64,000 nucleotides of DNA from Rhodanobacter sp. B05 (GTDB lineage Bacteria; Pseudomonadota; Gammaproteobacteria; Xanthomonadales; Rhodanobacteraceae). Positions 1 to 64,000 of the stretch are shown here, one piece after another. Position numbers and translations under genes: made by a program. A model generated the notes under the pieces. It was given only the letters and a program-made list of their open reading frames with translations, was not told the DNA's origin and did not search any database. The stretch lies in the NCBI RefSeq assembly GCF_002001085.1, contig NZ_MUNU01000019.1:124001-188000 (forward strand), read 5' to 3'. Within the stretch, counting starts at the first letter, position 1. Every line of letters starts with the position of its first letter.

Positions 1-1390
1 GGAACCACGGATCGACCCGGCTCAGTCCGTGGACTTCTTCCAGCGTCAGGCCGGCGCGAAACGCGTCGGCGAGATGGAATACGCGGTCCGGACGCGGCTC
101 GCGCAGCTCGCGTTTGAGCGTAGCCACGCCGGCCTCGGTGCTGATGTCCAGCCCGGTCGGGTTGAGGCCGGTCTTGCCGATCTCCAGCCCGCGCAGCGCT
201 TTTTGCAGCGACTCGTGGAAGGTACGGCCCATCGCCATCACCTCACCCACGGACTTCATCTGGGTGGTGAGGCGCGCGTCGGCGGAGGGAAACTTCTCGA
301 ACGCGAAGCGCGGAATCTTGGTGACCACGTAGTCGATCGACGGCTCGAACGAGGCCGGGGTCAGGCCGCCGGTGATGTCGTTCTTCAGCTCGTCCAGCGT
401 GTAACCGACCGCCAGTTTCGCCGCGATCTTGGCAATCGGAAAACCGGTGGCCTTCGATGCCAGCGCGGACGAACGCGACACGCGCGGATTCATCTCGATG
501 ACGACCACGCGACCGTCCTCGGCATTGATGCCGAACTGCACGTTGGAGCCGCCGGTATCCACGCCGATCTTGCGCAACACCGCGATGGATGCATCGCGCA
601 GCCGCTGGTATTCCTTGTCGGTGAGCGTCTGCGCCGGCGCCACGGTGATCGAGTCGCCGGTATGCACGCCCATCGGATCGAGGTTCTCGATCGAGCACAC
701 AATGATGCAGTTGTCCGCGGTGTCGCGGACCACTTCCATCTCGAATTCCTTCCAGCCGAGTACGGATTCCTCGACCAGCACCTCGCTCGTCGGTGAAAGC
801 TCCAGACCGCGCTTGACGATCTCCTCGAACTCTTCGCGGTTGTACGCGATGCCGCCACCGGAGCCGCCGAGCGTGAAGCTGGGTCGGATCACGGTCGGGA
901 AGCCGACCTTGGCCTGGGTTTCCAGCGCCTGCTCGAACGTGCGCGCGATCTCGGCCTTGGGGCATTCCAGTCCGATCTCGCCCATGGCGACGCGAAACAG
1001 CTCGCGGTCTTCCGCCATGCGAATCGCTTCGCGCCTGGCACCAATCAGCTCGACGTTGTACTTCTCCAGCACGCCGTTGTCGGCGAGATCGAGCGCGCAG
1101 TTGAGGCCAGTCTGGCCACCCATCGTCGGCAGCACCGCGTCCGGCCGCTCCTTGGCGATGATGCGCTCGACCGTCTGCCAGTTGATCGGCTCGATGTAAA
1201 CCGCGTCGGCGGTTTCCGGGTCGGTCATGATCGTGGCGGGGTTGGAGTTCACCAGGATCACCCGGTAACCCTCTTCCTTCAGCGCCTTGCAGGCCTGCGC
1301 GCCGGAATAGTCGAACTCGCAGGCCTGGCCGATCACGATCGGGCCGGCACCGATGATGAGGATGCTCTTGATATCGGTACGCTTGGGCAT
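1..1390 (-). CDS. carB: Carbamoyl-phosphate synthase large subunit, N-terminal part (gene runs off the left edge)
   Basis: This is the large subunit of carbamoyl-phosphate synthase. It uses ammonia passed from CarA, bicarbonate and two ATP to make carbamoyl phosphate for pyrimidines and arginine. About 463 of the usual ~1,070 residues are visible. The protein starts [10 protein letters not shown] and carries the nucleotide-binding loop GAGPIVIGQ at residues 14-22. The first ATP-grasp (carboxyphosphate) domain follows, including [10 protein letters not shown] and [12 protein letters not shown], and then the beginning of the oligomerisation region. The 3' part lies outside the window. The start codon sits one base after the carA stop, so the two subunits are co-transcribed and probably translationally coupled. 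Nothing looks damaged. Confidence 0.97.
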
Positions 1391-1391
1391 C

Positions 1392-2519
1392 TCAGCGGGG
1401 CTCCTGCATCAGTGCGGCGAATCGTTGGAACAGGTAGCCGACATCGCGGGGACCGGGGCTGGCCTCGGGGTGGCCCTGGAAGCAGAAGGCGGGGCGGTCG
1501 GTCAGCGCGAAGCCCTGCAGCGAGCCGTCGAACAGCGAGACATGGGTCGCCCGCGCGTTGCTCGGAAGGCTGGTCGGGTCCACGGCGAATCCGTGGTTCT
1601 GCGAGGTAATCAGCACACGACCGTCGTCCAGATCCTTGACCGGATGATTCGCGCCGTGGTGGCCGAACTTCATCTTCAGCGTCTTGCCGCCTAGTGCCAG
1701 CGCCATGAGCTGCTGGCCCAGGCAGATGCCGAACAACGGGACTCTCGCGTCGAGCAGCTCGCGGGTCGCCGCGATCGCATAATCACAGGCGGCCGGATCA
1801 CCCGGACCATTGGAAAGGAACACGCCGTCCGGTTTCATCGCCAGCACGTCGGCGGCAGGCGTCTGCGGTGGCACCACGGTGACATTGCAACCTTGCTCGG
1901 CGAGCAGGCGCAGGATGTTGTGCTTGGCGCCGAAGTCGTAGGCCACCACCTTGAAGCGCATCGCCGGCTGATTGAATGTGGCGCGATCGAGGTCGTAGAC
2001 ACCCTGGTTCCACACGTACGACTTTTTCGTGCCGACCACCTTGGCCAGGTCCATGCCATTGAGGCCGGGGAACGCGCGTGCCTTGGCCAGTGCGTCCTCC
2101 ACGTCGACGCGTTCCCCCGCCACGATGCAACCGGCGAGCGCACCCTTCTCGCGCAGAATGCGGGTAAGCCGGCGAGTATCGATGCCGGCGATGGCCACCG
2201 TGCCATGACGAATCAGGTAATCGGGCAGGCTCCCCTTGCTGCGCCAGCTGCTGGCGCAGCGCGGCACGTCGCGCACGATCAGGCCGGCGGCATGCACCAG
2301 AGTGGATTCGACGTCCTCGTCGTTGATGCCGGTATTGCCCACATGCGGATAGGTCAGGGTGACAATCTGGCGTGCATAGGAAGGATCGGTGAGGATCTCC
2401 TGATAACCGGTCATCGCCGTGTTGAACACGACCTCGCCGATGGTTTCTCCGGCCGCGCCAGCGGCGTGGCCATGGAACACGCTGCCATCTTCGAGGGCAA
2501 GCAGAGCGGGTTGAGGCAT
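1392..2519 (-). CDS. carA: Carbamoyl-phosphate synthase small (glutaminase) subunit
   Basis: CarA hydrolyses glutamine and channels ammonia to CarB. The start at [12 protein letters not shown] gives 375 residues, the normal size; an upstream in-frame extension to 2642 is not conserved-looking and overlaps the promoter. An N-terminal CPSase small-chain domain contains [11 protein letters not shown]. The C-terminal class I glutaminase has the nucleophile in FGICLGQQ (Cys266) and the His/Glu pair in [11 protein letters not shown]. The gene precedes carB in the same operon and is read from a promoter-like sequence at 2613-2641. Confidence 0.97.
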
Positions 2520-2612
2520 TGCGATGTCCGCCTTTTGGATGCAGCAAAGTCCGCAAGCCGCCGCATTGCTGGCTTGTGGAGCTTGGGAGGGAAACGGTCT
2601 GGGCGGGTTGAA

Positions 2613-2641
2613 ATGATAGGCTGCGACTGTGTTTCTGTCCA
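2613..2641 (-). promoter_or_regulatory. Putative sigma-70 promoter of carAB
   Basis: On the minus strand TGGACA (matching TTGACA at five of six bases) is followed after exactly 17 bases by TATCAT. The predicted transcript would start near 2606, leaving a leader of about 87 bases before carA. I saw no obvious attenuator in that leader. Confidence 0.55.
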
Positions 2642-2733
2642 CCTTATGTCGACTGAACCCGCGCTCTCCGAATCTGCTGGCACAGCCCGGAGAGAGCTAA
2701 ACTAGGCCTTATTTCAATGGAGCTGAATATCCC

Positions 2734-3429
2734 ATGCGTGCTGCTGTCCTGCTCGATCCCGCGCGCCTCGATCGCCCGGATACCGTGGTGCAGCAGGACC
2801 CCTTCCCGTTCATGGTGGCCCATGGCCAACTGCCCGACGAAGTGCGCGGAGACATCGATCGCGACTTCCCGCGCTACGCCAGCGCCGGCTTCTTTCCCTA
2901 CGACCCGGTTGACTGCGGCCCCAGCGTCAACGCGCTGGTCGAGAACATGACGTCCGCGGCTTTTGCTCGCGCCGTCGGGCTGCGTCTGGGCATCGAGAAC
3001 CTCGACCAGTACCCGACCCTGGTGACCCTGTGCCGCCTGCTGAACAAGCGCCACGGCACCATCCATACCGACAGCAAGTCGAAGATCGCCACCGCGCTGA
3101 TCTATCTCAATGCGCAGTGGCCGGACAGCAGCGACGGCTGCCTGCGCTTCCTGCATCGCATCGATGACATCGACAGCGTGGTGGCGCCCGAACTGATACC
3201 GCTATATGGCGAATTCGCGGTGTTCAAGCGTTGCGAGAATTCCTTCCACGGCCACCTGCCCTACGAAGGCGAACGGCGGGTCATCCAGGTCGCCTGGCTG
3301 ACCAGCGAAGAAGAAAAGCTGCGCAAGACCAAACGCGGGAAATTCTCCCGGGTGTTCAAGAAAGTATTCGGCCGGCTGGACACCAGGCTGGGCGCCGGTC
3401 GCGATCGCAACGCCTCGCATCGCGACTGA
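2734..3429 (+). CDS. 2-oxoglutarate/Fe(II)-dependent oxygenase-like protein
   Basis: A 231-residue cytosolic protein with the double-stranded beta-helix signature of prolyl-4-hydroxylase-like dioxygenases. The iron-binding HxD is His111-Thr-Asp113 (within KRHGTIHTDSKSK). The distal histidine is His172 or His174 in NSFHGHLPYEGERR, and the 2-oxoglutarate-binding arginine is probably Arg182. The substrate is unknown. The C-terminal ~40 residues are very basic (KLRKTKRGKFSRVFKK), which could bind nucleic acid or a ribosome, but that is inference. It is transcribed divergently from carA and converges on dapB. A second ATG at 2717 lies in another frame and gives no plausible protein. Confidence 0.8.
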   Translation: MRAAVLLDPARLDRPDTVVQQDPFPFMVAHGQLPDEVRGDIDRDFPRYASAGFFPYDPVDCGPSVNALVENMTSAAFARAVGLRLGIENLDQYPTLVTLCRLLNKRHGTIHTDSKSKIATALIYLNAQWPDSSDGCLRFLHRIDDIDSVVAPELIPLYGEFAVFKRCENSFHGHLPYEGERRVIQVAWLTSEEEKLRKTKRGKFSRVFKKVFGRLDTRLGAGRDRNASHRD

Positions 3430-3439
3430 GGAAATCACC

Positions 3440-4240
3440 TCAGCGGGGCGTGGCGATCACGTCATCCAGTTGCCAGTGGCCCGGCTCGCGACCTGCCAGC
3501 CAGTACGCCGCCTGCATGGCTCCACGTGCGAAGATCGAGCGATCGGTGGCGCGATGGATCAACTCCAGTCGCTCCCCCATTCCGACCAGCATCGCCGTGT
3601 GCTCGCCGACGATATCGCCGCCTCGTACCACCGCAAACCCGATGCTGCCATCGTTCCGCTCGCCGGTCCGCCCTTCGCGGTGGTACACCGCCGCCCGCTC
3701 CAGTGTGGTCTGCCGTGCATCAGCGGCAACGCGGCCGAGCGCCAGTGCGGTGCCCGAAGGTGCGTCCTGCTTGCGACCGTGGTGCGCCTCGACGATTTCC
3801 ACATCCCAGGCCCGAAGCGCTGCGGCAGCCTCACGCAGCAATCGCGTCAGCACCGCCACGCCGAGACTGAAATTGGCGGCACGCAGGACCGCCATGCGCT
3901 TGCCGGCGTCGGCGAGTCGCGCTTCCAGTGCAGCATCCAGACCGGTGGTTCCACTGACCAGGGCGGTGCCATGGATCTGGCAGTGATCGAGTGCCGCCGC
4001 CAATCCCGTCGGTCCACTGAAGTCGATCACCACGTCGATTGCCGGTGCATGACTCCACTCGTGCGCATAGCGCAACGAATCGGCAGCACCGGGAAACACG
4101 GGCCGACCGTCGTGTGCCGACTCCGCGGCGACGACCGCATGGACCAGCGTGAAGCGGTCATCGGCGCCAAGCAGATCAAGGAGCGCACTGCCCATGCGAC
4201 CGGAAGCACCATTGATGGCGAGGCGAAGGGGGCGTGTCAT
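3440..4240 (-). CDS. dapB: 4-hydroxy-tetrahydrodipicolinate reductase
   Basis: DapB reduces 4-hydroxy-tetrahydrodipicolinate with NAD(P)H in the diaminopimelate/lysine pathway, which feeds peptidoglycan and lysine. The 266-residue protein has the Rossmann motif INGASGRMGSAL near the N-terminus. The catalytic signature is EAHHGRKQDAPSGTA, with the His-His pair and the lysine. Length and order of domains are normal. It lies 33 bases downstream of dnaJ on the same strand, so it may be read through from the heat-shock operon, an arrangement known in Xanthomonads. Confidence 0.96.
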   Translation of the reverse strand: MTRPLRLAINGASGRMGSALLDLLGADDRFTLVHAVVAAESAHDGRPVFPGAADSLRYAHEWSHAPAIDVVIDFSGPTGLAAALDHCQIHGTALVSGTTGLDAALEARLADAGKRMAVLRAANFSLGVAVLTRLLREAAAALRAWDVEIVEAHHGRKQDAPSGTALALGRVAADARQTTLERAAVYHREGRTGERNDGSIGFAVVRGGDIVGEHTAMLVGMGERLELIHRATDRSIFARGAMQAAYWLAGREPGHWQLDDVIATPR

Positions 4241-4273
4241 CGGTGATGCGCTCCGGTGGATGGCAGGAAAGCG

Positions 4274-5401
4274 TTATGCGGTGACTTTCGACCAGAAATC
4301 CTTGACGCCATCGACCCAGCCTTTGGCGCGCGGCGTGTGCTTGCCGGCATCGTTGCCGTCGAAGGTAGCCTCCAGCGATTCCAGCAATTCGCGCTGCTGC
4401 TTCGTGAGGCGCACCGGCGTTTCCACCACCACGCGGCAGATCAGGTCGCCATGTCGGCTGCTGCGCACCGATTTCACGCCGCGACCGCGCAGGCGGAACT
4501 GGGCGCCGGTCTGCGTTTCCGGGGGAATGCTGATCGGCACCTCGCCGTCCAGCGTCGGTACCGGCAGCTCGGCACCCAGCGCGGCCTGCGAGAAGCGGAT
4601 CGGCAGTTCGCAGTAGAGATCGTTGCCGTCGCGCTGGAAGATCGCGTGCTCGCGCACATGCACTTCCACGTACAGGTCGCCGGCCGGGGTGCCGGATTGA
4701 CCAGCCTCGCCCTGCCCGCTCAGGCGGATGCGATCACCGTTGTCGACGCCCTCGGGAATCTGCACCGACAACGTGCGGGTCTCCTCGATACGGCCCTCGC
4801 CGTGACACTTCCTGCACGGCTTCTCGATCGCCTGGCCGGTGCCGCCGCAATGCGGGCAGGCCTGCTGGATCGAGAAAATGCCGTTCTGCATGCGCACCTG
4901 GCCGTGGCCGTGGCAGGTCTTGCACTTGCTGACCTTGCCATCCTCCGAACCGCTGCCGTTGCAATGGTGGCAGTTGACCTGGGTGGGTATCTCGATCTGC
5001 CGGCTGACGCCGAACACGGCTTCTTCCAGATCGAGCTCCATGATGTAGCGCAGGTCGGCACCGCGCCGCGGACGGCCGCGACCGCCGCCGCTCCGGCCGA
5101 AGATATCGCCGAAAATGTCGCCAAAAATGTCGCCCACATCGCCAAAGCCGGCGCCGCCGCGACCGCCCATGCCATGCTCGAAAGCGGCATGACCGTGCTG
5201 ATCGTACATCGCGCGCTTCTGAGCGTCGGACAACACCTCGTAGGCTTCCTTGGCCTCCTTGAACTTGTCTTGTGCCGCAGGGTCGTCCGGGCATCGATCC
5301 GGATGATATTTCATCGCCAGTCGACGGAAGGACTTCTTCAGTTCGACCTCGCCGACGCTGCGCTCGACACCCAGCACCTCGTAGTAGTCACGCTTGCTCA
5401 T
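4274..5401 (-). CDS. dnaJ: Chaperone DnaJ (Hsp40)
   Basis: The co-chaperone that delivers unfolded clients to DnaK and stimulates its ATPase. The J domain begins [10 protein letters not shown] and carries the essential HPD in KYHPDRCP. A Gly/Phe-rich linker follows, then four CxxCxGxG zinc repeats ([32 protein letters not shown]) and the C-terminal substrate-binding domain. The length of 375 residues is normal. The start is the second of two adjacent ATG codons (5404 and 5401); either is possible. It follows dnaK after a 145-base gap that contains a strong hairpin. Confidence 0.97.
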
Positions 5402-5466
5402 CATGCATCCACACTGCTTCGTTGCGCCCCTGCCGGCAGGCGAAGGCCATGACCGCATTCAGCACA

Positions 5467-5499
5467 CAGCCCGCGCCGGGAAATCCCGGCCGCGGGCTG
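5467..5499 (-). terminator. Strong hairpin in the dnaK-dnaJ intergenic region (attenuator or processing site)
   Basis: An almost perfect inverted repeat, CAGCCCGCG-CCGGGA on one arm and its complement with one extra base on the other, forms a stem of about 15 pairs with a tiny AT loop. No run of U follows it on the minus strand, so it is more likely a partial attenuator or mRNA-stabilising/processing structure that lowers dnaJ relative to dnaK than a full terminator. Confidence 0.6.
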
Positions 5500-5546
5500 G
5501 TGCAGTCGACCGTGCCGGGAACGGCTGCACGGCTGCCGACCGATGA

Positions 5547-7463
5547 TTACTTGTCGTCCTTGACCTCGGTGAACTCGGCATCCACCACGTCGTCGGGCTG
5601 CGCCGAACCGCCAGGCGCGGACTGCGCACCGGCGTCGCCGGATGCAGACCCCTGCGCCGCGGCATACAGCGCCTGGGCGACCTGCTCCAGCTTTTCGACC
5701 TTGGCCTCGATCGCCGCCTTGTCTTCGCCGTCCTTGACCTTTTCCAGATCGGACAACGCGCCCTCGATGCTGCTGAGCTGATCGGCCGGTACCTTGCCGC
5801 CGTGCTCCTTCAAGGCGCTGCGCGTGGCGTGCACCAGCTGGTCGGCCTTGTTGCGGGTGGCCACCAGCTCGTGGAACTTCTTGTCCTCTTCCTTGTTCGC
5901 CTCGGCGTCGGCAACCATCCGCTGGATCTCTTCCTCGGACAGGCCGGAACCGGCCTTGATCTCGATCTTCTGTTCCTTGCCGGTCTTCTTGTCCTTGGCC
6001 GACACGTGCAGGATGCCGTTCGCGTCGATGTCGAAGGTGACCTCGATCTGCGGCATGCCGCGCGGTGCCGGCTCGATGCCCTGCAGGTCGAACTTGCCCA
6101 ACGACTTGTTCGCGTTGGCGCGCTCGCGCTCACCCTGCAGCACGTGCACAGTTACCGCAGTCTGGTTGTCGTCGGCGGTGGAGAAGGTCTGCGCCGCCTT
6201 GGTCGGCACCGTGGTGTTCTTCTCGATCAGCTTGGTCATCACGCCGCCCATCGTCTCGATGCCGAGCGACAGCGGGGTCACGTCGAGCAGCAGCACGTCC
6301 TTGACGGTGCCGCCCAACACGCCGCCCTGGATCGCCGCGCCGACAGCGACAGCCTCGTCCGGGTTGACGTCCTTGCGCGGGTCCTTGCCGAAGAAGTCCT
6401 TCACCGCCTCCTGCACCTTGGGCATGCGGGTCTGGCCACCGACGAGGATCACCTCGTTGATGTCGGACACGCGCAGGCCCGCGTCATTCAACGCGGTACG
6501 GCACGGCTCGATGGTGCGCTTGACCAGATCCTCCACCAGCGCCTCGAGCTTGGCCCGGGTCAACTTGATGTTGAGGTGCTTGGGACCGGACGCGTCGGCC
6601 GTCACGTATGGCAGGTTGACGTCGGTCTGGTGGTTGCTGGACAGCTCGATCTTGGCGCGCTCGGCGGCGTCCTTCAGGCGCTGCAGCGCGAGTGGATCCT
6701 TGCGCAGGTCGATGCCCTGCTCCTTCTGGAACTCCTCGACCAGGTAGTCGATGACGCGCATGTCGAAGTCTTCGCCACCGAGGAAGGTATCGCCGTTGGT
6801 GGCCAGTACCTCGAACTGCTTCTCGCCATCGACCTCGGCGATCTCGATGATCGACACGTCGAAGGTGCCGCCGCCGAGATCGTACACCACGATCTTGCGG
6901 TCGCCGCCCTTCTTGTCCAGGCCATAGGCCAGCGCGGCCGCGGTCGGCTCGTTGATGATGCGCTTGACGTCGAGGCCGGCGATCTTGCCCGCGTCCTTGG
7001 TCGCCTGGCGCTGGCTGTCGTTGAAGTAGGCCGGCACCGTGATCACCGCCTCGGTGATGGTCTCGCCGAGGTAATCCTCGGCGGTCTTCTTCATCTTCAT
7101 CAGCACCTTGGCGGCAATCTCCTGCGGCGCCATCTTCTTGCCGTCGGAGGTCTGCACCCAGGCGTCACCGTTGTCGTGCGCGATGATGCCGTAGGGCACG
7201 ATATGCAGGTCCTTCTGCACCTCGGCATCGGTGAACTTGCGGCCGATCAGGCGCTTCACCGCGTAGAACGTGTTTTTCGGATTGGTCACGCTCTGGCGCT
7301 TGGCCGAGGCACCGACCAGAACTTCGCCGTCCTTGTTGAAGGCGACGATGGACGGCGTGGTGCGATCGCCTTCCGAGTTCTCGATGACCTTGGCGGTGCT
7401 GCCGTCCATCACGGACACGCAGGAGTTGGTGGTGCCCAGGTCGATGCCGATGATCTTGCCCAT
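5547..7463 (-). CDS. dnaK: Chaperone DnaK (Hsp70)
   Basis: The main Hsp70, an ATP-driven foldase. It is 638 residues long. The N-terminal ATPase starts [15 protein letters not shown] and contains the phosphate-binding [11 protein letters not shown] and the adenosine-binding [10 protein letters not shown]. The interdomain linker [15 protein letters not shown] is intact. The substrate domain and helical lid end in the EEVD-like tail EFTEVKDDK. It sits in the order hrcA-grpE-dnaK-dnaJ and has its own sigma-32-type promoter at 7511-7538. Confidence 0.98.
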
Positions 7464-7510
7464 GTGTATGCTCCGAATCTGTTGACGGCCCCGCGGCCGC
7501 GATGGTTTCC

Positions 7511-7538
7511 AGATGGGGGTCTGCCGTGGCGATTCAAT
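7511..7538 (-). promoter_or_regulatory. Putative sigma-32 (RpoH) heat-shock promoter of dnaK
   Basis: On the minus strand ATTGAAT is followed after 13 bases by CCCCATCT. This matches the RpoH consensus CTTGAAA-N11-16-CCCCATNT at five of seven -35 bases and at every specified -10 base. The predicted start lies around 7505, about 40 bases before dnaK. This would let dnaKJ be induced separately from hrcA-grpE. Confidence 0.65.
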
Positions 7539-7612
7539 GCCGGCAAGGCCTCCGATGCGATTTCGTCATCTTCGTCGGCGCGGCATTCAGACCGCCGCCA
7601 ACTGATTTGTTC

Positions 7613-8146
7613 TCAGTCCGCGGCGACGGCGACCAGCGCCGGACGCAGCAGCCGATCATTCAGCACATAGCCCTTCTGCAGCACGCTGACCACGGTACCC
7701 GGCGCCTTGCCCGGTGCCTCGACCATGCTCACCGCGTGATGACGCTCCGGATCGAGCGGCAGGCCCAACGGATCGACCTGCACCATGCCGTGGCTTTCGG
7801 CCACTTTCAGCAGAGCCTTCAGGGTCAGGCTGATGCCCTCGCGCATCGACGCCAGGTCACCGCCCTCGACCGCCAGACCACTTTCCAGACCGTCGTATAC
7901 CGGCAGCAGCTCGTTCAGCAGCTTCTCGTTGGCGAACCGGCGGGCTTGCTCCAGGTCGCGATGCAATCGACGACGCTGGTTTTCGATTTCGGCCTTTTCC
8001 CGCAGCACCGTCTCGCGCAGCTCGGCATTGCCGGCTTCGAGCTCGGCCACGCGGGCCTGCAACCGGGCAATCTCCACAGCCGCGGATTCATCCGGCGCGC
8101 CTGGATCCAGCGCCTCGTCGTGCGACTGAGGGTCGTTGTCGTGCAT
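7613..8146 (-). CDS. grpE: Nucleotide exchange factor GrpE
   Basis: GrpE releases ADP from DnaK. The 177-residue protein has an acidic N-terminal tail, a long coiled-coil segment (IARLQARVAELEAGNAELRE and the following heptads) and a C-terminal beta domain containing the family motif GMVQVDPLGLPLDPERHHAV. Size is normal. It lies between hrcA and dnaK in the heat-shock operon with short gaps on both sides. Confidence 0.96.
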   Translation of the reverse strand: MHDNDPQSHDEALDPGAPDESAAVEIARLQARVAELEAGNAELRETVLREKAEIENQRRRLHRDLEQARRFANEKLLNELLPVYDGLESGLAVEGGDLASMREGISLTLKALLKVAESHGMVQVDPLGLPLDPERHHAVSMVEAPGKAPGTVVSVLQKGYVLNDRLLRPALVAVAAD

Positions 8147-8224
8147 GCATCACTCCCAACAAAAGTCCGTGGCCGGCACCAATGCCTGCCTTCCAATTCA
8201 ACAAAATCCCGCCTCTGTGGCCGG

Positions 8225-9286
8225 TTATAGGGTCGTCGCGACGCGATTCAAGGCATCGCTCAACAATCCGGCCGTCGCCTGCACCACCGGGATCACCCGT
8301 TCATAGGCCATCCGGGTCGGCCCGATTACCCCGACCGCGCCCAGCACCCGTCCCTGCGCACCATAGCTGGCGGTCACCACGCTGCAACCGTCCAGTGCCG
8401 CGAAACCCGATTCCTCGCCGATGAACAGGCGTACGCCAGGTGCCCTGGCACAGACCTCCATCAGTTGCAGCAACTCGTTCTTCTGCTGGAAAGCATCGAA
8501 CAATTCACGCAACCGCTGCAGGTCGGCCAACTCGGAATACGCCATCAGGTTGGTCTGGCCGCTGACCAGCACGTCGGCACCACTGGCCTGTGGCGCGAAC
8601 GAGGCGGTGGCGAGCTCCACCGTGGTCGCCAGCAGACGGTTGAGCTCGCTGCCGGTCTCGCGCACTTCCGCCAGCAGGTGCGCGCGGATGTCGTCCACGC
8701 GCAGGCCGGCGAAATGGCTGTTGAGGTAGTTCGCCGCCTGCTCCAGCTCGCGGCTGACCAGGGGTTTGGCCAACTGCACGATGCGGTTCTGCACCTGGTT
8801 GTCGGTGAACACCAGGATCACCAGCACGCGCGCGTCCGGCAGCGCCACGAAGTCGATATGGCGCAGCGGGAAGTCCACCTGGCGCGGCACCGTGACGACA
8901 CCTGCGAAGCGGGTCATCGCCGACAGCAGGGTCGAAACGTTGCCGAGCAGATCCCGCGTTGTGGTCGGCCCCGGCGGCAGTTCGCTCTGCAGGCGCTCCA
9001 TTTCCTTGCGCGGCAGCGGCTGCAATTCGATCAGGCTGTCCACGAACAGGCGCAGTCCGCGCGGCGTGGGTACACGGCCTGCCGAAGTGTGCGGCGAGGC
9101 GACCAGGCCGGCATCTTCCAGGTCGGCCATGATGTTGCGGATCGTCGCCGGACTCACATCCAGGCCGGACGAGCGCGACAGCGTGCGCGAACCCACCGGC
9201 TCGCCGTCGACCAGGTATTGGGCGATCAGCGTGCGCAACAGGCGCCGGGCGCGGGCATCGAGATCGTGGCCATGTGGATTGATCAT
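8225..9286 (-). CDS. hrcA: Heat-inducible transcription repressor HrcA
   Basis: HrcA represses heat-shock genes by binding CIRCE inverted repeats, with GroEL as its folding-dependent sensor. The 353-residue protein has the N-terminal winged helix (SSGLDVSPATIRNIMADLED) followed by the family signature SPHTSAGRVPTPRGLRLFVD, then the GAF-like and dimerisation regions. It heads the hrcA-grpE-dnaK-dnaJ cluster. I found no CIRCE element (TTAGCACTC-N9-GAGTGCTAA) anywhere near this operon, so the repressor probably acts on groESL elsewhere. Confidence 0.96.
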   Translation of the reverse strand: MINPHGHDLDARARRLLRTLIAQYLVDGEPVGSRTLSRSSGLDVSPATIRNIMADLEDAGLVASPHTSAGRVPTPRGLRLFVDSLIELQPLPRKEMERLQSELPPGPTTTRDLLGNVSTLLSAMTRFAGVVTVPRQVDFPLRHIDFVALPDARVLVILVFTDNQVQNRIVQLAKPLVSRELEQAANYLNSHFAGLRVDDIRAHLLAEVRETGSELNRLLATTVELATASFAPQASGADVLVSGQTNLMAYSELADLQRLRELFDAFQQKNELLQLMEVCARAPGVRLFIGEESGFAALDGCSVVTASYGAQGRVLGAVGVIGPTRMAYERVIPVVQATAGLLSDALNRVATTL

Positions 9287-9314
9287 GTCTGTAGCAATTC
9301 CTGAGACCCGACAG

Positions 9315-9343
9315 AAATAAGGTCAATGCACGCGGCTTGCAAG
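9315..9343 (-). promoter_or_regulatory. Possible sigma-32-like promoter of hrcA, facing the recN promoter
   Basis: The minus strand shows CTTGCAA, 14 bases, then CCTTATTT: six of seven and about six of eight matches to the RpoH consensus, 29 bases before hrcA. Facing the other way, TTTTGC (9355-9360) and TACAAT (9377-9382) with a 16-base spacer could drive recN, so the two promoters would be back to back. Neither match is strong. Confidence 0.4.
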
Positions 9344-9408
9344 CGAAAGCAGTATTTTGCCCTGCCGGGCTCCCGCTACAATCCCTTCACCCCATCACCG
9401 ACCTGCCC

Positions 9409-11082
9409 ATGCTTACTTCGCTTTACGTCCGCCATTTTGCCGTCGTCGAGGCTGCCGAAGTGGCTTTCGGCCCCGGCCTCACCGTGGTCAGCGGCGAAAC
9501 CGGCGCAGGCAAGTCGCTGCTGGTCGATGCGTTGATGCTGCTGGCCGGTGCGCGCGCCGACAGCAGCATGGTGCGGGCAGGCAGCGACCGGGCCGAGCTG
9601 GCGGCAGAGTTCGACCTCGCCGACCTGCACGAGGCACGGGAATGGTTGCGCCGCGAGGAACTGGACGAAGATGGCGCCTGCCAGCTGCGGCGGGTCCTGC
9701 GCGCCGAAGGCAGCTCGAAAGCCTGGATCAACGGTCGCCCGGCAAATGCGCGACAACTTGGCGAATTGGCGTCCCTGCTGGTCGAGATCCATGGCCAGCA
9801 CGAGCATCAGGCGCTGCTGTCTCGTCCGCACCAGCTTGCCCTGCTGGACGCCTACGCCGGGCACGATGAACTGCTCGCGCAAATCGGATTGCAGGCAAGG
9901 CAATGGCGCGAATTGAACCAGCGCATCCACAAACTCAGCGGCGGCGAGGACCGCGAGCAGCGCATCGAACTGCTGCGCCACGAACTGGACGAGCTGGAGA
10001 AGTGGGCGCTGCCTCCCGCCGAACTGGCCGAACTCGAAGCCAGCCACAAACGCCTGGCCAACGCCGGCCGGTTGGCCGAAGGGAGTGCCGGCATCCTGGA
10101 CCTGCTTGACGGCGACGGCGAGTTCGCGCTGCGCCGCGCGCTGGGTCGCGCTCATGCCGAACTCGACAAGCTCGCGGCCCTGGACGACAAACTGGGCCCC
10201 TGGCTGGAAATGCTCGACAACGCCGGCATCCAGCTGGGCGAAGCAGCCGACGGCCTGGGGCGCTATGCCCAGGATGTGGATCTGGATCCCGCCCGTTACG
10301 CCGAGGTCGATCTGCATCTGAGCCACCTGCACGCGCTCTCGCGTCGGTACCGGCTACCGGCTGCGGACCTGCACGACAAGCTGGTGGCGCTGCGCGCCGA
10401 GTTGGCCGAACTCGACGGTGCCGGCGACACGCTGGAACAACTGGCCGTCCAGCGCCAGCTGCTGCACGACGAGTACGCCCGGACGGCAAGCAGGCTGAGC
10501 CAGTCACGCGGCGCAGCCGCCGTCAGACTGGGCGACGAGGTTTCCGTCTTGATGGGCGAACTGGGCATGGTGGGTGGCGTATTGCGGATCGAACTGGAGG
10601 CGGTGGCGACGGATGAGCCGGACATGCAAGGGCAAGAGCGCTGCGAACTGCTGGTCAGCGCCAATCCCGGCCAACCGCCCCGCGCGCTGCGCAAGGTCGC
10701 CTCGGGCGGCGAGCTGGCACGCATCAGCCTAGCCATCGAAGTCGCGACCCTGGGCAAGGACACGGTCGGCAGCATGATTTTCGACGAGGTCGACAGTGGT
10801 ATCGGCGGTGCGGTGGCCGAAGTGGTCGGGCAGAAGTTGCGCGCACTTGGCGCCGAGCGCCAGGTGTTGTGCGTGACTCATCTGCCGCAGGTGGCGGCGC
10901 AGGGCCATGCCCACCTGCGGGTGAGCAAGCACACCGATGGCGATGCTACCCGCACGCAGATCGAGCCGCTGGACGCCAGCGGCCGGCGCGACGAGCTGGC
11001 GCGCATGCTTGGTGGGGTGGAGATCACCCGGGAAACCCGGGCGCACGCCAAGCAGATGCTGGAGCGCGCGCAGACCGCCTGA
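9409..11082 (+). CDS. recN: DNA repair protein RecN
   Basis: RecN is an SMC-like ATPase acting in double-strand break repair and sister-chromatid cohesion. The start at MLTSLYVRHFAVVE gives 557 residues, the family norm; a 24-codon upstream extension is unlike the family. Walker A is GETGAGKS at residues 29-36, followed by two coiled-coil arms. The C-terminal half holds the ABC signature ASGGELARISLAI, Walker B MIFDEVDSGIGG and the H-loop region VTHLPQVAAQ. RecN is usually SOS-induced, but I could not identify a LexA box with confidence in the 122-base divergent region. Confidence 0.96.
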   Translation: MLTSLYVRHFAVVEAAEVAFGPGLTVVSGETGAGKSLLVDALMLLAGARADSSMVRAGSDRAELAAEFDLADLHEAREWLRREELDEDGACQLRRVLRAEGSSKAWINGRPANARQLGELASLLVEIHGQHEHQALLSRPHQLALLDAYAGHDELLAQIGLQARQWRELNQRIHKLSGGEDREQRIELLRHELDELEKWALPPAELAELEASHKRLANAGRLAEGSAGILDLLDGDGEFALRRALGRAHAELDKLAALDDKLGPWLEMLDNAGIQLGEAADGLGRYAQDVDLDPARYAEVDLHLSHLHALSRRYRLPAADLHDKLVALRAELAELDGAGDTLEQLAVQRQLLHDEYARTASRLSQSRGAAAVRLGDEVSVLMGELGMVGGVLRIELEAVATDEPDMQGQERCELLVSANPGQPPRALRKVASGGELARISLAIEVATLGKDTVGSMIFDEVDSGIGGAVAEVVGQKLRALGAERQVLCVTHLPQVAAQGHAHLRVSKHTDGDATRTQIEPLDASGRRDELARMLGGVEITRETRAHAKQMLERAQTA

Positions 11083-11093
11083 ACGCCTCGCCG

Positions 11094-11729
11094 TCAGGCC
11101 GATGGAGAGAGCAACCCGCGTTCGGACGCCATCCGGTACAGATCCAGCTCCGACCCGGCCCCCAGCTTGCCCATCAGGCTCGCGCGATGGATGTAGACGG
11201 TCTTCTGGCCGATCCCCAGATCCGCGGCAACCTGCTTGGGTGTACGCCCGCCCGCAAGCAGCAGGAACACCTCGCGCTCGCGCGCGGTCAGGCGATTGAC
11301 CGGATCGAGTGCCGCGTTGGGCCGGTCGGCGCGACGCTGGCGCAGATCCGAACTGAGGAAGCACTCGCCCTGCATCACCGAGCGCAAGCCCGCCACCAGC
11401 TCTTCCGGCGCCACACCCTTGGTGACGAAGCCGCTGGCCCCACGGCGCAACGCTTCGCTGACGTAGGGATCGCCATCATGCATGCTCAGAACGACCACGC
11501 GAGTCGATGCGTGCACGCTAAGCAGGTGTTCGATCAAGGGCAATCCACTGCCGTCGGGCAGCGACAGATCCAGCGCCACGAGATCCGGCCGCCAGTGTCC
11601 GACCGCTTCCACCGCGTCGTCCGCGCTGCGGCATTCGGCCACCACCTCCAGATCCGGCTCCAGCTCGATAAGCCGCTTGAAGCCTTCACGAACGATGGCA
11701 TGGTCGTCGACCAGAACGATGCTGTGCAT
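11094..11729 (-). CDS. NarL/FixJ (UvrY-like) response regulator
   Basis: A two-component response regulator of 211 residues. The receiver domain begins MHSIVLVDDHAIVREG; the phospho-acceptor is Asp54 in DLVALDLSLPDG and the conserved Lys is in GFVTKG. The C-terminal LuxR-type helix-turn-helix contains RLTAREREVFLLLAGG and VADLGIGQKTVYIHRASL. It is divergent from the histidine kinase next to it, with about 90 bases between the two starts, so they form one system. It resembles UvrY/GacA/UhpA in architecture; which of these it equals cannot be told from sequence alone. Confidence 0.9.
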   Translation of the reverse strand: MHSIVLVDDHAIVREGFKRLIELEPDLEVVAECRSADDAVEAVGHWRPDLVALDLSLPDGSGLPLIEHLLSVHASTRVVVLSMHDGDPYVSEALRRGASGFVTKGVAPEELVAGLRSVMQGECFLSSDLRQRRADRPNAALDPVNRLTAREREVFLLLAGGRTPKQVAADLGIGQKTVYIHRASLMGKLGAGSELDLYRMASERGLLSPSA

Positions 11730-11821
11730 CGCCCTACTTTGACACAGGAAACATGCCTCGGGGCACTTTCCCGGCTCAGCGGCATCCGGGGGACGCAGCA
11801 TGCCACTCTTCCGATGGGCAC

Positions 11822-13435
11822 ATGTACCATCCCGGCATGCGATCGAAGCCTCTCCTGCTGCCCGATTCCGGGCCACTTCTGGGCACCGGCTACCTGGCCC
11901 TGTGGCTGTTGCTGCAGACAACCGCCCAGCCCTACTGGACACTGCCCTTCGGGCTGCGATTCGCCGCGTTGCTGCTTGCGCCGATGCGCTACTGGGTGTG
12001 GTTCCTCGGCGCCGAACTGGCGGCCGCAGCCGGTATCGGCCTGATCCATGGACTTCCGCCCGGGTGGAGCAGTCCTGCGCTCCATGAAATGCCGGGGTTC
12101 GTGGCGATGATGGGCTGCATGTGGCTGCTGCGCAGGCTCAACCTGCATGCCAGCCTGCGCAGTCCGCAGGAAGTGACCCGGCTGCTGCTGTCCGTGCTGC
12201 TGGTGGTGACGACGACGACCGCGGTGGATGCGGCACTGCTCGCCTTGCTGCACTCACCAAGCTCACCCGAACTGATGGTGCGCGCCATCGCCGAGGAACT
12301 ACTCAGCCACTATCTGGCGATCCTGATCGTCGCGCCGGTGCTGATCATGTTGCTGCATACCCGAATGGAAAAGGCGGCGCTGATACGCTTGTTCATGGAC
12401 GGACTGCTGGTGCTGGTACCTTCCATGGCGATCTTGCTGGTGCTGTCCGTGCGTGCTGCACCGCAGCCCCAGTTCGCCCGCGTGCTGTCGCTGGCCCCCG
12501 TGCTGTTCTTCGCGTTCCGTCACGGCTGGCGCGGTGCCAGCCTGGCCATGCTCATTACCAGCCTGGGCATGACCCTGGTCGATTGGCATCTCGGCCACAC
12601 CCCGTCGACCGCGGCGGCTTACCTGTTCCTGGCCGTCGCCGGCACCGGCGCGCTGATGCTCGGTTCCGCCACCGACGCCCTGCGACGCAGCAGCAAACGA
12701 GTGGCCGAGCAGAACGTCTATCTTGGCGCGGTCAATCGCCGGCTGGATCAACTTGCCCACCAACTGCGCGACGCTGCGCGCGGCAATCTGCAGGCCGACG
12801 AAAACCAGCGGCGCCACCTCGCCGCCGAACTGCACGACGAGCTGGGCCAGAACATCACCGCCATCCAGACGCACGTGAAGCTCGCGCAGGCGCGCCTGCG
12901 CGAGGCCGGCATGGAGGACGTCAGCACTTCGATCAACAACATCCTGGGGCACATGCGGCGGGCCCTGCATCGCCTGCTGGACGACCTGCGTCCCGCCGTG
13001 CTGGACGAGTTCGGCCTGTTCCGGGCGCTCGACGAGGGACCGATTCGCGATCTTCTGACCAGCGCCGGCATGCGATACCGCACGGCACTGCATGGTGACC
13101 CCCGGCTGCTGGACGACGACACGCGTACTGCCATCTATCGACTGGTGCAGGAGAGCGCGACCAACACGGTCAAGCACGCCCATGCCGGCGAGTTCGGATT
13201 GCGTCTGCGCATCGGTGAACGCAATGGCGCGGCCTTGGCCGTGCTCGATCTGCGCGACGATGGCAGCGGCCTTCCCAACCGCCTGCCTCGCGGGGGCCGG
13301 GGTCTGCAAGGCATGCGCGACCGGGTTACCTCGCTGGGCGGGCAATTCCGTCTACGCCCTGATCATTCAGGCGTCCACCTGCGAATTTTGCTGCGAAGCA
13401 ACAGAGGAACTGCAGGACGTCCTCAGCAAAACTAG
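11822..13435 (+). CDS. Membrane histidine kinase with MASE1-like sensor (UhpB/NarX type)
   Basis: A sensor kinase of about 537 residues. The first ~280 residues form eight or more hydrophobic segments resembling a MASE1 integral-membrane sensor. The HisKA_3 dimerisation box holds the phospho-accepting histidine in AAELHDELGQN (about residue 338). The HATPase domain has an N box (SATNTVKHAHA), DDGSGLP and GRGLQGMRDRV. The start is uncertain: 11822 or 11837 put the first membrane helix close to the N-terminus, while ATG 11753 has an AGGAA only two bases upstream and would add an unlikely polar extension. Its partner is the divergent response regulator. Confidence 0.88.
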   Translation: MYHPGMRSKPLLLPDSGPLLGTGYLALWLLLQTTAQPYWTLPFGLRFAALLLAPMRYWVWFLGAELAAAAGIGLIHGLPPGWSSPALHEMPGFVAMMGCMWLLRRLNLHASLRSPQEVTRLLLSVLLVVTTTTAVDAALLALLHSPSSPELMVRAIAEELLSHYLAILIVAPVLIMLLHTRMEKAALIRLFMDGLLVLVPSMAILLVLSVRAAPQPQFARVLSLAPVLFFAFRHGWRGASLAMLITSLGMTLVDWHLGHTPSTAAAYLFLAVAGTGALMLGSATDALRRSSKRVAEQNVYLGAVNRRLDQLAHQLRDAARGNLQADENQRRHLAAELHDELGQNITAIQTHVKLAQARLREAGMEDVSTSINNILGHMRRALHRLLDDLRPAVLDEFGLFRALDEGPIRDLLTSAGMRYRTALHGDPRLLDDDTRTAIYRLVQESATNTVKHAHAGEFGLRLRIGERNGAALAVLDLRDDGSGLPNRLPRGGRGLQGMRDRVTSLGGQFRLRPDHSGVHLRILLRSNRGTAGRPQQN

Positions 13436-13479
13436 GAATTTTTCCGATACCGAAAACGTGAAGACATCGTTAGGATCGT

Positions 13480-13678
13480 GTCATCGATGTGGGGGAGCCG
13501 CCGTCGTGAGATGGCGGATCAGGGTCACCGTGGGGACGGTGGTCCTGAAAAACGGCAGGAAGCCGTTTCGCCGCTACCTGGCACCGGATTCCGGCAGGCT
13601 CGAATTTTCGAGCACGCCGTCCGACAGGTAGAGGAGCAGTCGCGGGTGGACAGGAGTCCGCTTCGCGGCTTTTTTTTG
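13480..13678 (+). ncRNA. Candidate structured small RNA, GGA-rich, possibly a Csr/Rsm sponge
   Basis: No convincing protein is encoded between the kinase and fur, but the region folds cleanly by eye. Paired segments are 13498-13502 with 13513-13517; 13519-13523 plus 13526-13531 with 13536-13541 plus 13544-13548 (loop GGGG); 13550-13556 with 13562-13568 (loop AGGAA); 13574-13580 with 13625-13631, enclosing hairpins 13584-13594 and 13598-13613; and 13648-13651 with 13656-13659 (tetraloop AGGA). It ends at a terminator (13658-13677). From 13436 to 13680 there are ten GGA trinucleotides. CsrB/RsmY-type RNAs present GGA in hairpin loops and are controlled by UvrY/GacA-type regulators, and such a regulator lies beside it. 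The class assignment is inference; the structure is seen. The 5' end is not fixed. Confidence 0.5.
13650..13678 (+). terminator. Rho-independent terminator of the candidate sRNA or kinase transcript
   Basis: CCGC-TTC-GCGG is followed directly by CT and seven further T on the plus strand. The 4-pair stem is short but the U tract is long. Its left arm overlaps the right arm of the upstream AGGA hairpin by two bases, so the two structures compete. Confidence 0.75.
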
Positions 13679-13721
13679 GCCGTTCACCTGATTCCGCCTC
13701 TTGGACCAAGACGCCTGCAGC

Positions 13722-14144
13722 TTAGTCCTTTCGGCTGCGCTGCTTTGGTCGCACGTAGAGCACCAGACTGTGATCCTCGATCACGTAGCCATGCCGGGCG
13801 GCGATCTCGTGCTGCAGACGCTCGATCTCCTCGCTGACGAACTCGATGACCTTTCCGCTGTCCACATCAATCATGTGGTCGTGGTGCTTGCCGCGATCGA
13901 GTTCATAAACAGCCTGGCCACCTTCGAAATTATGCTTGACGATGATGCCCGCCGCTTCGAATTGTGTGAGTACGCGGTACACCGTCGCCAGCCCGATATC
14001 CTCCTGATGGGCGAGCAGGTTCTTGTAAACGTCTTCGGCAGTGAGGTGCTGTACCCCCTCTTCGTCGAAGATCTGCAGGATGCGCATGCGCGGGTGGGTC
14101 ACCTTGAGGCCGACCCTGCGCAGCTCCTTGGTTTCCTGTTCCAT
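13722..14144 (-). CDS. fur: Ferric uptake regulator Fur
   Basis: The global iron-responsive repressor, 140 residues. The winged helix includes LRRVGLKVTHPRMRILQIF and DIGLATVYRVLTQFEAAGI. The metal-binding and dimerisation part has the HHDHMIDVDSGKVIEF motif typical of Fur. It lacks the C-terminal CxxC pairs, which is known for some Xanthomonad Fur proteins. It is divergent from bamE (76 bases between starts), the classical fur-omlA arrangement of Xanthomonads. A small palindrome in the shared region could be an operator. Confidence 0.95.
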   Translation of the reverse strand: MEQETKELRRVGLKVTHPRMRILQIFDEEGVQHLTAEDVYKNLLAHQEDIGLATVYRVLTQFEAAGIIVKHNFEGGQAVYELDRGKHHDHMIDVDSGKVIEFVSEEIERLQHEIAARHGYVIEDHSLVLYVRPKQRSRKD

Positions 14145-14178
14145 AACCCACCTCCACCCACGGCGATCTCAAGCCGGT

Positions 14179-14198
14179 AGTGTATCATTCGATACTTT
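14179..14198. promoter_or_regulatory. Palindrome in the fur-bamE divergent promoter region
   Basis: GTATC-ATTC-GATAC (14182-14195) is a perfect inverted repeat in the 76-base space between fur and bamE. It overlaps AGTGTA/TACACT, which could be the fur -10 element. It is only a weak match to the 19-bp Fur box, so Fur autoregulation is possible but not shown. Confidence 0.35.
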
Positions 14199-14220
14199 TA
14201 CGACCCTGGATGCAACACGC

Positions 14221-14679
14221 ATGCCCAAGCTGATTATCCTGCTGGTTATCGCCATGCTGGCGCTTTCCGTCGCTGGCTGCCACATCGCCTACACGCCGGA
14301 CGTGCAGCAGGGCAACCTGCTCGACAAGAAAGTGGTGGATCAGCTCAAGCCGGGCATGACCAAGCATCAGGTGCTGGTCCTGATGGGCACGCCATCGGTC
14401 AGCACGCCGTTCGACCATAGCCGATGGGACTATGTCTCCACCCAGGCCAGGCGCGGCGGCCCGGTCAAGGTCCGTGCGTTCACGCTCACCTTCAACAACG
14501 ACACGCTGGTACGCACCCAAGGCGATTTCTTCGCCAAGGACGATCAGCAGTTGATCAAGGAAAGCCGGAAATACAACTCGAGCTACCCGGTGAACGAGAC
14601 GAAAGGCGACAAGAGCAAGCTGCCGGATGACAACAAGAACAATGGCGGCCTGGGCCAGGGCACCGACAGCGGGCATTGA
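14221..14679 (+). CDS. bamE: Outer membrane protein assembly factor BamE (SmpA/OmlA)
   Basis: A lipoprotein of the BAM complex that inserts beta-barrel proteins into the outer membrane. The 152-residue protein has a lipoprotein signal with the lipobox LSVAGC (modified Cys20). The SmpA/OmlA core is QGNLLDKKVVDQLKPGMTKHQVL followed by LMGTPSVSTPF and DYVSTQARRG. The tail is hydrophilic, rich in Lys, Asp and Asn, and longer than that of E. coli BamE (113 residues). The start is the ATG at 14221, since upstream in-frame codons run into fur. Confidence 0.95.
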   Translation: MPKLIILLVIAMLALSVAGCHIAYTPDVQQGNLLDKKVVDQLKPGMTKHQVLVLMGTPSVSTPFDHSRWDYVSTQARRGGPVKVRAFTLTFNNDTLVRTQGDFFAKDDQQLIKESRKYNSSYPVNETKGDKSKLPDDNKNNGGLGQGTDSGH

Positions 14680-14727
14680 ATCCGGAAGGGACTTCGTGCG
14701 GGACGGCATCTTGGTTCGTGCTGTCTG

Positions 14728-15009
14728 TCAGCGGGTACGCCGTCGACGCGCCTCCTTCGGGTCCAGCGCGAGCGGCCGATAGATTTCGATGCGGTCCCCG
14801 CTACGCACCAACTGGTCCGGAGCAACTTTTCGCCCGAAAATCCCCAGGCAGGTCGGATCGATCGCTCCCACCGGCAGTGACAGCGTTATGCCGCAGGCTT
14901 CGATCGCGTGCATGACCGTACTGCCTTCGCGCAGCTCCACCCGGCGCCGCTGAATCGATGATTTCGGCCCGGCATAAACGACCTCGACAGTGAAGGTGTG
15001 TTCAGCCAT
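14728..15009 (-). CDS. rnfH: RnfH family ubiquitin-like protein
   Basis: A 93-residue beta-grasp protein of the RnfH (UPF0125) family, starting MAEHTFTVEVVYAGP. Its biochemical role is not established; in many gammaproteobacteria it is paired with ratA and lies near smpB, as here. The start overlaps the end of ratA by eight bases, so the two are translationally coupled. The C-terminus ends in a basic RRRRTR tail. Confidence 0.93.
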   Translation of the reverse strand: MAEHTFTVEVVYAGPKSSIQRRRVELREGSTVMHAIEACGITLSLPVGAIDPTCLGIFGRKVAPDQLVRSGDRIEIYRPLALDPKEARRRRTR

Positions 15010-15433
15010 ACACCCGCTCGGCCTCACGGCAGAAGTCATCGACCATGCGTCCGGCCAGGCCCTGGAAACCCAGTTTCAATGCTCCACCGCCGATTCTTCC
15101 CGCATAGTCGAAGTCAAGTTGGAAGGCTATCTTGCAACCGGCATTGCCCAGCGCGATGAAATCCCACACGCCTTCCAGACTGCGAAAAGGGCCGTCGACC
15201 AGGCTCATCTGCAGGCGCCGCGGCGGGTCGACCACGTTACGCGTGGTGAAACTCTGGTGGAACCCGGCGAACTTGAGATCGAGCCGAGCCACCAACGCAT
15301 CGGCGTGGCGTTCGAGAACCTCGGCGCCCGCACACCAGGCGAAGCGCTTTGGGTATGCTTCAACCTCATTCACCAGGTCGAACATCTGCGCGGGCGAATA
15401 CTTCACCAGTGCGCTGCGACGAATTTCGATCAC
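15002..15433 (-). CDS. ratA: START-domain protein RatA (ribosome association toxin / coenzyme Q-binding family)
   Basis: A START/Bet v1-like protein, 143 residues, with the family's VNEVEAYPKRFAWCAGAEVL and the C-terminal LAGRMVDDFCREAERVYG. E. coli RatA blocks 70S assembly; family relatives (Coq10) bind ubiquinone, so the exact role is open. I chose the GTG at 15433 because GAGG lies six bases upstream and the protein then begins MIEIRRSALVKYS, matching homologues. An ATG at 15457 would add eight residues. It forms an operon with rnfH and is divergent from smpB. Confidence 0.92.
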   Translation of the reverse strand: MIEIRRSALVKYSPAQMFDLVNEVEAYPKRFAWCAGAEVLERHADALVARLDLKFAGFHQSFTTRNVVDPPRRLQMSLVDGPFRSLEGVWDFIALGNAGCKIAFQLDFDYAGRIGGGALKLGFQGLAGRMVDDFCREAERVYG

Positions 15434-15569
15434 GACAACCCTCTTCAGTTCTTGCATTCATCCCTGACTGCGAGGAACAGGAAGCAGCCATCCAGGCTGC
15501 ACCTTTCAATGCGTCCGTTCCCGCCGGGACCGGGCGAACCACAGGGCGACGCGCTCGAGTTTAACGGAC

Positions 15570-16061
15570 ATGGCCAAGACGAAGGACAAGGACAACAAGG
15601 GCGGCGGCACCATCGCGCTCAACAAGCGGGCGCGCTTCGAATACCACATCGACCAGCGCTTCGAGGCTGGCGTGGCGCTTCAGGGCTGGGAACTGAAGGC
15701 ACTGCGTGCGGGGCGGATAAACTTCGGCGACAGTTACGCCGTCGTCCTCAAGAACGAGATCTTCCTCGTCGGCAGTTCGATCCCGCCGCTGATCAGCGCG
15801 TCCTCGCATGTGATCGCCGAGGACCGCCGCACGCGCAAGCTGCTGCTCCACCGCAAGGAGATCGACCAGTTGGTCGGTGCCGTCGAGCGCAAGGGTTACA
15901 CGCTGGTACCCACCGCCATGTACTGGAAGGGCAACAAGGTCAAGGTCGAGATCGGCCTGGCTCGCGGCAAGCAGGAACACGACAAGCGCGACACCGAGAA
16001 GCAGCGCGACTGGCAGATCGAGAAACAGCGCACCATGCGTTCGCACAACCGGACGTCCTGA
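15570..16061 (+). CDS. smpB: SsrA-binding protein SmpB
   Basis: SmpB delivers tmRNA to stalled ribosomes in trans-translation. The 163-residue protein has the family features [42 protein letters not shown] and the basic C-terminal tail ([17 protein letters not shown]) that enters the mRNA channel. The tmRNA gene itself is not in the window. Confidence 0.97.
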
Positions 16062-16071
16062 CTGCCGCACG

Positions 16072-16112
16072 ATGCTGAAAGAACTGCTCGTTGACGGGCG
16101 CTTTCAGCATCT
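16072..16112. terminator. Hairpin between convergent smpB and purA
   Basis: GATGCTGAAAG (16072-16082) and its exact complement (16102-16112) form an 11-pair stem with a 19-base loop in the 70-base gap between converging genes. There is no clear T run on either side, so this is a likely but non-canonical bidirectional terminator. Confidence 0.45.
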
Positions 16113-16131
16113 CGGCCGAACCGAACCACGC

Positions 16132-18420
<2,289 letters not shown>

Positions 18421-18421
<1 letters not shown>

Positions 18422-19488
18422 CACTGTGCCCCCTTGTCGGTCGTGCTGCTGGCCGATGCCGGGACCGGAACGATCGCGCCAGCCTGGGCAGCCCCCACGT
18501 CGCCGGCAGAACCCTGCACCGAAGGCAGGTTGATGATGTTGCGACCGTCCGAACCGTCGATTACCTTGGTGTTGTGCTCCATCACCTGCTCCATGGTCTC
18601 CAGCCACAAGCGCTTGCGGGTCACTTCCGGCGCCGCCTTGTACTGGGCCAGCAACAGGTCGAAGCGCGCCGTGTCGCCCTGCGCGCGGGCGATCCGCTCC
18701 GCCTTGTCACCGGCGGCTTCGGCGGCGATTCGGGCCGCTTCGCCGCGAGCCACCGGAACGACCTTGCTGGCATAGGCCAGCGCGGCATTCTCGATGCTCT
18801 GCTTGTCTTCGCGGGCGTTGTTGACGTCGTCGAAGGCGTCCTTCACCTCATCCGGCGGCGCCACGTTCTGGAAGCTGACCTCGGTGACACGCAGTCCCGA
18901 GTCGTAGTTGTCCAGCGTTTTCTGCAATGCCTGCTGCGCCTCGGCGACCAGGTTGGCGCCGGCTGCCGACAGCACCTGATCCATGTCGCTGCCGCCGATC
19001 ACGCCGCGCACGGCCGCTTCGGCGGCCGCACTGATGGTGCCATCCGGGTCATTCAGGGAAAACAGGTATTTGCGCGAATCGTCCACCTGGTACTGCACGG
19101 TGAAGTCGATCGTGATGATGTTCTCGTCGCGAGTCAGCATGGCCACCTTGTCGTTGACCGAGCGAATCCGCGTGGCCTCGACCTTGGTGACTGATTCGAT
19201 CGGCTGCGGCAGCTTCAGGTGGAAGCCCGGTGCCAGGGTGCGCGCGTACTGCCCGAAACGCAGCACCACGCCCTGCTGGCGCGCGCCCACGATGGTGTAG
19301 CTGCTGAACAGCAGGCCGACCACGACCAGCACCAGGATGCCGGTGAGGAGGCTGCCAGGACCCTGGCCGAGCCTTCCGCCACCTTTCCTGAGTCTGTCCA
19401 GCAAGTCGTCCAGCGGCGATTTGCCGGAAGGACGCTTGCGGTTCCACGGATCGTTTTGCCCGTTCTTTCCGGGTTCATTCCATGCCAC
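18421..19488 (-). CDS. hflK: HflK, modulator of FtsH protease
   Basis: The partner of HflC. The 355-residue protein has a Gly/Pro-rich cytosolic N-terminus (MAWNEPGKNGQNDPW), one membrane segment (GILVLVVVGLLFSSYTIVG) and an SPFH domain (RQQGVVLRFGQYARTLAPG). A long helical region follows. It heads hflKC and is downstream of hflX after a 169-base gap, in the conserved hfq-hflX-hflK-hflC order. Confidence 0.96.
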
Positions 19489-19657
19489 GAGTCAGTCTCC
19501 TTGGAGCCGTCGGGAGGCCGGCAACGACGGCCGGAATATGCCTTGTGCCATCAGGACAAACCTCCGACGGCAACGGAATACACCACACGCCTTGGCGGGG
19601 TGCACAAACGCCAATCATTGTAGCAGAGCCGGCCCGAATCGTCCGCTTGAAGCCGCC

Positions 19658-20959
19658 CTAGCCAGCCTCGCTCAGCAGCCCGCGCAGTAACTGCGCTTCG
19701 GCCGCGTCGCCACCGCTGAGCGGGGCGATCACACTGCGTGGCGCATCGATGCGCAACTGCCAGCCGTGCTCGTCGATCGTCTCGCCGCTGATCGCACCGG
19801 CCGCCTTCAGGCGGGCATGCAGGCGCCCCGCCGACAATGGCAGATGCAATGGCGACTGCACCCGCTCACCACCCAGCAGTTCACCCAGTGCCTGGCGCAG
19901 CAGGTCGAGGCCAACCCCGGTGGCAGCCGACAGCCAGACCCGTACCGGCTTGCCGGAGCCGTCGCGTTCGATCCGCGGCTCGGCTCCGGCCAGGTCGATC
20001 TTGTTCATCACGTGCAATTGCGGCACATCGCCGGCATCGATCTCCTCCAGCACCTTGTCGACCACCCGGTGCAGGCGATCGCGTTCCTCGTCGGCCGCAT
20101 CGCTGACGTGCAGCAGCAGATCAGCGTCACGCGCTTCGGCCAGGGTGGCGCGGAAGGCCGCCACCAGGTCGTGCGGCAGTTCGCGGATGAAGCCGACCGT
20201 GTCGGCGATCACCGCCGGACCGCAGCCGAGATCCTCCAGCTTGCGCACGGTGGGATCGAGCGTGGCGAAGAGCTGGTCGGCGGCGTAGACGTCGCCGGTG
20301 GTCAGCGCATTGAACAGGGTCGACTTGCCAGCGTTGGTATAACCGACCAGGGCCACCCGCGGCACCGTGTTGCGCAACCGCGCGCGACGTTGCTGGCCAC
20401 GCTGGACCTGCACCTTTTCCAGGCGTTTGGTCAGTTGCTTGACGCGTTCGCCGAGCAGGCGGCGGTCGGTCTCCAGCTGGGTTTCGCCCGGGCCGCGGTT
20501 GCCAATGGCACCGCCGCGCTGGGCGTCCAGGTGGGTCCACCCGCGCACCAGCCGGGTGGCCAGATGCTTCAGCTGAGCCAGCTCCACTTCCAGCTTGCCT
20601 TCATGCGAACGGGCACGTTGGGCGAAGATGTCCAGGATCAGGCCGGCGCGGTCGACCACGCGGACACCCAGATGCTTCTCGAGGTTGCGCTCCTGCACCG
20701 GGGTCAGCAGGTGGTCGACCAGGACCAGGTCCGCCTCCAGCGCGCGGGCCGCCTCGGCAACCTCGTTGGCCTTGCCGGTGCCGATGTAGTAGCGCGGATT
20801 GGGATCCTCGACGCGCGCAGTGATCACGCCCAGCACCTCGGCTCCGGCGGATTTCACCAGTTCGACGAATTCCTCCGCCCGCCGCGCCGTATCGCCCTCG
20901 CCACGCGAATGCGGCAGGACGAGGACGGCGCGATCGCCTTTCTTTTGTCGGTCAAACAC
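19658..20959 (-). CDS. hflX: Ribosome-associated GTPase HflX
   Basis: HflX splits stalled or stressed 70S ribosomes. The 433-residue protein has the N-terminal HflX domain (PNPRYYIGTGKANEVAE) and a helical linker (GPGETQLETDRRLL). The G domain contains GYTNAGKSTLFNAL (G1), DPTVR, DTVGFIRELP (G3) and NKID (G4). All expected motifs are intact. It lies between hfq and hflK on the same strand. Confidence 0.97.
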   Translation of the reverse strand: MFDRQKKGDRAVLVLPHSRGEGDTARRAEEFVELVKSAGAEVLGVITARVEDPNPRYYIGTGKANEVAEAARALEADLVLVDHLLTPVQERNLEKHLGVRVVDRAGLILDIFAQRARSHEGKLEVELAQLKHLATRLVRGWTHLDAQRGGAIGNRGPGETQLETDRRLLGERVKQLTKRLEKVQVQRGQQRRARLRNTVPRVALVGYTNAGKSTLFNALTTGDVYAADQLFATLDPTVRKLEDLGCGPAVIADTVGFIRELPHDLVAAFRATLAEARDADLLLHVSDAADEERDRLHRVVDKVLEEIDAGDVPQLHVMNKIDLAGAEPRIERDGSGKPVRVWLSAATGVGLDLLRQALGELLGGERVQSPLHLPLSAGRLHARLKAAGAISGETIDEHGWQLRIDAPRSVIAPLSGGDAAEAQLLRGLLSEAG

Positions 20960-21016
20960 GAGTGGACGTGATCCTTCGGGAACAGACCGACGTCATGCGG
21001 GCTGACTGGCGCCGTA

Positions 21017-21301
21017 TCAAGCGCTTGCGTCAGCCGTAGCCGCGGTATCCGACTGCTCGTCATGGCCGTCATGGCCGTCGTGGCCATTGCCGATCCTGAC
21101 ATTGCGACTCGGCACCACGGTGGAAATGGCGTGCTTGTAGACCATCTGACTGACCTGGTTGCGCAGCAGCACCACGAACTGGTCGAACGACTCGACCGTT
21201 CCCTGCAGCTTGATGCCATTGACCAGGTAGATGGCAACTGGCACGCGTTCGCGCCGCAACGCATTCAAAAACGGATCCTGCAACGATTGCCCCTTGGACA
21301 T
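21017..21301 (-). CDS. hfq: RNA chaperone Hfq
   Basis: The hexameric Sm-like RNA chaperone that pairs small RNAs with mRNAs. The start [16 protein letters not shown] gives 94 residues; an upstream ATG at 21322 would add seven and is not family-like. Sm1 and Sm2 are intact ([20 protein letters not shown] and [11 protein letters not shown]). The C-terminal tail is unusual in being a GHDGHDGHD repeat followed by acidic and Ala/Thr residues, a potential metal-binding tip. Confidence 0.97.
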
Positions 21302-21433
21302 TTCTTGTTCTCCCCTCGCCACGAACAGACCGGAGAAAAAACGCCTGTGGCGCCCCGGCCCAACATGACTGGATGTTAACCGCTTTCAAATGCTTGATGA
21401 AAGAAGATTTTTGCCCCGCGCAAGTGCGTTCGA

Positions 21434-22402
21434 TCACGCCAGCGACATTGCGCCGGCCGAAGGACCCAGAAACAGCCGCACGGCAGCATGGGCACGGTCG
21501 AATAATGCGGACCGATCAGGCTCGACAATCCGGGCGTCGTGTTCGCTGCGCAGCCAGGTGATCTGGCGTTTCGCCAACTGGCGGGTGGCGAAGATGGCGC
21601 GGTCGCGGAACCGGGTCGCATCGGTCAGCCCGTCCAGGTGCTGCCAGGCCTGCCGGTAGCCCACGGCCCGAATGGCCGGAAGATTCGCGTGCAGGTCTCC
21701 GCGCGCGCGCAGCGTTCGCACTTCGTCGAGAAAGCCCTCATCCAGCATGGCATCAAAACGCTGCGCAATGCGTTCGTGCAGCCTTGCCCGATCCGCCGGA
21801 AGCAGTGCCAGCTTGAGCACCCGCCACGGGAAGCACGCCGGCTTGGCCATGCCCTGCAGCTCCGAAAGCGGGCGGCCGGTCAGTTCGAATACTTCGAGGG
21901 CTCGCTGCAGTCGCTGTGTGTCGTTGGCGGCGATGCGGGCGGCTGCCGCCGGGTCGAGCCGCGCCAAACGGGCGTGCAAGGCCGGCCAACCCGTCTCTTG
22001 CGCTTCGGAAGCCAGCCGCGCACGGATCGTCGGGTCGGCTTCGGGCAGATCGGACAGCCCCTCCTGCAGCGCGCGGAAGTACAGCCCGGTGCCGCCGACC
22101 AGCAGCGGCACCCTGCCCCGTTCGCTGATCTGTCGCATCACCGACCGCGCGTCGGTGCAAAAATCCGCCGCCGAGTACGGTTGTGCAGGATCGCGAATAT
22201 CGATCAGGGCGTGCGGATGGCGCGCCAATGTCGTCCGGTCGGGCTTTGCCGTGCCGATGTCCATGCCGCGATACACCAGCGCCGAATCGACACTGACCAG
22301 GTCCAGCGCAAAACGATCACTCAACTCGCACGCCAGCGCGGTCTTTCCGGAAGCGGTGGGGCCCATCAGGAAGATGGCGAGCGGACGTTGGTCGATGGGC
22401 AT
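21434..22402 (-). CDS. miaA: tRNA dimethylallyltransferase
   Basis: MiaA adds a dimethylallyl group to A37 of tRNAs that read codons starting with U. The 322-residue protein has the P-loop [10 protein letters not shown], the family segments [19 protein letters not shown]-like (here [19 protein letters not shown]) and [11 protein letters not shown], and the C-terminal [13 protein letters not shown]. It precedes hfq in the classical miaA-hfq pair; the miaA coding region commonly carries promoters for hfq. Confidence 0.97.
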
Positions 22403-22480
22403 GCCTCGATTGTAAGCGGGTCACCGCAGGTTCTACGCGCAGATGATGGGAGTACGGCAATGCCGCAAGACGGGGGAATG

Positions 22481-22512
22481 AACAAGGCCCGCGTGAGGAC
22501 ACGGGCCTTGTT
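22481..22512 (-). terminator. Terminator hairpin after the S46 peptidase gene
   Basis: AACAAGGCCCG(C)GTG pairs with CACGGGCCTTGTT: a 12- to 13-pair GC-rich stem with one bulge. The minus-strand product continues TTGTTCATT. It lies just downstream of the peptidase stop and upstream of miaA. Confidence 0.65.
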
Positions 22513-22532
22513 TCCCCTCGGTGGGTGGTGCC

Positions 22533-24695
22533 TTATGCCGCCGGCACGCCCATTTCCCTGAGCAGGTTGTCGGCGTGGTCGAGGTGGTGCATGACCCACA
22601 ACATGTAGCGCACGTCGACCTGGATCGAGCGGTTGAGCTCCGGGTTGAACAACCAGTCGCCGCTCACCGATTCCCAATTGCCATCGAACGCGAGGCCGAC
22701 CAGTTGGCCGTTGGCATCCATCGCCGGTGAACCGGAGTTGCCGCCCGTGATGTCCAGGTCGGCCAGGAAGTTGACCGGCAGCGTGCCCAGCTTCGGCGAG
22801 GCATAGCCATCGAACGCCTTGGCCTTGATCGCGGCGATCTCGGCCTTCGGCGCGTTGAACGGCTCCACGCCGGTGTCCTTCTCGACGATGCCCTGCTCGG
22901 TGGTGAACGGTGCGTAGCTCACGCCATCGCGCGGCGCCACGCCCTGCACGTTGCCGAAGGTGACGCGCAGCGAACTGTTCGCATCCGGGTAAACCGGCAG
23001 CTTCTGCGAATCCTTCCAGGCGATCATCGCCTGCATGTAACGCGGGCGCAGCTTGCTCATATCACCGTCGCGGGCATCGGATGCGTCTTCCAGCGTCTTC
23101 AGCTGCGGCTGCACCGCGCGGGCGAGCTTGAGCATGCTGTCGCTGCTGGCGTCGATCGCCTTGCTGTCGGCGTCGAACCACTTCAGCCGCTGATCGACGT
23201 TGTCCAGTCTGGTGCCGGCGTACAGTTCGGCAACCCTGGCCGTCAATTGCGCCTGCGTCCTGGCACCACCGAGCCACGCATCCAGCGCTGGCAGACGCTG
23301 CGTTTGCGGCAAGGCCACATAGCGCTGCAGGCCGTAGACCATGAGTTGCTGGTCGACCTTCGGATCGAAGCGGCGATCCATCTGCTTCAGGCCGCCCTCG
23401 ATGCGCACCCAGTCGCGTTGCTGGTAGCCGGCGTCGCGGTCGAGGTCGGCCTTCGGGCGCTCCTTGGCCAGATGGGTCAGGCGCACCGCGGTGCTGAACA
23501 TCGACGCGCGGGTGACCAGGCCAATGGCCAGGTCGCGTTCGCGATTGGCTTGGTCGGCGGCGATCTGCTGGCGCAGCTTGCCGACGTCGGCCGCCAGCGC
23601 GGCATTTTCGGCGCCGCCCTGCTGCTTCAGCCAGGCCTCGAGTTGCGCTTCCTGCGCGCGCTTCACCTCGACCGCATCGGCGCGATGCAGGCCTTCGAGC
23701 TGGCCACCGAAGTTCTTCAGGTAATTGTTGAGGCCGGCGACCATGCTGGCGTACTTCACTGCCACCTTGGGGTCGGCCTTGCCGGCGGTGTTGATGATGT
23801 TGAGCGTGTCCTCGTACACCTTGATCTGGGTCGGGTAGACCCAGTCGATCGAGCTCTGCACTTCGTCGGCGAGACGGTAGCGGTTGGTGCGGCCCGGGTA
23901 GCCGACGACCATCACATAGTCGCCCGCCTCGACGCCCAGCGGATTCACCTTGAGCACGTGCTTGGGCTGGTACGGCACGTTGTCCTTGGAGAACTCGGCC
24001 GACTTGCCGTCCTTGGAGACGTAGGCGCGCAGGTAGCCGAAGTCGCCGGTGTGGCGCGGCCACATCCAGTTGTCGATGTCGCCACCGAACTTGCCGATCG
24101 AACCCGCCGGCGCATAGACCAGGCGCACGTCCTTGATCTCCAGCTGCTTGATCAGCTGGTAGCTGTAACCGCCGTGGAAGGAGTAGACGTCGCAGCGGTA
24201 GCCTTCGCTCTCGCAGGCCTTGACCTGTTCCTTGATCGCCAGCTCGATCGCCTTGTAGCGCTCGGCGCCGCTCATCGAGTCATTGAGCTTGGCGGTGATC
24301 GCCTTGGTGACGTCGCGGATTTCCTCGGTGACGTAGACCCGCTGGGACGGGCCGGCCGACAACTCGTCAGCCATGGTCTTCGCCAGAAAGCCCTTCTCGA
24401 TCAGGTTGTTTTCCGGCGTGGAGTTCAACTGCAACGCGCCATAGACGCAGTGGTGATTGCTCACCACCAGGCCTTCGGGCGAGACGAACGAGGCGGTGCA
24501 GCCGCCGAGGCTGACGATCGCGCCCATCGGGTAGGCGGTGAGATCGGTCAGCTTGGCCGGATCGAGCCTCAGACCATGCTGTTTCAGCGTATCGGCAATC
24601 TTCGGCAATTGGGCGGGCTGCCACATGCCTTCGACGGCATGGGCGGTACCGGCGAGGCCGGCAGTCAGCGCGGCAGCGAGCAAAACACGACGCAT
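22533..24695 (-). CDS. Secreted S46 family dipeptidyl-peptidase (DPP7/DPP11-like)
   Basis: A periplasmic serine exopeptidase that removes dipeptides from peptide N-termini, found in Bacteroidetes and in Xanthomonad-type proteobacteria. The start at MRRVLLAAALTAGLAGTAHA gives a clear Sec signal peptide and 720 residues, the family size; a longer frame to 24908 is not supported. The catalytic histidine is in VVSNHHCVYG and the nucleophile serine in TGGNSGSPAMDANG. The residue distinguishing DPP7 from DPP11 appears to be glycine (LAFDGNWES), which by family knowledge suggests hydrophobic rather than acidic P1 preference. The operon context is isolated: a terminator lies downstream and tdh is divergent. 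Confidence 0.93.
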   Translation of the reverse strand: MRRVLLAAALTAGLAGTAHAVEGMWQPAQLPKIADTLKQHGLRLDPAKLTDLTAYPMGAIVSLGGCTASFVSPEGLVVSNHHCVYGALQLNSTPENNLIEKGFLAKTMADELSAGPSQRVYVTEEIRDVTKAITAKLNDSMSGAERYKAIELAIKEQVKACESEGYRCDVYSFHGGYSYQLIKQLEIKDVRLVYAPAGSIGKFGGDIDNWMWPRHTGDFGYLRAYVSKDGKSAEFSKDNVPYQPKHVLKVNPLGVEAGDYVMVVGYPGRTNRYRLADEVQSSIDWVYPTQIKVYEDTLNIINTAGKADPKVAVKYASMVAGLNNYLKNFGGQLEGLHRADAVEVKRAQEAQLEAWLKQQGGAENAALAADVGKLRQQIAADQANRERDLAIGLVTRASMFSTAVRLTHLAKERPKADLDRDAGYQQRDWVRIEGGLKQMDRRFDPKVDQQLMVYGLQRYVALPQTQRLPALDAWLGGARTQAQLTARVAELYAGTRLDNVDQRLKWFDADSKAIDASSDSMLKLARAVQPQLKTLEDASDARDGDMSKLRPRYMQAMIAWKDSQKLPVYPDANSSLRVTFGNVQGVAPRDGVSYAPFTTEQGIVEKDTGVEPFNAPKAEIAAIKAKAFDGYASPKLGTLPVNFLADLDITGGNSGSPAMDANGQLVGLAFDGNWESVSGDWLFNPELNRSIQVDVRYMLWVMHHLDHADNLLREMGVPAA

Positions 24696-24922
24696 GGACA
24701 ACTCCTTCAACGTGAGGCGGGCAGCAAGTCGTATCGCATTTTCTTGCGATGTGAATCCGCCTTTATGCCGCAAACCCACGTCACGGCGATAGTGACTTTC
24801 GGCAGGGTCCAGCCTTTGTCCTGCTCCGCTGTGGTGCCGGCAGCAGCTCTTCGGTGCCTGCTGCGATCCCTCTATAATTGTGGCTACCCTGCCCGCTGTG
24901 CGGGCCAACCGATGGATGTCCC

Positions 24923-25957
24923 ATGTCGCAGACGATGAAAGCCCTGGTCAAGCGCAAGCCCGAACAGGGCATCTGGATGGAAGAGGTGCCGCTGCCGGTG
25001 GTGGGCCCGAACGAAGTGCTGATCAAGCTGGAGAAGACCGCGATCTGCGGCACTGACCTGCACATCTACAAATGGGACGAGTGGAGCCAGCGCACGATCA
25101 AGCCGGGCCTCACCATCGGCCACGAGTTCGTCGGCCGCATCGTCGAGATCGGCCCGGGCGTGACCGGCTACAAGATCGGTGACCGCGTGTCCGCCGAGGG
25201 CCATATCGTCTGCGGCCATTGCCGCAACTGCCGCGCCGGGCGCCAGCACCTGTGCCCGAACACGATCGGCATCGGCGTGAACCGCAACGGTGCGTTCGCC
25301 GAGTACATGAGCATGCCCGCCTCGAACCTGTGGCCGATCCCGGACCAGATCCCGTCCGAGCTGGCGGCGTTCTTCGATCCGTATGGCAATGCCGCGCATT
25401 GCGCACTGGAATTCGACATGATCGGCGAGGACGTGCTGATCACCGGCGCCGGTCCGATAGGCATCATCGCCGCCGGCATCGCCAAGCATGTGGGCGCACG
25501 CAACGTGGTGGTCACCGACATCAACGACTACCGTCTCAAGCTTGCCGCCGACATGGGCGCAACGCGTGTGGTCAATGTCACCAACCAGTCGCTGAAGGAC
25601 GTGATGAAGGACCTGCACATGGAGGGCTTCGACGTGGGCCTGGAGATGAGCGGCAACCCACGCGCGTTCGGCGACATGCTCGAGTGCATGTATCACGGCG
25701 GCAAGGTGGCGATGCTCGGCATCATGCCGCGCGGTGCCGGCATCGACTGGGACAAGGTGATCTTCAAGGGCCTCACCCTGCAGGGCATCTACGGCCGTCG
25801 CATGTACGAGACCTGGTACAAGATGACCCAGATGGTGCTGACCGGTTTCCCGCTGCAGAAGGTGCTCACCCACCAGATCCATATCGACGATTTCCAGAAG
25901 GGTTTCGACCTGATGGACGCAGGTACCTGCGGCAAGGTCGTCTGTTCCTGGAACTGA
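24923..25957 (+). CDS. tdh: L-threonine 3-dehydrogenase
   Basis: Tdh oxidises threonine to 2-amino-3-ketobutyrate with NAD+, feeding Kbl. It is a zinc medium-chain dehydrogenase with the catalytic zinc motif [11 protein letters not shown] and GHEFVGR. The structural zinc lobe is [15 protein letters not shown], the Rossmann loop GAGPIGI. Family starts favour [10 protein letters not shown] at 24935 (340 residues); the ATG at 24923 adds MSQT. It lies upstream of kbl but is separated from it by a 3.6-kb AsmA-like gene. Confidence 0.96.
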
Positions 25958-25997
25958 GTCAGGTAGCGCCGACCGCCGCCGCGCTACACTGACGTAC

Positions 25998-26050
25998 CGG
26001 CAGGCCGGCATGGCCTGCCGTGTGTGGATTGCCCGGTCGAGCCGACCGGG
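25998..26050. other. Two tandem hairpins between tdh and the AsmA-like gene
   Basis: CGGCAGGCC (25998-26006) pairs with 26012-26020 (loop of five), and CCCGGTC (26032-26038) pairs with GACCGGG (26044-26050, loop of five). Both stems are perfect. No T run follows, so these may reduce read-through from tdh or stabilise mRNA. Confidence 0.4.
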
Positions 26051-26087
26051 TACCGGTGGTGCGTGATGTCAAGGGAGCAACGACGGC

Positions 26088-29000
26088 ATGGCAGACCGCA
26101 GTCCTTCGCACAGTGAACTGATCGCCGCGGGGCGTGAACGCGCCCGTGCCGTGTACCACTCTCGCCGGGTACGCAAAGGCGTGCTGATCTTCGGCGTGCT
26201 GCTGCTGATCTTCGGCCTGCTCGGCTTCCTTGCCGCACCGCCGTTGATCAGGAGCCAGCTGCAAAGTCGCCTCGCTGCCATGCTCGATCGCCCGGTCGGC
26301 GTGGGCGAGGTGCACCTCAACCCGTTCACGCTGAAGCTGACACTAGACCGGCTGCACATCGGCGAGCGCGATGGCAAGTCGCCGTTCGTCGATGTCGACC
26401 AGGTCGTCGTCAATGCCTCGTGGACGTCGCTGTTCCGGATGGCACCGGTGCTGGATGAGTTGCGTCTGCAGCACCCGCAGATTCACATCACACGCACGGC
26501 ACCGCAGCAGTTCAACTTCTCCGACCTGATCGAGCGCTTCGCCGGCAAACCGGCACAACCGAATGCGCCGCCGGCACGCTTCGCACTATCCAACATCAGC
26601 GTGCACAACGGTGATATCGCGTTCGACGACAAGGTGCTGAACACCAGTCATCGCATCGACCAGCTCGAACTTGGCATCCCGTTCATCGCCAACCTGCCGC
26701 GCGACACCGATGTGTTCGTGCAGCCCCTGCTGGCCATGCAGGTAGATGGCAGCCCGCTGCGGATCGGTGGTGAAACCAAGCCGTTTGCCGACAGCCATGA
26801 GTCGGCGATCGATTTCCATATCGATCACCTGGACCTGCCGCGCTACCTGAGCTATGTACCGACGCCCTTGCCGGTGGTGATCCCCAGCGGCCAGCTGTCC
26901 GGCCAGCTCAAGCTGGATTTCATCGACAGGAAGGCCACCCAGCAGATGAAGCTGACCGGCAACCTGCAGCTGGACAACTTCGTGCTCAACAACCACGACG
27001 GCTCGCCGATCGTCGCGCTGGGCCACGTCAGCGCCACCCTGGCGGATGTCGAACCGCTGGTGTCCAGGTATTACTTCGACGCCATCGCGCTCGACAAGAC
27101 CACCCTGCATTACACGGGTCTGGCCGGCGGCCACAGCAACCTGGATGCGTTGACCGGTGCCGGCCAGGCGCCGGCCAAGCCGGCCTCACCCGCCACCGAT
27201 GCGCGTATCGCCACGCTGACCATCCAGGACAGCCAGATCGACTACGCCGACCTGAGCGGCCCCGCTCCGGCGCGTCTGTCGCTGGACAATCTGCACGGCA
27301 CGATCCGCGGCTTCGCGACCCTCGGCACAGCGCCGGCGAAAATCGACCTGGATGCAGGGCTGGCCGGCGGCACCCTGCATATCGATGGCGCCCTGGCCAT
27401 GAGCGCCAGCCGTTTCACCGGCCAGGCGGCATTGAACGGCGTCGGGCTGCAGCCGCTCGTCGCGATGGCGCCACCGATGCTGAATGCGCAGGTGAGCCAC
27501 GGCAGTCTGGATGCGAGCGGCCAGCTCGTGGCCGACTGGAGCAAGGCTTTCAATCTGCAGCTCGATGCAAGCAAGCTCGCGGTGAATGACTTTGTGTTGC
27601 AGCAGCACAGCCGCACGCCGGTGGCCTGGAAGGCCTTGAATGCCGATATCACGCATCTGGACCTGGCCAGCAGCCAGGCCAGCCTCGGCAACGTCAACCT
27701 GCAAGGGTTGAAGATCGACGCCCAGCGTTATCGCAACGGGCGCATCGATCTCACCGACCTGATGAAGTCATCGCCGCCTCATGCGGCGGGTAAAAAGGCG
27801 CCGGCGCCAGCATGGCACTGGAGCATCGCGCACCTCGGCATCGACGGCAGCAGCTTTGCCTATCGGGACGCGGCGGTTGCAGGCAAGGCCGGGCATATCA
27901 CGGTCAATGCCGACAAGTTCAGCATCGTCGGCCTGTCCGACAACATGCATCAGCCACTGAAGCTGGACCTGGCCGGCGGCATCGACAAGGGCAAGTACCA
28001 CGTCACCGGTTCCGTGCGACCGGAACCGCTGAATGCCGATGTGCATGTCACCGCGACCCGCCTGAACGTGATGCCGTTGCAATCCATGGTCAAGGTGCCG
28101 CTCAACGTACACGTCGACAGCGCGCTGTTGAGTCTCAACGGTCGTTTGCGGTACCGCGATCGCAAGCCGGAACCCCTGATGAGCTACCGGGGTCAGGTCA
28201 CGCTCGGCCACGTGAATGTGCTGGACAACGTCACCAACGACGATTTCCTGCGCTGGAATTCGCTGGCTGCCACCGGCCTCGATGTGCGCACCGGCGAAGG
28301 CGCTCCGCAGGTATCGGTAGGTGGACTGGCGCTGGACAATTTCTATGCGCGCGTGATCGTCAACAGCAATGGCCGCCTGAACCTGCAGGATGTGGTGGCC
28401 AGTCCGCAGACCGCGCCGGTCTCGGTGACCCAGGCCAACAACGCGCCGGCCGTGCCCAAGGCAGCGGAATCTGCCGCCGCCAACCCGGCCACCGTCGGCG
28501 CGGCCGAGCCCGGCCCGCCTGCCGCCAGCAGCGCGGCACCGCCGGCGGTCATCCACATCGGCCAGATCATTCTGGCGCGCGGCAACCTCAACTACACCGA
28601 CAACTTCATCAAGCCCAACTACACCGCCAACATCACCCAGCTCGCGGGCAAGATCGGCGCCTTCGGCACGGCCAGCGGCGGACCCCCCGCGGATCTTGCA
28701 TTACAGGGCCAGCTTGATGACAGCGCGCCGATCAATATCGACGGCACCATCAATCCGCTGACGCCAGTCGCGTTCCTGGATGTGAAAGGAAAAGCCGACG
28801 GGGTCGAGCTGACGCATCTGACGCCTTATTCGAGCAAATACACCGGTTATCCGATCATCAAGGGCCGGCTCACCATGGACGTGCATTACGCACTCGACCA
28901 GGGCAAGTTGAATGCGGACAACCACATTTTCCTGAGCCAGCTGACCTTCGGCGATCGTGTCGAGGGCAAGGGCATCAGCCACCTGCCGGTGAAGCTGGCG

Positions 29001-29732
29001 GTGGCCCTGCTCAAGGATTCGCAAGGCAATATCGATGTCGATGTCCCGGTGACCGGCTCGCTGAGCGATCCGCAATTCAGCTTCGGCAAGCTGATCTGGC
29101 ATGCCTTCGTCAATCTGATCGGAAAGGCGATCACCTCACCCTTCCGCCTGATTGCCTCGGCCATGGGCGGCAACCATCAGGATCTCGGCTATGTGGAATT
29201 CGCGCCGGGATCGAACGTACTCGATGCCAAAGCGCAGGAGCGACTCACCGAGATCGCCAAGATCCTCACCGAGAAGACGTCGCTCAAGCTGGACATCATC
29301 GGTCGGGTCGATCCCAAGTTCGACGAGAACGGCTTGCGCAAGGTCATGATGCAGGAGTCGATCATGCACGAGGTGGCCAAGGCTCAAGGCGGTGACGAGA
29401 ACGATGTCTCGGCCCTGTCCAAACTGAGCCCGGACGATTACAACAAATACCTCAAAAAGGCCTACAAGCATGCCAAGTTTTCCAAGCCACGCGACCTGAT
29501 CGGCCTGACCAAGTCACAGCCGCCAGACGTGATGGAAAAACTGCTGCAGACCAATATGCCGGTCGACCAGGATGCCTTGCGCCATTTGGCTGAACGCCGC
29601 GCCGACACGGTTCGTCAATGGCTGCACGGCAAGGTCGACGACAAGCGCGTCTTCGTGTCGGCGCCCAAGCTGGATGCCAAGGGCATCGACGACAAGGGCA
29701 AGACCACGCGCGCCGATTTCGGCTTGCATTGA
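26088..29732 (+). CDS. DUF748 / AsmA-like giant inner-membrane-anchored protein
   Basis: A 1,214-residue protein with one N-terminal membrane anchor (GVLIFGVLLLIFGLLGFLAA) and a long periplasmic region of repeated beta-rich segments. Motifs such as LDRLHIGER, VDVDQVVVNASWTSLF and the segment around LDNLHGTIRG match the DUF748 branch of the AsmA superfamily, the beta-groove proteins thought to move lipids between membranes (YhdP and TamB are relatives). An Ala/Pro-rich linker at about residues 785-820 splits the two halves. The C-terminus resembles an OmpA-type end (KLDIIGRVDP). An AAGGGAG site precedes the ATG at 26088. It lies between tdh and kbl. Confidence 0.85.
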   Translation: MADRSPSHSELIAAGRERARAVYHSRRVRKGVLIFGVLLLIFGLLGFLAAPPLIRSQLQSRLAAMLDRPVGVGEVHLNPFTLKLTLDRLHIGERDGKSPFVDVDQVVVNASWTSLFRMAPVLDELRLQHPQIHITRTAPQQFNFSDLIERFAGKPAQPNAPPARFALSNISVHNGDIAFDDKVLNTSHRIDQLELGIPFIANLPRDTDVFVQPLLAMQVDGSPLRIGGETKPFADSHESAIDFHIDHLDLPRYLSYVPTPLPVVIPSGQLSGQLKLDFIDRKATQQMKLTGNLQLDNFVLNNHDGSPIVALGHVSATLADVEPLVSRYYFDAIALDKTTLHYTGLAGGHSNLDALTGAGQAPAKPASPATDARIATLTIQDSQIDYADLSGPAPARLSLDNLHGTIRGFATLGTAPAKIDLDAGLAGGTLHIDGALAMSASRFTGQAALNGVGLQPLVAMAPPMLNAQVSHGSLDASGQLVADWSKAFNLQLDASKLAVNDFVLQQHSRTPVAWKALNADITHLDLASSQASLGNVNLQGLKIDAQRYRNGRIDLTDLMKSSPPHAAGKKAPAPAWHWSIAHLGIDGSSFAYRDAAVAGKAGHITVNADKFSIVGLSDNMHQPLKLDLAGGIDKGKYHVTGSVRPEPLNADVHVTATRLNVMPLQSMVKVPLNVHVDSALLSLNGRLRYRDRKPEPLMSYRGQVTLGHVNVLDNVTNDDFLRWNSLAATGLDVRTGEGAPQVSVGGLALDNFYARVIVNSNGRLNLQDVVASPQTAPVSVTQANNAPAVPKAAESAAANPATVGAAEPGPPAASSAAPPAVIHIGQIILARGNLNYTDNFIKPNYTANITQLAGKIGAFGTASGGPPADLALQGQLDDSAPINIDGTINPLTPVAFLDVKGKADGVELTHLTPYSSKYTGYPIIKGRLTMDVHYALDQGKLNADNHIFLSQLTFGDRVEGKGISHLPVKLAVALLKDSQGNIDVDVPVTGSLSDPQFSFGKLIWHAFVNLIGKAITSPFRLIASAMGGNHQDLGYVEFAPGSNVLDAKAQERLTEIAKILTEKTSLKLDIIGRVDPKFDENGLRKVMMQESIMHEVAKAQGGDENDVSALSKLSPDDYNKYLKKAYKHAKFSKPRDLIGLTKSQPPDVMEKLLQTNMPVDQDALRHLAERRADTVRQWLHGKVDDKRVFVSAPKLDAKGIDDKGKTTRADFGLH

Positions 29733-29832
29733 TCGCCGCATCGGCAGCAGTCGTGATGCGGTGACTGTCAATGGTTTTCCACCGCGGGCGAAAGGCTCAC
29801 AATAGGCACTTTCCCCGCCTGCGGAATCCGCC

Positions 29833-31032
29833 ATGAGCTACCCCGGTCAGTCACGCTACGCCAGCGAACTCGAGTCCATCCGCGAGCAGGGCCTGTTCAA
29901 GGCCGAGCGCATCATCACCTCGCCGCAGTCCGCCGAGATCGAGTTGGAAGGTGGTCGCAAGGTGCTGAACTTCTGCGCCAACAATTACCTCGGCCTGGCC
30001 GATCATCCCGAGGTGATCCAGGCAGCGAAGGACGCGTTGGACACGCACGGCTTCGGCATGGCCAGCGTGCGCTTCATCTGCGGCACGCAGGATTTGCACA
30101 AGCAGCTTGAAGCAAAGATCGCCGACTTCTTCGGCACCGAGGACACCATCCTCTACGCCGCCTGCTTCGATGCCAACGGCGGCCTGTTCGAGCCGTTGCT
30201 GGGCGAAGAGGACGCGGTGATTTCCGACGCGCTGAATCACGCCTCGATCATCGACGGCATCCGCCTGTGCAAGGCCAAGCGCTTCCGCTATGCCAACAGC
30301 GACATGGCCGACCTCGAGAAGCAGCTGCAGGCGGCTGATGCGGCCGGTGCACGGACCAAGCTGATCAGCACCGATGGCGCGTTCTCGATGGATGGCTTCA
30401 TCGCGAAACTCGATCAGATCACCACGCTGGCGGCGAAGTACAACGCGCTGGTACATATCGACGAATGCCACTGCACCGGCTTCCTCGGCGACACCGGCCG
30501 CGGCTCGGCCGAGGTCAACGGCGTGATGGACAAGATCGACATCTTCACCGGCACGCTGGGCAAGGCACTCGGCGGCGCACTGGGCGGCTTCACCACCGGC
30601 CGCAAGGAAGTGGTCGAGATGCTGCGCCAGCGCTCACGTCCCTACCTGTTCTCCAACTCGCTGCCGCCGCACGTGGTCGCCGCCGCGATCAAGGTGTTCA
30701 ACATGCTCGCCTCCGCTGGTGACCTGCGCGACCAGGTCAAGGAGAACACCCGCTATTTCCGTGAGCAGATGACTGCAGCCGGCTTCGACATCAAGCCAGG
30801 CGTGCATCCGATCGTGCCGGTGATGATCTATGACGCGAAGAAGGCGCAGGCGATGGCCACCGCCCTGCTCGACGAGGGCATCTACGTCACCGGCTTCTTC
30901 TACCCGGTGGTGCCGCAGGGTCAGGCACGCATCCGTACGCAGATGAGCGCGGCGCATACCCGCGCGCATCTGGATCACGCGATTGCCGCATTCACCAAGG
31001 TGGGCCGGCAACTTGGCGTAATCAGCGCCTGA
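29833..31032 (+). CDS. kbl: 2-amino-3-ketobutyrate coenzyme A ligase (glycine C-acetyltransferase)
   Basis: Kbl cleaves 2-amino-3-ketobutyrate with CoA to glycine and acetyl-CoA, completing Tdh-dependent threonine breakdown. The 399-residue PLP enzyme has the internal aldimine lysine at Lys244 in [10 protein letters not shown] and the PLP-binding Asp and His in [11 protein letters not shown]. coli has VDDSHAVGF there; the key Asp and His are kept, but the flanking residues differ (Glu-Cys and Cys-Thr). Confidence 0.96.
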
Positions 31033-31096
31033 TCACGGCTGCGCTTCCGCAGGGCGTGCGATCGCCGTCCTGCAGAATCCGCACCAATCCGGGCAA

Positions 31097-31876
31097 TCAG
31101 CGTTTGCTCTTGCGTGCATCAAGCGCCCTGACCTCGTCGGCACTCAATCGCCGCCACTGCCCTTTCGCCAGATCGCCCAGTTCCAACGTGCCGATCGCCA
31201 CCCGGATCAGGCGCAGCACGTCAAAGCCCAGTGCCGCCAGCAAACGGCGGATATGCCGGTTGCGGCCTTCATCCAGCACCACTTCCAGCCAGGCATTTTT
31301 CTCGCCGACGCGCAGCAGGCTGGCCCGGCGGGCCTTCAGCAGATCGCCACTCTCATCGACACCAGCCTGCATCGCTTCCAGCACCGACGCATCCGGCTGA
31401 CCAGCCACCTGCACGTGATAGGTCTTGTCCAGGTGCGTGACCGGATCGGTGATGCCGGCTGCCCATGTCGTATCGTTGCTGAGCAGCAGCAAGCCTTCGC
31501 TGGCCTTGTCCAGCCGACCGACCGGCCCCAGCCACGGCAATCCGGCGGCGGCCAGCGCGGTGTAGACGGTAGCGCGCCCCTGCTCATCGGCGGCACTGAC
31601 AATCAGGCCACGTGGCTTGTTGAACATCACATGCACGAGTTCGGCGGATTTCAGCGGATTGCCATCCACGGCCACCTGCTGTCGATCCAGCTGCGTCGGA
31701 TGATACGGATCGCGCACAACGCGACCGTCCAGGCTTACCCGACCGTCACGTATCCATTGTTCGGCCTGACTGCGCGAACATGCGCCCAGCTTGGACAGCA
31801 CTCTCGCCAAGCCATGTCGTGGTGCATGGGTCGCTGATGCCGCGGTACCAGTGGAACGGAAAGATTGGCGAGACAT
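31097..31876 (-). CDS. RsuA/RluB/RluE family pseudouridine synthase
   Basis: A site-specific rRNA pseudouridine synthase of 259 residues. An N-terminal S4 RNA-binding domain (LARVLSKLGACSRSQAEQWIRDG) is followed by the catalytic domain with PVGRLDKASEGLLLLSND, where the Asp of RLD is the nucleophile. The family's C-terminal GRNRHIRRLLAALGF is intact. Which rRNA position it modifies is not clear from the sequence. The start at MSRQSFRSTG is preferred; a longer frame to 31942 is non-conserved. It converges on kbl. Confidence 0.9.
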   Translation of the reverse strand: MSRQSFRSTGTAASATHAPRHGLARVLSKLGACSRSQAEQWIRDGRVSLDGRVVRDPYHPTQLDRQQVAVDGNPLKSAELVHVMFNKPRGLIVSAADEQGRATVYTALAAAGLPWLGPVGRLDKASEGLLLLSNDTTWAAGITDPVTHLDKTYHVQVAGQPDASVLEAMQAGVDESGDLLKARRASLLRVGEKNAWLEVVLDEGRNRHIRRLLAALGFDVLRLIRVAIGTLELGDLAKGQWRRLSADEVRALDARKSKR

Positions 31877-31977
31877 CCAGCTAGCGTATAGGTCGGTGAC
31901 ACGGGGCGAAAGGATCTCGTGATTGCCGCCGATAGCCGACATGGAATGAGCCGGTGGCCGTAACCCATGTAGCGACC

Positions 31978-32007
31978 AAAAAAAACCCGGCCGAAGCCGG
32001 GTTTTTT
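31978..32007 (-). terminator. Bidirectional-looking rho-independent terminator of ompA
   Basis: CCCGGC-CGAA-GCCGGG (31986-32001) is flanked by eight A on the left and six T on the right. It reads as a canonical terminator for ompA on the minus strand, with a T tract from the A run, and also works in the other direction. Confidence 0.92.
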
Positions 32008-32030
32008 CATACTGCGTGACTCAGGTTCGA

Positions 32031-33179
32031 TTACTGCTGAACCTGCAGCTCCGTGCGACGGTTCTGTGCGCGGCCTGCATCGGTCGCGTTGTCGCCGATC
32101 GGATTGCTGGAGCCATGACCGATCGGCCCTTCCAGACGGCTTGCATCGATGCCGTGCGAGGTCAGGTAGTTGTACACGATCTGTGCGCGACGCTCGGACA
32201 GCTTCTGGTTGTAGGCATCGGTGCCCTTCGAGTCGGTGTAACCGGCAACCGTCACGTGTACCTGCGGGTAACGCTGCAAGGTGTCGACGGCCTGGTTCAG
32301 CACCGAGATCGAGTCGGCAGTCGGCACGGCCAGCGACTTGGAGATGTCCGTCTCGCCAGCCTTCGGACGGTCGAACTTGAAGTTCACGCCGCGCAGATCG
32401 ATCACGACCTTCTGCGGGCAACCGTCGGGACCGACGATCGTGCCAGGAGCCGTATTCGGGCACTTGTCGTCGCAGTCATTCACGCCGTCATGGTCACTGT
32501 CCATGGTCGAGCAATCGGCCGGGGCCGGAGCCGGAGCCACGGCCGGGGCCGGGGCAGCAGCCGGAGCGCCGAAGCGCGAAATCACGCTGAAACCGAGGAA
32601 CCAGTCACCGTAACCGCTCTTGTTCGGGTAGGTCTTGTTGTCCCAGTCGTAGCGATAGCCGGCTTCCAGACGGATGTCCGCGCTGTCCGAGACGGTCTTG
32701 GACACACCGCCACCCAGTTCGGCGGCAGGAGCCCAACCGTGGTCGAACATGTTCTGATGATGGCTGCCCATCAACCCGACCAAGCCATACGGACGCCAGG
32801 CATTCCAGTCACCCGCGTAAAACCGCGCGGTGGCACCGATATTGGTGTTGGACCACGAATTCCCGCTGTGACCGCCACCGGCGGCCGGGCCGTTGTCCAT
32901 CTCACGCTTGGTGCGGTCGACGAACGCGTCAATCGACATGTTCGGATTGATGAAACGCCCGAAACCCAGCCCGTAATAGATCTGACGGCTGTTGGTATCG
33001 CGCTTGTGGTCGTTGTAGTAGGCGCCCACGGTCGGGGCGATATACCAGCGCCCGTCATAGGACGAGGTTGCCGCGCTGCTGGACGCGTCGGCGGGGGCGG
33101 CAGTGGTGTCCTGCGCATGAACGGCACCTACGCCGCCCAGGGCCAGCGCAATCAGAAAGTACAAGCCCTTACGTTTCAT
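32031..33179 (-). CDS. OmpA family outer membrane porin with thrombospondin type-3-like linker
   Basis: An outer-membrane protein of 382 residues linking the membrane to peptidoglycan. It has a Sec signal peptide (MKRKGLYFLIALALGGVGAVHA) and an N-terminal eight-strand barrel. An Ala/Pro-rich hinge leads to a short calcium-binding TSP3-like linker (MDSDHDGVNDCDDKCPN). The OmpA C-terminal domain binds peptidoglycan via VAGYTDSKGTDAYNQKLSERRA. The start at 33179 has GAGGAG nearby upstream; a frame from 33194 adds five residues and is unlikely. A strong terminator follows. Confidence 0.94.
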   Translation of the reverse strand: MKRKGLYFLIALALGGVGAVHAQDTTAAPADASSSAATSSYDGRWYIAPTVGAYYNDHKRDTNSRQIYYGLGFGRFINPNMSIDAFVDRTKREMDNGPAAGGGHSGNSWSNTNIGATARFYAGDWNAWRPYGLVGLMGSHHQNMFDHGWAPAAELGGGVSKTVSDSADIRLEAGYRYDWDNKTYPNKSGYGDWFLGFSVISRFGAPAAAPAPAVAPAPAPADCSTMDSDHDGVNDCDDKCPNTAPGTIVGPDGCPQKVVIDLRGVNFKFDRPKAGETDISKSLAVPTADSISVLNQAVDTLQRYPQVHVTVAGYTDSKGTDAYNQKLSERRAQIVYNYLTSHGIDASRLEGPIGHGSSNPIGDNATDAGRAQNRRTELQVQQ

Positions 33180-33496
33180 CAGGTGTCTCCTCAATTATTA
33201 GGTTTTCGCGTCCGTTCGACCCCAAACCGGAAGTCGCGCGTCAGAACTTTTACTCAAGTCTCTTCGAGCTTCTGCAGCCCCTGCTTGGCGTTCCTGCGGC
33301 CAGCGGCGGGCAGTGTAGCAAAAACGTTAAGCAGGTGGCTATTTAACATCTTGACAACCTGCGTTCAGTGAAACAGCGTTCAGGAAAGGATCAAGCCGGG
33401 CAGAGGCCAATACCCAGTCATCGAAGGGCCACAAGCGCCACCCCGCAACGACTCCACCCGATGCCCGACCGGTTCGATCTTCCACTTGCGTCGTCT
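33180..33496. other. 317-base intergenic region between prpD and ompA
   Basis: No gene is supported here. The ompA-proximal half is the mRNA leader (ribosome site GAGGAG about four bases before the start). The transcription start is unclear, as I could not pick a convincing -35/-10 pair. The prpD-proximal half contains no terminator I could recognise. Confidence 0.5.
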
Positions 33497-34948
33497 CTAC
33501 AGTGTGAAGAGCCCCAGAAACTGCTGCAAAGGCATCGCGTCCAGCGTGGCCGGATCGCTGGTCGCCGCCATGATCGCCCTGACCCGATGCGCCGGAAGAT
33601 GCCCGCGCATGGCCGCCTCGAATTTTTGCAGCAGGACGGGTATGCCTTCGGCGCGCCGCTTGCGGTGACCGATCGGATAATCGATCGACACCTTTTCCGT
33701 GCTGCTGCCGTCCTTGAAAAACACCTGCACCGAGTTGCCGATGTAGCGCTTGGCCGGATCGAAGTAATCGCGGGTGAACTGCGGGTTCTCGACCACCGTC
33801 ATCTTGTCGCGCAACGCGTCGATGCGCTGGTCGGCGGCGACCTCGTCGTTGTAGTCGCTGGCCACCAGCCGGCCGAAGATCAGCGGCACGGCCACCATGT
33901 ACTGGATGCAATGGTCGCGGTCGGCATAGTTCGCCAGCGGCCCGGTCTTGTCGATGATGCGGCAACCTGCTTCCTGGGTCTCGATCACGATCTTCTCGAC
34001 CTGGTCGAGCTTGCCTGCCACCTCGCCATGCAACTTCATCGCGCACTCGACCGCGGTCTGCGCATGGAATTCGGCCGGGAAGCTGATCTTGAACAGCACG
34101 TTCTCCATCACGTAGCTGCCGAACGGACGCTCGAACTCGAACGGCTTGCCACCGAAGGCAACGTCGTAGAAGCCCCAGGTCTTCGCGCTCAGAGCGGACG
34201 GATAGCCGACCACCCCCCGATAGACCGCATTGATCGCATGAGTCACCGCTCGGCGACAGGCATCACCGGCTGCCCAGCTCTTGCGCGGGCCGGTGTTCGG
34301 CGCGTGGCGGTAAGTACGCAGCGCACCGTTGTCGATCCAGCTGTGCGACACGGCGGTGGTGATCTGCTCCTTGTCGCCACCGAGCATCGCGGTCGCCACG
34401 GCCGTCGAGGCCAGGCGCACCAGAATCACGTGATCCTGGCCGACCCGATTGAAGCTATTCAGCAAGGCGTAGCAACCCTGGATCTCGTGCGCCTTGATCG
34501 CATAGCCCAGCACGTCGCGCACGGTCAGTGGCTGGCCACCTTCGCGTTCGGCCTTGCGGCTGAGGTAATCGCCGACCGCCAAAATGCTGCCGAGGTTATC
34601 CGACGGATGCCCCCACTCGGCGGCCAGCCAGGTGTCGTTGAAATCCAGCCAGCGGATCTGCGTACCGATCGCGAACGCCGCCTGCGCCGGGTCCAGCTCA
34701 TGGCTGGTACCCGGTACGCGCGCGCCGCCCGGCAACGTGGCGCCAGGCACCAGCGGACCGAGGTGCTTCACGCACTCTGGAAACTTCATCGCCAGCATCG
34801 CCGTACCCAGCGAATCGAGCAGCATGTAGCGCGCGGTGTCGTACGCCTCCTTCGAATCGATCTTGTAGTCGGCCACGTAGTTGGCGATGTCTACCAGCGG
34901 CTGGTCGGGATCGGGGCGGACGGCGGAACGGATGTCATGCGCACTCAT
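33497..34948 (-). CDS. prpD: 2-methylcitrate dehydratase PrpD
   Basis: PrpD dehydrates 2-methylcitrate to 2-methyl-cis-aconitate in the methylcitrate cycle of propionate catabolism. The start MSAHDIRSAVRPDPD gives 483 residues, the same as E. coli PrpD; a longer frame to 35044 is not family-like. The MmgE/PrpD fold features WLDFNDTWLAAEWGHPSDNLG and the segment AVTHAINAV. It is on the same strand as prpB and prpC but is separated from them by terC and gene remnants read the other way. Confidence 0.96.
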   Translation of the reverse strand: MSAHDIRSAVRPDPDQPLVDIANYVADYKIDSKEAYDTARYMLLDSLGTAMLAMKFPECVKHLGPLVPGATLPGGARVPGTSHELDPAQAAFAIGTQIRWLDFNDTWLAAEWGHPSDNLGSILAVGDYLSRKAEREGGQPLTVRDVLGYAIKAHEIQGCYALLNSFNRVGQDHVILVRLASTAVATAMLGGDKEQITTAVSHSWIDNGALRTYRHAPNTGPRKSWAAGDACRRAVTHAINAVYRGVVGYPSALSAKTWGFYDVAFGGKPFEFERPFGSYVMENVLFKISFPAEFHAQTAVECAMKLHGEVAGKLDQVEKIVIETQEAGCRIIDKTGPLANYADRDHCIQYMVAVPLIFGRLVASDYNDEVAADQRIDALRDKMTVVENPQFTRDYFDPAKRYIGNSVQVFFKDGSSTEKVSIDYPIGHRKRRAEGIPVLLQKFEAAMRGHLPAHRVRAIMAATSDPATLDAMPLQQFLGLFTL

Positions 34949-35035
34949 GAGGGATCTCGCGGCAGGGGAAACCGTCATTTTAGCTGACTGGCGCGCGTCA
35001 AGTGTCTTGACCCCAGGGCAGATGCCCCGCAACAA

Positions 35036-35168
35036 TCGCCGCATACCCCAAAAGGGAGTAGTTCCCGCGGCAGGCCCGAGTCTGCCCCGGTGCCGTGATC
35101 GTCAGCACGGGCGACGCCTCGCCCCGGTCACGACGGCAGCCTTGCTGCGAGCGAGACTTTTGCGGTGG
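35036..35168 (+). ncRNA. yybP-ykoY (manganese) riboswitch upstream of terC
   Basis: The region contains the two conserved Mn2+-binding loops of this class: AAAGGGAGTAG near 35050-35060 and GCGAGACTTTTGC at 35151-35163, closely similar to the E. coli alx element. They are enclosed by a P1 stem, CGCCGCA (about 35037-35043) paired with TGCGGTG (35161-35167, one G-U). It lies immediately before a TerC-family gene, the typical target of this riboswitch. The expression platform probably lies between 35168 and the start at 35225 and may sequester the ribosome site. Confidence 0.85.
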
Positions 35169-35224
35169 CCACGGGCCGCGCGCGTCCGTGATCACTGCAT
35201 TGTCTGACGCGCAAGGTGGCCCGC

Positions 35225-35905
35225 ATGGATTTCCTCAACTCCGACGTTCTTTCCGGCCTGCTGGCCATCATCCTGCTTGACCTGGTGCTGGCCGGCGACA
35301 ACGCCATTGTCATTGCGCTGGCGGCGAGCCGCCTGCCCAGGGAGTTGCAGACCAGAGCCGTGTTCTGGGGCACCTTCGGCGCCATTGCGGTGCGTTTCCT
35401 GCTTACCGCCATCGTGGTGTATCTGTTCAAACTGCCCGGATTGCTGCTGGCGGGCGGCCTGCTGTTGCTGCCGATCGCCTGGAATCTGCTGCGCCATCGA
35501 GCCAATGACGATCCGAAGATCCACGCCGCCCATACCTTCTGGCAGGCCTTGCGCACGATCATCCTGGCCGATGCCCTGATGGGGCTGGACAATGTACTGG
35601 CCATTGCCGGCGCCTCGAAAGGCCACCTGGGCCTGGTGATCACCGGCTTGCTGATCACGGTGCCGCTGGTGGTCTGGGGATCCACCCTGATTCTGAAGTT
35701 GATCGAACGGTTTCCGATCATCGTCTACATCGGCGCCGCGGCCATTGCCTGGACATCCGCGCGAATGATCTCCAGCGACCGTCTGGTCGACCCGTGGTTC
35801 GACAGCCACGGGTGGGCAGTCTGGACGCTGGATGCGGTGCTGGTGATCGGGATCTGCGGGCTGGCCTGGTGGGCGGAACATCGCGCTCGTACGGCATCGG
35901 AGTGA
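35225..35905 (+). CDS. TerC family integral membrane protein (manganese exporter-like)
   Basis: An integral membrane protein of 226 residues with about seven transmembrane segments. The family signatures LLDLVLAGDNAIVIALAA and LADALMGLDNVLAIAGA each hold a conserved Asp, thought to bind cation in this family (Alx and MeeF-type members export manganese). The ATG at 35225 has AAGG seven bases upstream; a GTG at 35216 is possible. The riboswitch in its leader implies Mn2+ control. It sits opposite to, and within, the split prp cluster. Its stop overlaps the start of the HTH remnant. Confidence 0.92.
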   Translation: MDFLNSDVLSGLLAIILLDLVLAGDNAIVIALAASRLPRELQTRAVFWGTFGAIAVRFLLTAIVVYLFKLPGLLLAGGLLLLPIAWNLLRHRANDDPKIHAAHTFWQALRTIILADALMGLDNVLAIAGASKGHLGLVITGLLITVPLVVWGSTLILKLIERFPIIVYIGAAAIAWTSARMISSDRLVDPWFDSHGWAVWTLDAVLVIGICGLAWWAEHRARTASE

Positions 35906-36072
35906 GACTAGCGGCCCGCGTCGGCATCACCGAAGCCAATCTCTCGCAACTCAAGCAGGGGTGCGTGAAAGGCGTGCGCTTCCAGACGCTCGAAGCGATC
36001 TGCGCGGTGTTGGACTGCCAGCCCGGCGACCTGCTGGAATACCGGCCCGATGGCACCCTTCCCACAAGGTGA
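35902..36072 (+). pseudogene. Truncated Cro/C1-type (YozG-like) helix-turn-helix regulator
   Basis: After the terC stop a frame reads LAARVGITEANLSQLKQGC, then VKGVRFQTLEAICAVLDC and QPGDLLEYRPD. This is the C-terminal three-quarters of a small XRE-family repressor that normally starts about 15-20 residues earlier, with its first helix. That part is missing: upstream DNA is the 3' end of terC in another frame. A GTG at 35902 overlapping the terC TGA could still make a 56-residue product, but it would lack the normal N-terminus. Best read as a remnant. Confidence 0.7.
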
Positions 36073-36090
36073 TCGTTGCCTCTTCTCCGT

Positions 36091-36264
36091 TCCACCAGAG
36101 ACCGCGGCCGGTTCACCGGCACGCGCTCCAGCGCCGACTTGTACCTGTGCATGATACTTCTCTGGACTTCCGGCAAGGACGGCCTTGACCGCCTGACGGC
36201 GTTTTCCGCGCGCATGCGCAAGGACACCGGAGTCATGGCCGCAATTCAGGCCGAAAGGCCCTGA
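36091..36264 (+). pseudogene. C-terminal remnant resembling a glutathione S-transferase
   Basis: The frame reads GRFTGTRSSADLYLCMILLW, a segment, then DRLTAFSARMRKDTGVMAAI and QAERP before the stop. This resembles the last ~55 residues of a GST C-terminal helical domain (the family's FT-G-x-x-S-x-AD-x-Y-L pattern and the closing arm). No thioredoxin-fold N-terminal half lies upstream. It directly follows the HTH remnant and looks like debris of an accessory gene. The GST assignment is by eye only. Confidence 0.5.
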
Positions 36265-36282
36265 AGCAGCCCTCACGCATAC

Positions 36283-36312
36283 CGAAGAGAGGGCACTACG
36301 ACTCCCTCTTCG
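36283..36312. terminator. Imperfect hairpin between the remnants and prpC
   Basis: CGAAGAG(AG)GG pairs with CCCTCTTCG across a loop of about ten bases. It lies between convergent transcription units, but there is no strong T run. Confidence 0.35.
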
Positions 36313-36326
36313 TTCTCGCAAGGCGC

Positions 36327-37478
36327 TCAGCGCTTGTCGATCGGCACGTAGGCGAGGTCTTCCGGGCCCGTGTAGTTCGCACTCGGGCGGATGATCTTGC
36401 CGTCCTCGCGCTGCTCGATCACGTGCGCGCTCCAGCCGGAGGTGCGTGCGATCACGAACAGCGGCGTGAACATCGCGGTGGGCACGCCCATCATGTGATA
36501 CGTGCTGGCGGAGAACCAGTCGAGGTTGGGAAACATCTTCTTCACCTCGCCCATCACTTTCTCGATTCGTTCGGATACCTCGAACAGCGTCGGGTTGCCG
36601 CCGTCAGTACACAGCTTGCGCGAGATCTCCTTGATGATCTCGTTGCGTGGATCGGACACGGTGTAGACCGGGTGGCCGAAGCCGATGATGATTTCCTTGC
36701 GCTCGACGCGGGCACGGATATCAGCCTCGGCGTCGTTCGCGCTGCGGTAGCGCGAGATGATCTCCATCGCCACTTCGTTCGCGCCGCCGTGCTTCGGCCC
36801 GCGCAGCGCGCCGATCGCGCCGGTGAGCGCCGAATACATGTCCGAACCGGTACCGGCGATGACGCGGGCGGCAAAGGTGGAAGCATTGAATTCGTGCTCG
36901 GCGTACAGCACCAGCGACTTGTCCAGCGCCTGCGCATGCAGTTCGCTCGGCTTCCTGCCGTGCAGCAGGTGCAGGAAGTGCGCGGCGATCGAGTCGTCGT
37001 CGGTCTCTGTCTCGATGCGCTTGCCGTTGTGGCTGAAGTGGTACCAGTACAGCAGCATGGAACCGAAGCTGGCCATCAGGCGGTCGGCGATCTCGCGCGC
37101 ACCGGTGACGTTGTGGTCGTCCTTCTCCGGCAGCACGGTGCCAAGCACCGAGCAGCCGGTGCGCAGCACGTCCATCGGGTGGGTGGCGGCGGGCAGCAGT
37201 TCCAGCGCGGCCTTGACCGGCGCCGGCAGACCACGCAGGCGCTTCAGACGCGAGCGGTAATTGTTGAGCTCGGTCCAGGTCGGCAGCACGCCGTGCACCA
37301 GCAAATAGGCAACTTCCTCGAAGCAACCCCTGGCGGCCAGGTCGTGGATGTCGTAGCCGCGGTAATGCAGGTCGTTGCCGCTGCGGCCGACCGTGCACAG
37401 CGCGGTGTTGCCCGCCGCCACGCCGGACAGGGCGACGGATTTCTTGGGCTTGGGTAGGGTTTGCGCGGTTTCGCTCAT
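36327..37478 (-). CDS. prpC: 2-methylcitrate synthase PrpC
   Basis: PrpC condenses propionyl-CoA with oxaloacetate. The 383-residue citrate-synthase-fold protein has the short N-terminus typical of PrpC, the active-site histidines in [11 protein letters not shown] and KHGGANE, and the catalytic Asp in the C-terminal part. [13 protein letters not shown] is present. The start at [13 protein letters not shown] is family-like; a longer frame to 37745 is not. It lies downstream of prpB and a small membrane protein on the same strand. Confidence 0.95.
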
Positions 37479-37554
37479 GGCTGGAAGCCTCTCATCGGTG
37501 AAATTCTGTTCGCGCGGCCGCACCCTGACAGTCACGGGATGCAGTGATGGTCCA

Positions 37555-38139
37555 TCAATTGTTGAAAACCTGGTTTTGCGGCAACCGTGGACACTGGGCA
37601 ACGGGCTTGACCAGTGGCGCTGATCCCTTGTCGCCGATCGGATGGCGGTCGCTGTAAGTCCAACACTCATCCAGAGTCGAGCAGAAACAGATATCCATCG
37701 TGACGCGGTCTCGCGCCGCGGCACGAAAACTCTGCCATCGATCATTCTCGGGAAACCGGATGGCCCGCAACTGCTCGCCGGGACTCAACACGCCCGGATT
37801 GAGCGTGGATTCAATGTTGTGGCGCGGCGGCAATCCCAGCGCAGCGAGCACGTGAGCCCAGTCGATCTGCGGCTTGTCGTCGACTCTCATCTGCACGCTG
37901 CGCACGATCGCCGGACCGACGCCCTTGTTGTACACGATCAAGGATTGATCCAGATCGTTGTTGCCCACAATCAGGTACGGCCACACCTGCGCACGCACCT
38001 GTTGACGCTGGATATAGGCCGTGTAGCCGGACACGCCCAACGCCAGCAGGCCGATCAGCGCCGCCATGATCGCGGCGACGCCGTCCCAGTGGTTCGCTGA
38101 CCGCACAGTATCAGGCGAGCGATGCCCGGTTTCGTCCAT
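37555..38139 (-). CDS. Uncharacterised single-pass membrane protein between prpB and prpC
   Basis: A 194-residue protein that I do not recognise. It has a short polar N-terminus, one transmembrane helix ([20 protein letters not shown]) and a ~150-residue soluble part with a conserved-looking segment [19 protein letters not shown] and a few cysteines ([11 protein letters not shown]). I chose the ATG at 38139, five bases after the prpB stop and with GGAA just upstream; 38163 would overlap prpB. It fills the gap between prpB and prpC and is probably co-transcribed. There is no evidence of a role in propionate use. Confidence 0.7.
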
Positions 38140-38143
38140 CGAT

Positions 38144-39037
38144 TCAGCTTCCGGATTTTTCATCGGCGAACAGCGCGTCGAGCTTGTCCTCGTAGGCGTG
38201 GTAGCCGAGGAAATCGTACAGCTCCTCGCGAGTCTGCAAGGTATCGACGATGTTCTTCTGGGTGCCTTCGCGGCGCACTGCCTCGTAGAAGTTCAGCGCG
38301 GCCTTGTTCATCGCGCGATAGGCACCGCAGCAGTACAGCGCGATGTCCACGCCGGCCTCGCGCAATTCGTCGGTGGTGAAGAACGGGGTGGAACCGAACT
38401 CGGTGAGGTTGGCCAGGATCGGCACCTTCACCGCGGCCTTGAACTTGCGGTAATCCGCCAGCGTCTTCATCGCCTCGGGGAAGATCATGTCGGCACCGGC
38501 CTCGACGTAGGCGCAGGCGCGCTCGATCGCCGCGTCGATGCCTTCCACGGCGGCCGCGTCGGTGCGCGCCATGATCACGAAGCCGGCGCCGGTACGCGCA
38601 TCCACCGCCGCTTTCACGCGGTCGACCATCTCCTCCTTCGACACCACTTCCTTGCCCGGGCGGTGCCCGCAGCGCTTCTGGCCGACCTGATCCTCCATGT
38701 GCACGGCGGCCACGCCGATGCGTTCGAAGTTGCGGATGGTGCGTGCGATGTTGAAGGCGCCACCCCAGCCGGTGTCGATGTCGACCAGCAGCGGCAATTG
38801 CGTGGCCTCGACGATGCGGCGCGCATCGGTAAGCACGTCCTCCATCGTGCTGATGCCCAGGTCCGGCACGCCCAGCGAGTTGGCGGCCACGCCGCCGCCG
38901 GACAGGTACAGCGCCTTGTAGCCGACGCGTTTGGCCATCATGCCGGCATAGGCAGTGATCGCGCCCATGATCTGCAACGGCTGCTCGGCGGCAAGCTCCG
39001 CGCGGAAACGTGCGCCCGGGGATGCTGGCTGTGTCAT
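38144..39037 (-). CDS. prpB: 2-methylisocitrate lyase PrpB
   Basis: PrpB cleaves 2-methylisocitrate to pyruvate and succinate. The 297-residue isocitrate-lyase-superfamily protein has the catalytic KRCGH at residues 121-125 (Cys123). Mg2+-binding DIDTGWGG and the substrate region [12 protein letters not shown] are also present. It is the first prp gene in the direction of transcription; no PrpR-type sigma-54 regulator, AcnD or PrpF is in the window, so PrpD is likely the dehydratase used. Confidence 0.96.
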
Positions 39038-39201
39038 GTCGCCTCCGTCAAAGCGTCTATTTTAGCCTAGGTCGGCCCGCTGCCGGGATTGGACCTTTCG
39101 GCACCTGTGCCGCGGCCGCAAAAGCGCATCCCGACGGGCTCCATGGCAACCCGAAAACACTTGCGTGACGAATCCGCCGCAGCCCCGTACATTCAACCCC
39201 C

Positions 39202-40518
39202 ATGAGTACATCGACTCCTCTCGCAAAACGCATCCTCTGGGGCCTGGTGATCGGCGTGGTCGCGGCCGTGGCCACGCTTGGCATCGGCCAGTGGCATCCG
39301 CCCACGCTGGCGCTGATGCAGAAGATCTCCGCCGCGGTATTCGACCCGTTCGGGCAGATCTTCCTGCGCATGCTGTTCTTCGTGGTGATCCCGCTGGTGT
39401 TCACCTCGCTGGCCTCCGGCGTAGCCCAGCTCGGCCGGCTCGACCGTCTCGGTCCGCTGGCCGGGCGCACGTTCGCGCTGTTTTTCGCCAACATGCTGAT
39501 CGCCGTGGCGATTGGCCTGGTGATGATGAATACGGTACAGCCGGGCCATCATCTGGACCAGCAGGCGCGCACCCAGCTGATGCAGGAATACGGCAGCAGC
39601 GCGCAGCAGTCGATCGACCGGAAGGCGGCCCAGCCCAGCATGAGTTTCCACACGCTGGTGGAGATGTTCATGCCGCGCAATCTGCTCGGCGCCGTGGCCG
39701 GCCCCAGCCGTGACGCGCTGGGCGACGTGCTGCCGCTGATCCTGTTCGCGATCCTGGTCGGCGCGGCCGCCACCCAGTTGCGCGAGAAAGAGCGCAAGCG
39801 GGTGCAGATGGCGCTGGACACGATCACCGACCTGATGACGAAGATCGTCGGCTTTGCGCTGCAACTGGCGCCGTACGCGGTGCCGGCGATGATCTACAGC
39901 GTGATCGTCAAGGTCGGCGTGGACGTGCTGCTGGCGCTGTCGGTGTTCGTGGTCGGCTGCAGTGTGGCACTGGCGCTGCACCTGTTCGGCACCATGTCGT
40001 TGTGGTTGCGCTTCCTCGCCGGCCGCTCGCCGCTGCCCTATTTCCGGCAGATCCGGCCGCTGCTGATCACCGCGTTCTCGACCAGCTCCAGCAATGCCTG
40101 CCTGCCCGCCTCGCTGGCGGTGGCGCACGATGAACTCAAACTCGCGCCCAGCACCGCCGGCTTCGTGCTGCCACTGGGCGCGACCATGAACATGAGCGGC
40201 ACCGCCCTGTTCGAGGGTTGCGTGGTGCTGTTCGTGGCGCAGGCGTTCGGCGTGGAACTTACCCTGAGCCACCAGGCCATCCTGATGCTGCTGTCGGTGC
40301 TCAGTGCGGTTGCCGTGGCCGGCATCCCGGGTGGCTCGCTGCCGATGATCGCCGGCCTGCTGGCGACTTTCGGCATCCCGCCGGAAGGCATCGGCATCGT
40401 CATCGGCGTCGATCGCATCCTCGACATGATGCGCACCACGGTGAACGTGGGCAGCGACATCATCACCGCCACGGTGGTCGATCACCAGTTGCGCGGCCGC
40501 CTCGCGGCCGCGCCGTAA
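39202..40518 (+). CDS. Dicarboxylate/amino acid:cation symporter (DAACS, GltP/DctA family)
   Basis: A 438-residue inner-membrane symporter for dicarboxylates or acidic amino acids. It has about eight transmembrane helices plus two re-entrant hairpins. The first hairpin contains the serine-rich TAFSTSSSNACLP and the second TMNMSGTALFEG; the following LSAVAVAGIPGGSLPMI is the substrate/ion region. It is transcribed divergently from prpB. The substrate cannot be told from sequence alone; succinate from the methylcitrate cycle would be a reasonable link but is inference. Confidence 0.92.
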   Translation: MSTSTPLAKRILWGLVIGVVAAVATLGIGQWHPPTLALMQKISAAVFDPFGQIFLRMLFFVVIPLVFTSLASGVAQLGRLDRLGPLAGRTFALFFANMLIAVAIGLVMMNTVQPGHHLDQQARTQLMQEYGSSAQQSIDRKAAQPSMSFHTLVEMFMPRNLLGAVAGPSRDALGDVLPLILFAILVGAAATQLREKERKRVQMALDTITDLMTKIVGFALQLAPYAVPAMIYSVIVKVGVDVLLALSVFVVGCSVALALHLFGTMSLWLRFLAGRSPLPYFRQIRPLLITAFSTSSSNACLPASLAVAHDELKLAPSTAGFVLPLGATMNMSGTALFEGCVVLFVAQAFGVELTLSHQAILMLLSVLSAVAVAGIPGGSLPMIAGLLATFGIPPEGIGIVIGVDRILDMMRTTVNVGSDIITATVVDHQLRGRLAAAP

Positions 40519-40599
40519 CCTCGCGCATCGCGACACCGGCCGATGGGGCTTGAAGCCGCCCCGTCCGACCTTGCATGTGGGTCGCCAGGCGATAGTCAA

Positions 40600-40657
40600 A
40601 ACAAATCGAACCTATGTCAACAATCAATTAGATTAATGGTCTAGGAAACCGTAACAT
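40600..40657 (+). promoter_or_regulatory. ahpC promoter with a possible OxyR site
   Basis: TTAGAT (40628-40633) and TAACAT (40652-40657) with an 18-base spacer form a plausible promoter 40 bases before ahpC. Just upstream the arrangement ACAA-N7-CTAT-N7-ATCA-N7-TAAT matches the OxyR tetramer pattern ATAG-N7-CTAT-N7-ATAG-N7-CTAT at about 10 of 16 bases, with one perfect element (CTAT, 40612-40615). The AT-rich block stands out from the GC-rich surroundings. Confidence 0.45.
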
Positions 40658-40697
40658 CTGTTTTATCCTTTCAACCAACCACGGGAAGCAAGCAAAG

Positions 40698-41261
40698 ATG
40701 TCCCTGATCAATACCGAAGTGAAACCGTTCAAGGCCCAGGCTCTCAAGGTCGGCCAGTTCATCGAAGTCACCGACGCCGACCTGAAGGGCAAGTGGTCCG
40801 TCGTGTTCTTCTACCCGGCCGACTTCACCTTCGTCTGCCCGACCGAGCTCGAGGACCTGGCTGACAACTATGCCGAATTCCAGAAGCTGGGCGTCGAGAT
40901 CTACTCAGTCTCCACCGATACCCATTTCGCCCACAAGGCGTGGCACGACACTTCGGACGCGGTAAAGAAGATCAACTACACCATGGTCGGCGATCCGACC
41001 GGCACGATCAGCCGCAACTTCGAGGTAATGATCGAGGAAGCGGGCCTGGCCGATCGCGGCACCTTCGTGATCGATCCGGCGGGCAAGATCCAGATCGTCG
41101 AGATTACTGCCGGCGGCATCGGCCGTGACGCCAAGGAGCTGCTGCGCAAGGTCAAGGCTGCTCAGTACGTCGCCTCCCATCCGGGTGAAGTCTGCCCGGC
41201 CAAGTGGAAGGAAGGCGAGAAGACCCTGGCGCCGTCGCTGGACCTGGTCGGCAAGATCTAA
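40698..41261 (+). CDS. ahpC: Alkyl hydroperoxide reductase subunit C (2-Cys peroxiredoxin)
   Basis: AhpC reduces hydrogen peroxide and organic hydroperoxides. The 187-residue protein has the peroxidatic cysteine Cys47 in FTFVCPTE and the resolving cysteine Cys166 in EVCPAKW, exactly as in E. coli Ahp[13 protein letters not shown] is also conserved. The downstream ahpF recycles it. A perfect hairpin after the stop separates the two genes. Confidence 0.98.
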
Positions 41262-41284
41262 GCAGTACCGCGCGCCATGCGCCA

Positions 41285-41309
41285 CGGACCCGGAGTTCTT
41301 CCGGGTCCG
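41285..41309 (+). terminator. Perfect hairpin between ahpC and ahpF (attenuator)
   Basis: CGGACCCGGA and its exact complement (41300-41309) form a 10-pair stem with a 5-base loop. No U tract follows, so ahpF is probably read through at a lower level, the usual need for excess AhpC over AhpF. Confidence 0.6.
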
Positions 41310-41401
41310 CACTACCGAAACACAGCGCCATGTCGACGCCCGGGTCCGCCCGGGTGCTCGCCACGCGCACCCTGAAGAAACCCATCGACGGAGCTACACC
41401 C

Positions 41402-43000
41402 ATGTTGGATGCCAATCTCACCACCCAGTTGAAGGCCTATCTCGAAAAGGTCACGCAGCCGATCGAGATCGTTGCGTCCCTGGACGACAGCGCCAAATCC
41501 CTTGAGTTGAACGAGCTGCTTGAGCAAATCGCCGCGCTGTCCGAGCGGATCAGCCTGGTGCGCCACGACGACGAAGAACGCAAGCCATCCTTCGCGATCA
41601 ACCGCGTCGGCAGCGACATCGGCGTGCGCTTCGCCGGCATTCCGATGGGCCATGAATTCACTTCACTCGTGCTCGCCCTGCTGCAGGTCGGCGGACATCC
41701 GTCCAAGACCGCGGCAGACGTGATCGAGCAAGTGCGGAACCTCGACGGCGACTATCGCTTCGAAACCTACTTTTCGCTGTCCTGCCAGAACTGCCCCGAC
41801 GTGGTGCAGGCGTTGAACCTGATGAGCGTGCTGAACCCGAAGATCCGGCACGTCGCCATCGACGGCGCGCTGTACCAGGACGAAGTCGATGCGCGCCAGG
41901 TGATGTCGGTGCCGACCGTGTTCCTCAACGGCGAGGTGTTCGACCAGGGCCGCATGAGCCTGGAACAGATCCTGGCCAGGCTCGACACCGGCGCTGCCCA
42001 GCGCGAAGCCGAGAAGCTCAAGACCAGGGACGCGTTCGATGTGCTCGTCGTCGGCGGTGGCCCGGCCGGTTCGGCGGCCGCGATCTATGCCGCACGCAAG
42101 GGCATCCGCACCGGCGTGGCGGCCGAACGATTCGGCGGCCAGGTGCTGGACACCATGGCGATCGAGAACTTCGTCTCCGTCTCGCATACTGAAGGCCCGA
42201 AGCTCGCCACCGCGCTGGAGCAGCACGTCAAGGATTATGACGTCGACGTCATGAACCTGCAGCGCGCCGAGAAGCTGCTGCCGGCGACGGAAGCCGGTGG
42301 CCTGATCGAAGTGCAGCTCGCCAACGGCGCCACGCTGAAGTCGAAGACCGTGATCCTGTCCACTGGCGCGCGCTGGCGGCAAATGAACGTGCCTGGCGAA
42401 GATCTGTACCGCAACAAGGGCGTGGCTTATTGCCCGCATTGCGACGGGCCGCTGTTCAAGGGCAAGCGTGTAGCGGTGATCGGCGGCGGCAACTCCGGCG
42501 TCGAGGCGGCGATCGACCTGGCCGGCATCACCAGCCACGTCACCCTGCTCGAGTTCGACAGCAAGCTGCGCGCGGACGAAGTCCTGCAGCGCAAGCTGCG
42601 CAGCCTGCCGAACGTCGACATCATCGTCGGCGCGCAGAGCACCGAAGTGCTGGGCGACGGCCAGAAGGTCAACGGCCTCGTCTACAAGGATCGCGTCGAC
42701 GGCGTCATGCACAGCATCGATCTGGAAGGCATCTTCGTGCAGATCGGCCTGCTGCCGAATACCGAGTGGCTGAAGGGCACGCTGGAACTGTCACCCCGCG
42801 GCGAGATCGTCATCGACGAGCGCGGCCAGACCTCGCTGCCCGGCGTGTTCGCCGCCGGCGATGCCACCACGGTGCCGTACAAGCAGATCGTGATCGCGAT
42901 GGGCGCCGGTTCCACCGCCGCCTTGAGCGCGTTCGACCACATCATCCGCAGCCCGCTGCCCTCGAACGCAACGGCCGAACCCGAAGCCGAGGCAGCCTGA
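41402..43000 (+). CDS. ahpF: Alkyl hydroperoxide reductase subunit F
   Basis: AhpF is the NADH-dependent flavoprotein that reduces AhpC. It is 532 residues, starting [17 protein letters not shown]. An N-terminal tandem thioredoxin-fold domain carries a CxxC at SLSCQNCPD (about residues 127-130). The FAD domain has [16 protein letters not shown]. The second redox-active pair is in [10 protein letters not shown] (about 344-347), followed by NADH-binding [12 protein letters not shown] and FVQIGL...[10 protein letters not shown]. The start at 41402 is chosen; a frame to 41204 lies inside ahpC. Confidence 0.97.
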
Positions 43001-43101
43001 CCTCATGACCATGACAGCAAGCGACAGTCGCCGCGAAGCCGCCATGCTGGTCGGTTATGCTTCGACTCCCGCTATCGGATAGTTTGCCCAAGCTGCGAGA
43101 C

Positions 43102-43926
43102 ATGACCCCGCTGCAGCAATTCATCGAAGCCCATCAACGCCTGTTCGTGCTGACCGGTGCCGGCTGCAGCACCGACTCCGGCATCCCGGACTACCGGGAC
43201 CGCGAAGGCGAATGGAAGCGCGCGCCGCCCGTGACATTCCAGGCCTTCATGCACGAGGCGGCGACGCGCCAGCGCTATTGGGCACGCAGCCTGATCGGAT
43301 GGCCGCAGTTTGGCCGGGCCTTGCCGAACACGGCACACCACGCACTGGCGCAACTGGAGCGGCGCGGGCAAGTCGAGCGACTGGTCACCCAGAACGTCGA
43401 CCGCCTGCACCAGCGCGCCGGCAGCGAGCGGGTCGTCGATCTGCACGGCCGGCTCGATGAAGTGCGCTGCATGACCTGCGACTGGCGCTCCGCCCGCGAC
43501 GATTTCCAGCAGCACCTGGTCGAACGTAATCCGGCCTGGCAGCAGCTCGATGCCACTGCCGCCCCCGATGGCGACGCCGACCTTGAAGGCCAGGACTTCG
43601 ACCGGTTTGACGTGCCCATGTGCCCGCGCTGTGGCGGCATCGTGAAGCCGGACGTGGTGTTCTTCGGCGAAGGTGTGCCACGCGAACGGGTGGATGCGGC
43701 CACGCAGGCCTGGCAGGCGGCCGACGCCGTGCTGGTGGTCGGTTCCTCGCTGATGGTCTATTCCGGCTACCGCTTCGTGCGCGCGGCGGCGCAAGCCTGC
43801 AAGCCGGTGGCTGCGCTGACCCTGGGGCGCACCCGTGCCGACCCGCTGCTCAGCCTGAAGATCGACGCCCGTTGCAGCGACGCCCTGGCCTTCGTGCTGA
43901 GGCCCGAGCCGTTGTTCGCACACTGA
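43102..43926 (+). CDS. Sir2-family NAD-dependent protein deacylase
   Basis: A sirtuin of 274 residues that removes acyl groups from lysines using NAD+. It has the NAD-binding GAGCSTDSGIPDYRD at residues 20-34 of the chosen frame and TQNVDRLHQRAGS. The catalytic histidine is in LHGRLDEVRC. Four zinc cysteines are in CMTC and CPRCGG, and the second NAD segment is VGSSLMVYSG. It resembles bacterial class II (SIRT4-like) members. ATG 43057 would add 15 residues. Its stop touches the beta-lactamase stop with no gap. Confidence 0.93.
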   Translation: MTPLQQFIEAHQRLFVLTGAGCSTDSGIPDYRDREGEWKRAPPVTFQAFMHEAATRQRYWARSLIGWPQFGRALPNTAHHALAQLERRGQVERLVTQNVDRLHQRAGSERVVDLHGRLDEVRCMTCDWRSARDDFQQHLVERNPAWQQLDATAAPDGDADLEGQDFDRFDVPMCPRCGGIVKPDVVFFGEGVPRERVDAATQAWQAADAVLVVGSSLMVYSGYRFVRAAAQACKPVAALTLGRTRADPLLSLKIDARCSDALAFVLRPEPLFAH

Positions 43927-44799
43927 TCAGATCGACGCGGCGATGCGCCCGACTTCAGCCAGCACTGCGCCACGCTGCTGACCGTCTGCCGACGAGCCCG
44001 CGTAATACGCCGTCACCAGGATCGGCTTGCGGTGGGGTGGCCAGAAGATCGCCACGTCATTGCTTTCGCCATGGGCGCCGCTGCCGGTCTTGTCGCCGGC
44101 CTGCCAGTCGGCAGGAATGCCGGCACGCAGCTTGTCGGTGCCGGTGGTGCACGCGCGCAGCCAGCCGATCAACCGTGTCCGCGAGGCTTCCGTCAGCACA
44201 TGCCCAAGCAACAGCCGCTGCAAGGTATCCAGCATCGCGTTCGGCGTGGTGGTGTCGCGTATTTCGCCGGGGCCGCCCTCGTTGAGTTCGGGCTCGATGC
44301 GGTCGAGTCGCGTCACCGGATCGCCCAGACTTCGCACAAAGCGGGTCACGGCAGCTGGTCCGCCCAGGCTGGCCAGCAAGAGGTTCGCAGCGGTGTTGTC
44401 GCTCAGCGTGATCGCCGCCGCGCACAACCCAGCCACCGTCATGCCCGGCGCACCAACCTGTTGCCGGGTCACCGGCGCATAGTCCAGCAAGACATCCCGG
44501 CCAAACACGATGCGCCGGTCCAGCTTTTCCCCACCCGCGTCGACCCGCGCCAGCACCGCCGCCACGGCCAGCACCTTGAACGTGCTGCACAACAGAAAGC
44601 GTTCGTCGCCACGCTGCGCGACCCGACGGCCGGTGCCGGTGTCGAGCACGGCCACGCCGAGGCGCCCGCCATGCCGACGTTGCAGCGCGGCCAGCCTCGC
44701 CTCGGCTCCCACGCCTTCCGTGGCGTGCGAAACCAGCGGATGCAGGAACCATGCGGACGCCCCGAACAGGCCGTTCTTGAGCAGGTTTCGACGATTCAT
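43927..44799 (-). CDS. Class A beta-lactamase with Tat-like signal
   Basis: A serine beta-lactamase of 290 residues that would hydrolyse penicillins and probably some cephalosporins. The catalytic Ser72-x-x-Lys75 is in CSTFK, the SDN loop is Ser133-Asp-Asn135, the general-base Glu169 (Ambler 166) is in EPELN, and Lys237-Thr-Gly239 is KTG. The N-terminus, NRRNLLKNG before a hydrophobic stretch, resembles a twin-arginine signal, as in Xanthomonad L2-type enzymes. It is chromosomal, with ordinary neighbours and no mobile elements nearby, so probably intrinsic. No AmpR regulator is adjacent. Confidence 0.92.
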   Translation of the reverse strand: MNRRNLLKNGLFGASAWFLHPLVSHATEGVGAEARLAALQRRHGGRLGVAVLDTGTGRRVAQRGDERFLLCSTFKVLAVAAVLARVDAGGEKLDRRIVFGRDVLLDYAPVTRQQVGAPGMTVAGLCAAAITLSDNTAANLLLASLGGPAAVTRFVRSLGDPVTRLDRIEPELNEGGPGEIRDTTTPNAMLDTLQRLLLGHVLTEASRTRLIGWLRACTTGTDKLRAGIPADWQAGDKTGSGAHGESNDVAIFWPPHRKPILVTAYYAGSSADGQQRGAVLAEVGRIAASI

Positions 44800-45043
44800 G
44801 CGGCTACCTCGGGGGCTGTTGTCGCGGATCAGTGCACGTGCATGCTGAGCGGTCCATGCTGGCCGTCGATGCGGGCAATCCGCGGCATGATGCATGGCCA
44901 TTTCATGGCAAACGGACACAGCCGCAACTCCGCCCGATGCGGGCCCTCGCAGGTAACCTTGCGTCGGCTGCAGCGAACTCCATGTATACCGCGTCGCCCG
45001 CAAGCCTGGGCGAACGCTTCCGACCATCACCTCGGAGACAATC

Positions 45044-45508
45044 ATGTCGAACTACCGCAAGACCCCCGAAGCGCTTGCCCGGCTCACGCCCGAGCAGTAC
45101 CGCGTTACCCAGGATGCCGCCACCGAACGGCCATTCGACAATCTCTACAACGCGAACAAGGCGGCAGGCCTTTATGTCGACATCGTCTCTGGCGAACCGT
45201 TGTTCACCTCCGTCGACAAGTTCGAGAGCGGTTGCGGCTGGCCCAGCTTCACCCGCCCACTGCAGAACGAGCACGTCATCGAGAAGCACGACCGCAGCCA
45301 CGGCATGATCCGCACCGAAGTGCGTTCGCGCGATGGCAACAGCCATCTCGGTCATGTCTTCCCGGATGGGCCGCGCGAGTCGGGCGGACTGCGCTATTGC
45401 ATCAATTCCGCCTCGCTGCGCTTCATTCCCATCGACCAGCTCGATAGCGAGGGTTACGGCGAATACCGCAAGCTGTTCGACAACGCACACAAGGAACCCG
45501 CCACATGA
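45044..45508 (+). CDS. msrB: Methionine-R-sulfoxide reductase MsrB
   Basis: MsrB reduces the R-epimer of methionine sulfoxide. The 154-residue protein has the SelR fold with [12 protein letters not shown] and [10 protein letters not shown], and the catalytic Cys119 in [10 protein letters not shown]. The zinc-binding CxxC pairs of many MsrB proteins are absent, so this is the zinc-free type. Its last codons overlap msrA by four bases (ATGA). Confidence 0.97.
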
Positions 45509-46020
45509 ACACCACCAGCGAACGAGCCGTTCTCGCCGGCGGTTGCTTCTGGGGCATGCAGGAACTGATTCGCGCGCAGCCTGGCGTCATCTCCACCCGC
45601 GTGGGCTATGCCGGCGGCGACGTGCCCAACGCGACCTACCGCCACCACGGCAGCCATGCCGAGGCGATCGAAATCGTCTTCGATCCGCAACGAATCAGCT
45701 ACCGCACGCTGCTGGAGTTCTTCTTCCAGATCCACGATCCCAGCACCCCGAACCGGCAGGGCAACGACCGCGGCGCGAGCTATCGCTCGGCCATCTTCCA
45801 TACCAGCGGCGAGCAGAAGCAGGTGGCCGAGGACACCATCGCCGACGTGGACGCATCTGGACTCTGGCCGGGCAAGGTGGTGACCGAACTGGCGCCGGCC
45901 GGCGACTTCTGGGAGGCCGAGCCCGAGCACCAGGACTATCTCCAGCACTACCCGAGCGGCTACACCTGCCATTTCATCCGGCCCGGCTGGGTGCTGCCAC
46001 GACGCCGGCAAACCCCATGA
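45505..46020 (+). CDS. msrA: Methionine-S-sulfoxide reductase MsrA
   Basis: MsrA reduces the S-epimer of methionine sulfoxide. The 171-residue protein has the catalytic Cys14 in GGCFWG and the conserved [21 protein letters not shown] region and the QYRSAIF-like SYRSAIF segment. The C-terminal part has a further cysteine (GYTCHFIRP). The start overlaps the msrB stop. Together with ahpCF this forms an oxidative-damage repair neighbourhood. Confidence 0.97.
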
Positions 46021-46025
46021 AAACC

Positions 46026-46050
46026 ATGCTGGCGCGATCCGCGCCAGCAT
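46026..46050. terminator. Perfect inverted repeat between msrA and the convergent TIR gene
   Basis: ATGCTGGCGCG and its exact complement form an 11-pair stem with a 3-base loop (ATC). A short, C- and T-containing tail follows, without a full U tract. It is well placed as a bidirectional terminator for convergent genes. Confidence 0.55.
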
Positions 46051-46086
46051 CTTCAACGACAGCATTCAGGCGGCGGCGCCGAGCCT

Positions 46087-47859
46087 TCACCCGGTCTGCG
46101 TGGCGAGCCGCAATTCGATCGCCTCGATCATGGCCTGGTAGCGCGGATCGCCGCGCAGCAGGTCGAGATCCGGATCGCCCTTGACGTATTCCAGGAAGCT
46201 TTCCGACATATTTTCGAACAACGGGCCGAGCATGTTCAGTGCGGCTTCCTTCTCTTTCAAATGCACGCTCAACGCACACACGAAGTTGTAGCGCATGTTG
46301 AAGTTGTCGGGATCGATCAGCAGCGTGCGCTCCATGCGGGCCTTGGCACGCTCGGCCTCGCCCAAGGTCGCCAGTGCATAGGCACTGTAGGCCGCAACGC
46401 TGGAGTTGTAGGGGTCCTGGGCCAGGGCGGGTTCGGTACGCTGGAGCGCCAGTTGCGCGACCCGGTGAGCGTTGGCGTCATCGCCGACCGCGGTGTAGCA
46501 GGCGATCAACATCATCGCCGAATTGATGTCGACGTCCATCAGCCTGACCGCCTTTTCATAATGGCGAATGGCGTCCCCGTAGCGGTGGAGTTGGTAGCTC
46601 AGGCGACCCGCCGAGCGATTGGCCTCGTAGGATTCCGGATCCAGTTCGAGTGCGCTGGCGACTTCGGTCGCGGCGGTATCGGCCTTGCCATCCTGCAACA
46701 GCACCTGGGCCTTGATCGCATGCGCCTCGGTGAGGCGGGGGTCCAACGCCAGCGCGCGTTCCGCCGCCGCGAGGCTGTCACCCGAATTGCCACCATTCAC
46801 CACGCGCAACTTGTGGTAGCCGACCGCCATCAAGGCCCAGGCCTGGGCATAGCGGGGGTCGATTTCGGTGGCACGCGTGCACAGGCGCACGATCGCCTCC
46901 GCCGAACGCGCCTCCATCTCCTGACCGGTGATATAGCTCTGCCGCGCCATCAGGTAGAGATTGTGCGCTTCCGGACTGTCGGTGCCGCGGCGCACGATCG
47001 CCTGCTTCTCCGCGGGCAGCAGCCGCAGCTTCAGCGCCTTGACGATGGCCTCGGAGATCTCGTCCTGCAGCGCAAAAATGTCATTGGAGTCACGGTCGTA
47101 GCGCTCGGCCCAGACGTGATTGTTGCTGCTGCCGTCGATCAGCTGTGCGTTGATCCGCAACCGGCCGCCGGCCTTGCGCACGCTGCCTTCCAGTACGTGG
47201 CTGACCTTGAGTTCACGTGCGACCTTGGGAATGTCGACGTGCCTGCCCTTGTACATGAAGGCGCTGTTGCGCGAGATGACGCCCAGCGCGGAGACCTTGC
47301 TCAGGTCGGTGATGATGTCCTCGGTGATGCCGTCGCTGAAATACTCCTGTTCCGGATCACCACTCATGTTGGCAAACGGCAGCACGCATATCGTCCAGCG
47401 CGCTGCGTCCTTGTCGACCGACGAAGACGCCGAAGCATCGCCTTGCCTGGTCGGTTGCGCCGCTTGCGTATGCGCGATCATGGTGCCAAGCGCGCGCAGG
47501 AACTCCTGTACCGGTGCACTCGCGGGATCTTCGCCGCAGCCGTCGAGGTCGGTGGTGTGGATGGCGCGAACGTCCAGCGGCAGGCGCGCCTGCTCGAACC
47601 GCACCGGTACAAGGATGCCGCGCTCGGCGGCTTCGCGGGCCTCGCCGCGCACCCAGCGGGAAGCTACCGAGGTCGGGGTCCAGACCACCAGCACGGCCCG
47701 GGCCGCATCGATTTCTGCCTCGATCCGGTCATCGAACTCCTGCCCCGGTGCAATCTCGGGATCCCACCAGACTGACCAGCCTTTCGCCTCGATCGCAGCG
47801 ACCAGCGGCGCAACCCGTTGCTTGTCGCTGCGGGCGTAGGAGACAAAAACGTCAGCCAT
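46087..47859 (-). CDS. TIR domain protein with TolB-like middle domain and TPR repeats
   Basis: A 590-residue cytosolic protein. Residues 1-~110 form a TIR domain (ADVFVSYARSDKQRVAPLV, GWSVWWDPEIAPGQEF). A candidate catalytic glutamate is Glu73 in SRWVRGE; TIR domains with such a residue can be NADases. Residues about 150-260 contain the CVLPFANMSGDPEQEYFSDG signature seen in adenylate-cyclase-linked TPR proteins (a TolB/FlgO-like domain with DPVL-type nucleotide or ligand fold), and the rest is TPR repeats (ALALDPRLTEAHAIKAQVLL). The start at MADVFVSY has GAGGG upstream; a TTG nine bases earlier is possible. The role is unknown. There is no nearby effector suggesting a Thoeris-type defence system. 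Confidence 0.78.
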   Translation of the reverse strand: MADVFVSYARSDKQRVAPLVAAIEAKGWSVWWDPEIAPGQEFDDRIEAEIDAARAVLVVWTPTSVASRWVRGEAREAAERGILVPVRFEQARLPLDVRAIHTTDLDGCGEDPASAPVQEFLRALGTMIAHTQAAQPTRQGDASASSSVDKDAARWTICVLPFANMSGDPEQEYFSDGITEDIITDLSKVSALGVISRNSAFMYKGRHVDIPKVARELKVSHVLEGSVRKAGGRLRINAQLIDGSSNNHVWAERYDRDSNDIFALQDEISEAIVKALKLRLLPAEKQAIVRRGTDSPEAHNLYLMARQSYITGQEMEARSAEAIVRLCTRATEIDPRYAQAWALMAVGYHKLRVVNGGNSGDSLAAAERALALDPRLTEAHAIKAQVLLQDGKADTAATEVASALELDPESYEANRSAGRLSYQLHRYGDAIRHYEKAVRLMDVDINSAMMLIACYTAVGDDANAHRVAQLALQRTEPALAQDPYNSSVAAYSAYALATLGEAERAKARMERTLLIDPDNFNMRYNFVCALSVHLKEKEAALNMLGPLFENMSESFLEYVKGDPDLDLLRGDPRYQAMIEAIELRLATQTG

Positions 47860-48030
47860 GCTGCTCAACCCTCGATGCGAACCGGTCGCACCGCCTCAAG
47901 TTTCAAGCATACCCCCGCGTTGCAGGAGATGCGCGCAATGGCGGCCGGCCATTTCATCGCTCCAAACTGCAGTGACCGGCAGACGACCGCACCATACCCA
48001 GCCGGCGAAACCGGTCGCCCCGACACGAAC

Positions 48031-48624
48031 TCATCCGCCTTCGCCGGCCGCGCCGTGGATCACGCCCTCGATGCGCCGGTCCGGGATCAGCCACAGCAGC
48101 GCGGTCAGCGCATACAGCAGCTGCGCCGCCCACGGCCGCCAGAACGCCAGCACGATGCCCGTCACGTAGAGCACCGGCGAAAGCTTGCCCTTCCAGTCCG
48201 AACCGATCGCCTGCCGCAGCACCGAACCGGCGCCGTCCGCCGCGATCAGGGTCTGCTGAAGAATCCAGTACGCAATCGCCGCCATCAGCAACACCACGCC
48301 ATAGGCCACGGTCGGCGGCGCGGCCAGGTAGCTTTCGCCCATCCAGGCGGTGGTGAACGGGAACAGCGACAGCCAGAACAGCAGATGCAGATTCGCCCAC
48401 AGTGCGGCACCCGACACCCGATGGCAGGGAAACAGCATGTGGTGATGATTGTTCCAGTAGATGCCGACGTAGACGAAACTCAACACGTAACCGAGCAGCA
48501 CCGGGGCAAGCGGCAGCAGGTCACCCAGCGTGTGCCCGGCCGGCACCTTGAGCTCCAGCACCATGATCGTGATGATGATCGCGATGACACCATCGCTGAA
48601 TGCTTCGAGCCTGCCCTTGCCCAT
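48031..48624 (-). CDS. TMEM175 (DUF1211) family potassium channel-like protein
   Basis: A 197-residue protein with about six transmembrane helices. The first helix has the family's RLEAFSDGVIAI signature, which lines the ion pore in bacterial TMEM175 homologues, and the later segments include a conserved NNHHHMLF. Bacterial members conduct potassium without a classical selectivity filter. The gene is divergent from the small membrane protein at 48698. Confidence 0.85.
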   Translation of the reverse strand: MGKGRLEAFSDGVIAIIITIMVLELKVPAGHTLGDLLPLAPVLLGYVLSFVYVGIYWNNHHHMLFPCHRVSGAALWANLHLLFWLSLFPFTTAWMGESYLAAPPTVAYGVVLLMAAIAYWILQQTLIAADGAGSVLRQAIGSDWKGKLSPVLYVTGIVLAFWRPWAAQLLYALTALLWLIPDRRIEGVIHGAAGEGG

Positions 48625-48697
48625 CCGCTACCCTCACCATTTAGTGTTGGTCGACCGATCCCTCGAACACCCGCCCCCTCCCGAACAAGATGGAACC

Positions 48698-49261
48698 ATG
48701 GACGCATTCAGCTACCTCTCCGTGCTGCTGTCAATCATCCTGGGCCTGGCGATCACCCAGGTGCTGCAGGGTTTTCGTGGCCTGATGCTGGCCCGCTCGC
48801 GCGTTCGCAGCTACTGGCCGAGCATCGCCTGGGCCATCCTGCTGCTGTTGCTCGACGTGCAGGTATGGTGGGCGATGTACGACCTGCGCTTCCGGCATGA
48901 ATGGAGCTTTCTCGGCTTCGCCACCGTGCTGGCGCAGACCGTTCCGCTGTACCTGCTGGCCGGCCTGGTATTGCCCGACATCGGCATCGAGGGATCGGTC
49001 GACCTGCGCACCCACTACTACGAAAACCACCGCTGGTTCTTCAGCCTGCTGATCTTGCTGCTGGTGATCAGCATCGGCAAGGAAGCGATTCTCAACGGCA
49101 CGCTGCCGGCGCCGCTCAATCTGGGCTTCCAGCTCACCTTCATCGCCGGCTCGCTGTTCGGGGCATTGAGTTCCCGCGAGTGGTGCCACAAGGCGCTGGT
49201 GCCCTTCAGCACCATCCTCATCATCGCGTATATAGCCGCCCTGTTTGCCCACCTGCACTGA
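48698..49261 (+). CDS. Uncharacterised multipass membrane protein
   Basis: A 187-residue protein with five or six hydrophobic segments and no recognised family. Recognisable runs are SIILGLAITQVLQGFRGLML, WAILLLLLDVQVWWAMYDLR and STILIIAYIAALFAHLH. The ATG at 48698 has a GGAA a few bases upstream. It lies divergent from the TMEM175-like gene and 90 bases before the metallo-hydrolase. Function cannot be inferred. Confidence 0.75.
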   Translation: MDAFSYLSVLLSIILGLAITQVLQGFRGLMLARSRVRSYWPSIAWAILLLLLDVQVWWAMYDLRFRHEWSFLGFATVLAQTVPLYLLAGLVLPDIGIEGSVDLRTHYYENHRWFFSLLILLLVISIGKEAILNGTLPAPLNLGFQLTFIAGSLFGALSSREWCHKALVPFSTILIIAYIAALFAHLH

Positions 49262-49353
49262 CAGGAGCCTGGCATGGCGTCGCCGGGCCCTTGATTTGCG
49301 CAGGCGCGGAGCATATTCCCGAGGAACGCCACGCCAGTCACAGGAGCAGCCCC

Positions 49354-50490
49354 ATGCGATCTTTCGGCAAGCCGGCCCAGGGCGAACGTCTGGAGCGGCT
49401 GCACGACCTGCCATTATGGGACGGCGAGCGGCTGCGCAACATCCATCCGGTGCTGCCTGGTTTGCGCGACCTGTCCGCACCGCGCCCCACCCTGCGCGAC
49501 TTCGTCTGCGGCGATGCGTATCGCACCCCGCCGGCGCCGCTGCCTGCGGAAGATCCTCGCGGCATATGGTTGAAAGCGCCGGCCAGCGGACTGCGCGTCA
49601 CCTGGCTGGGCCATTCCACCGTGCTGCTGGAGATCGATGGCTGGCGCGTGCTGACCGATCCGGTGTGGGGCCAGCGTGCCTCGCCGTTCACCCTGCTCGG
49701 CCCGAAGCGCTTCCAGCCAGTGCCGGTCAGCCTGCGCGATCTGCCCGCCGTCGATGCGGTGGTGATCTCGCACGACCACTACGACCACCTGGACTACCCG
49801 ACCATCCGTGCGCTGGCGAAGTCGGATGTCCCCTTCGTCACCTCGCTCGGCGTCGGCGCCCATCTCGAAGCCTGGGGCATTGCGCCCGCGCGCATCACCG
49901 AGCTGGCCTGGTGGCAAACCCACCAGGTGCCGGGCACGGGGCTGACCATTACGGCCGCCCCGTCGCAACATTTTTCCGGGCGCGGCCTGAAGGATCGCAA
50001 CCTCACGCTGTGGTCGTCGCTGGTCATGCAGGGCGAACGGCACAGCGTCTTCTTCAGCGGCGATACCGGCCTCACCCGCGAGTATCAGACCATTCGCGAC
50101 CGACTCGGCCCGTTCGATCTGGTGATGCTGGAAGTCGGTGCGTTCCATCCGTCGTGGGGCGACATCCACCTCGGTCCGGCGAATGCACTGACGGCCCACG
50201 AGATGCTCGGCGGCGGCGTGCTGATGCCGGTGCACTGGGGAACGTTCGCCCTGTCCACCCACGCCTGGGACGAACCGGTGGAGACCCTGCTCTCGCTGGT
50301 AGATCCGCAACGGGCGCACCTGCTGTTGCCGCGGCTCGGCGAGGCCATCGAACCCGTGCAGCGGCGGCCAGTCACGCCATGGTGGCGCCGTGGCGAAGAG
50401 ATCGCCCAGACCCGTGGGATCGAACCCGATCCCGTCGAGGCATCCACGGCCGAATACCTCGCGGGATCGGTGCCATGGCCGCTCGACTGA
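49354..50490 (+). CDS. MBL-fold metallo-hydrolase (UlaG / NAPE-PLD-like)
   Basis: A 378-residue cytosolic metallo-beta-lactamase-fold hydrolase of the beta-lactamase_2 type. The zinc motif HxHxDH is SHDHYDHLD, followed by an Asp in FFSGDTGLTREY and the final His in VHWGTFAL. A GHSTVLLEIDGWRVLTDPVW segment begins the fold. It looks like the L-ascorbate-6-phosphate lactonase/N-acyl-PE phospholipase branch; the substrate is not known. The start at 49354 has AGGAG upstream; a longer frame to 48901 overlaps the membrane-protein gene. Confidence 0.88.
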   Translation: MRSFGKPAQGERLERLHDLPLWDGERLRNIHPVLPGLRDLSAPRPTLRDFVCGDAYRTPPAPLPAEDPRGIWLKAPASGLRVTWLGHSTVLLEIDGWRVLTDPVWGQRASPFTLLGPKRFQPVPVSLRDLPAVDAVVISHDHYDHLDYPTIRALAKSDVPFVTSLGVGAHLEAWGIAPARITELAWWQTHQVPGTGLTITAAPSQHFSGRGLKDRNLTLWSSLVMQGERHSVFFSGDTGLTREYQTIRDRLGPFDLVMLEVGAFHPSWGDIHLGPANALTAHEMLGGGVLMPVHWGTFALSTHAWDEPVETLLSLVDPQRAHLLLPRLGEAIEPVQRRPVTPWWRRGEEIAQTRGIEPDPVEASTAEYLAGSVPWPLD

Positions 50491-50704
50491 GCCGCTCGCG
50501 GGGGCTGGCGAAAGCGCCTGCCAGGACGTTGGACCATCGCCGCGCCTGGATGATTCCGCCCCGCGCAGGGCGGTGACGGACCAGCCGTTTACCTGTTGCC
50601 GGTCTCCTCGAGCATGGTTGTAGTATGCCCTCGTGGCGCGACGTCACGCCCTGCCTGCCCGCAGCGGCTTTTGCGTTCGCCTCCTCTGCCAGGGGGTCTG
50701 TGAC

Positions 50705-51529
50705 ATGAGCGCCCGGAACCAGATGCTGCTGCAGCTGACGCGGCTTCCGTTCTTTCTCAAGCTCTGGAACCGCATGCCGCTCGGGTCGCTGCGTACCCGC
50801 GTCGACTACGGCATCTTTCCCTATCCGCACTATGCCTACGGGCTGTTCTGGGCTGCGACGCTGGCCGCCGCGCTGGATATCGGGCGCATCTCGGCGATCG
50901 AGTTCGGTGTCGCCGGCGGTCGCGGGCTGGTGGCGCTGGAACACGCCGCCAGCGAAATCTCCCGCGAGACCGGCGTGGCCATCGATGTGTTCGGCTTCGA
51001 CAGCGGCGCCGGCATGCCCGCCCCGGTGGACTACCGCGATCTGCCGCATATCTGGGGTCCGGGCTTCTACCGCATGGACGTGGACAAGCTGCGCGGGCAA
51101 CTGTCCGGCGCCGAACTGGTGCTCGGCGACGTGCGCGACACGACCGCCGCATGGATCGGCCAGTCGCACGCGCCGGTCGGCTTCGTGGCGTTCGACCTGG
51201 ATTACTACAGCGCCACGGTTGCCGCGCTGCAGATTTTCAGCGGTACGGCGTCCACCCATTTGCCGCGCGTCCACTGCTATTTCGATGACGTCACCACCAA
51301 CGACCTCGGCTGCATGAATCCCTACGTCGGCGAGTTGCTGGCGATCCGCGAATTCAACGAGCGCTCGGCCGAACGCAAGCTCTGCCTTGTCGAACAACTG
51401 CGGGTGCACCGGCATCGCTGGGAAAAGTGGCAGGGCCGGATGTTCGCTTTCCACGATTTCGCGCATCCGAAATATACCCAGCTGGTGGTTTCGCCGGAGC
51501 GGGCCGACAGCCAGTTGCCGCTGGGCTGA
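50705..51529 (+). CDS. Uncharacterised protein, possible class I SAM-dependent methyltransferase
   Basis: A 274-residue protein. It contains an SAM-like glycine-rich loop, ISAIEFGVAGGRGLVALE, followed by an acidic residue at the end of a strand (VFGFDSGAGMPA), and a DFDYYSATV-like segment (FDLDYYSATVAALQ) that could hold a metal or acidic substrate. That pattern suggests a TylF-like methyltransferase, but this is inference. The start at MSARNQ has AGGGGG upstream; a frame to 50633 adds 24 doubtful residues. It lies just before the aminotransferase pair. Confidence 0.65.
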   Translation: MSARNQMLLQLTRLPFFLKLWNRMPLGSLRTRVDYGIFPYPHYAYGLFWAATLAAALDIGRISAIEFGVAGGRGLVALEHAASEISRETGVAIDVFGFDSGAGMPAPVDYRDLPHIWGPGFYRMDVDKLRGQLSGAELVLGDVRDTTAAWIGQSHAPVGFVAFDLDYYSATVAALQIFSGTASTHLPRVHCYFDDVTTNDLGCMNPYVGELLAIREFNERSAERKLCLVEQLRVHRHRWEKWQGRMFAFHDFAHPKYTQLVVSPERADSQLPLG

Positions 51530-51663
51530 GCGGCAATCCGCAGGCTTCACGTCGGGCCGGAGCCAGCTCGCAGCGGGTCGCGGTGCGCCGCTCATGCCGC
51601 CCTCGGTGCAGCAGCAGCCCATCGGAACGGTTACGCTGAATGTTGTCCCGGCGAGGCATACCC

Positions 51664-52590
51664 ATGAGCAAAGGCACCCACGACTACCAGAGCGATCCGC
51701 GCAACGAAACGATCCGGATCAGCGTCAACGGCGAATTGTTCCCGCGCCACGAGGCACGCGTGTCGGTATTCGACAGCGGCTTTGTGCTCGGCGACGGCGT
51801 GTGGGAGGGGCTGCGCCTGCATGACGGCGGCCTGCCCTTCCTCGACCAGCACCTGGATCGACTATATGAAGGTGCCTGCGCGATCGATCTCGACATCGGT
51901 CTCGACCGCGAACAGTTGACCCAACGCATCGTCGACACCCTGCGTGCCAACGGCATGCATTCGGACGTGCATATCCGGTTGATGGTGACGCGTGGCATCA
52001 AGGCCACGCCGCACCAGGATCCGCGCTTCGTGATCGGCGCCGCAACCGTCGTCATCATCCCCGAATACAAGCAGCCGCTGCCGGCCACGGTCGAGCAAGG
52101 CATCCGCCTGTTCACCGTGCATGTACGCCGCGGCGCGCCCGACGTGCAGGATCCGAAACTCAACAGCCACTCCAAGCTCAATTGCATCCTCGCCTGCATC
52201 CAGGCGCAGAAGGCCGGCTACGACGAGGCGCTGATGCTCGACCCGCACGGCTTCGTGGCCACCTGCAACTCCACCCATTTCTTCATCGTGCGGCGCGGCG
52301 AGGTGTGGACTTCCAGCGGCGACTACTGCCTGGGCGGCATCACCCGCGCCAACGTGATCCGCTTGTGCCGCGCCAACGGCATTCCGGTGTTCGAGAAAAA
52401 CTTCAGCCTCACCGATGTCCACGGTGCCGATGAAGCCTTCGTCACCGGCACCTTCGCCGGCGTGGTGCCGGCCAGCGAGATCGATGGCCGCCGCATGGGC
52501 GACGGCGGGCGCGGACCGATGGTGGCGCGGTTGCAACAGCTGTACATGGAGCTGGTGAAGGCGGAAAGCCGGTCGGAACCCCGCGTATGA
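51664..52590 (+). CDS. Class IV aminotransferase (branched-chain / D-amino acid type)
   Basis: A 308-residue PLP-dependent aminotransferase of fold type IV. The PLP lysine is in KLNSHSKLNCILACIQA and the cofactor phosphate loop includes GGITRANVIRLC; GDGVWEGLRLHDGG is the family N-terminal signature. It resembles branched-chain aminotransferase-like and D-alanine aminotransferase-like proteins, and the substrate is undetermined. The TTG at 51640 could start it eight residues earlier. Its stop overlaps the next gene's ATG (ATGA), so the two are coupled. Confidence 0.85.
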   Translation: MSKGTHDYQSDPRNETIRISVNGELFPRHEARVSVFDSGFVLGDGVWEGLRLHDGGLPFLDQHLDRLYEGACAIDLDIGLDREQLTQRIVDTLRANGMHSDVHIRLMVTRGIKATPHQDPRFVIGAATVVIIPEYKQPLPATVEQGIRLFTVHVRRGAPDVQDPKLNSHSKLNCILACIQAQKAGYDEALMLDPHGFVATCNSTHFFIVRRGEVWTSSGDYCLGGITRANVIRLCRANGIPVFEKNFSLTDVHGADEAFVTGTFAGVVPASEIDGRRMGDGGRGPMVARLQQLYMELVKAESRSEPRV

Positions 52591-53333
52591 GTCCGGCGCG
52601 CGCTGGCTTGCGCGTCGCGATGTGGTCGGGTCCGCGCAATATCTCCACCGCGATGATGCGTGCCTGGGAAAATCGCGAGGACACCGCCGTCATCGACGAG
52701 CCGTTCTACGCGCACTACCTGCTCGCCACCGGCGTGCAGCATCCGGGGCGCGACGAGGTGATCGCCACGCAGGACAACGACGCGGCCGATGTTGCCGCCA
52801 TGCTGACCGGCCCGATCCCGGGCGACCGATCGATCTGGTATCAGAAGCACATGACCCAGCACATGCTGCCGGAGATGCCGCTGGACTGGCTCGACCAGGT
52901 CAGCAACTGCTTCCTGATCCGCGAACCGGCGGCGGTGGTCGCCTCGTTCACCATCCAGCGCCCCGATGCCGCCGCGTGGGAACTCGGCTTTGCGCAACAG
53001 GCGCGCCTGTTCGACCACGTCTGCGACCGGCTTGGCGCCGCACCTCCGGTGATCGACGCCAGCGATGTGCTGAAGAATCCCGCGGCCGTCCTGGGCAACC
53101 TGTGTACACGCCTGGGCATCGCCTTCAGCCCGCGCATGCTGCGGTGGCCACGCGGCCCGCGCGCCAGCGACGGCGTGTGGGCACCGCACTGGTACGCAGC
53201 GGTGGAACGCTCGACCGGCTTCGCGCCGTGGCGCGAGCACGTGGTCAAGCTGAGCGCATTCCAGCGCGGGCTGGTCGAGCAGTGCCAGGCGCACTACGAC
53301 AAGCTGTCACCGCACCGGCTGGCTGCATCCTGA
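52587..53333 (+). CDS. Sulfotransferase-like P-loop protein
   Basis: A 248-residue protein starting with a phosphosulfate-binding-like loop, VAMWSGPRNISTAMMRAW, and a second motif typical of sulfotransferases (CFLIREPAAVVASF). Similar proteins are annotated as branched-chain-aminotransferase-associated sulfotransferases. It overlaps the upstream aminotransferase gene, so a shared pathway is likely, for example transamination and sulfation of a small molecule, but no substrate can be named. Confidence 0.72.
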   Translation: MSPARAGLRVAMWSGPRNISTAMMRAWENREDTAVIDEPFYAHYLLATGVQHPGRDEVIATQDNDAADVAAMLTGPIPGDRSIWYQKHMTQHMLPEMPLDWLDQVSNCFLIREPAAVVASFTIQRPDAAAWELGFAQQARLFDHVCDRLGAAPPVIDASDVLKNPAAVLGNLCTRLGIAFSPRMLRWPRGPRASDGVWAPHWYAAVERSTGFAPWREHVVKLSAFQRGLVEQCQAHYDKLSPHRLAAS

Positions 53334-53530
53334 CAAGGTCACGGATAGAACCGCGTCTACGAGCTTTCGGGCCACATCGAAGCGTCCGCGCAAGGGCGTG
53401 CCGCTGCTGCACGCATCCCGGGCTCCGCCGTGGAAATTGTCCCCGGCAGCAACAGGGCACCCGGTTCGCTTCCGCAGCGGGACAGACCGGCTCGACCTGC
53501 CGGAGATTGCCTCCGGCGATGCGTTCACCC

Positions 53531-54160
53531 TCAGCGATGCCGCTCCGCCAACACTCTCGCCACATCTCCCAGCGACATCCCCCGCGCCCTCAACGCCACG
53601 GTGAGATGAAACACCAGATCCGCCGCCTCACCCAGCAACTCCTCATCGCCCTGCACCACCGCCGCCAGCGCGGTCTCCACGCCCTCCTCGCCCACCTTTT
53701 GCGCAATGCGGCGGATGCCGCCGTCGAACAGCCTGGTGGTGTAGCTGCCTTCGGGCCGTTCGGCATGGCGTTGCGCGACCAGCGCATCGAGTTCGGCGAG
53801 GAAACCCAGCGGCGGGCGCACGTCGGCGCTATCGCCGAAGCAACTGGAGGTGCCGGTATGGCAGGTCGGGCCGTGTGGATCGGCCTGGATCAGCAAGGTG
53901 TCGGCATCGCAGTCGATGCGAATCGATTTCAGCACCAGCACATGACCTGAGCTTTCGCCCTTGGTCCACAGGCGCTGCTTGCTGCGGCTGTAGAAGGTAA
54001 CGTGGCCGCTGCGCTGTGTTTCAGCCAGAGCTTCGGCATTCATGTAGCCGAGCATCAGCACTTCGCCGCTGCGCCAGTGCTGCACGATCGCCGGCAGCAG
54101 GCCGGAAGGATCTTTGGCCCAGTCGGGAGCCGCGGGGTTGGTTGCGAGTGCCGTGGTCAT
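53531..54160 (-). CDS. hisIE: Bifunctional phosphoribosyl-AMP cyclohydrolase / phosphoribosyl-ATP pyrophosphatase
   Basis: HisIE carries out steps 2 and 3 of histidine synthesis. The protein is 209 residues. The N-terminal HisI domain (LMLGYMNAEALAETQRSGHVTF) has the zinc/magnesium motif ADPHGPTCHTGTSSCF. The C-terminal HisE domain contains GIRRIAQKVGEEGVETALAA and GEAADLVFHLTVAL. It is the last gene of the his operon, following hisF after a 103-base gap of purine-rich repeats. The TTG at 54223 would give an unlikely extension. Confidence 0.95.
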   Translation of the reverse strand: MTTALATNPAAPDWAKDPSGLLPAIVQHWRSGEVLMLGYMNAEALAETQRSGHVTFYSRSKQRLWTKGESSGHVLVLKSIRIDCDADTLLIQADPHGPTCHTGTSSCFGDSADVRPPLGFLAELDALVAQRHAERPEGSYTTRLFDGGIRRIAQKVGEEGVETALAAVVQGDEELLGEAADLVFHLTVALRARGMSLGDVARVLAERHR

Positions 54161-54173
54161 TGGCTGATCTCCC

Positions 54174-54290
54174 GGAGGCGAGGAGTGAGTAGAGAGGAGT
54201 GAGAAGTGAGAGAAGGCATCCAATCTGCCACTCCGCCACGGTTCTGCTGCTTTCTCTCGCTCTTCATTTCTCTTCCCTCACTTCTCTCAT
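54174..54290. repeat. Purine-rich GAGAAGTGAG repeats forming an inverted repeat at the hisF-hisIE junction
   Basis: The plus strand carries several G/A-rich copies of a GAGTGAG/GAGAAGTGAG unit (about 54178-54215), and the minus strand carries the same unit on the other side (about 54262-54290). One 15-base arm matches its complement at 14 positions, so the transcript could fold into a hairpin with a loop of roughly 50-60 bases. The right arm lies inside the last codons of hisF. Confidence 0.6.
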
Positions 54291-55049
54291 CGGTATTCCC
54301 CACCCCTGCAGATACCGCTTGAGTGCGGGGATCGCGATGGCGCCGGAGTGGAACACGCTGGCGGCCAGCGCACCGTCCACGTCGGCGTCGACGAAGGCGT
54401 CGCGGAAGTGCTCCGGTTCGCCCGCACCGCCGGAGGCGATCAGCGGCACGTGACAGATCGCGCGGGCTGCCGACAACTGTTCGAGATCGTAGCCGCTGCG
54501 CACACCGTCGCTGCCCATGCAGTTCAGCACGATTTCGCCGGCGCCGCGTTGCTGGGCCTCAGCCATCCAGTCCAGCGTTCGACGGCGCAGCGCCTTGGTT
54601 TTCGATGGATCGCCTGTGTACTGGCGCACGCGCCACTCGCCGTCGACATCGCGCAGCGAGTCGATGCCGACCACCACGCACTGCACGCCGAACGCGGCGG
54701 CGAGTTCGTCGATCAAGGCGGGGCGTTCGAGCGCGGGCGAATTCACCGAGATCTTGTCGGCGCCGGCATGCAGCACGGCGCGCGCCTCGTCGACCGAGCG
54801 AATGCCGCCGGCGACGCAGAACGGGATGTCGATCACGCGGGCGACCTTCTCCACCCACGCGCGATCCACGCTGCGACCCTCCGGGCTGGCGGTGATGTCG
54901 TAGAACACCAGCTCGTCGGCGCCTTCGTCGCGATAGCGCAGCGCCAGCTCGACGATCTCGCCCATCACCACGTGGTCGCGGAAGCGCACGCCCTTGACCA
55001 CCTGGCCGTCGCGCACGTCGAGGCAGGGGATGATGCGGCGGCTCAGCAT
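54264..55049 (-). CDS. hisF: Imidazole glycerol phosphate synthase cyclase subunit HisF
   Basis: HisF uses ammonia from HisH to make imidazole glycerol phosphate and AICAR. The 261-residue TIM barrel starts [20 protein letters not shown], with the catalytic Asp of CLDVRDG; the second Asp lies in VVGIDSLRD. The C-terminus MREVREEK is translated from a purine-rich repeat and may be a late addition. It overlaps hisA by seven bases. Confidence 0.97.
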
Positions 55050-55786
55050 GCGAGTGCCTCTTCCACGGTGAAGCGCCCTTCCAGCAGCGCGCGCCCCAGG
55101 ATCACGCCCTGCGCACCGGCCTCGCGCGCCGCGCGGATATCATCCAGCGAACGCACGCCACCGGAAGCCTGCACGGCCAGCTGCGGCACGCTATCGGCGA
55201 GGTGCCTATACAGGTCGAGGTTGAAGCCGGCCAGCATGCCGTCGCGGTCGATGTCGGTGCACAACAGGTGGCGCGCACCGCGCGCGGCGTACCACGGGGC
55301 CAGTTCGTCCAGGGTGCGTGTTTCGACTTCGGTCCAGCCGGCGCTGGGCAAGGTCCAGCGGCCGTCGAGGCGACGCGTGTCCAGGGCGAGGGTCAATCGC
55401 TCGGCACCGTAGGTCGCCAGCCAGCCAGCGACGCGTTCGGGATCGCGGATCGCCACGCTGCCCAGCACCACGCGCTGCACGCCGGCGTCGAACAGACGTT
55501 GCAGATCGGCTTCCTCGCGCACGCCGCCACCGGCCTGGATCGCCATGCCGTCGGCAGAGATCGCGGCGATCACCGCGAGGTTGTCGAGCTGGCCGGAGCG
55601 CGCACCATCCAGATCGACCAGATGCAGCCAGGTCGCGCCCGCTCGCGCGTAACGTGTGGCGACGCTGCGCGGATCGCTGGCGTAGGTGGTCTGTTGCGCG
55701 TAGTCGCCCTGCTTCAGGCGCACTACCTGGCCGCCACGCAGGTCGATCGCGGGGATGACGTCAAAATTCCTCATCGAGGCCGTCAT
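55043..55786 (-). CDS. hisA: Phosphoribosylformimino-5-aminoimidazole carboxamide ribotide isomerase HisA
   Basis: HisA isomerises ProFAR to PRFAR in histidine synthesis. It is a TIM barrel with the catalytic Asp in [15 protein letters not shown] and the acid/base pair completed by Asp in the second half ([10 protein letters not shown]). The ATG at 55786 overlaps the hisH stop (ATGA), giving 247 residues; ATG 55774 (243 residues) fits the family length slightly better. Both are in frame. Confidence 0.95.
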
Positions 55787-56373
55787 AGGTCGAGAAAATT
55801 CTTTAGGAGCTTCGCGCCGACCACGGCCGAGCGCTCGGGATGGAATTGCATGCCGTGGAAGTTGTCGCGTGCGATCACCGCGGAGAACGGCTCGCCGTAA
55901 TCGCTGCTGGCCAGCGTCCAGTCGCCCGTCGGTACCGCGTAACTGTGCACGAAGTACGCTTGCTCGTCGTCGCCCAGGCCGGCGAGCAAGGGATGTTCGC
56001 GCCGCGCGGTGACGCGGTTCCAGCCCATGTGTGGCACGCGCAGACCTGGCGCCCCGGTGAAACGGCGCACCGGTGCCGGGATCAATCCAAGGCATGCGAC
56101 ATCACCCTCCTCCGAATGCGCGCACAGCAACTGCATGCCGAGGCAGACACCGAGCACCGGCTGGGTCAGCGAACGCAGCAGCTCGACCAGGTCCAGTTCG
56201 CGCAGCCGCGCCATGCCCGGGCCGGCTGCGCCCACGCCGGGCAGGACCACCTTGTCGGCGGCGCGGATCGTCGCGGCGTCCGCGGTCAGCGCGGCATCCA
56301 CGCCGAGCCGCTGCAACGCATAGCGCACCGAGCCGATATTGGTGCCGCCGGCATCGACCAGGACCACGCTCAC
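55783..56373 (-). CDS. hisH: Imidazole glycerol phosphate synthase glutaminase subunit HisH
   Basis: HisH hydrolyses glutamine to supply ammonia to HisF. The 196-residue class I amidotransferase has the nucleophile Cys77 in VLGVCLGMQLL and the His/Glu pair in MQFHPERS. The signature LPGVGAAGPGM is present. It follows hisB after a 145-base gap that holds a REP-type repeat, so expression of the distal genes may be modulated there. Confidence 0.96.
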   Translation of the reverse strand: MSVVLVDAGGTNIGSVRYALQRLGVDAALTADAATIRAADKVVLPGVGAAGPGMARLRELDLVELLRSLTQPVLGVCLGMQLLCAHSEEGDVACLGLIPAPVRRFTGAPGLRVPHMGWNRVTARREHPLLAGLGDDEQAYFVHSYAVPTGDWTLASSDYGEPFSAVIARDNFHGMQFHPERSAVVGAKLLKNFLDL

Positions 56374-56425
56374 GGGCTCACTCTTTGGCAGAAAGCCCGC
56401 GTCAATGAAGTTTGCATTGACACTC

Positions 56426-56498
56426 GTAGGAGCCCGCTTGCGGGCGATGCTTCCCTACCCACCACGTGGGAGGGCATCGCCCGCAAGCGGGCTCCTAC
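56426..56498. repeat. REP-type palindromic repeat between hisB and hisH
   Basis: A 25-base arm (56426-56450, starting GTAGGAGCCCGCTTGC) is a perfect inverted repeat of 56474-56498, separated by 23 bases. The sequence resembles the REP family of Pseudomonads and Xanthomonads (a GTAGGAGC...TTGC core). The intervening 23 bases contain a smaller stem (CCCAC-CAC-GTGGG). I found no other copy in the window. In the his transcript this would form a very stable stem. Confidence 0.85.
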
Positions 56499-56518
56499 GA
56501 CGGGTTGGGTGGCTGACA

Positions 56519-57586
56519 TCACAGCGTGCCCTTGGTGCTGGGCAGCTCGCTGCCTTCACGGCGGATCGCCTGCTGCAGCGTGCGCGCGACGACCTTGAAG
56601 CAGGCCTCGACCATGTGGTGCGCATTGTCGCCGCGCACCGTGAGGTGCAGGTTTGCGCCCAGCGTCTCGCACAGCGAGCGGAAAAAATGCGGCACCAGTT
56701 CGGTTGGCACCTCGCCCACCCGCTCGCGCGGGAAGCTGCCCTCAAACACGAAGTACGGACGGCCGGACAGATCCAGCGCCGCGCTGGCCTGCGACTCGTC
56801 CATCGGCAGGGTGAAGCCATAGCGGTCGATGCCGCGCTTGTCGCCCAGCGCCTGCTTCAACGCCTGGCCCAGCGCCAGCGCGCAGTCCTCAATGGTGTGG
56901 TGCTCGTCGATATGCGTGTCGCCGTCGCAGTGCAGTTCCAGCGCGAAGCCGCCGTGCTTGCCGATCTGCTCCAGCATGTGGTCGAAGAAGCCCAGGCCGG
57001 TGTGCGCCTTCGGCTCGGCCACCTTGTCCAGGTCCACGTTGACCGTGATGCGGGTTTCCTTGGTATGGCGCACCACCGTCGCCATGCGCGGCGCGTCCAG
57101 CAACTGGTGCGTCAGCTCGCTCCAGGTCGCGCCTTGCGGGCCGACACGCAACCCGCGCACACCGAGGTTGGCGGCGAACTGCAGGTCGGTCTCGCGGTCA
57201 CCGACCATCGCCGAGGCCGCGCGGCTCCAGCTGTCATCGGCCAGGTAGTGACGCACCAGGCCGATGCCAGGCTTGCGCGTGTCCAGCCCTTCGTGCGGGA
57301 GGCTGCGGTCGATCAGCACTTCGCGAAAGCGGATGCCTTGCGAACCGAGGATGCCGAGCAGCAGCTCGTGCGGGCCTCTGAAGTCGGCTTCCGGAAAACT
57401 GTCGGTGCCCAGGCCATCCTGGTTGGTCACCATCACCAGTTCGTAGCCAGCCGCGACAAAACGCTGCAGCGCGGCGATCACGCCGGGCAGCAAGGCCAGC
57501 TTGGTGTAGCTGTCGATCTGCTGATCGGCAGGCTCCTCGATCAGGCAGCCGTCGCGGTCGACGAAAAGAAGCTTGCGCTTGTTCAT
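56519..57586 (-). CDS. hisB: Bifunctional histidinol-phosphatase / imidazoleglycerol-phosphate dehydratase
   Basis: HisB dehydrates imidazole glycerol phosphate and later dephosphorylates histidinol phosphate. The start [15 protein letters not shown] gives 355 residues, exactly as in E. coli. The N-terminal HAD phosphatase domain has the catalytic DRDG. The C-terminal IGPD domain has the metal-binding [15 protein letters not shown] and [12 protein letters not shown]. The ribosome site lies inside a 17-bp tandem duplication at the hisC junction. Confidence 0.97.
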
Positions 57587-57615
57587 GTCGATCCCTCGTT
57601 CATGTCGATCCCTCG
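57582..57615 (-). repeat. 17-bp tandem duplication across the hisC-hisB junction
   Basis: The plus-strand unit TTCATGTCGATCCCTCG occurs twice in a row, at 57582-57598 and 57599-57615. On the coding strand each copy ends in GGATCGACATGAA. The first copy makes the hisC stop (ACATGA) and the second the hisB start. The ancestral ATGA overlap is thus separated by 13 bases, and a 6-codon mini-frame (M-N-E-G-S-T-stop) starts at the old site. Confidence 0.9.
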
Positions 57616-58691
57616 GCAAGACCTTGAGCATTCGTGGTCGCATTCCTCAGGACCGCCAGCACCTTGTCGTTCTCCGCGGGTGTGCCCATGGTGATGCGCA
57701 GCGCATCGCCGAGGTTCGGGTAACGACGGGTGTCGCGCACCACGATGCCGGCGGCGAGCAGGCGCTGATAGACGGCACCGGCGTTGTCAAAGCGCACGGC
57801 GAGGAAGTTGGTCCACGAGGGCAGCACTTGGCGCACGCCAGGCACGGCGCGCAAGGCCTGCTGCATCCGGGTCCGTTGCGTACGGATGGTCTCCAGATGA
57901 GCTCGCGTTGCTGCCTGTCCCTCCGCCGACAGCACGGCAAGTGCCGCCGCGACGCAGGGGCGTGGCAATGGATACGGCGCAATGATCCGGCGCAGCAGCC
58001 CGGTCACCGCCGCGTTCGCCAGCACGCAGCCCACCCGTGCTCCAGCCAGCGCCCAGGCCTTGGACAGCGTGCGCAAAACAGCGAGGTTGTCGTGGCGATC
58101 GATCAGGTCGACCACGCTGACTTGATCGTCGAACTCGACATATGCCTCGTCGACCACCAGCACGGAACGACCTTGCAGTGACTGGGCCAGCCGCTCGATG
58201 CTGGCACGCGGCACGCGCTGCCCGCTCGGATTGTTCGGCGTGCATACGAAAGTCAGCTTGACCGCGGGAGTGAGTGCGGCCAGCAGCGTATCCACGTCCA
58301 CGCTGAAATCGTGTGCCAGCGGCACTTCGATCACGGCGGCGTTCTGGATCTGTGCGTAGATGGCATACATGCCGAAGGTAGGCGGCTGGATCAGGATCGC
58401 GTCCTCGCCGGCGCGGCAGAATGCGCGCACCAGCAGGTCGATCGCCTCGTCGCTGCCGCGGGTGACCAGCACCTGTTCACGCTGCACGCCATACATCGCG
58501 GCAAGGGCTTCGACCAGCTCCGGCGGCTGCGGCTCGGGATAGCGATTGCAGCCCGTGCCACCGTCGCCCGAAGGTGCCCATGGCGATTCGTTCGCGTTGA
58601 GCCAGATCTCACCACCGCCGGCTTCCATGCGGGCGGACGAATACGCCTGCATCGCGCGGATCTCGGGCCGTGCCAGATCGAGCACGTTCAT
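57600..58691 (-). CDS. hisC: Histidinol-phosphate aminotransferase
   Basis: HisC transaminates imidazole acetol phosphate with glutamate. The 363-residue PLP enzyme has the phosphate-binding NPSGQRVPR, the PLP-anchoring Asp in VVDEAYVEF and the Schiff-base lysine in [13 protein letters not shown]. It starts [14 protein letters not shown], overlapping the hisD stop (ATGA). Its end is altered only by the 17-bp duplication. Confidence 0.96.
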
Positions 58692-60010
58692 GCTGTCGCC
58701 TCCAGCGCCGCCAGGCGCAAGGTCACCGCACGGCGGTGTGCTTCCAGTTGTTCGGCCGCGGCCAGCGTCGCCGTACAGGGACCGATGTTGCGCAGTCCTG
58801 CAGCGGAGACTTCCTGCACGCTGATCTGCTTCTGGTAACTGGCCACCGACACGCCGCTGTAGCTGCGCGCGTAACCGTAGGTCGGCAGCACGTGGTTGCT
58901 GCCGCTGCAGTAGTCGCCAACCGACTCAGGCGTCCATTGGCCGAGGAAGATCGAGCCGGCGCTGTCGATGCCATCGAGCAGTTCGCGCGGGGCGGCGACC
59001 TGCAGGATCAAATGCTCGGGCGCGTAGCGGTTGCTGACCTCGACCGCCTGCGCCAGCGATTCGACCGCGATCAGCCGACTTTGCGCCAGCGCCTGGCTGG
59101 CGATCGCGCCGCGTGGCAGCGTCGCACACTGCCGCTCGACTTCCGCGGCCGCCCTGTCCAGCAGTTCCGCCGACGGGCTCAGCAGGAGCACCTGCGAATC
59201 CGGCCCGTGCTCAGCCTGCGACAGCAGGTCGGCAGCGACGAACACCGGGTTCGCCGCGGCATCGGCAATCACCAGCACTTCGGACGGACCGGCCGGCATG
59301 TCGATCGCCGCACCATCCGGATCGGACGAGACCTGCAGCTTCGCCTCGGTGACCCAGGCATTGCCCGGACCGAACAGCTTGTCGCACTTCGGCACACTAC
59401 CGGTGCCGTACGCCATCGCCGCGATCGCCTGCGCGCCACCAAGCTTGAAGACCTGGTGCACACCGGTAAGCCGCGCGGCATACAGCACCGCCTCATCGCA
59501 GCGACCATCGGCGCGCGCCGGCGAGCACAACACCACTTCGCGGCAACCGGCGATCTGCGCCGGCACACCCAGCATCAGCGCGGTCGACGGCAGCGGTGCA
59601 CTGCCGGCCGGCACGTACAGGCCGACCCGGCCGATCGGGCGCAGCATCCGTTCCACCCGCACGCCGGGTGCGGTATCGACCGCCACGGGTCGGGGCGCGG
59701 TGGCCCGGTGGAACAGCTCGATGCGTTCCGCGGCTTCGCGGATCGCCGCCTTCAGCGCGGGATCGAGTGCGGCTTCGGCCGCAACGAATTCGGCCTCGTC
59801 CACCGCGATCGCGTCCAGCGCGCAGCGATCGTACTTCGCGCTGAGTTCGCGCAACGCCGCGTCGCCACGTTCGCGCACGCCGACGATGATCTGCTCGACA
59901 CCGTGGCGCAATGCGTCCGCGCGCGACTGCGCCGGGCGCGCGAGCGCCTCGCGCCGGGCCGTTTCATCCAGGGCATTCCAGTCCAGTCTCTTCATGACAG
60001 CCTGCTTCAT
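58688..60010 (-). CDS. hisD: Histidinol dehydrogenase
   Basis: HisD oxidises histidinol to histidine in two NAD+-dependent steps and needs zinc. The protein is 440 residues from the ATG at 60010, which overlaps the hisG stop (ATGA); ATG 59995 gives 435. The signature includes [12 protein letters not shown] and [14 protein letters not shown]; zinc and catalytic residues fall in the segment [13 protein letters not shown] and in [17 protein letters not shown]. The first codons repeat ATGAAG at 15-base spacing. Confidence 0.96.
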
Positions 60011-60900
60011 GACAACATTTTCTCGACGGGAAGCACGAACATCTCGCGTGCACCGGCCTTCTTGATTTCCTCCAGCTGCCGCCAGCTCACCTCGCCGGCG
60101 CACAGCGCCTGCAGCATCAGCTGATCCGGTTGACCGGCCACCGGCAGCAGGGTCGGCTGCGGGCCGCCCGGCAACAGGCGCGTGACTGCCTCCAGCGTGT
60201 GCCGCGAGGTCTGCAGCAACAGCAGACGCGACTCACGCACCTGGATCACGCCATCCAGCCGCTTCAGCAGCAGCTCCAGCATGTCACCACGCTCGTCCAC
60301 CGGCAGCGTCTGCGGGCCGACCAGTACGGCCTCGCTCTCCAGCAACACTTCGGTCTCGCGCAATTGATTGGCGACCAGGGTGCCACCGCTCTGTACCAGG
60401 TCGCAGATCGCATCGGCAGTACCCAGCTTCGGTGCGATCTCCACCGAACCGGCCAACGTCATCACGCCGGCTTCGATGCCTTGCGCACGCAGCCACTCGC
60501 CGAGCAGCCCGGGGTAAGAGGTGGCGATGCGCAGGCCCGCCAGGTCGCCCGGCCCGGCGTAGTCCAGTTCCTGCGGCACGGCGATCGACAGCCTGCATCG
60601 GCCGAAACCGAGCGGACGCATCTCAGCCAGCGGCTCGACCTCGCGTCCGGCAACGAGCTGGAACTCGCCGAGGACATTGCGTCCGACGATGCCGAGGTCG
60701 CATACGCCCTGGGCGATCAGCCCCGGAATGTCGTCGTCGCGCACCAGCAACAGGTCCACTGGCTCGCCTTCGCCGAAGCAGAACAGCTTGTCGCGGCTCT
60801 GCCGGAAGGTAAGGCCACAGCGGGTCAGCAGATCCAGTGCAGGCTCCGTGAGCCGGCCGGACTTCTGCATCGCGATGCGCAGACGATCGCGTGGTTTCAT
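60007..60900 (-). CDS. hisG: ATP phosphoribosyltransferase HisG (long form)
   Basis: HisG performs the first, feedback-inhibited step of histidine synthesis from ATP and PRPP. The start [17 protein letters not shown] gives 297 residues, the long form with a C-terminal regulatory domain that binds histidine. The PRPP loop region is [21 protein letters not shown] with the preceding [10 protein letters not shown]. It overlaps the regulator upstream (ATGA), so the two are coupled. Confidence 0.97.
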
Positions 60901-61232
60901 GCCTTCTTCCTTGCCGTTTGCGCCTGCCGCCGTGCCGCCCGGGCCGCTGCGGCCAGATAGCCGCCGCTGCCCTGATTGAGGTAGCGCGCGACGCGCCCGA
61001 TCGTGGTGATGCTGACCGCGGTGCGCTCGTGGATCTCCCGATAGGAGACGCCTTCCAGCAGATACGGCACCACCCGCCAGCGATCCACCAGCACCTCCAG
61101 CTCGGCTGGCGTGCACAGGTCGCGCAGGAAGGCTGACACCTCGTCGAGATTCTTCAGCGACAACAGCGCCTCGTACAGGCTGTGTTCCGCCGATTCGGCC
61201 GGGGTCTCGGGATCGAGCGATCGACGCTTCAT
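60897..61232 (-). CDS. TrpR-like (YerC/YecD family) transcriptional regulator of the his operon
   Basis: A 111-residue protein of the TrpR superfamily with the core RWRVVPYLLEGVSYREIHER, a turn helix segment VSITTIGRVARYL and the family's NQGSGGY tail. It is co-directional with, and overlaps, hisG, so it is very probably the histidine-operon regulator called HisR in Xanthomonad regulon studies. A palindrome strongly reminiscent of the TrpR operator lies directly before its start. The C-terminus is basic ([11 protein letters not shown]). Confidence 0.85.
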   Translation of the reverse strand: MKRRSLDPETPAESAEHSLYEALLSLKNLDEVSAFLRDLCTPAELEVLVDRWRVVPYLLEGVSYREIHERTAVSITTIGRVARYLNQGSGGYLAAAARAARRQAQTARKKA

Positions 61233-61235
61233 AAT

Positions 61236-61253
61236 GTACTAATGCATTAATAC
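61236..61253. promoter_or_regulatory. TrpR-like operator at the head of the his operon
   Basis: GTACTAATGCATTAATAC is an 18-bp palindrome with one mismatched pair and resembles the E. coli trp operator (GTACTAGTTAACTAGTAC), with CTAG replaced by CTAA. It lies three bases upstream of the regulator's ATG, so the transcript would start inside or next to it, leaving little or no leader and no Shine-Dalgarno site. A TATTAA within it could serve as -10. Confidence 0.75.
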
Positions 61254-61435
61254 GAAGGAACGGATCTTACCTGACACGGGGCGCGGCGGCAATTCCCCCG
61301 GTAAAGCCTGTCTCGCGCCATTCAGGATGGGGGCGCCCCGCGCTCCGAACAGTGCGCTACCGGCGTGCCAGCCCAGACCGAGCGAAACTCCGGCGCCCCG
61401 CGGCAGCGATCCGGTACGGACACCGTTCGCGTTAC

Positions 61436-61470
61436 AAACAAAAACCCCCGCCGAGGCGGGGGTTTCTCGA
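61436..61470 (-). terminator. Rho-independent terminator after the bTHX-like gene
   Basis: CCCCCGC-CGAG-GCGGGGG forms a strong 7-8 pair stem. On the minus strand it is followed by TTTTTGTTT. It lies 30-50 bases after the stop of the ribosomal protein gene. Confidence 0.85.
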
Positions 61471-61493
61471 ACACGCCGGGAAGTGGCGTCGAC

Positions 61494-61652
61494 TCAGGCC
61501 GACTTCTTCTTCGGCGCCGCCTTCTTCGCGGCTGGCTTGGTCACCGTCGGCTTGGCACCGACCACGGTCGGCGCCGCGACATGCGCGCGCGAATTGCCGT
61601 AGCTGCTGCGATAGATCTTGCCGCGGCGGGTCTTGCGATCGCCCTTGCCCAT
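61494..61652 (-). CDS. bTHX (30S THX/RPS31-like) small ribosomal protein
   Basis: A 52-residue basic protein beginning MGKGDRKTRRGKIYRSSYGN, the signature of the small THX protein of the 30S head (found in Thermus and, as here, some proteobacteria). A Lys/Ala/Pro-rich tail (AAKKAAPKKKSA) follows the THX core and is longer than in Thermus (about 26 residues). It is followed by a good terminator. A longer upstream frame is not supported. Confidence 0.85.
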   Translation of the reverse strand: MGKGDRKTRRGKIYRSSYGNSRAHVAAPTVVGAKPTVTKPAAKKAAPKKKSA

Positions 61653-61716
61653 GGAAACACCTGATTGATTGAATGAACGGCCGTCCATCATAGCAGTGCC
61701 GGGCCGAACGCCATAG

Positions 61717-62667
61717 TCAACCGTGGCGATGCCCGGCACAGCCCGGAGTCTCATCGGGGCACGCGCCGGGATCGATCTGCACGGTGACGTGCTCGACTTC
61801 GAAGCGCTCACGCAGGATCTGCCGGATCGCCCGCAAGACCCTGGCACCGTCGGCAGGCTCGTTCAGTTCGGCATGCAGGGTCGCCATCCGCGAACCCGAA
61901 GCCAGCTGCCAGACGTGCAGGTGATGGATGCTGCGTATGGCCGGGTCGGCGCCGCGCAGCGACTGCTCGACCACGGCACTGTCCACGCCTTCGGGGACGC
62001 CTTCCAGCAGGATGTGCGCGGACCTCCGCAGCAATTGCCAGGCATTGCCGAGGATCAGCAGCGACACCAGCAGCGACAGCAGCGGATCCGCCCACAGCCA
62101 GCCGAACCAGCGTATCGCCAGCGCGGCGAGCACCGCCGCCAGCGACCCCAGCAGGTCACCCAGCACATGCAGGCTGGCACCCGCCATGTTGACGTCGTCG
62201 TGCGCATGACCGTGCAGCGTGCGCAGCACCAGCGCATTGACCAGCAGTCCGGCGAGCGCCACCACCAGCATGACGCCGGACAGGATCGGGCCCGGATGCA
62301 GCAGGCGGGTGACTGCTTCGTAGATGATCCAGCCGACCAGCACGAACTGGCTCAATGCGTTGACGAAGCCGACCAGCACCTCCATCCGCCCGTAGCCGTA
62401 GCTGCGCCGCGCATCGGCCGGCCGGGCCGCCATCGCCGCGCCGACCACCGCCAGCAACAGGGCCAGCGCATCGACCATCATGTGCCCGGCATCGGCCAGC
62501 AACGCCAGCGAGCCTGACCAGACACCACCACCAGCCTCGGCCAGCATGACCAGGACGGTCAGCACGAAGGCCAGCAGCAACTTGCGGCGACGACTCACCG
62601 GGTCGCCACCACGCGCGTGGTCGTGCGCATGATCGTGATGGGGTTGGTGGTCGTGTGACGAACTCAT
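61717..62667 (-). CDS. Cation diffusion facilitator, zinc exporter-like
   Basis: A CDF protein of 316 residues with six transmembrane helices. The N-terminus is His-rich (HDHQPHHDHAHDHARG). The metal site residues are in ADAGHMMVDALAL (helix II) and SLHVLGDLLGS (helix V), both with the HxxxD-type pattern of Zn2+/Cd2+ exporters such as ZitB and CzcD. A cytosolic C-terminal domain follows. It is the third gene of a zinc locus (Zur, MerC-like, CDF), all on the minus strand. Confidence 0.92.
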   Translation of the reverse strand: MSSSHDHQPHHDHAHDHARGGDPVSRRRKLLLAFVLTVLVMLAEAGGGVWSGSLALLADAGHMMVDALALLLAVVGAAMAARPADARRSYGYGRMEVLVGFVNALSQFVLVGWIIYEAVTRLLHPGPILSGVMLVVALAGLLVNALVLRTLHGHAHDDVNMAGASLHVLGDLLGSLAAVLAALAIRWFGWLWADPLLSLLVSLLILGNAWQLLRRSAHILLEGVPEGVDSAVVEQSLRGADPAIRSIHHLHVWQLASGSRMATLHAELNEPADGARVLRAIRQILRERFEVEHVTVQIDPGACPDETPGCAGHRHG

Positions 62668-62755
62668 GCGCGCATGCTAGGAACGGGTGCTGCCGTTACA
62701 CAATCACCATGACCTCCGCGGGCACGCCACATTGCCGGCGCCGGGCGAGCCGCGC

Positions 62756-63181
62756 TCAGTGGGCGCACTGCGGCCCATGCACGTGAGCTGCGCCTGCCCG
62801 GCGGTCGCGGTGCAGGTTGACAAAGTGGGCACTGGCCAACAGCAGGCCGCCGCAGGTCACCAGCACGCTGTGCAGGATGATCGAATAGTTTTCGGCGAAG
62901 GTGACGCCGAGCAGCAGCAAGGCGAGCCCGGGGATCGCCAGCAACAGCGGCAGCGGCTGCTGGTGGCGCCGGAAACCTCGGATCAGCGCGACCAGGGCCA
63001 GCGCGCAGGCGAACATCACGAAGCCGCGCTCGAAGCGGTGGTCAGCCAGAAACTCCAGCCCCACCAACGGTAGTGCCGCCAGCACGAACGGCAGCAAGGC
63101 GCAGTGGATCGCGCACAGGAACGACGCGGTCGCACCGATGCGGTCAGCCATTTGCCATCTGCGGGATTGCTGGGATTCCAT
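62756..63181 (-). CDS. MerC-domain membrane protein
   Basis: A 141-residue protein with about four membrane segments and the MerC-type metal pair CAIHC near the N-terminus (FLCAIHCALLPF). The C-terminus has several His and one Cys (AHVHGPQCAH). Such MerC-like proteins adjoin zur in many proteobacteria and are predicted to handle zinc. A Zur-box sits 50 bases upstream of the ATG at 63181, which implies zinc repression. A later ATG at 63151 is possible. Confidence 0.85.
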   Translation of the reverse strand: MESQQSRRWQMADRIGATASFLCAIHCALLPFVLAALPLVGLEFLADHRFERGFVMFACALALVALIRGFRRHQQPLPLLLAIPGLALLLLGVTFAENYSIILHSVLVTCGGLLLASAHFVNLHRDRRAGAAHVHGPQCAH

Positions 63182-63230
63182 CTACCTGCCTGGCCTCGCC
63201 GGAATGGCGATCCTGATGCCTGGGCAATCA

Positions 63231-63245
63231 TGTTACATTATAACA
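63231..63245. promoter_or_regulatory. Zur box upstream of the merC-like gene
   Basis: TGTTACATTATAACA is a near-perfect palindrome (six of seven pairs) that matches the gammaproteobacterial Zur consensus core TGTTATAWTATAACA. It stands out in a GC-rich region and lies between zur and the merC-like gene, so Zur should control the MerC-like/CDF genes. Confidence 0.85.
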
Positions 63246-63277
63246 GTCACTGCCGCCATGACCCGGACCGGCCGGGG

Positions 63278-63775
63278 TCAGCCCTTGCGACAGTTCCTGC
63301 AGGTGCCATGGACTTCCAGCGTCTGCGCCTGCGGACGAAAGCCCAGCGCGCGCGCCTGCGCCTCGATCAGCTCGGCCACCCGCTCGTCGCAGACTTCCTG
63401 TGCGCTGGCGCAGGTGTCGCAGATCAGGAAGGGCACCTGGTGCGCCTCGGCCGGGTGATGGCAGGAGACGAAGGCGTTGATCGACTCCAGCTTGTGGATG
63501 AAGCCGTTTTCCAGCAGGAAATCGAGCGCCCGGTACACCGTGGGCGGCGCCGCATTGCCATGCTGCTCGCGCAACTGGTCGAGCAGGTCGTAGGCCTTGA
63601 CCGGCTTGCCGGCCGCTGCGACAAGCTGCAGCACTTCCCGGCGCAGCGGCGTCAGGCGCAGGCCGCGCTCCTTGCTGGCATGCTCGACCGCGCGCACGAA
63701 ACCCTTCGCATCATGATGATGGTGCGAATGGTGCGCGTGCTGGTTGTCGGTGCCGTCGTGGCTCAATGCTTTCAC
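63278..63775 (-). CDS. zur: Zinc uptake regulator Zur (Fur family)
   Basis: A 165-residue Fur-family repressor. The N-terminus is very His-rich (HAHHSHHHHDAKG). The winged helix includes LRLTPLRREVLQLVAAAGKP and AAPPTVYRALDFLLENGFIH. Structural zinc cysteines are CDTC and CRNC; the regulatory metal site includes SCHHPAEAH. The start is a GTG at 63775 (MKALSHDG). The gene is followed, at 97 bases, by the MerC-like gene and precedes the Zur box. Confidence 0.94.
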   Translation of the reverse strand: MKALSHDGTDNQHAHHSHHHHDAKGFVRAVEHASKERGLRLTPLRREVLQLVAAAGKPVKAYDLLDQLREQHGNAAPPTVYRALDFLLENGFIHKLESINAFVSCHHPAEAHQVPFLICDTCASAQEVCDERVAELIEAQARALGFRPQAQTLEVHGTCRNCRKG

Positions 63776-63809
63776 CTCGCAGTCGATGATACATCCGCCG
63801 CGCCAGCCT

Positions 63810-63983
63810 TCAGCCCGGCAAGGGCGGTGGCTTCACGGGCGGTTTGCGGCGGGGCTTGCACAGGATCACGACCCATCCGATCGGTCCCAGCACCCAGGCC
63901 CACAAGGCGCCTTCGGCCACCCGGCCACGCCACCAGCCGAGCAGCAGGCCGACGGCGACAAACAGCAGGCTCCACCAGAACAT
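63810..63983 (-). CDS. Small two-helix membrane protein
   Basis: A 57-residue protein that starts MFWWSLLFVAVGLLLGWWRG, with a second hydrophobic stretch (ALWAWVLGPIGWVVILC) and a Lys/Pro-rich tail (KPRRKPPVKPPPLPG). The family is not recognised. A GTG at 63998 would add five residues and the frame could run past the window's right edge, so the true start is uncertain. Confidence 0.6.
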   Translation of the reverse strand: MFWWSLLFVAVGLLLGWWRGRVAEGALWAWVLGPIGWVVILCKPRRKPPVKPPPLPG

Positions 63984-64000
63984 GGCTGCCCACGGCACCA

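Follow-up and report, generated by a model that had tools for sequence, protein, structure and literature searches.

A conserved structured RNA beside fur in Rhodanobacteraceae as a candidate CsrA/RsmA sponge under an adjacent two-component pair

What is encoded in the roughly 200 bases that separate a sensor kinase gene from fur in Rhodanobacter sp. B05, which protein would it serve, and what would control it? The question was raised by a preliminary description of the window (the whole stretch of 64,000 nucleotides analysed here, to which coordinates refer unless a locus is named). It proposed a new Csr/Rsm-type sponge RNA next to a UvrY-like two-component pair, to be judged by compensatory changes, conserved AGGA loops, comparison with the CsrB/RsmY/RsmZ models of Rfam and the search for a conserved open reading frame. 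In the retrieved parts of three papers, rsmB/CsrB-type RNAs were stated not to have been found in Xanthomonas (PMC3937308, PMC7286519, PMC7694677); one of these suggested an undiscovered mechanism in RsmA regulation, and in PMC7694677 no homologue of known families was reported in Xanthomonas. RsmA-regulating RNAs were predicted by machine learning in PMC5568370, the main text of which mentions no Xanthomonas, Xylella or Rhodanobacter. Among the matches listed from the open-licence literature, as far as their text was retrieved, none was found to describe an Rsm RNA that neighbours fur or occurs in Rhodanobacteraceae. A family-wide candidate in Rhodanobacteraceae, which are related to Xanthomonas, would provide defined targets for tests, namely a gene, its promoter and its regulator.

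Structure and conservation of the RNA element

The candidate RNA was placed at 13483-13677 of the forward strand on the basis of fold, conservation and covariation, with a start inferred to within 2 nt on either side. The minimum free energy of this 195-nt sequence was -103.3 kcal/mol, whereas shuffles averaged -76.1 (z -6.5) and none of 200 equalled it; the structured stretch announced between kinase and fur was thus real and far above chance. A 251-base stretch containing the RNA gave a z of -4.7 for its fold. As the stem-rich opposite strand of that stretch folds well too (z -4.5), the strand cannot be fixed by folding alone, and the proposed forward assignment rests on the GGA loops, the -10-like element and the T tract. 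The 5' end of the RNA, its AUCGAUGUGGGGG end, most likely lies near 13483. The convergent neighbour fur (13722-14144, reverse strand; NF006999, 168.6 bits, cut-off 146) is context only and stands outside the proposed system. The presence of a real structured RNA gene at this position was regarded as virtually certain.

Near the 5' end, a near-invariant GGGGGAG (13490-13496; GGGGGA in 86 of 89 RNAs) is partly paired in the predicted fold. It is followed by hairpin 1 (13498-13517), whose loop lacks GGA and whose stem showed strong covariation, with both-side changes in 6 of 7 pairs. Hairpin 2 (13519-13548) carries the GUGGGGAC loop (13530-13537), invariant in all 89 RNAs, on a stem with both-side changes in 9 of 12 pairs. 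Hairpin 3 (13551-13567), GGC-AGGAA-GCC, presents the CsrB-type element CAGGA(U/A/C)G, here as the loop CAGGAAG; the element was kept in 82/89 RNAs and both-side changes occurred in 4 of 6 pairs. Behind the long irregular arm (13575-13630), a terminator-like hairpin with an interrupted stem (13638-13677) shows GGACAGGAGUCC with an AGGA loop and runs into T8; here ACAGGAGU was found in 86/89 RNAs and both-side changes in 5 of 10 pairs. The hairpins with AGGAA, GGGG and AGGA loops and the T tract were therefore located where the preliminary description had put them, and the AGGA loops are conserved, being constant while the stems vary. Its count of ten GGA in 245 bases was reproduced for 13434-13678; two of these (13435 and 13473) belong to the promoter-like region and eight to the RNA. 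The three-way junction it had drawn behind CTACCTG/CAGGTAG had to be given up, as the same ends close the one long arm in the predicted fold. This central arm aligns poorly and is absent from the consensus; folded singly, its ends paired in 86/86 scored arms compared with 43% of shuffled arms, three of the 89 having been dropped where the arm borders were not recognised.

The element was detected by BLASTN in 140 of 233 family genomes and in 17 of 26 genera, including one doubtful match (G219, E 5e-4, the sole match in its own genus) which may be due to chance. In total, 89 RNA loci were fetched, including the window's own, and fur was on the opposite strand, convergent with the RNA, in 87 of them; the sequence retrieved for L025 and L069 showed no fur. 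The RNA is also carried by Dyella ginsengisoli LA-4 (G064, locus L060); since the sampled family includes Dyella, it corresponds to Rhodanobacteraceae. Other genera of the family are plausibly Rhodanobacter, Luteibacter and so on.

Thinning at 92% identity reduced the 89 sequences to 66, and after L036 (159 nt) was left out, alignment A1 contained 65. The RNAalifold consensus of A1 had 40 pairs, with standard pairs in 96.4% of cells. Both-side changes that keep the pairing were observed at 24 pairs and in 270 cells, compared with 15.3 and 72.2 in shuffles, and none of 500 shuffles was as high, in a comparison where the structure was derived from A1 itself and the shuffles ignore relatedness. 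When the partners were slid by 1 to 3 columns, pairing fell to 33-55%. The compensatory changes by which the fold was to be judged are thus present, with the exception of consensus helix 1 (columns 9-14 with 97-102), which had zero both-side changes and is unsupported.

A covariance model, R1, was searched over the order and the class with strict filters, under which weak matches can be missed. Of the 398 genomes in the order, it matched 100, each once, and 97 of these belong to Rhodanobacteraceae. Genera g20 and g11 were thereby added to the BLAST set; their four loci (L123-L126) likewise neighbour fur, at distances of 67 to about 870 bases. No convincing copy was found with R1 outside Rhodanobacteraceae in the order and class samples. 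Five weak matches were treated as chance: three of 23-27 bits came from the order's other families, aligned mainly via the terminator-like hairpin and did not lie at fur, and two of about 24 bits came from the class.

Established identities were considered as well. No Rfam family reached its gathering score in the window; in the RNA region, the only hit up to E 10 was SAM-SAH, at 10.5 bits on the other strand. In 14 loci of 12 relatives, no match to CsrB, CsrC, RsmX, RsmY or RsmZ was obtained (E up to 1 or 0.5), and sX12 was rejected, as it appeared only in the relative G103 with 29.8 bits (cut-off 106). A riboswitch or 5' leader was rejected because the same strand is empty downstream and fur is convergent. 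A small open reading frame from the AUG in AUCGAUG, present in 87/89 RNAs, was likewise set aside: the frame passes the RNA end in 42, stops after 20 codons in 20, and closes at 12 other lengths of 21-53 codons in the remaining 25. Coding is also disfavoured by the variation ahead of the first indel, which is greatest at second codon positions (0.144 vs 0.054 and 0.085). A conserved open reading frame that could account for the conservation was looked for and none was found.

Promoter-like region and two-component pair

The RNA is preceded by a palindrome, TAGGAATTTTTCCGATA (13433-13449, forward strand), centred at about -43 and overlapping the kinase stop codon TAG. We propose this palindrome as the regulator site, with TAGGAATTTTTCC as the sequence that the phosphorylated response regulator would bind. 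A -10-like element, TAGGAT (13471-13476), follows; TANNAT was present in 82/89 relatives and a looser pattern in 88/89 loci, and the palindrome to -10 spacing was 23 in 87 of the 88 scored loci and 24 in the remaining one. A sigma-70 consensus scan of 13380-13720 reported no promoter and no -35 match, and a simple terminator scan of the same interval reported no terminator, the stem of the last hairpin being interrupted. Since neither was reported by consensus scans, the promoter and terminator calls rest on conservation and by-eye reading; an absent -35 would fit an activator-dependent promoter.

The palindrome core, TAGGAANTTTTCC, had one exact match in the whole genome, at the RNA promoter. 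Elsewhere in the genome, three one-mismatch palindromes were found and a control pattern matched four times, so there is no excess that would point to a wider regulon. The GacA box has the motif TGTAAGN6CTTACA. Allowing up to 3 mismatches, none was found near the RNA promoter, and the window held 3 where 4.7 were expected by chance.

The response regulator gene (11094-11729, reverse strand) encodes a receiver and a GerE/LuxR helix-turn-helix domain (PF00072, PF00196) of the NarL/FixJ type. All its NCBIfam scores were below the cut-off. The closest models were MctR, with 154 bits (cut-off 300), and UhpA, with 145.6 (cut-off 258); UvrY/SirA/GacA gave 124 (cut-off 280). The divergent sensor kinase gene (11753-13435, forward strand) encodes MASE1 and HisKA_3 domains, with HATPase_c just under the cut-off, and its best model was UhpB, at 174.2 of 408 bits and so under the equivalog cut-off. 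These regulator scores and the UhpB-like kinase indicate that the pair is not GacS/GacA, and the UvrY-like label was replaced by a UhpB/UhpA-like one. Control by GacS/GacA was rejected on the regulator's UvrY/SirA/GacA score and on the absence of a GacA box near the RNA promoter. The closest UvrY/SirA/GacA match of the genome is a different NarL-type regulator (L214, G000:C11:53695-54327; 222 bits, cut-off 280). Just 24 bp separate the called kinase start (11753) from the regulator start at 11729; the true kinase start may be M29 (11837), because the listed orthologues begin aligning at residues 2 to 43.

The kinase gene lies immediately upstream of the RNA and on the same strand in 85/89 loci. 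In 8 of 10 larger regions from relatives, a regulator orthologue of 72-91% identity was divergent from the kinase; it was not found in G167 and G168. Kinase matches of E 1e-60 or better occurred in 161/230 family genomes. Weaker kinase matches in g5, g22 and g24 (E 1e-62 to 1e-104) were accompanied by a regulator only 49-55% identical. In G167 and G168, the RNA was kept beside fur with no adjacent pair, the best regulator identity was 36% and 34%, and the palindrome was altered (L191, L192). The pair is therefore not indispensable in these two genomes, and the two loci represent a natural experiment in rewiring. G184 and G185 have recN, regulator and kinase side by side, with no RNA behind the kinase (L225, L226); their RNA and fur are on another contig. 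The palindrome started with TAGGAA in 84/85 loci with an adjacent kinase and in 0/4 without, all four of which had (C/T)GGGAA; the one exception among the 85, L014, has TAAGAATTTTTCTTA, a symmetrical change. The four altered palindromes may represent about two independent events, since G168, G184 and G185 have changes in common and appear to be relatives.

Genera g18 and g19 remained below the R1 threshold, and in most of their loci the interval from kinase to fur contains the palindrome together with a structured stretch that bears GGA. Among 11 loci of g18, g19 and g20, the palindrome pattern was present in seven (L137, L183, L146, L176, L177, L178 and L180), L175 and L179 had variants recognised by eye, the contig of L182 ends too early, and in L181 no palindrome was found even with a looser pattern. 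The stretches after the seven palindromes showed 2 or 3 GGA loops in predicted folds; in L137, L183 and L176, the T tract was not recognised and the predicted fold extends into fur. That distant genera with a diverged RNA retain palindrome and GGA hairpins in most of the loci inspected counts in favour of the preferred reading.

Loci without the RNA were also compared. In g2, g5 and g24, five loci (L134, L135, L139, L141 and L145) have recN directly next to fur; neither kinase nor regulator was matched in between, and R1 found no match in their genomes (G033, G029, G208, G209 and G015). G175 (97% complete) had no RNA match, no kinase at 1e-60 and no close regulator. No RNA was matched by BLAST in G178 and G189, where the regulator-kinase contig ends inside the kinase. 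At 20 kinase-homologue loci of another family of the order (L150-L169), and in four stretches estimated behind weaker kinase homologues (G031, G038 and G215), no comparable GGA-rich RNA was found; three GGA hairpins per 190 nt were obtained once and otherwise 0-2, while two positive controls gave three.

Predicted function and alternative explanations

GGA hairpin loops (closing pair included) were strongly enriched, with a mean of 2.97 per RNA compared with 0.67 in dinucleotide shuffles (4.4-fold), and at least three were present in 86/89 RNAs compared with 1.5% of shuffles, the 89 RNAs being related and not independent. According to the retrieved part of PMC7652899, high-affinity CsrA elements include the CsrB repeat CAGGA(U/A/C)G and the SELEX core ACARGGAUGU; the loop elements of the RNA equal the former and resemble the latter. 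A high-affinity element, CAGGA(U/A/C)G or of the ACA-GGA-GU type, is present in 82/89 and 86/89 RNAs. Only about five sites are exposed, far below the approximately 18 of CsrB given there. Of all the loops, UGGGGA in hairpin 2 is the best conserved, yet it is not an ideal ANGGA, and the stem of this hairpin, at 12-13 bp, is longer than those of most SELEX ligands in the same source. A constraint on hairpin 2 other than CsrA is therefore possible; a CsrA site would not seem to call for so strict an invariance of GUGGGGAC, and a second function is possible. The genome has one CsrA gene, and CsrA scored above the cut-off in 218/230 family genomes and all 26 genera; being near-universal in the family, it gives no co-occurrence signal. 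This csrA (L170, 1501-1656) lies directly upstream of a tRNA-Ser (gct) gene (1781-1873).

The best reading of these observations is a CsrA/RsmA-sequestering RNA under the adjacent two-component pair, which as a whole we consider probable. That the RNA is a CsrA sponge, with binding predicted from its loops, appears highly likely, and control by the adjacent pair, with activation predicted from the promoter layout and linkage, hardly less so. From the observed structure and covariation, invariant loops, promoter layout, linkage and CsrA presence, we infer the following course. The membrane-bound MASE1-HisKA_3 kinase would sense a signal and phosphorylate the divergently encoded NarL-type regulator, which would bind the palindrome at about -43 and activate a promoter that has a -10-like element and no consensus -35. 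A free-standing small RNA of about 195 nt, with its own promoter and intrinsic terminator, would then be transcribed. Three hairpin loops and one or two less paired stretches would show GGA and mimic CsrA/RsmA target sites, so that CsrA dimers would be sequestered and, as the biological output, CsrA-controlled mRNAs released. The RNA is probably the missing CsrA sponge of Rhodanobacteraceae. The early proposal of a sponge tied to its neighbouring pair thus keeps its core through the covariation, the invariant GGA loops, the kinase linkage, the presence of CsrA and the absence of a conserved open reading frame, and loses the UvrY-like label.

Other explanations were weighed against this reading. 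The G-rich loops GUGGGGAC and GUGGGGGAG could pair with C-rich stretches of mRNAs, making the element a base-pairing or dual-function RNA in which the AGGA loops are secondary. The conservation of GUGGGGAC in every RNA, stricter than CsrA alone seems to need, would suit such a role, but two more loops hold textbook CsrA elements, one of them in the terminator-like hairpin, and the 4.4-fold excess of GGA hairpin loops also speaks for CsrA; we consider base pairing as the main function unlikely. It is equally improbable in our judgement that the RNA is a CsrA sponge which the adjacent pair does not control, with inherited synteny and another factor using the palindrome. Its retention in G167 and G168, where no close regulator orthologue was found, and the location of the pair on another contig in G184 and G185 would agree with such independence. 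Against it stand the palindrome, which departs from TAGGAA in all four loci lacking an adjacent kinase and otherwise varies once, symmetrically, in L014, and the five recN-fur loci of three genera in which kinase, regulator and RNA are all missing from between.

Long stems and a conserved fold would also suit a structured RNA for another protein, either RNA polymerase, as with 6S RNA, or Hfq or ProQ. 6S RNA is among the Rfam families. Neither the window nor the scanned loci of relatives gave any Rfam family at gathering score, and the frozen positions are GGA loops and not one long bulged helix, which makes this possibility very slight. The element could also be no more than the 3' untranslated region of the kinase mRNA with its terminator. 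In favour of this, palindrome and kinase stop codon overlap, the RNA is downstream and co-directional wherever the kinase is adjacent (85/85), and no promoter was reported by the sigma-70 scan. Palindrome, -10-like element and RNA start are nevertheless held at fixed spacing, a plain terminator would have no need of extra hairpins and invariant loops, and 4/89 loci have the RNA without an adjacent kinase, so this view was given next to no credence. Going beyond the preferred reading of a pair-controlled CsrA sponge, an origin independent of Gac/Rsm may be envisaged, with an unrelated RNA family, its own single-target UhpBA-like pair, a role as main CsrA switch of Rhodanobacteraceae, a CsrA site in the terminator hairpin and a second function of the GUGGGGAC loop; this fuller picture is tentative and has slightly less than an even chance.

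Comparison with known systems

Should the preferred reading be true, an Rsm RNA can belong to a two-component system different from GacS/GacA, and the Gac-Rsm wiring is therefore not the sole way to build such a switch. In the related group, RsmU (sRX061) of Xanthomonas campestris is described, in the retrieved part of PMC7694677, as an RsmA-binding RNA processed from the 3' UTR of comEA (XC1332). Both RNAs have GGA hairpins, with RsmA binding predicted for the one described here; unlike the 3' UTR-derived RsmU, the latter neighbours fur, follows a promoter-like region of its own and shows linkage to a two-component pair. In the retrieved part of PMC7366521, RsmV and RsmW of Pseudomonas aeruginosa are described as sequestering RsmA independently of GacS-GacA and as seemingly specific to P. 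aeruginosa, whereas the RNA reported here spans most genera of its family and has an apparent dedicated regulator.

The pair resembles UhpB/UhpA in its MASE1-HisKA_3 kinase and NarL-type regulator, the kinase scoring highest with UhpB and the regulator second highest with UhpA, but it scored far under the equivalog cut-offs and is linked to an RNA gene. UhpB/UhpA are linked to a sugar-phosphate transporter.

The RNA also resembles CsrB/CsrC of Escherichia coli and RsmX/RsmY/RsmZ of Pseudomonas, which likewise present GGA in several hairpin loops, CAGGA(U/A/C)G among them. These are free-standing RNAs, as is proposed here, and are driven by a two-component system, as is probable here. The RNA of Rhodanobacteraceae differs from them in having no Rfam match to their families, a different regulator pair, a candidate CsrA site within the terminator-like hairpin, the invariant GUGGGGAC loop and one R1 match per genome. 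The most economical explanation is a pair-controlled CsrA/RsmA sponge, which would work like CsrB or RsmZ while standing outside their Rfam families by the tests run.
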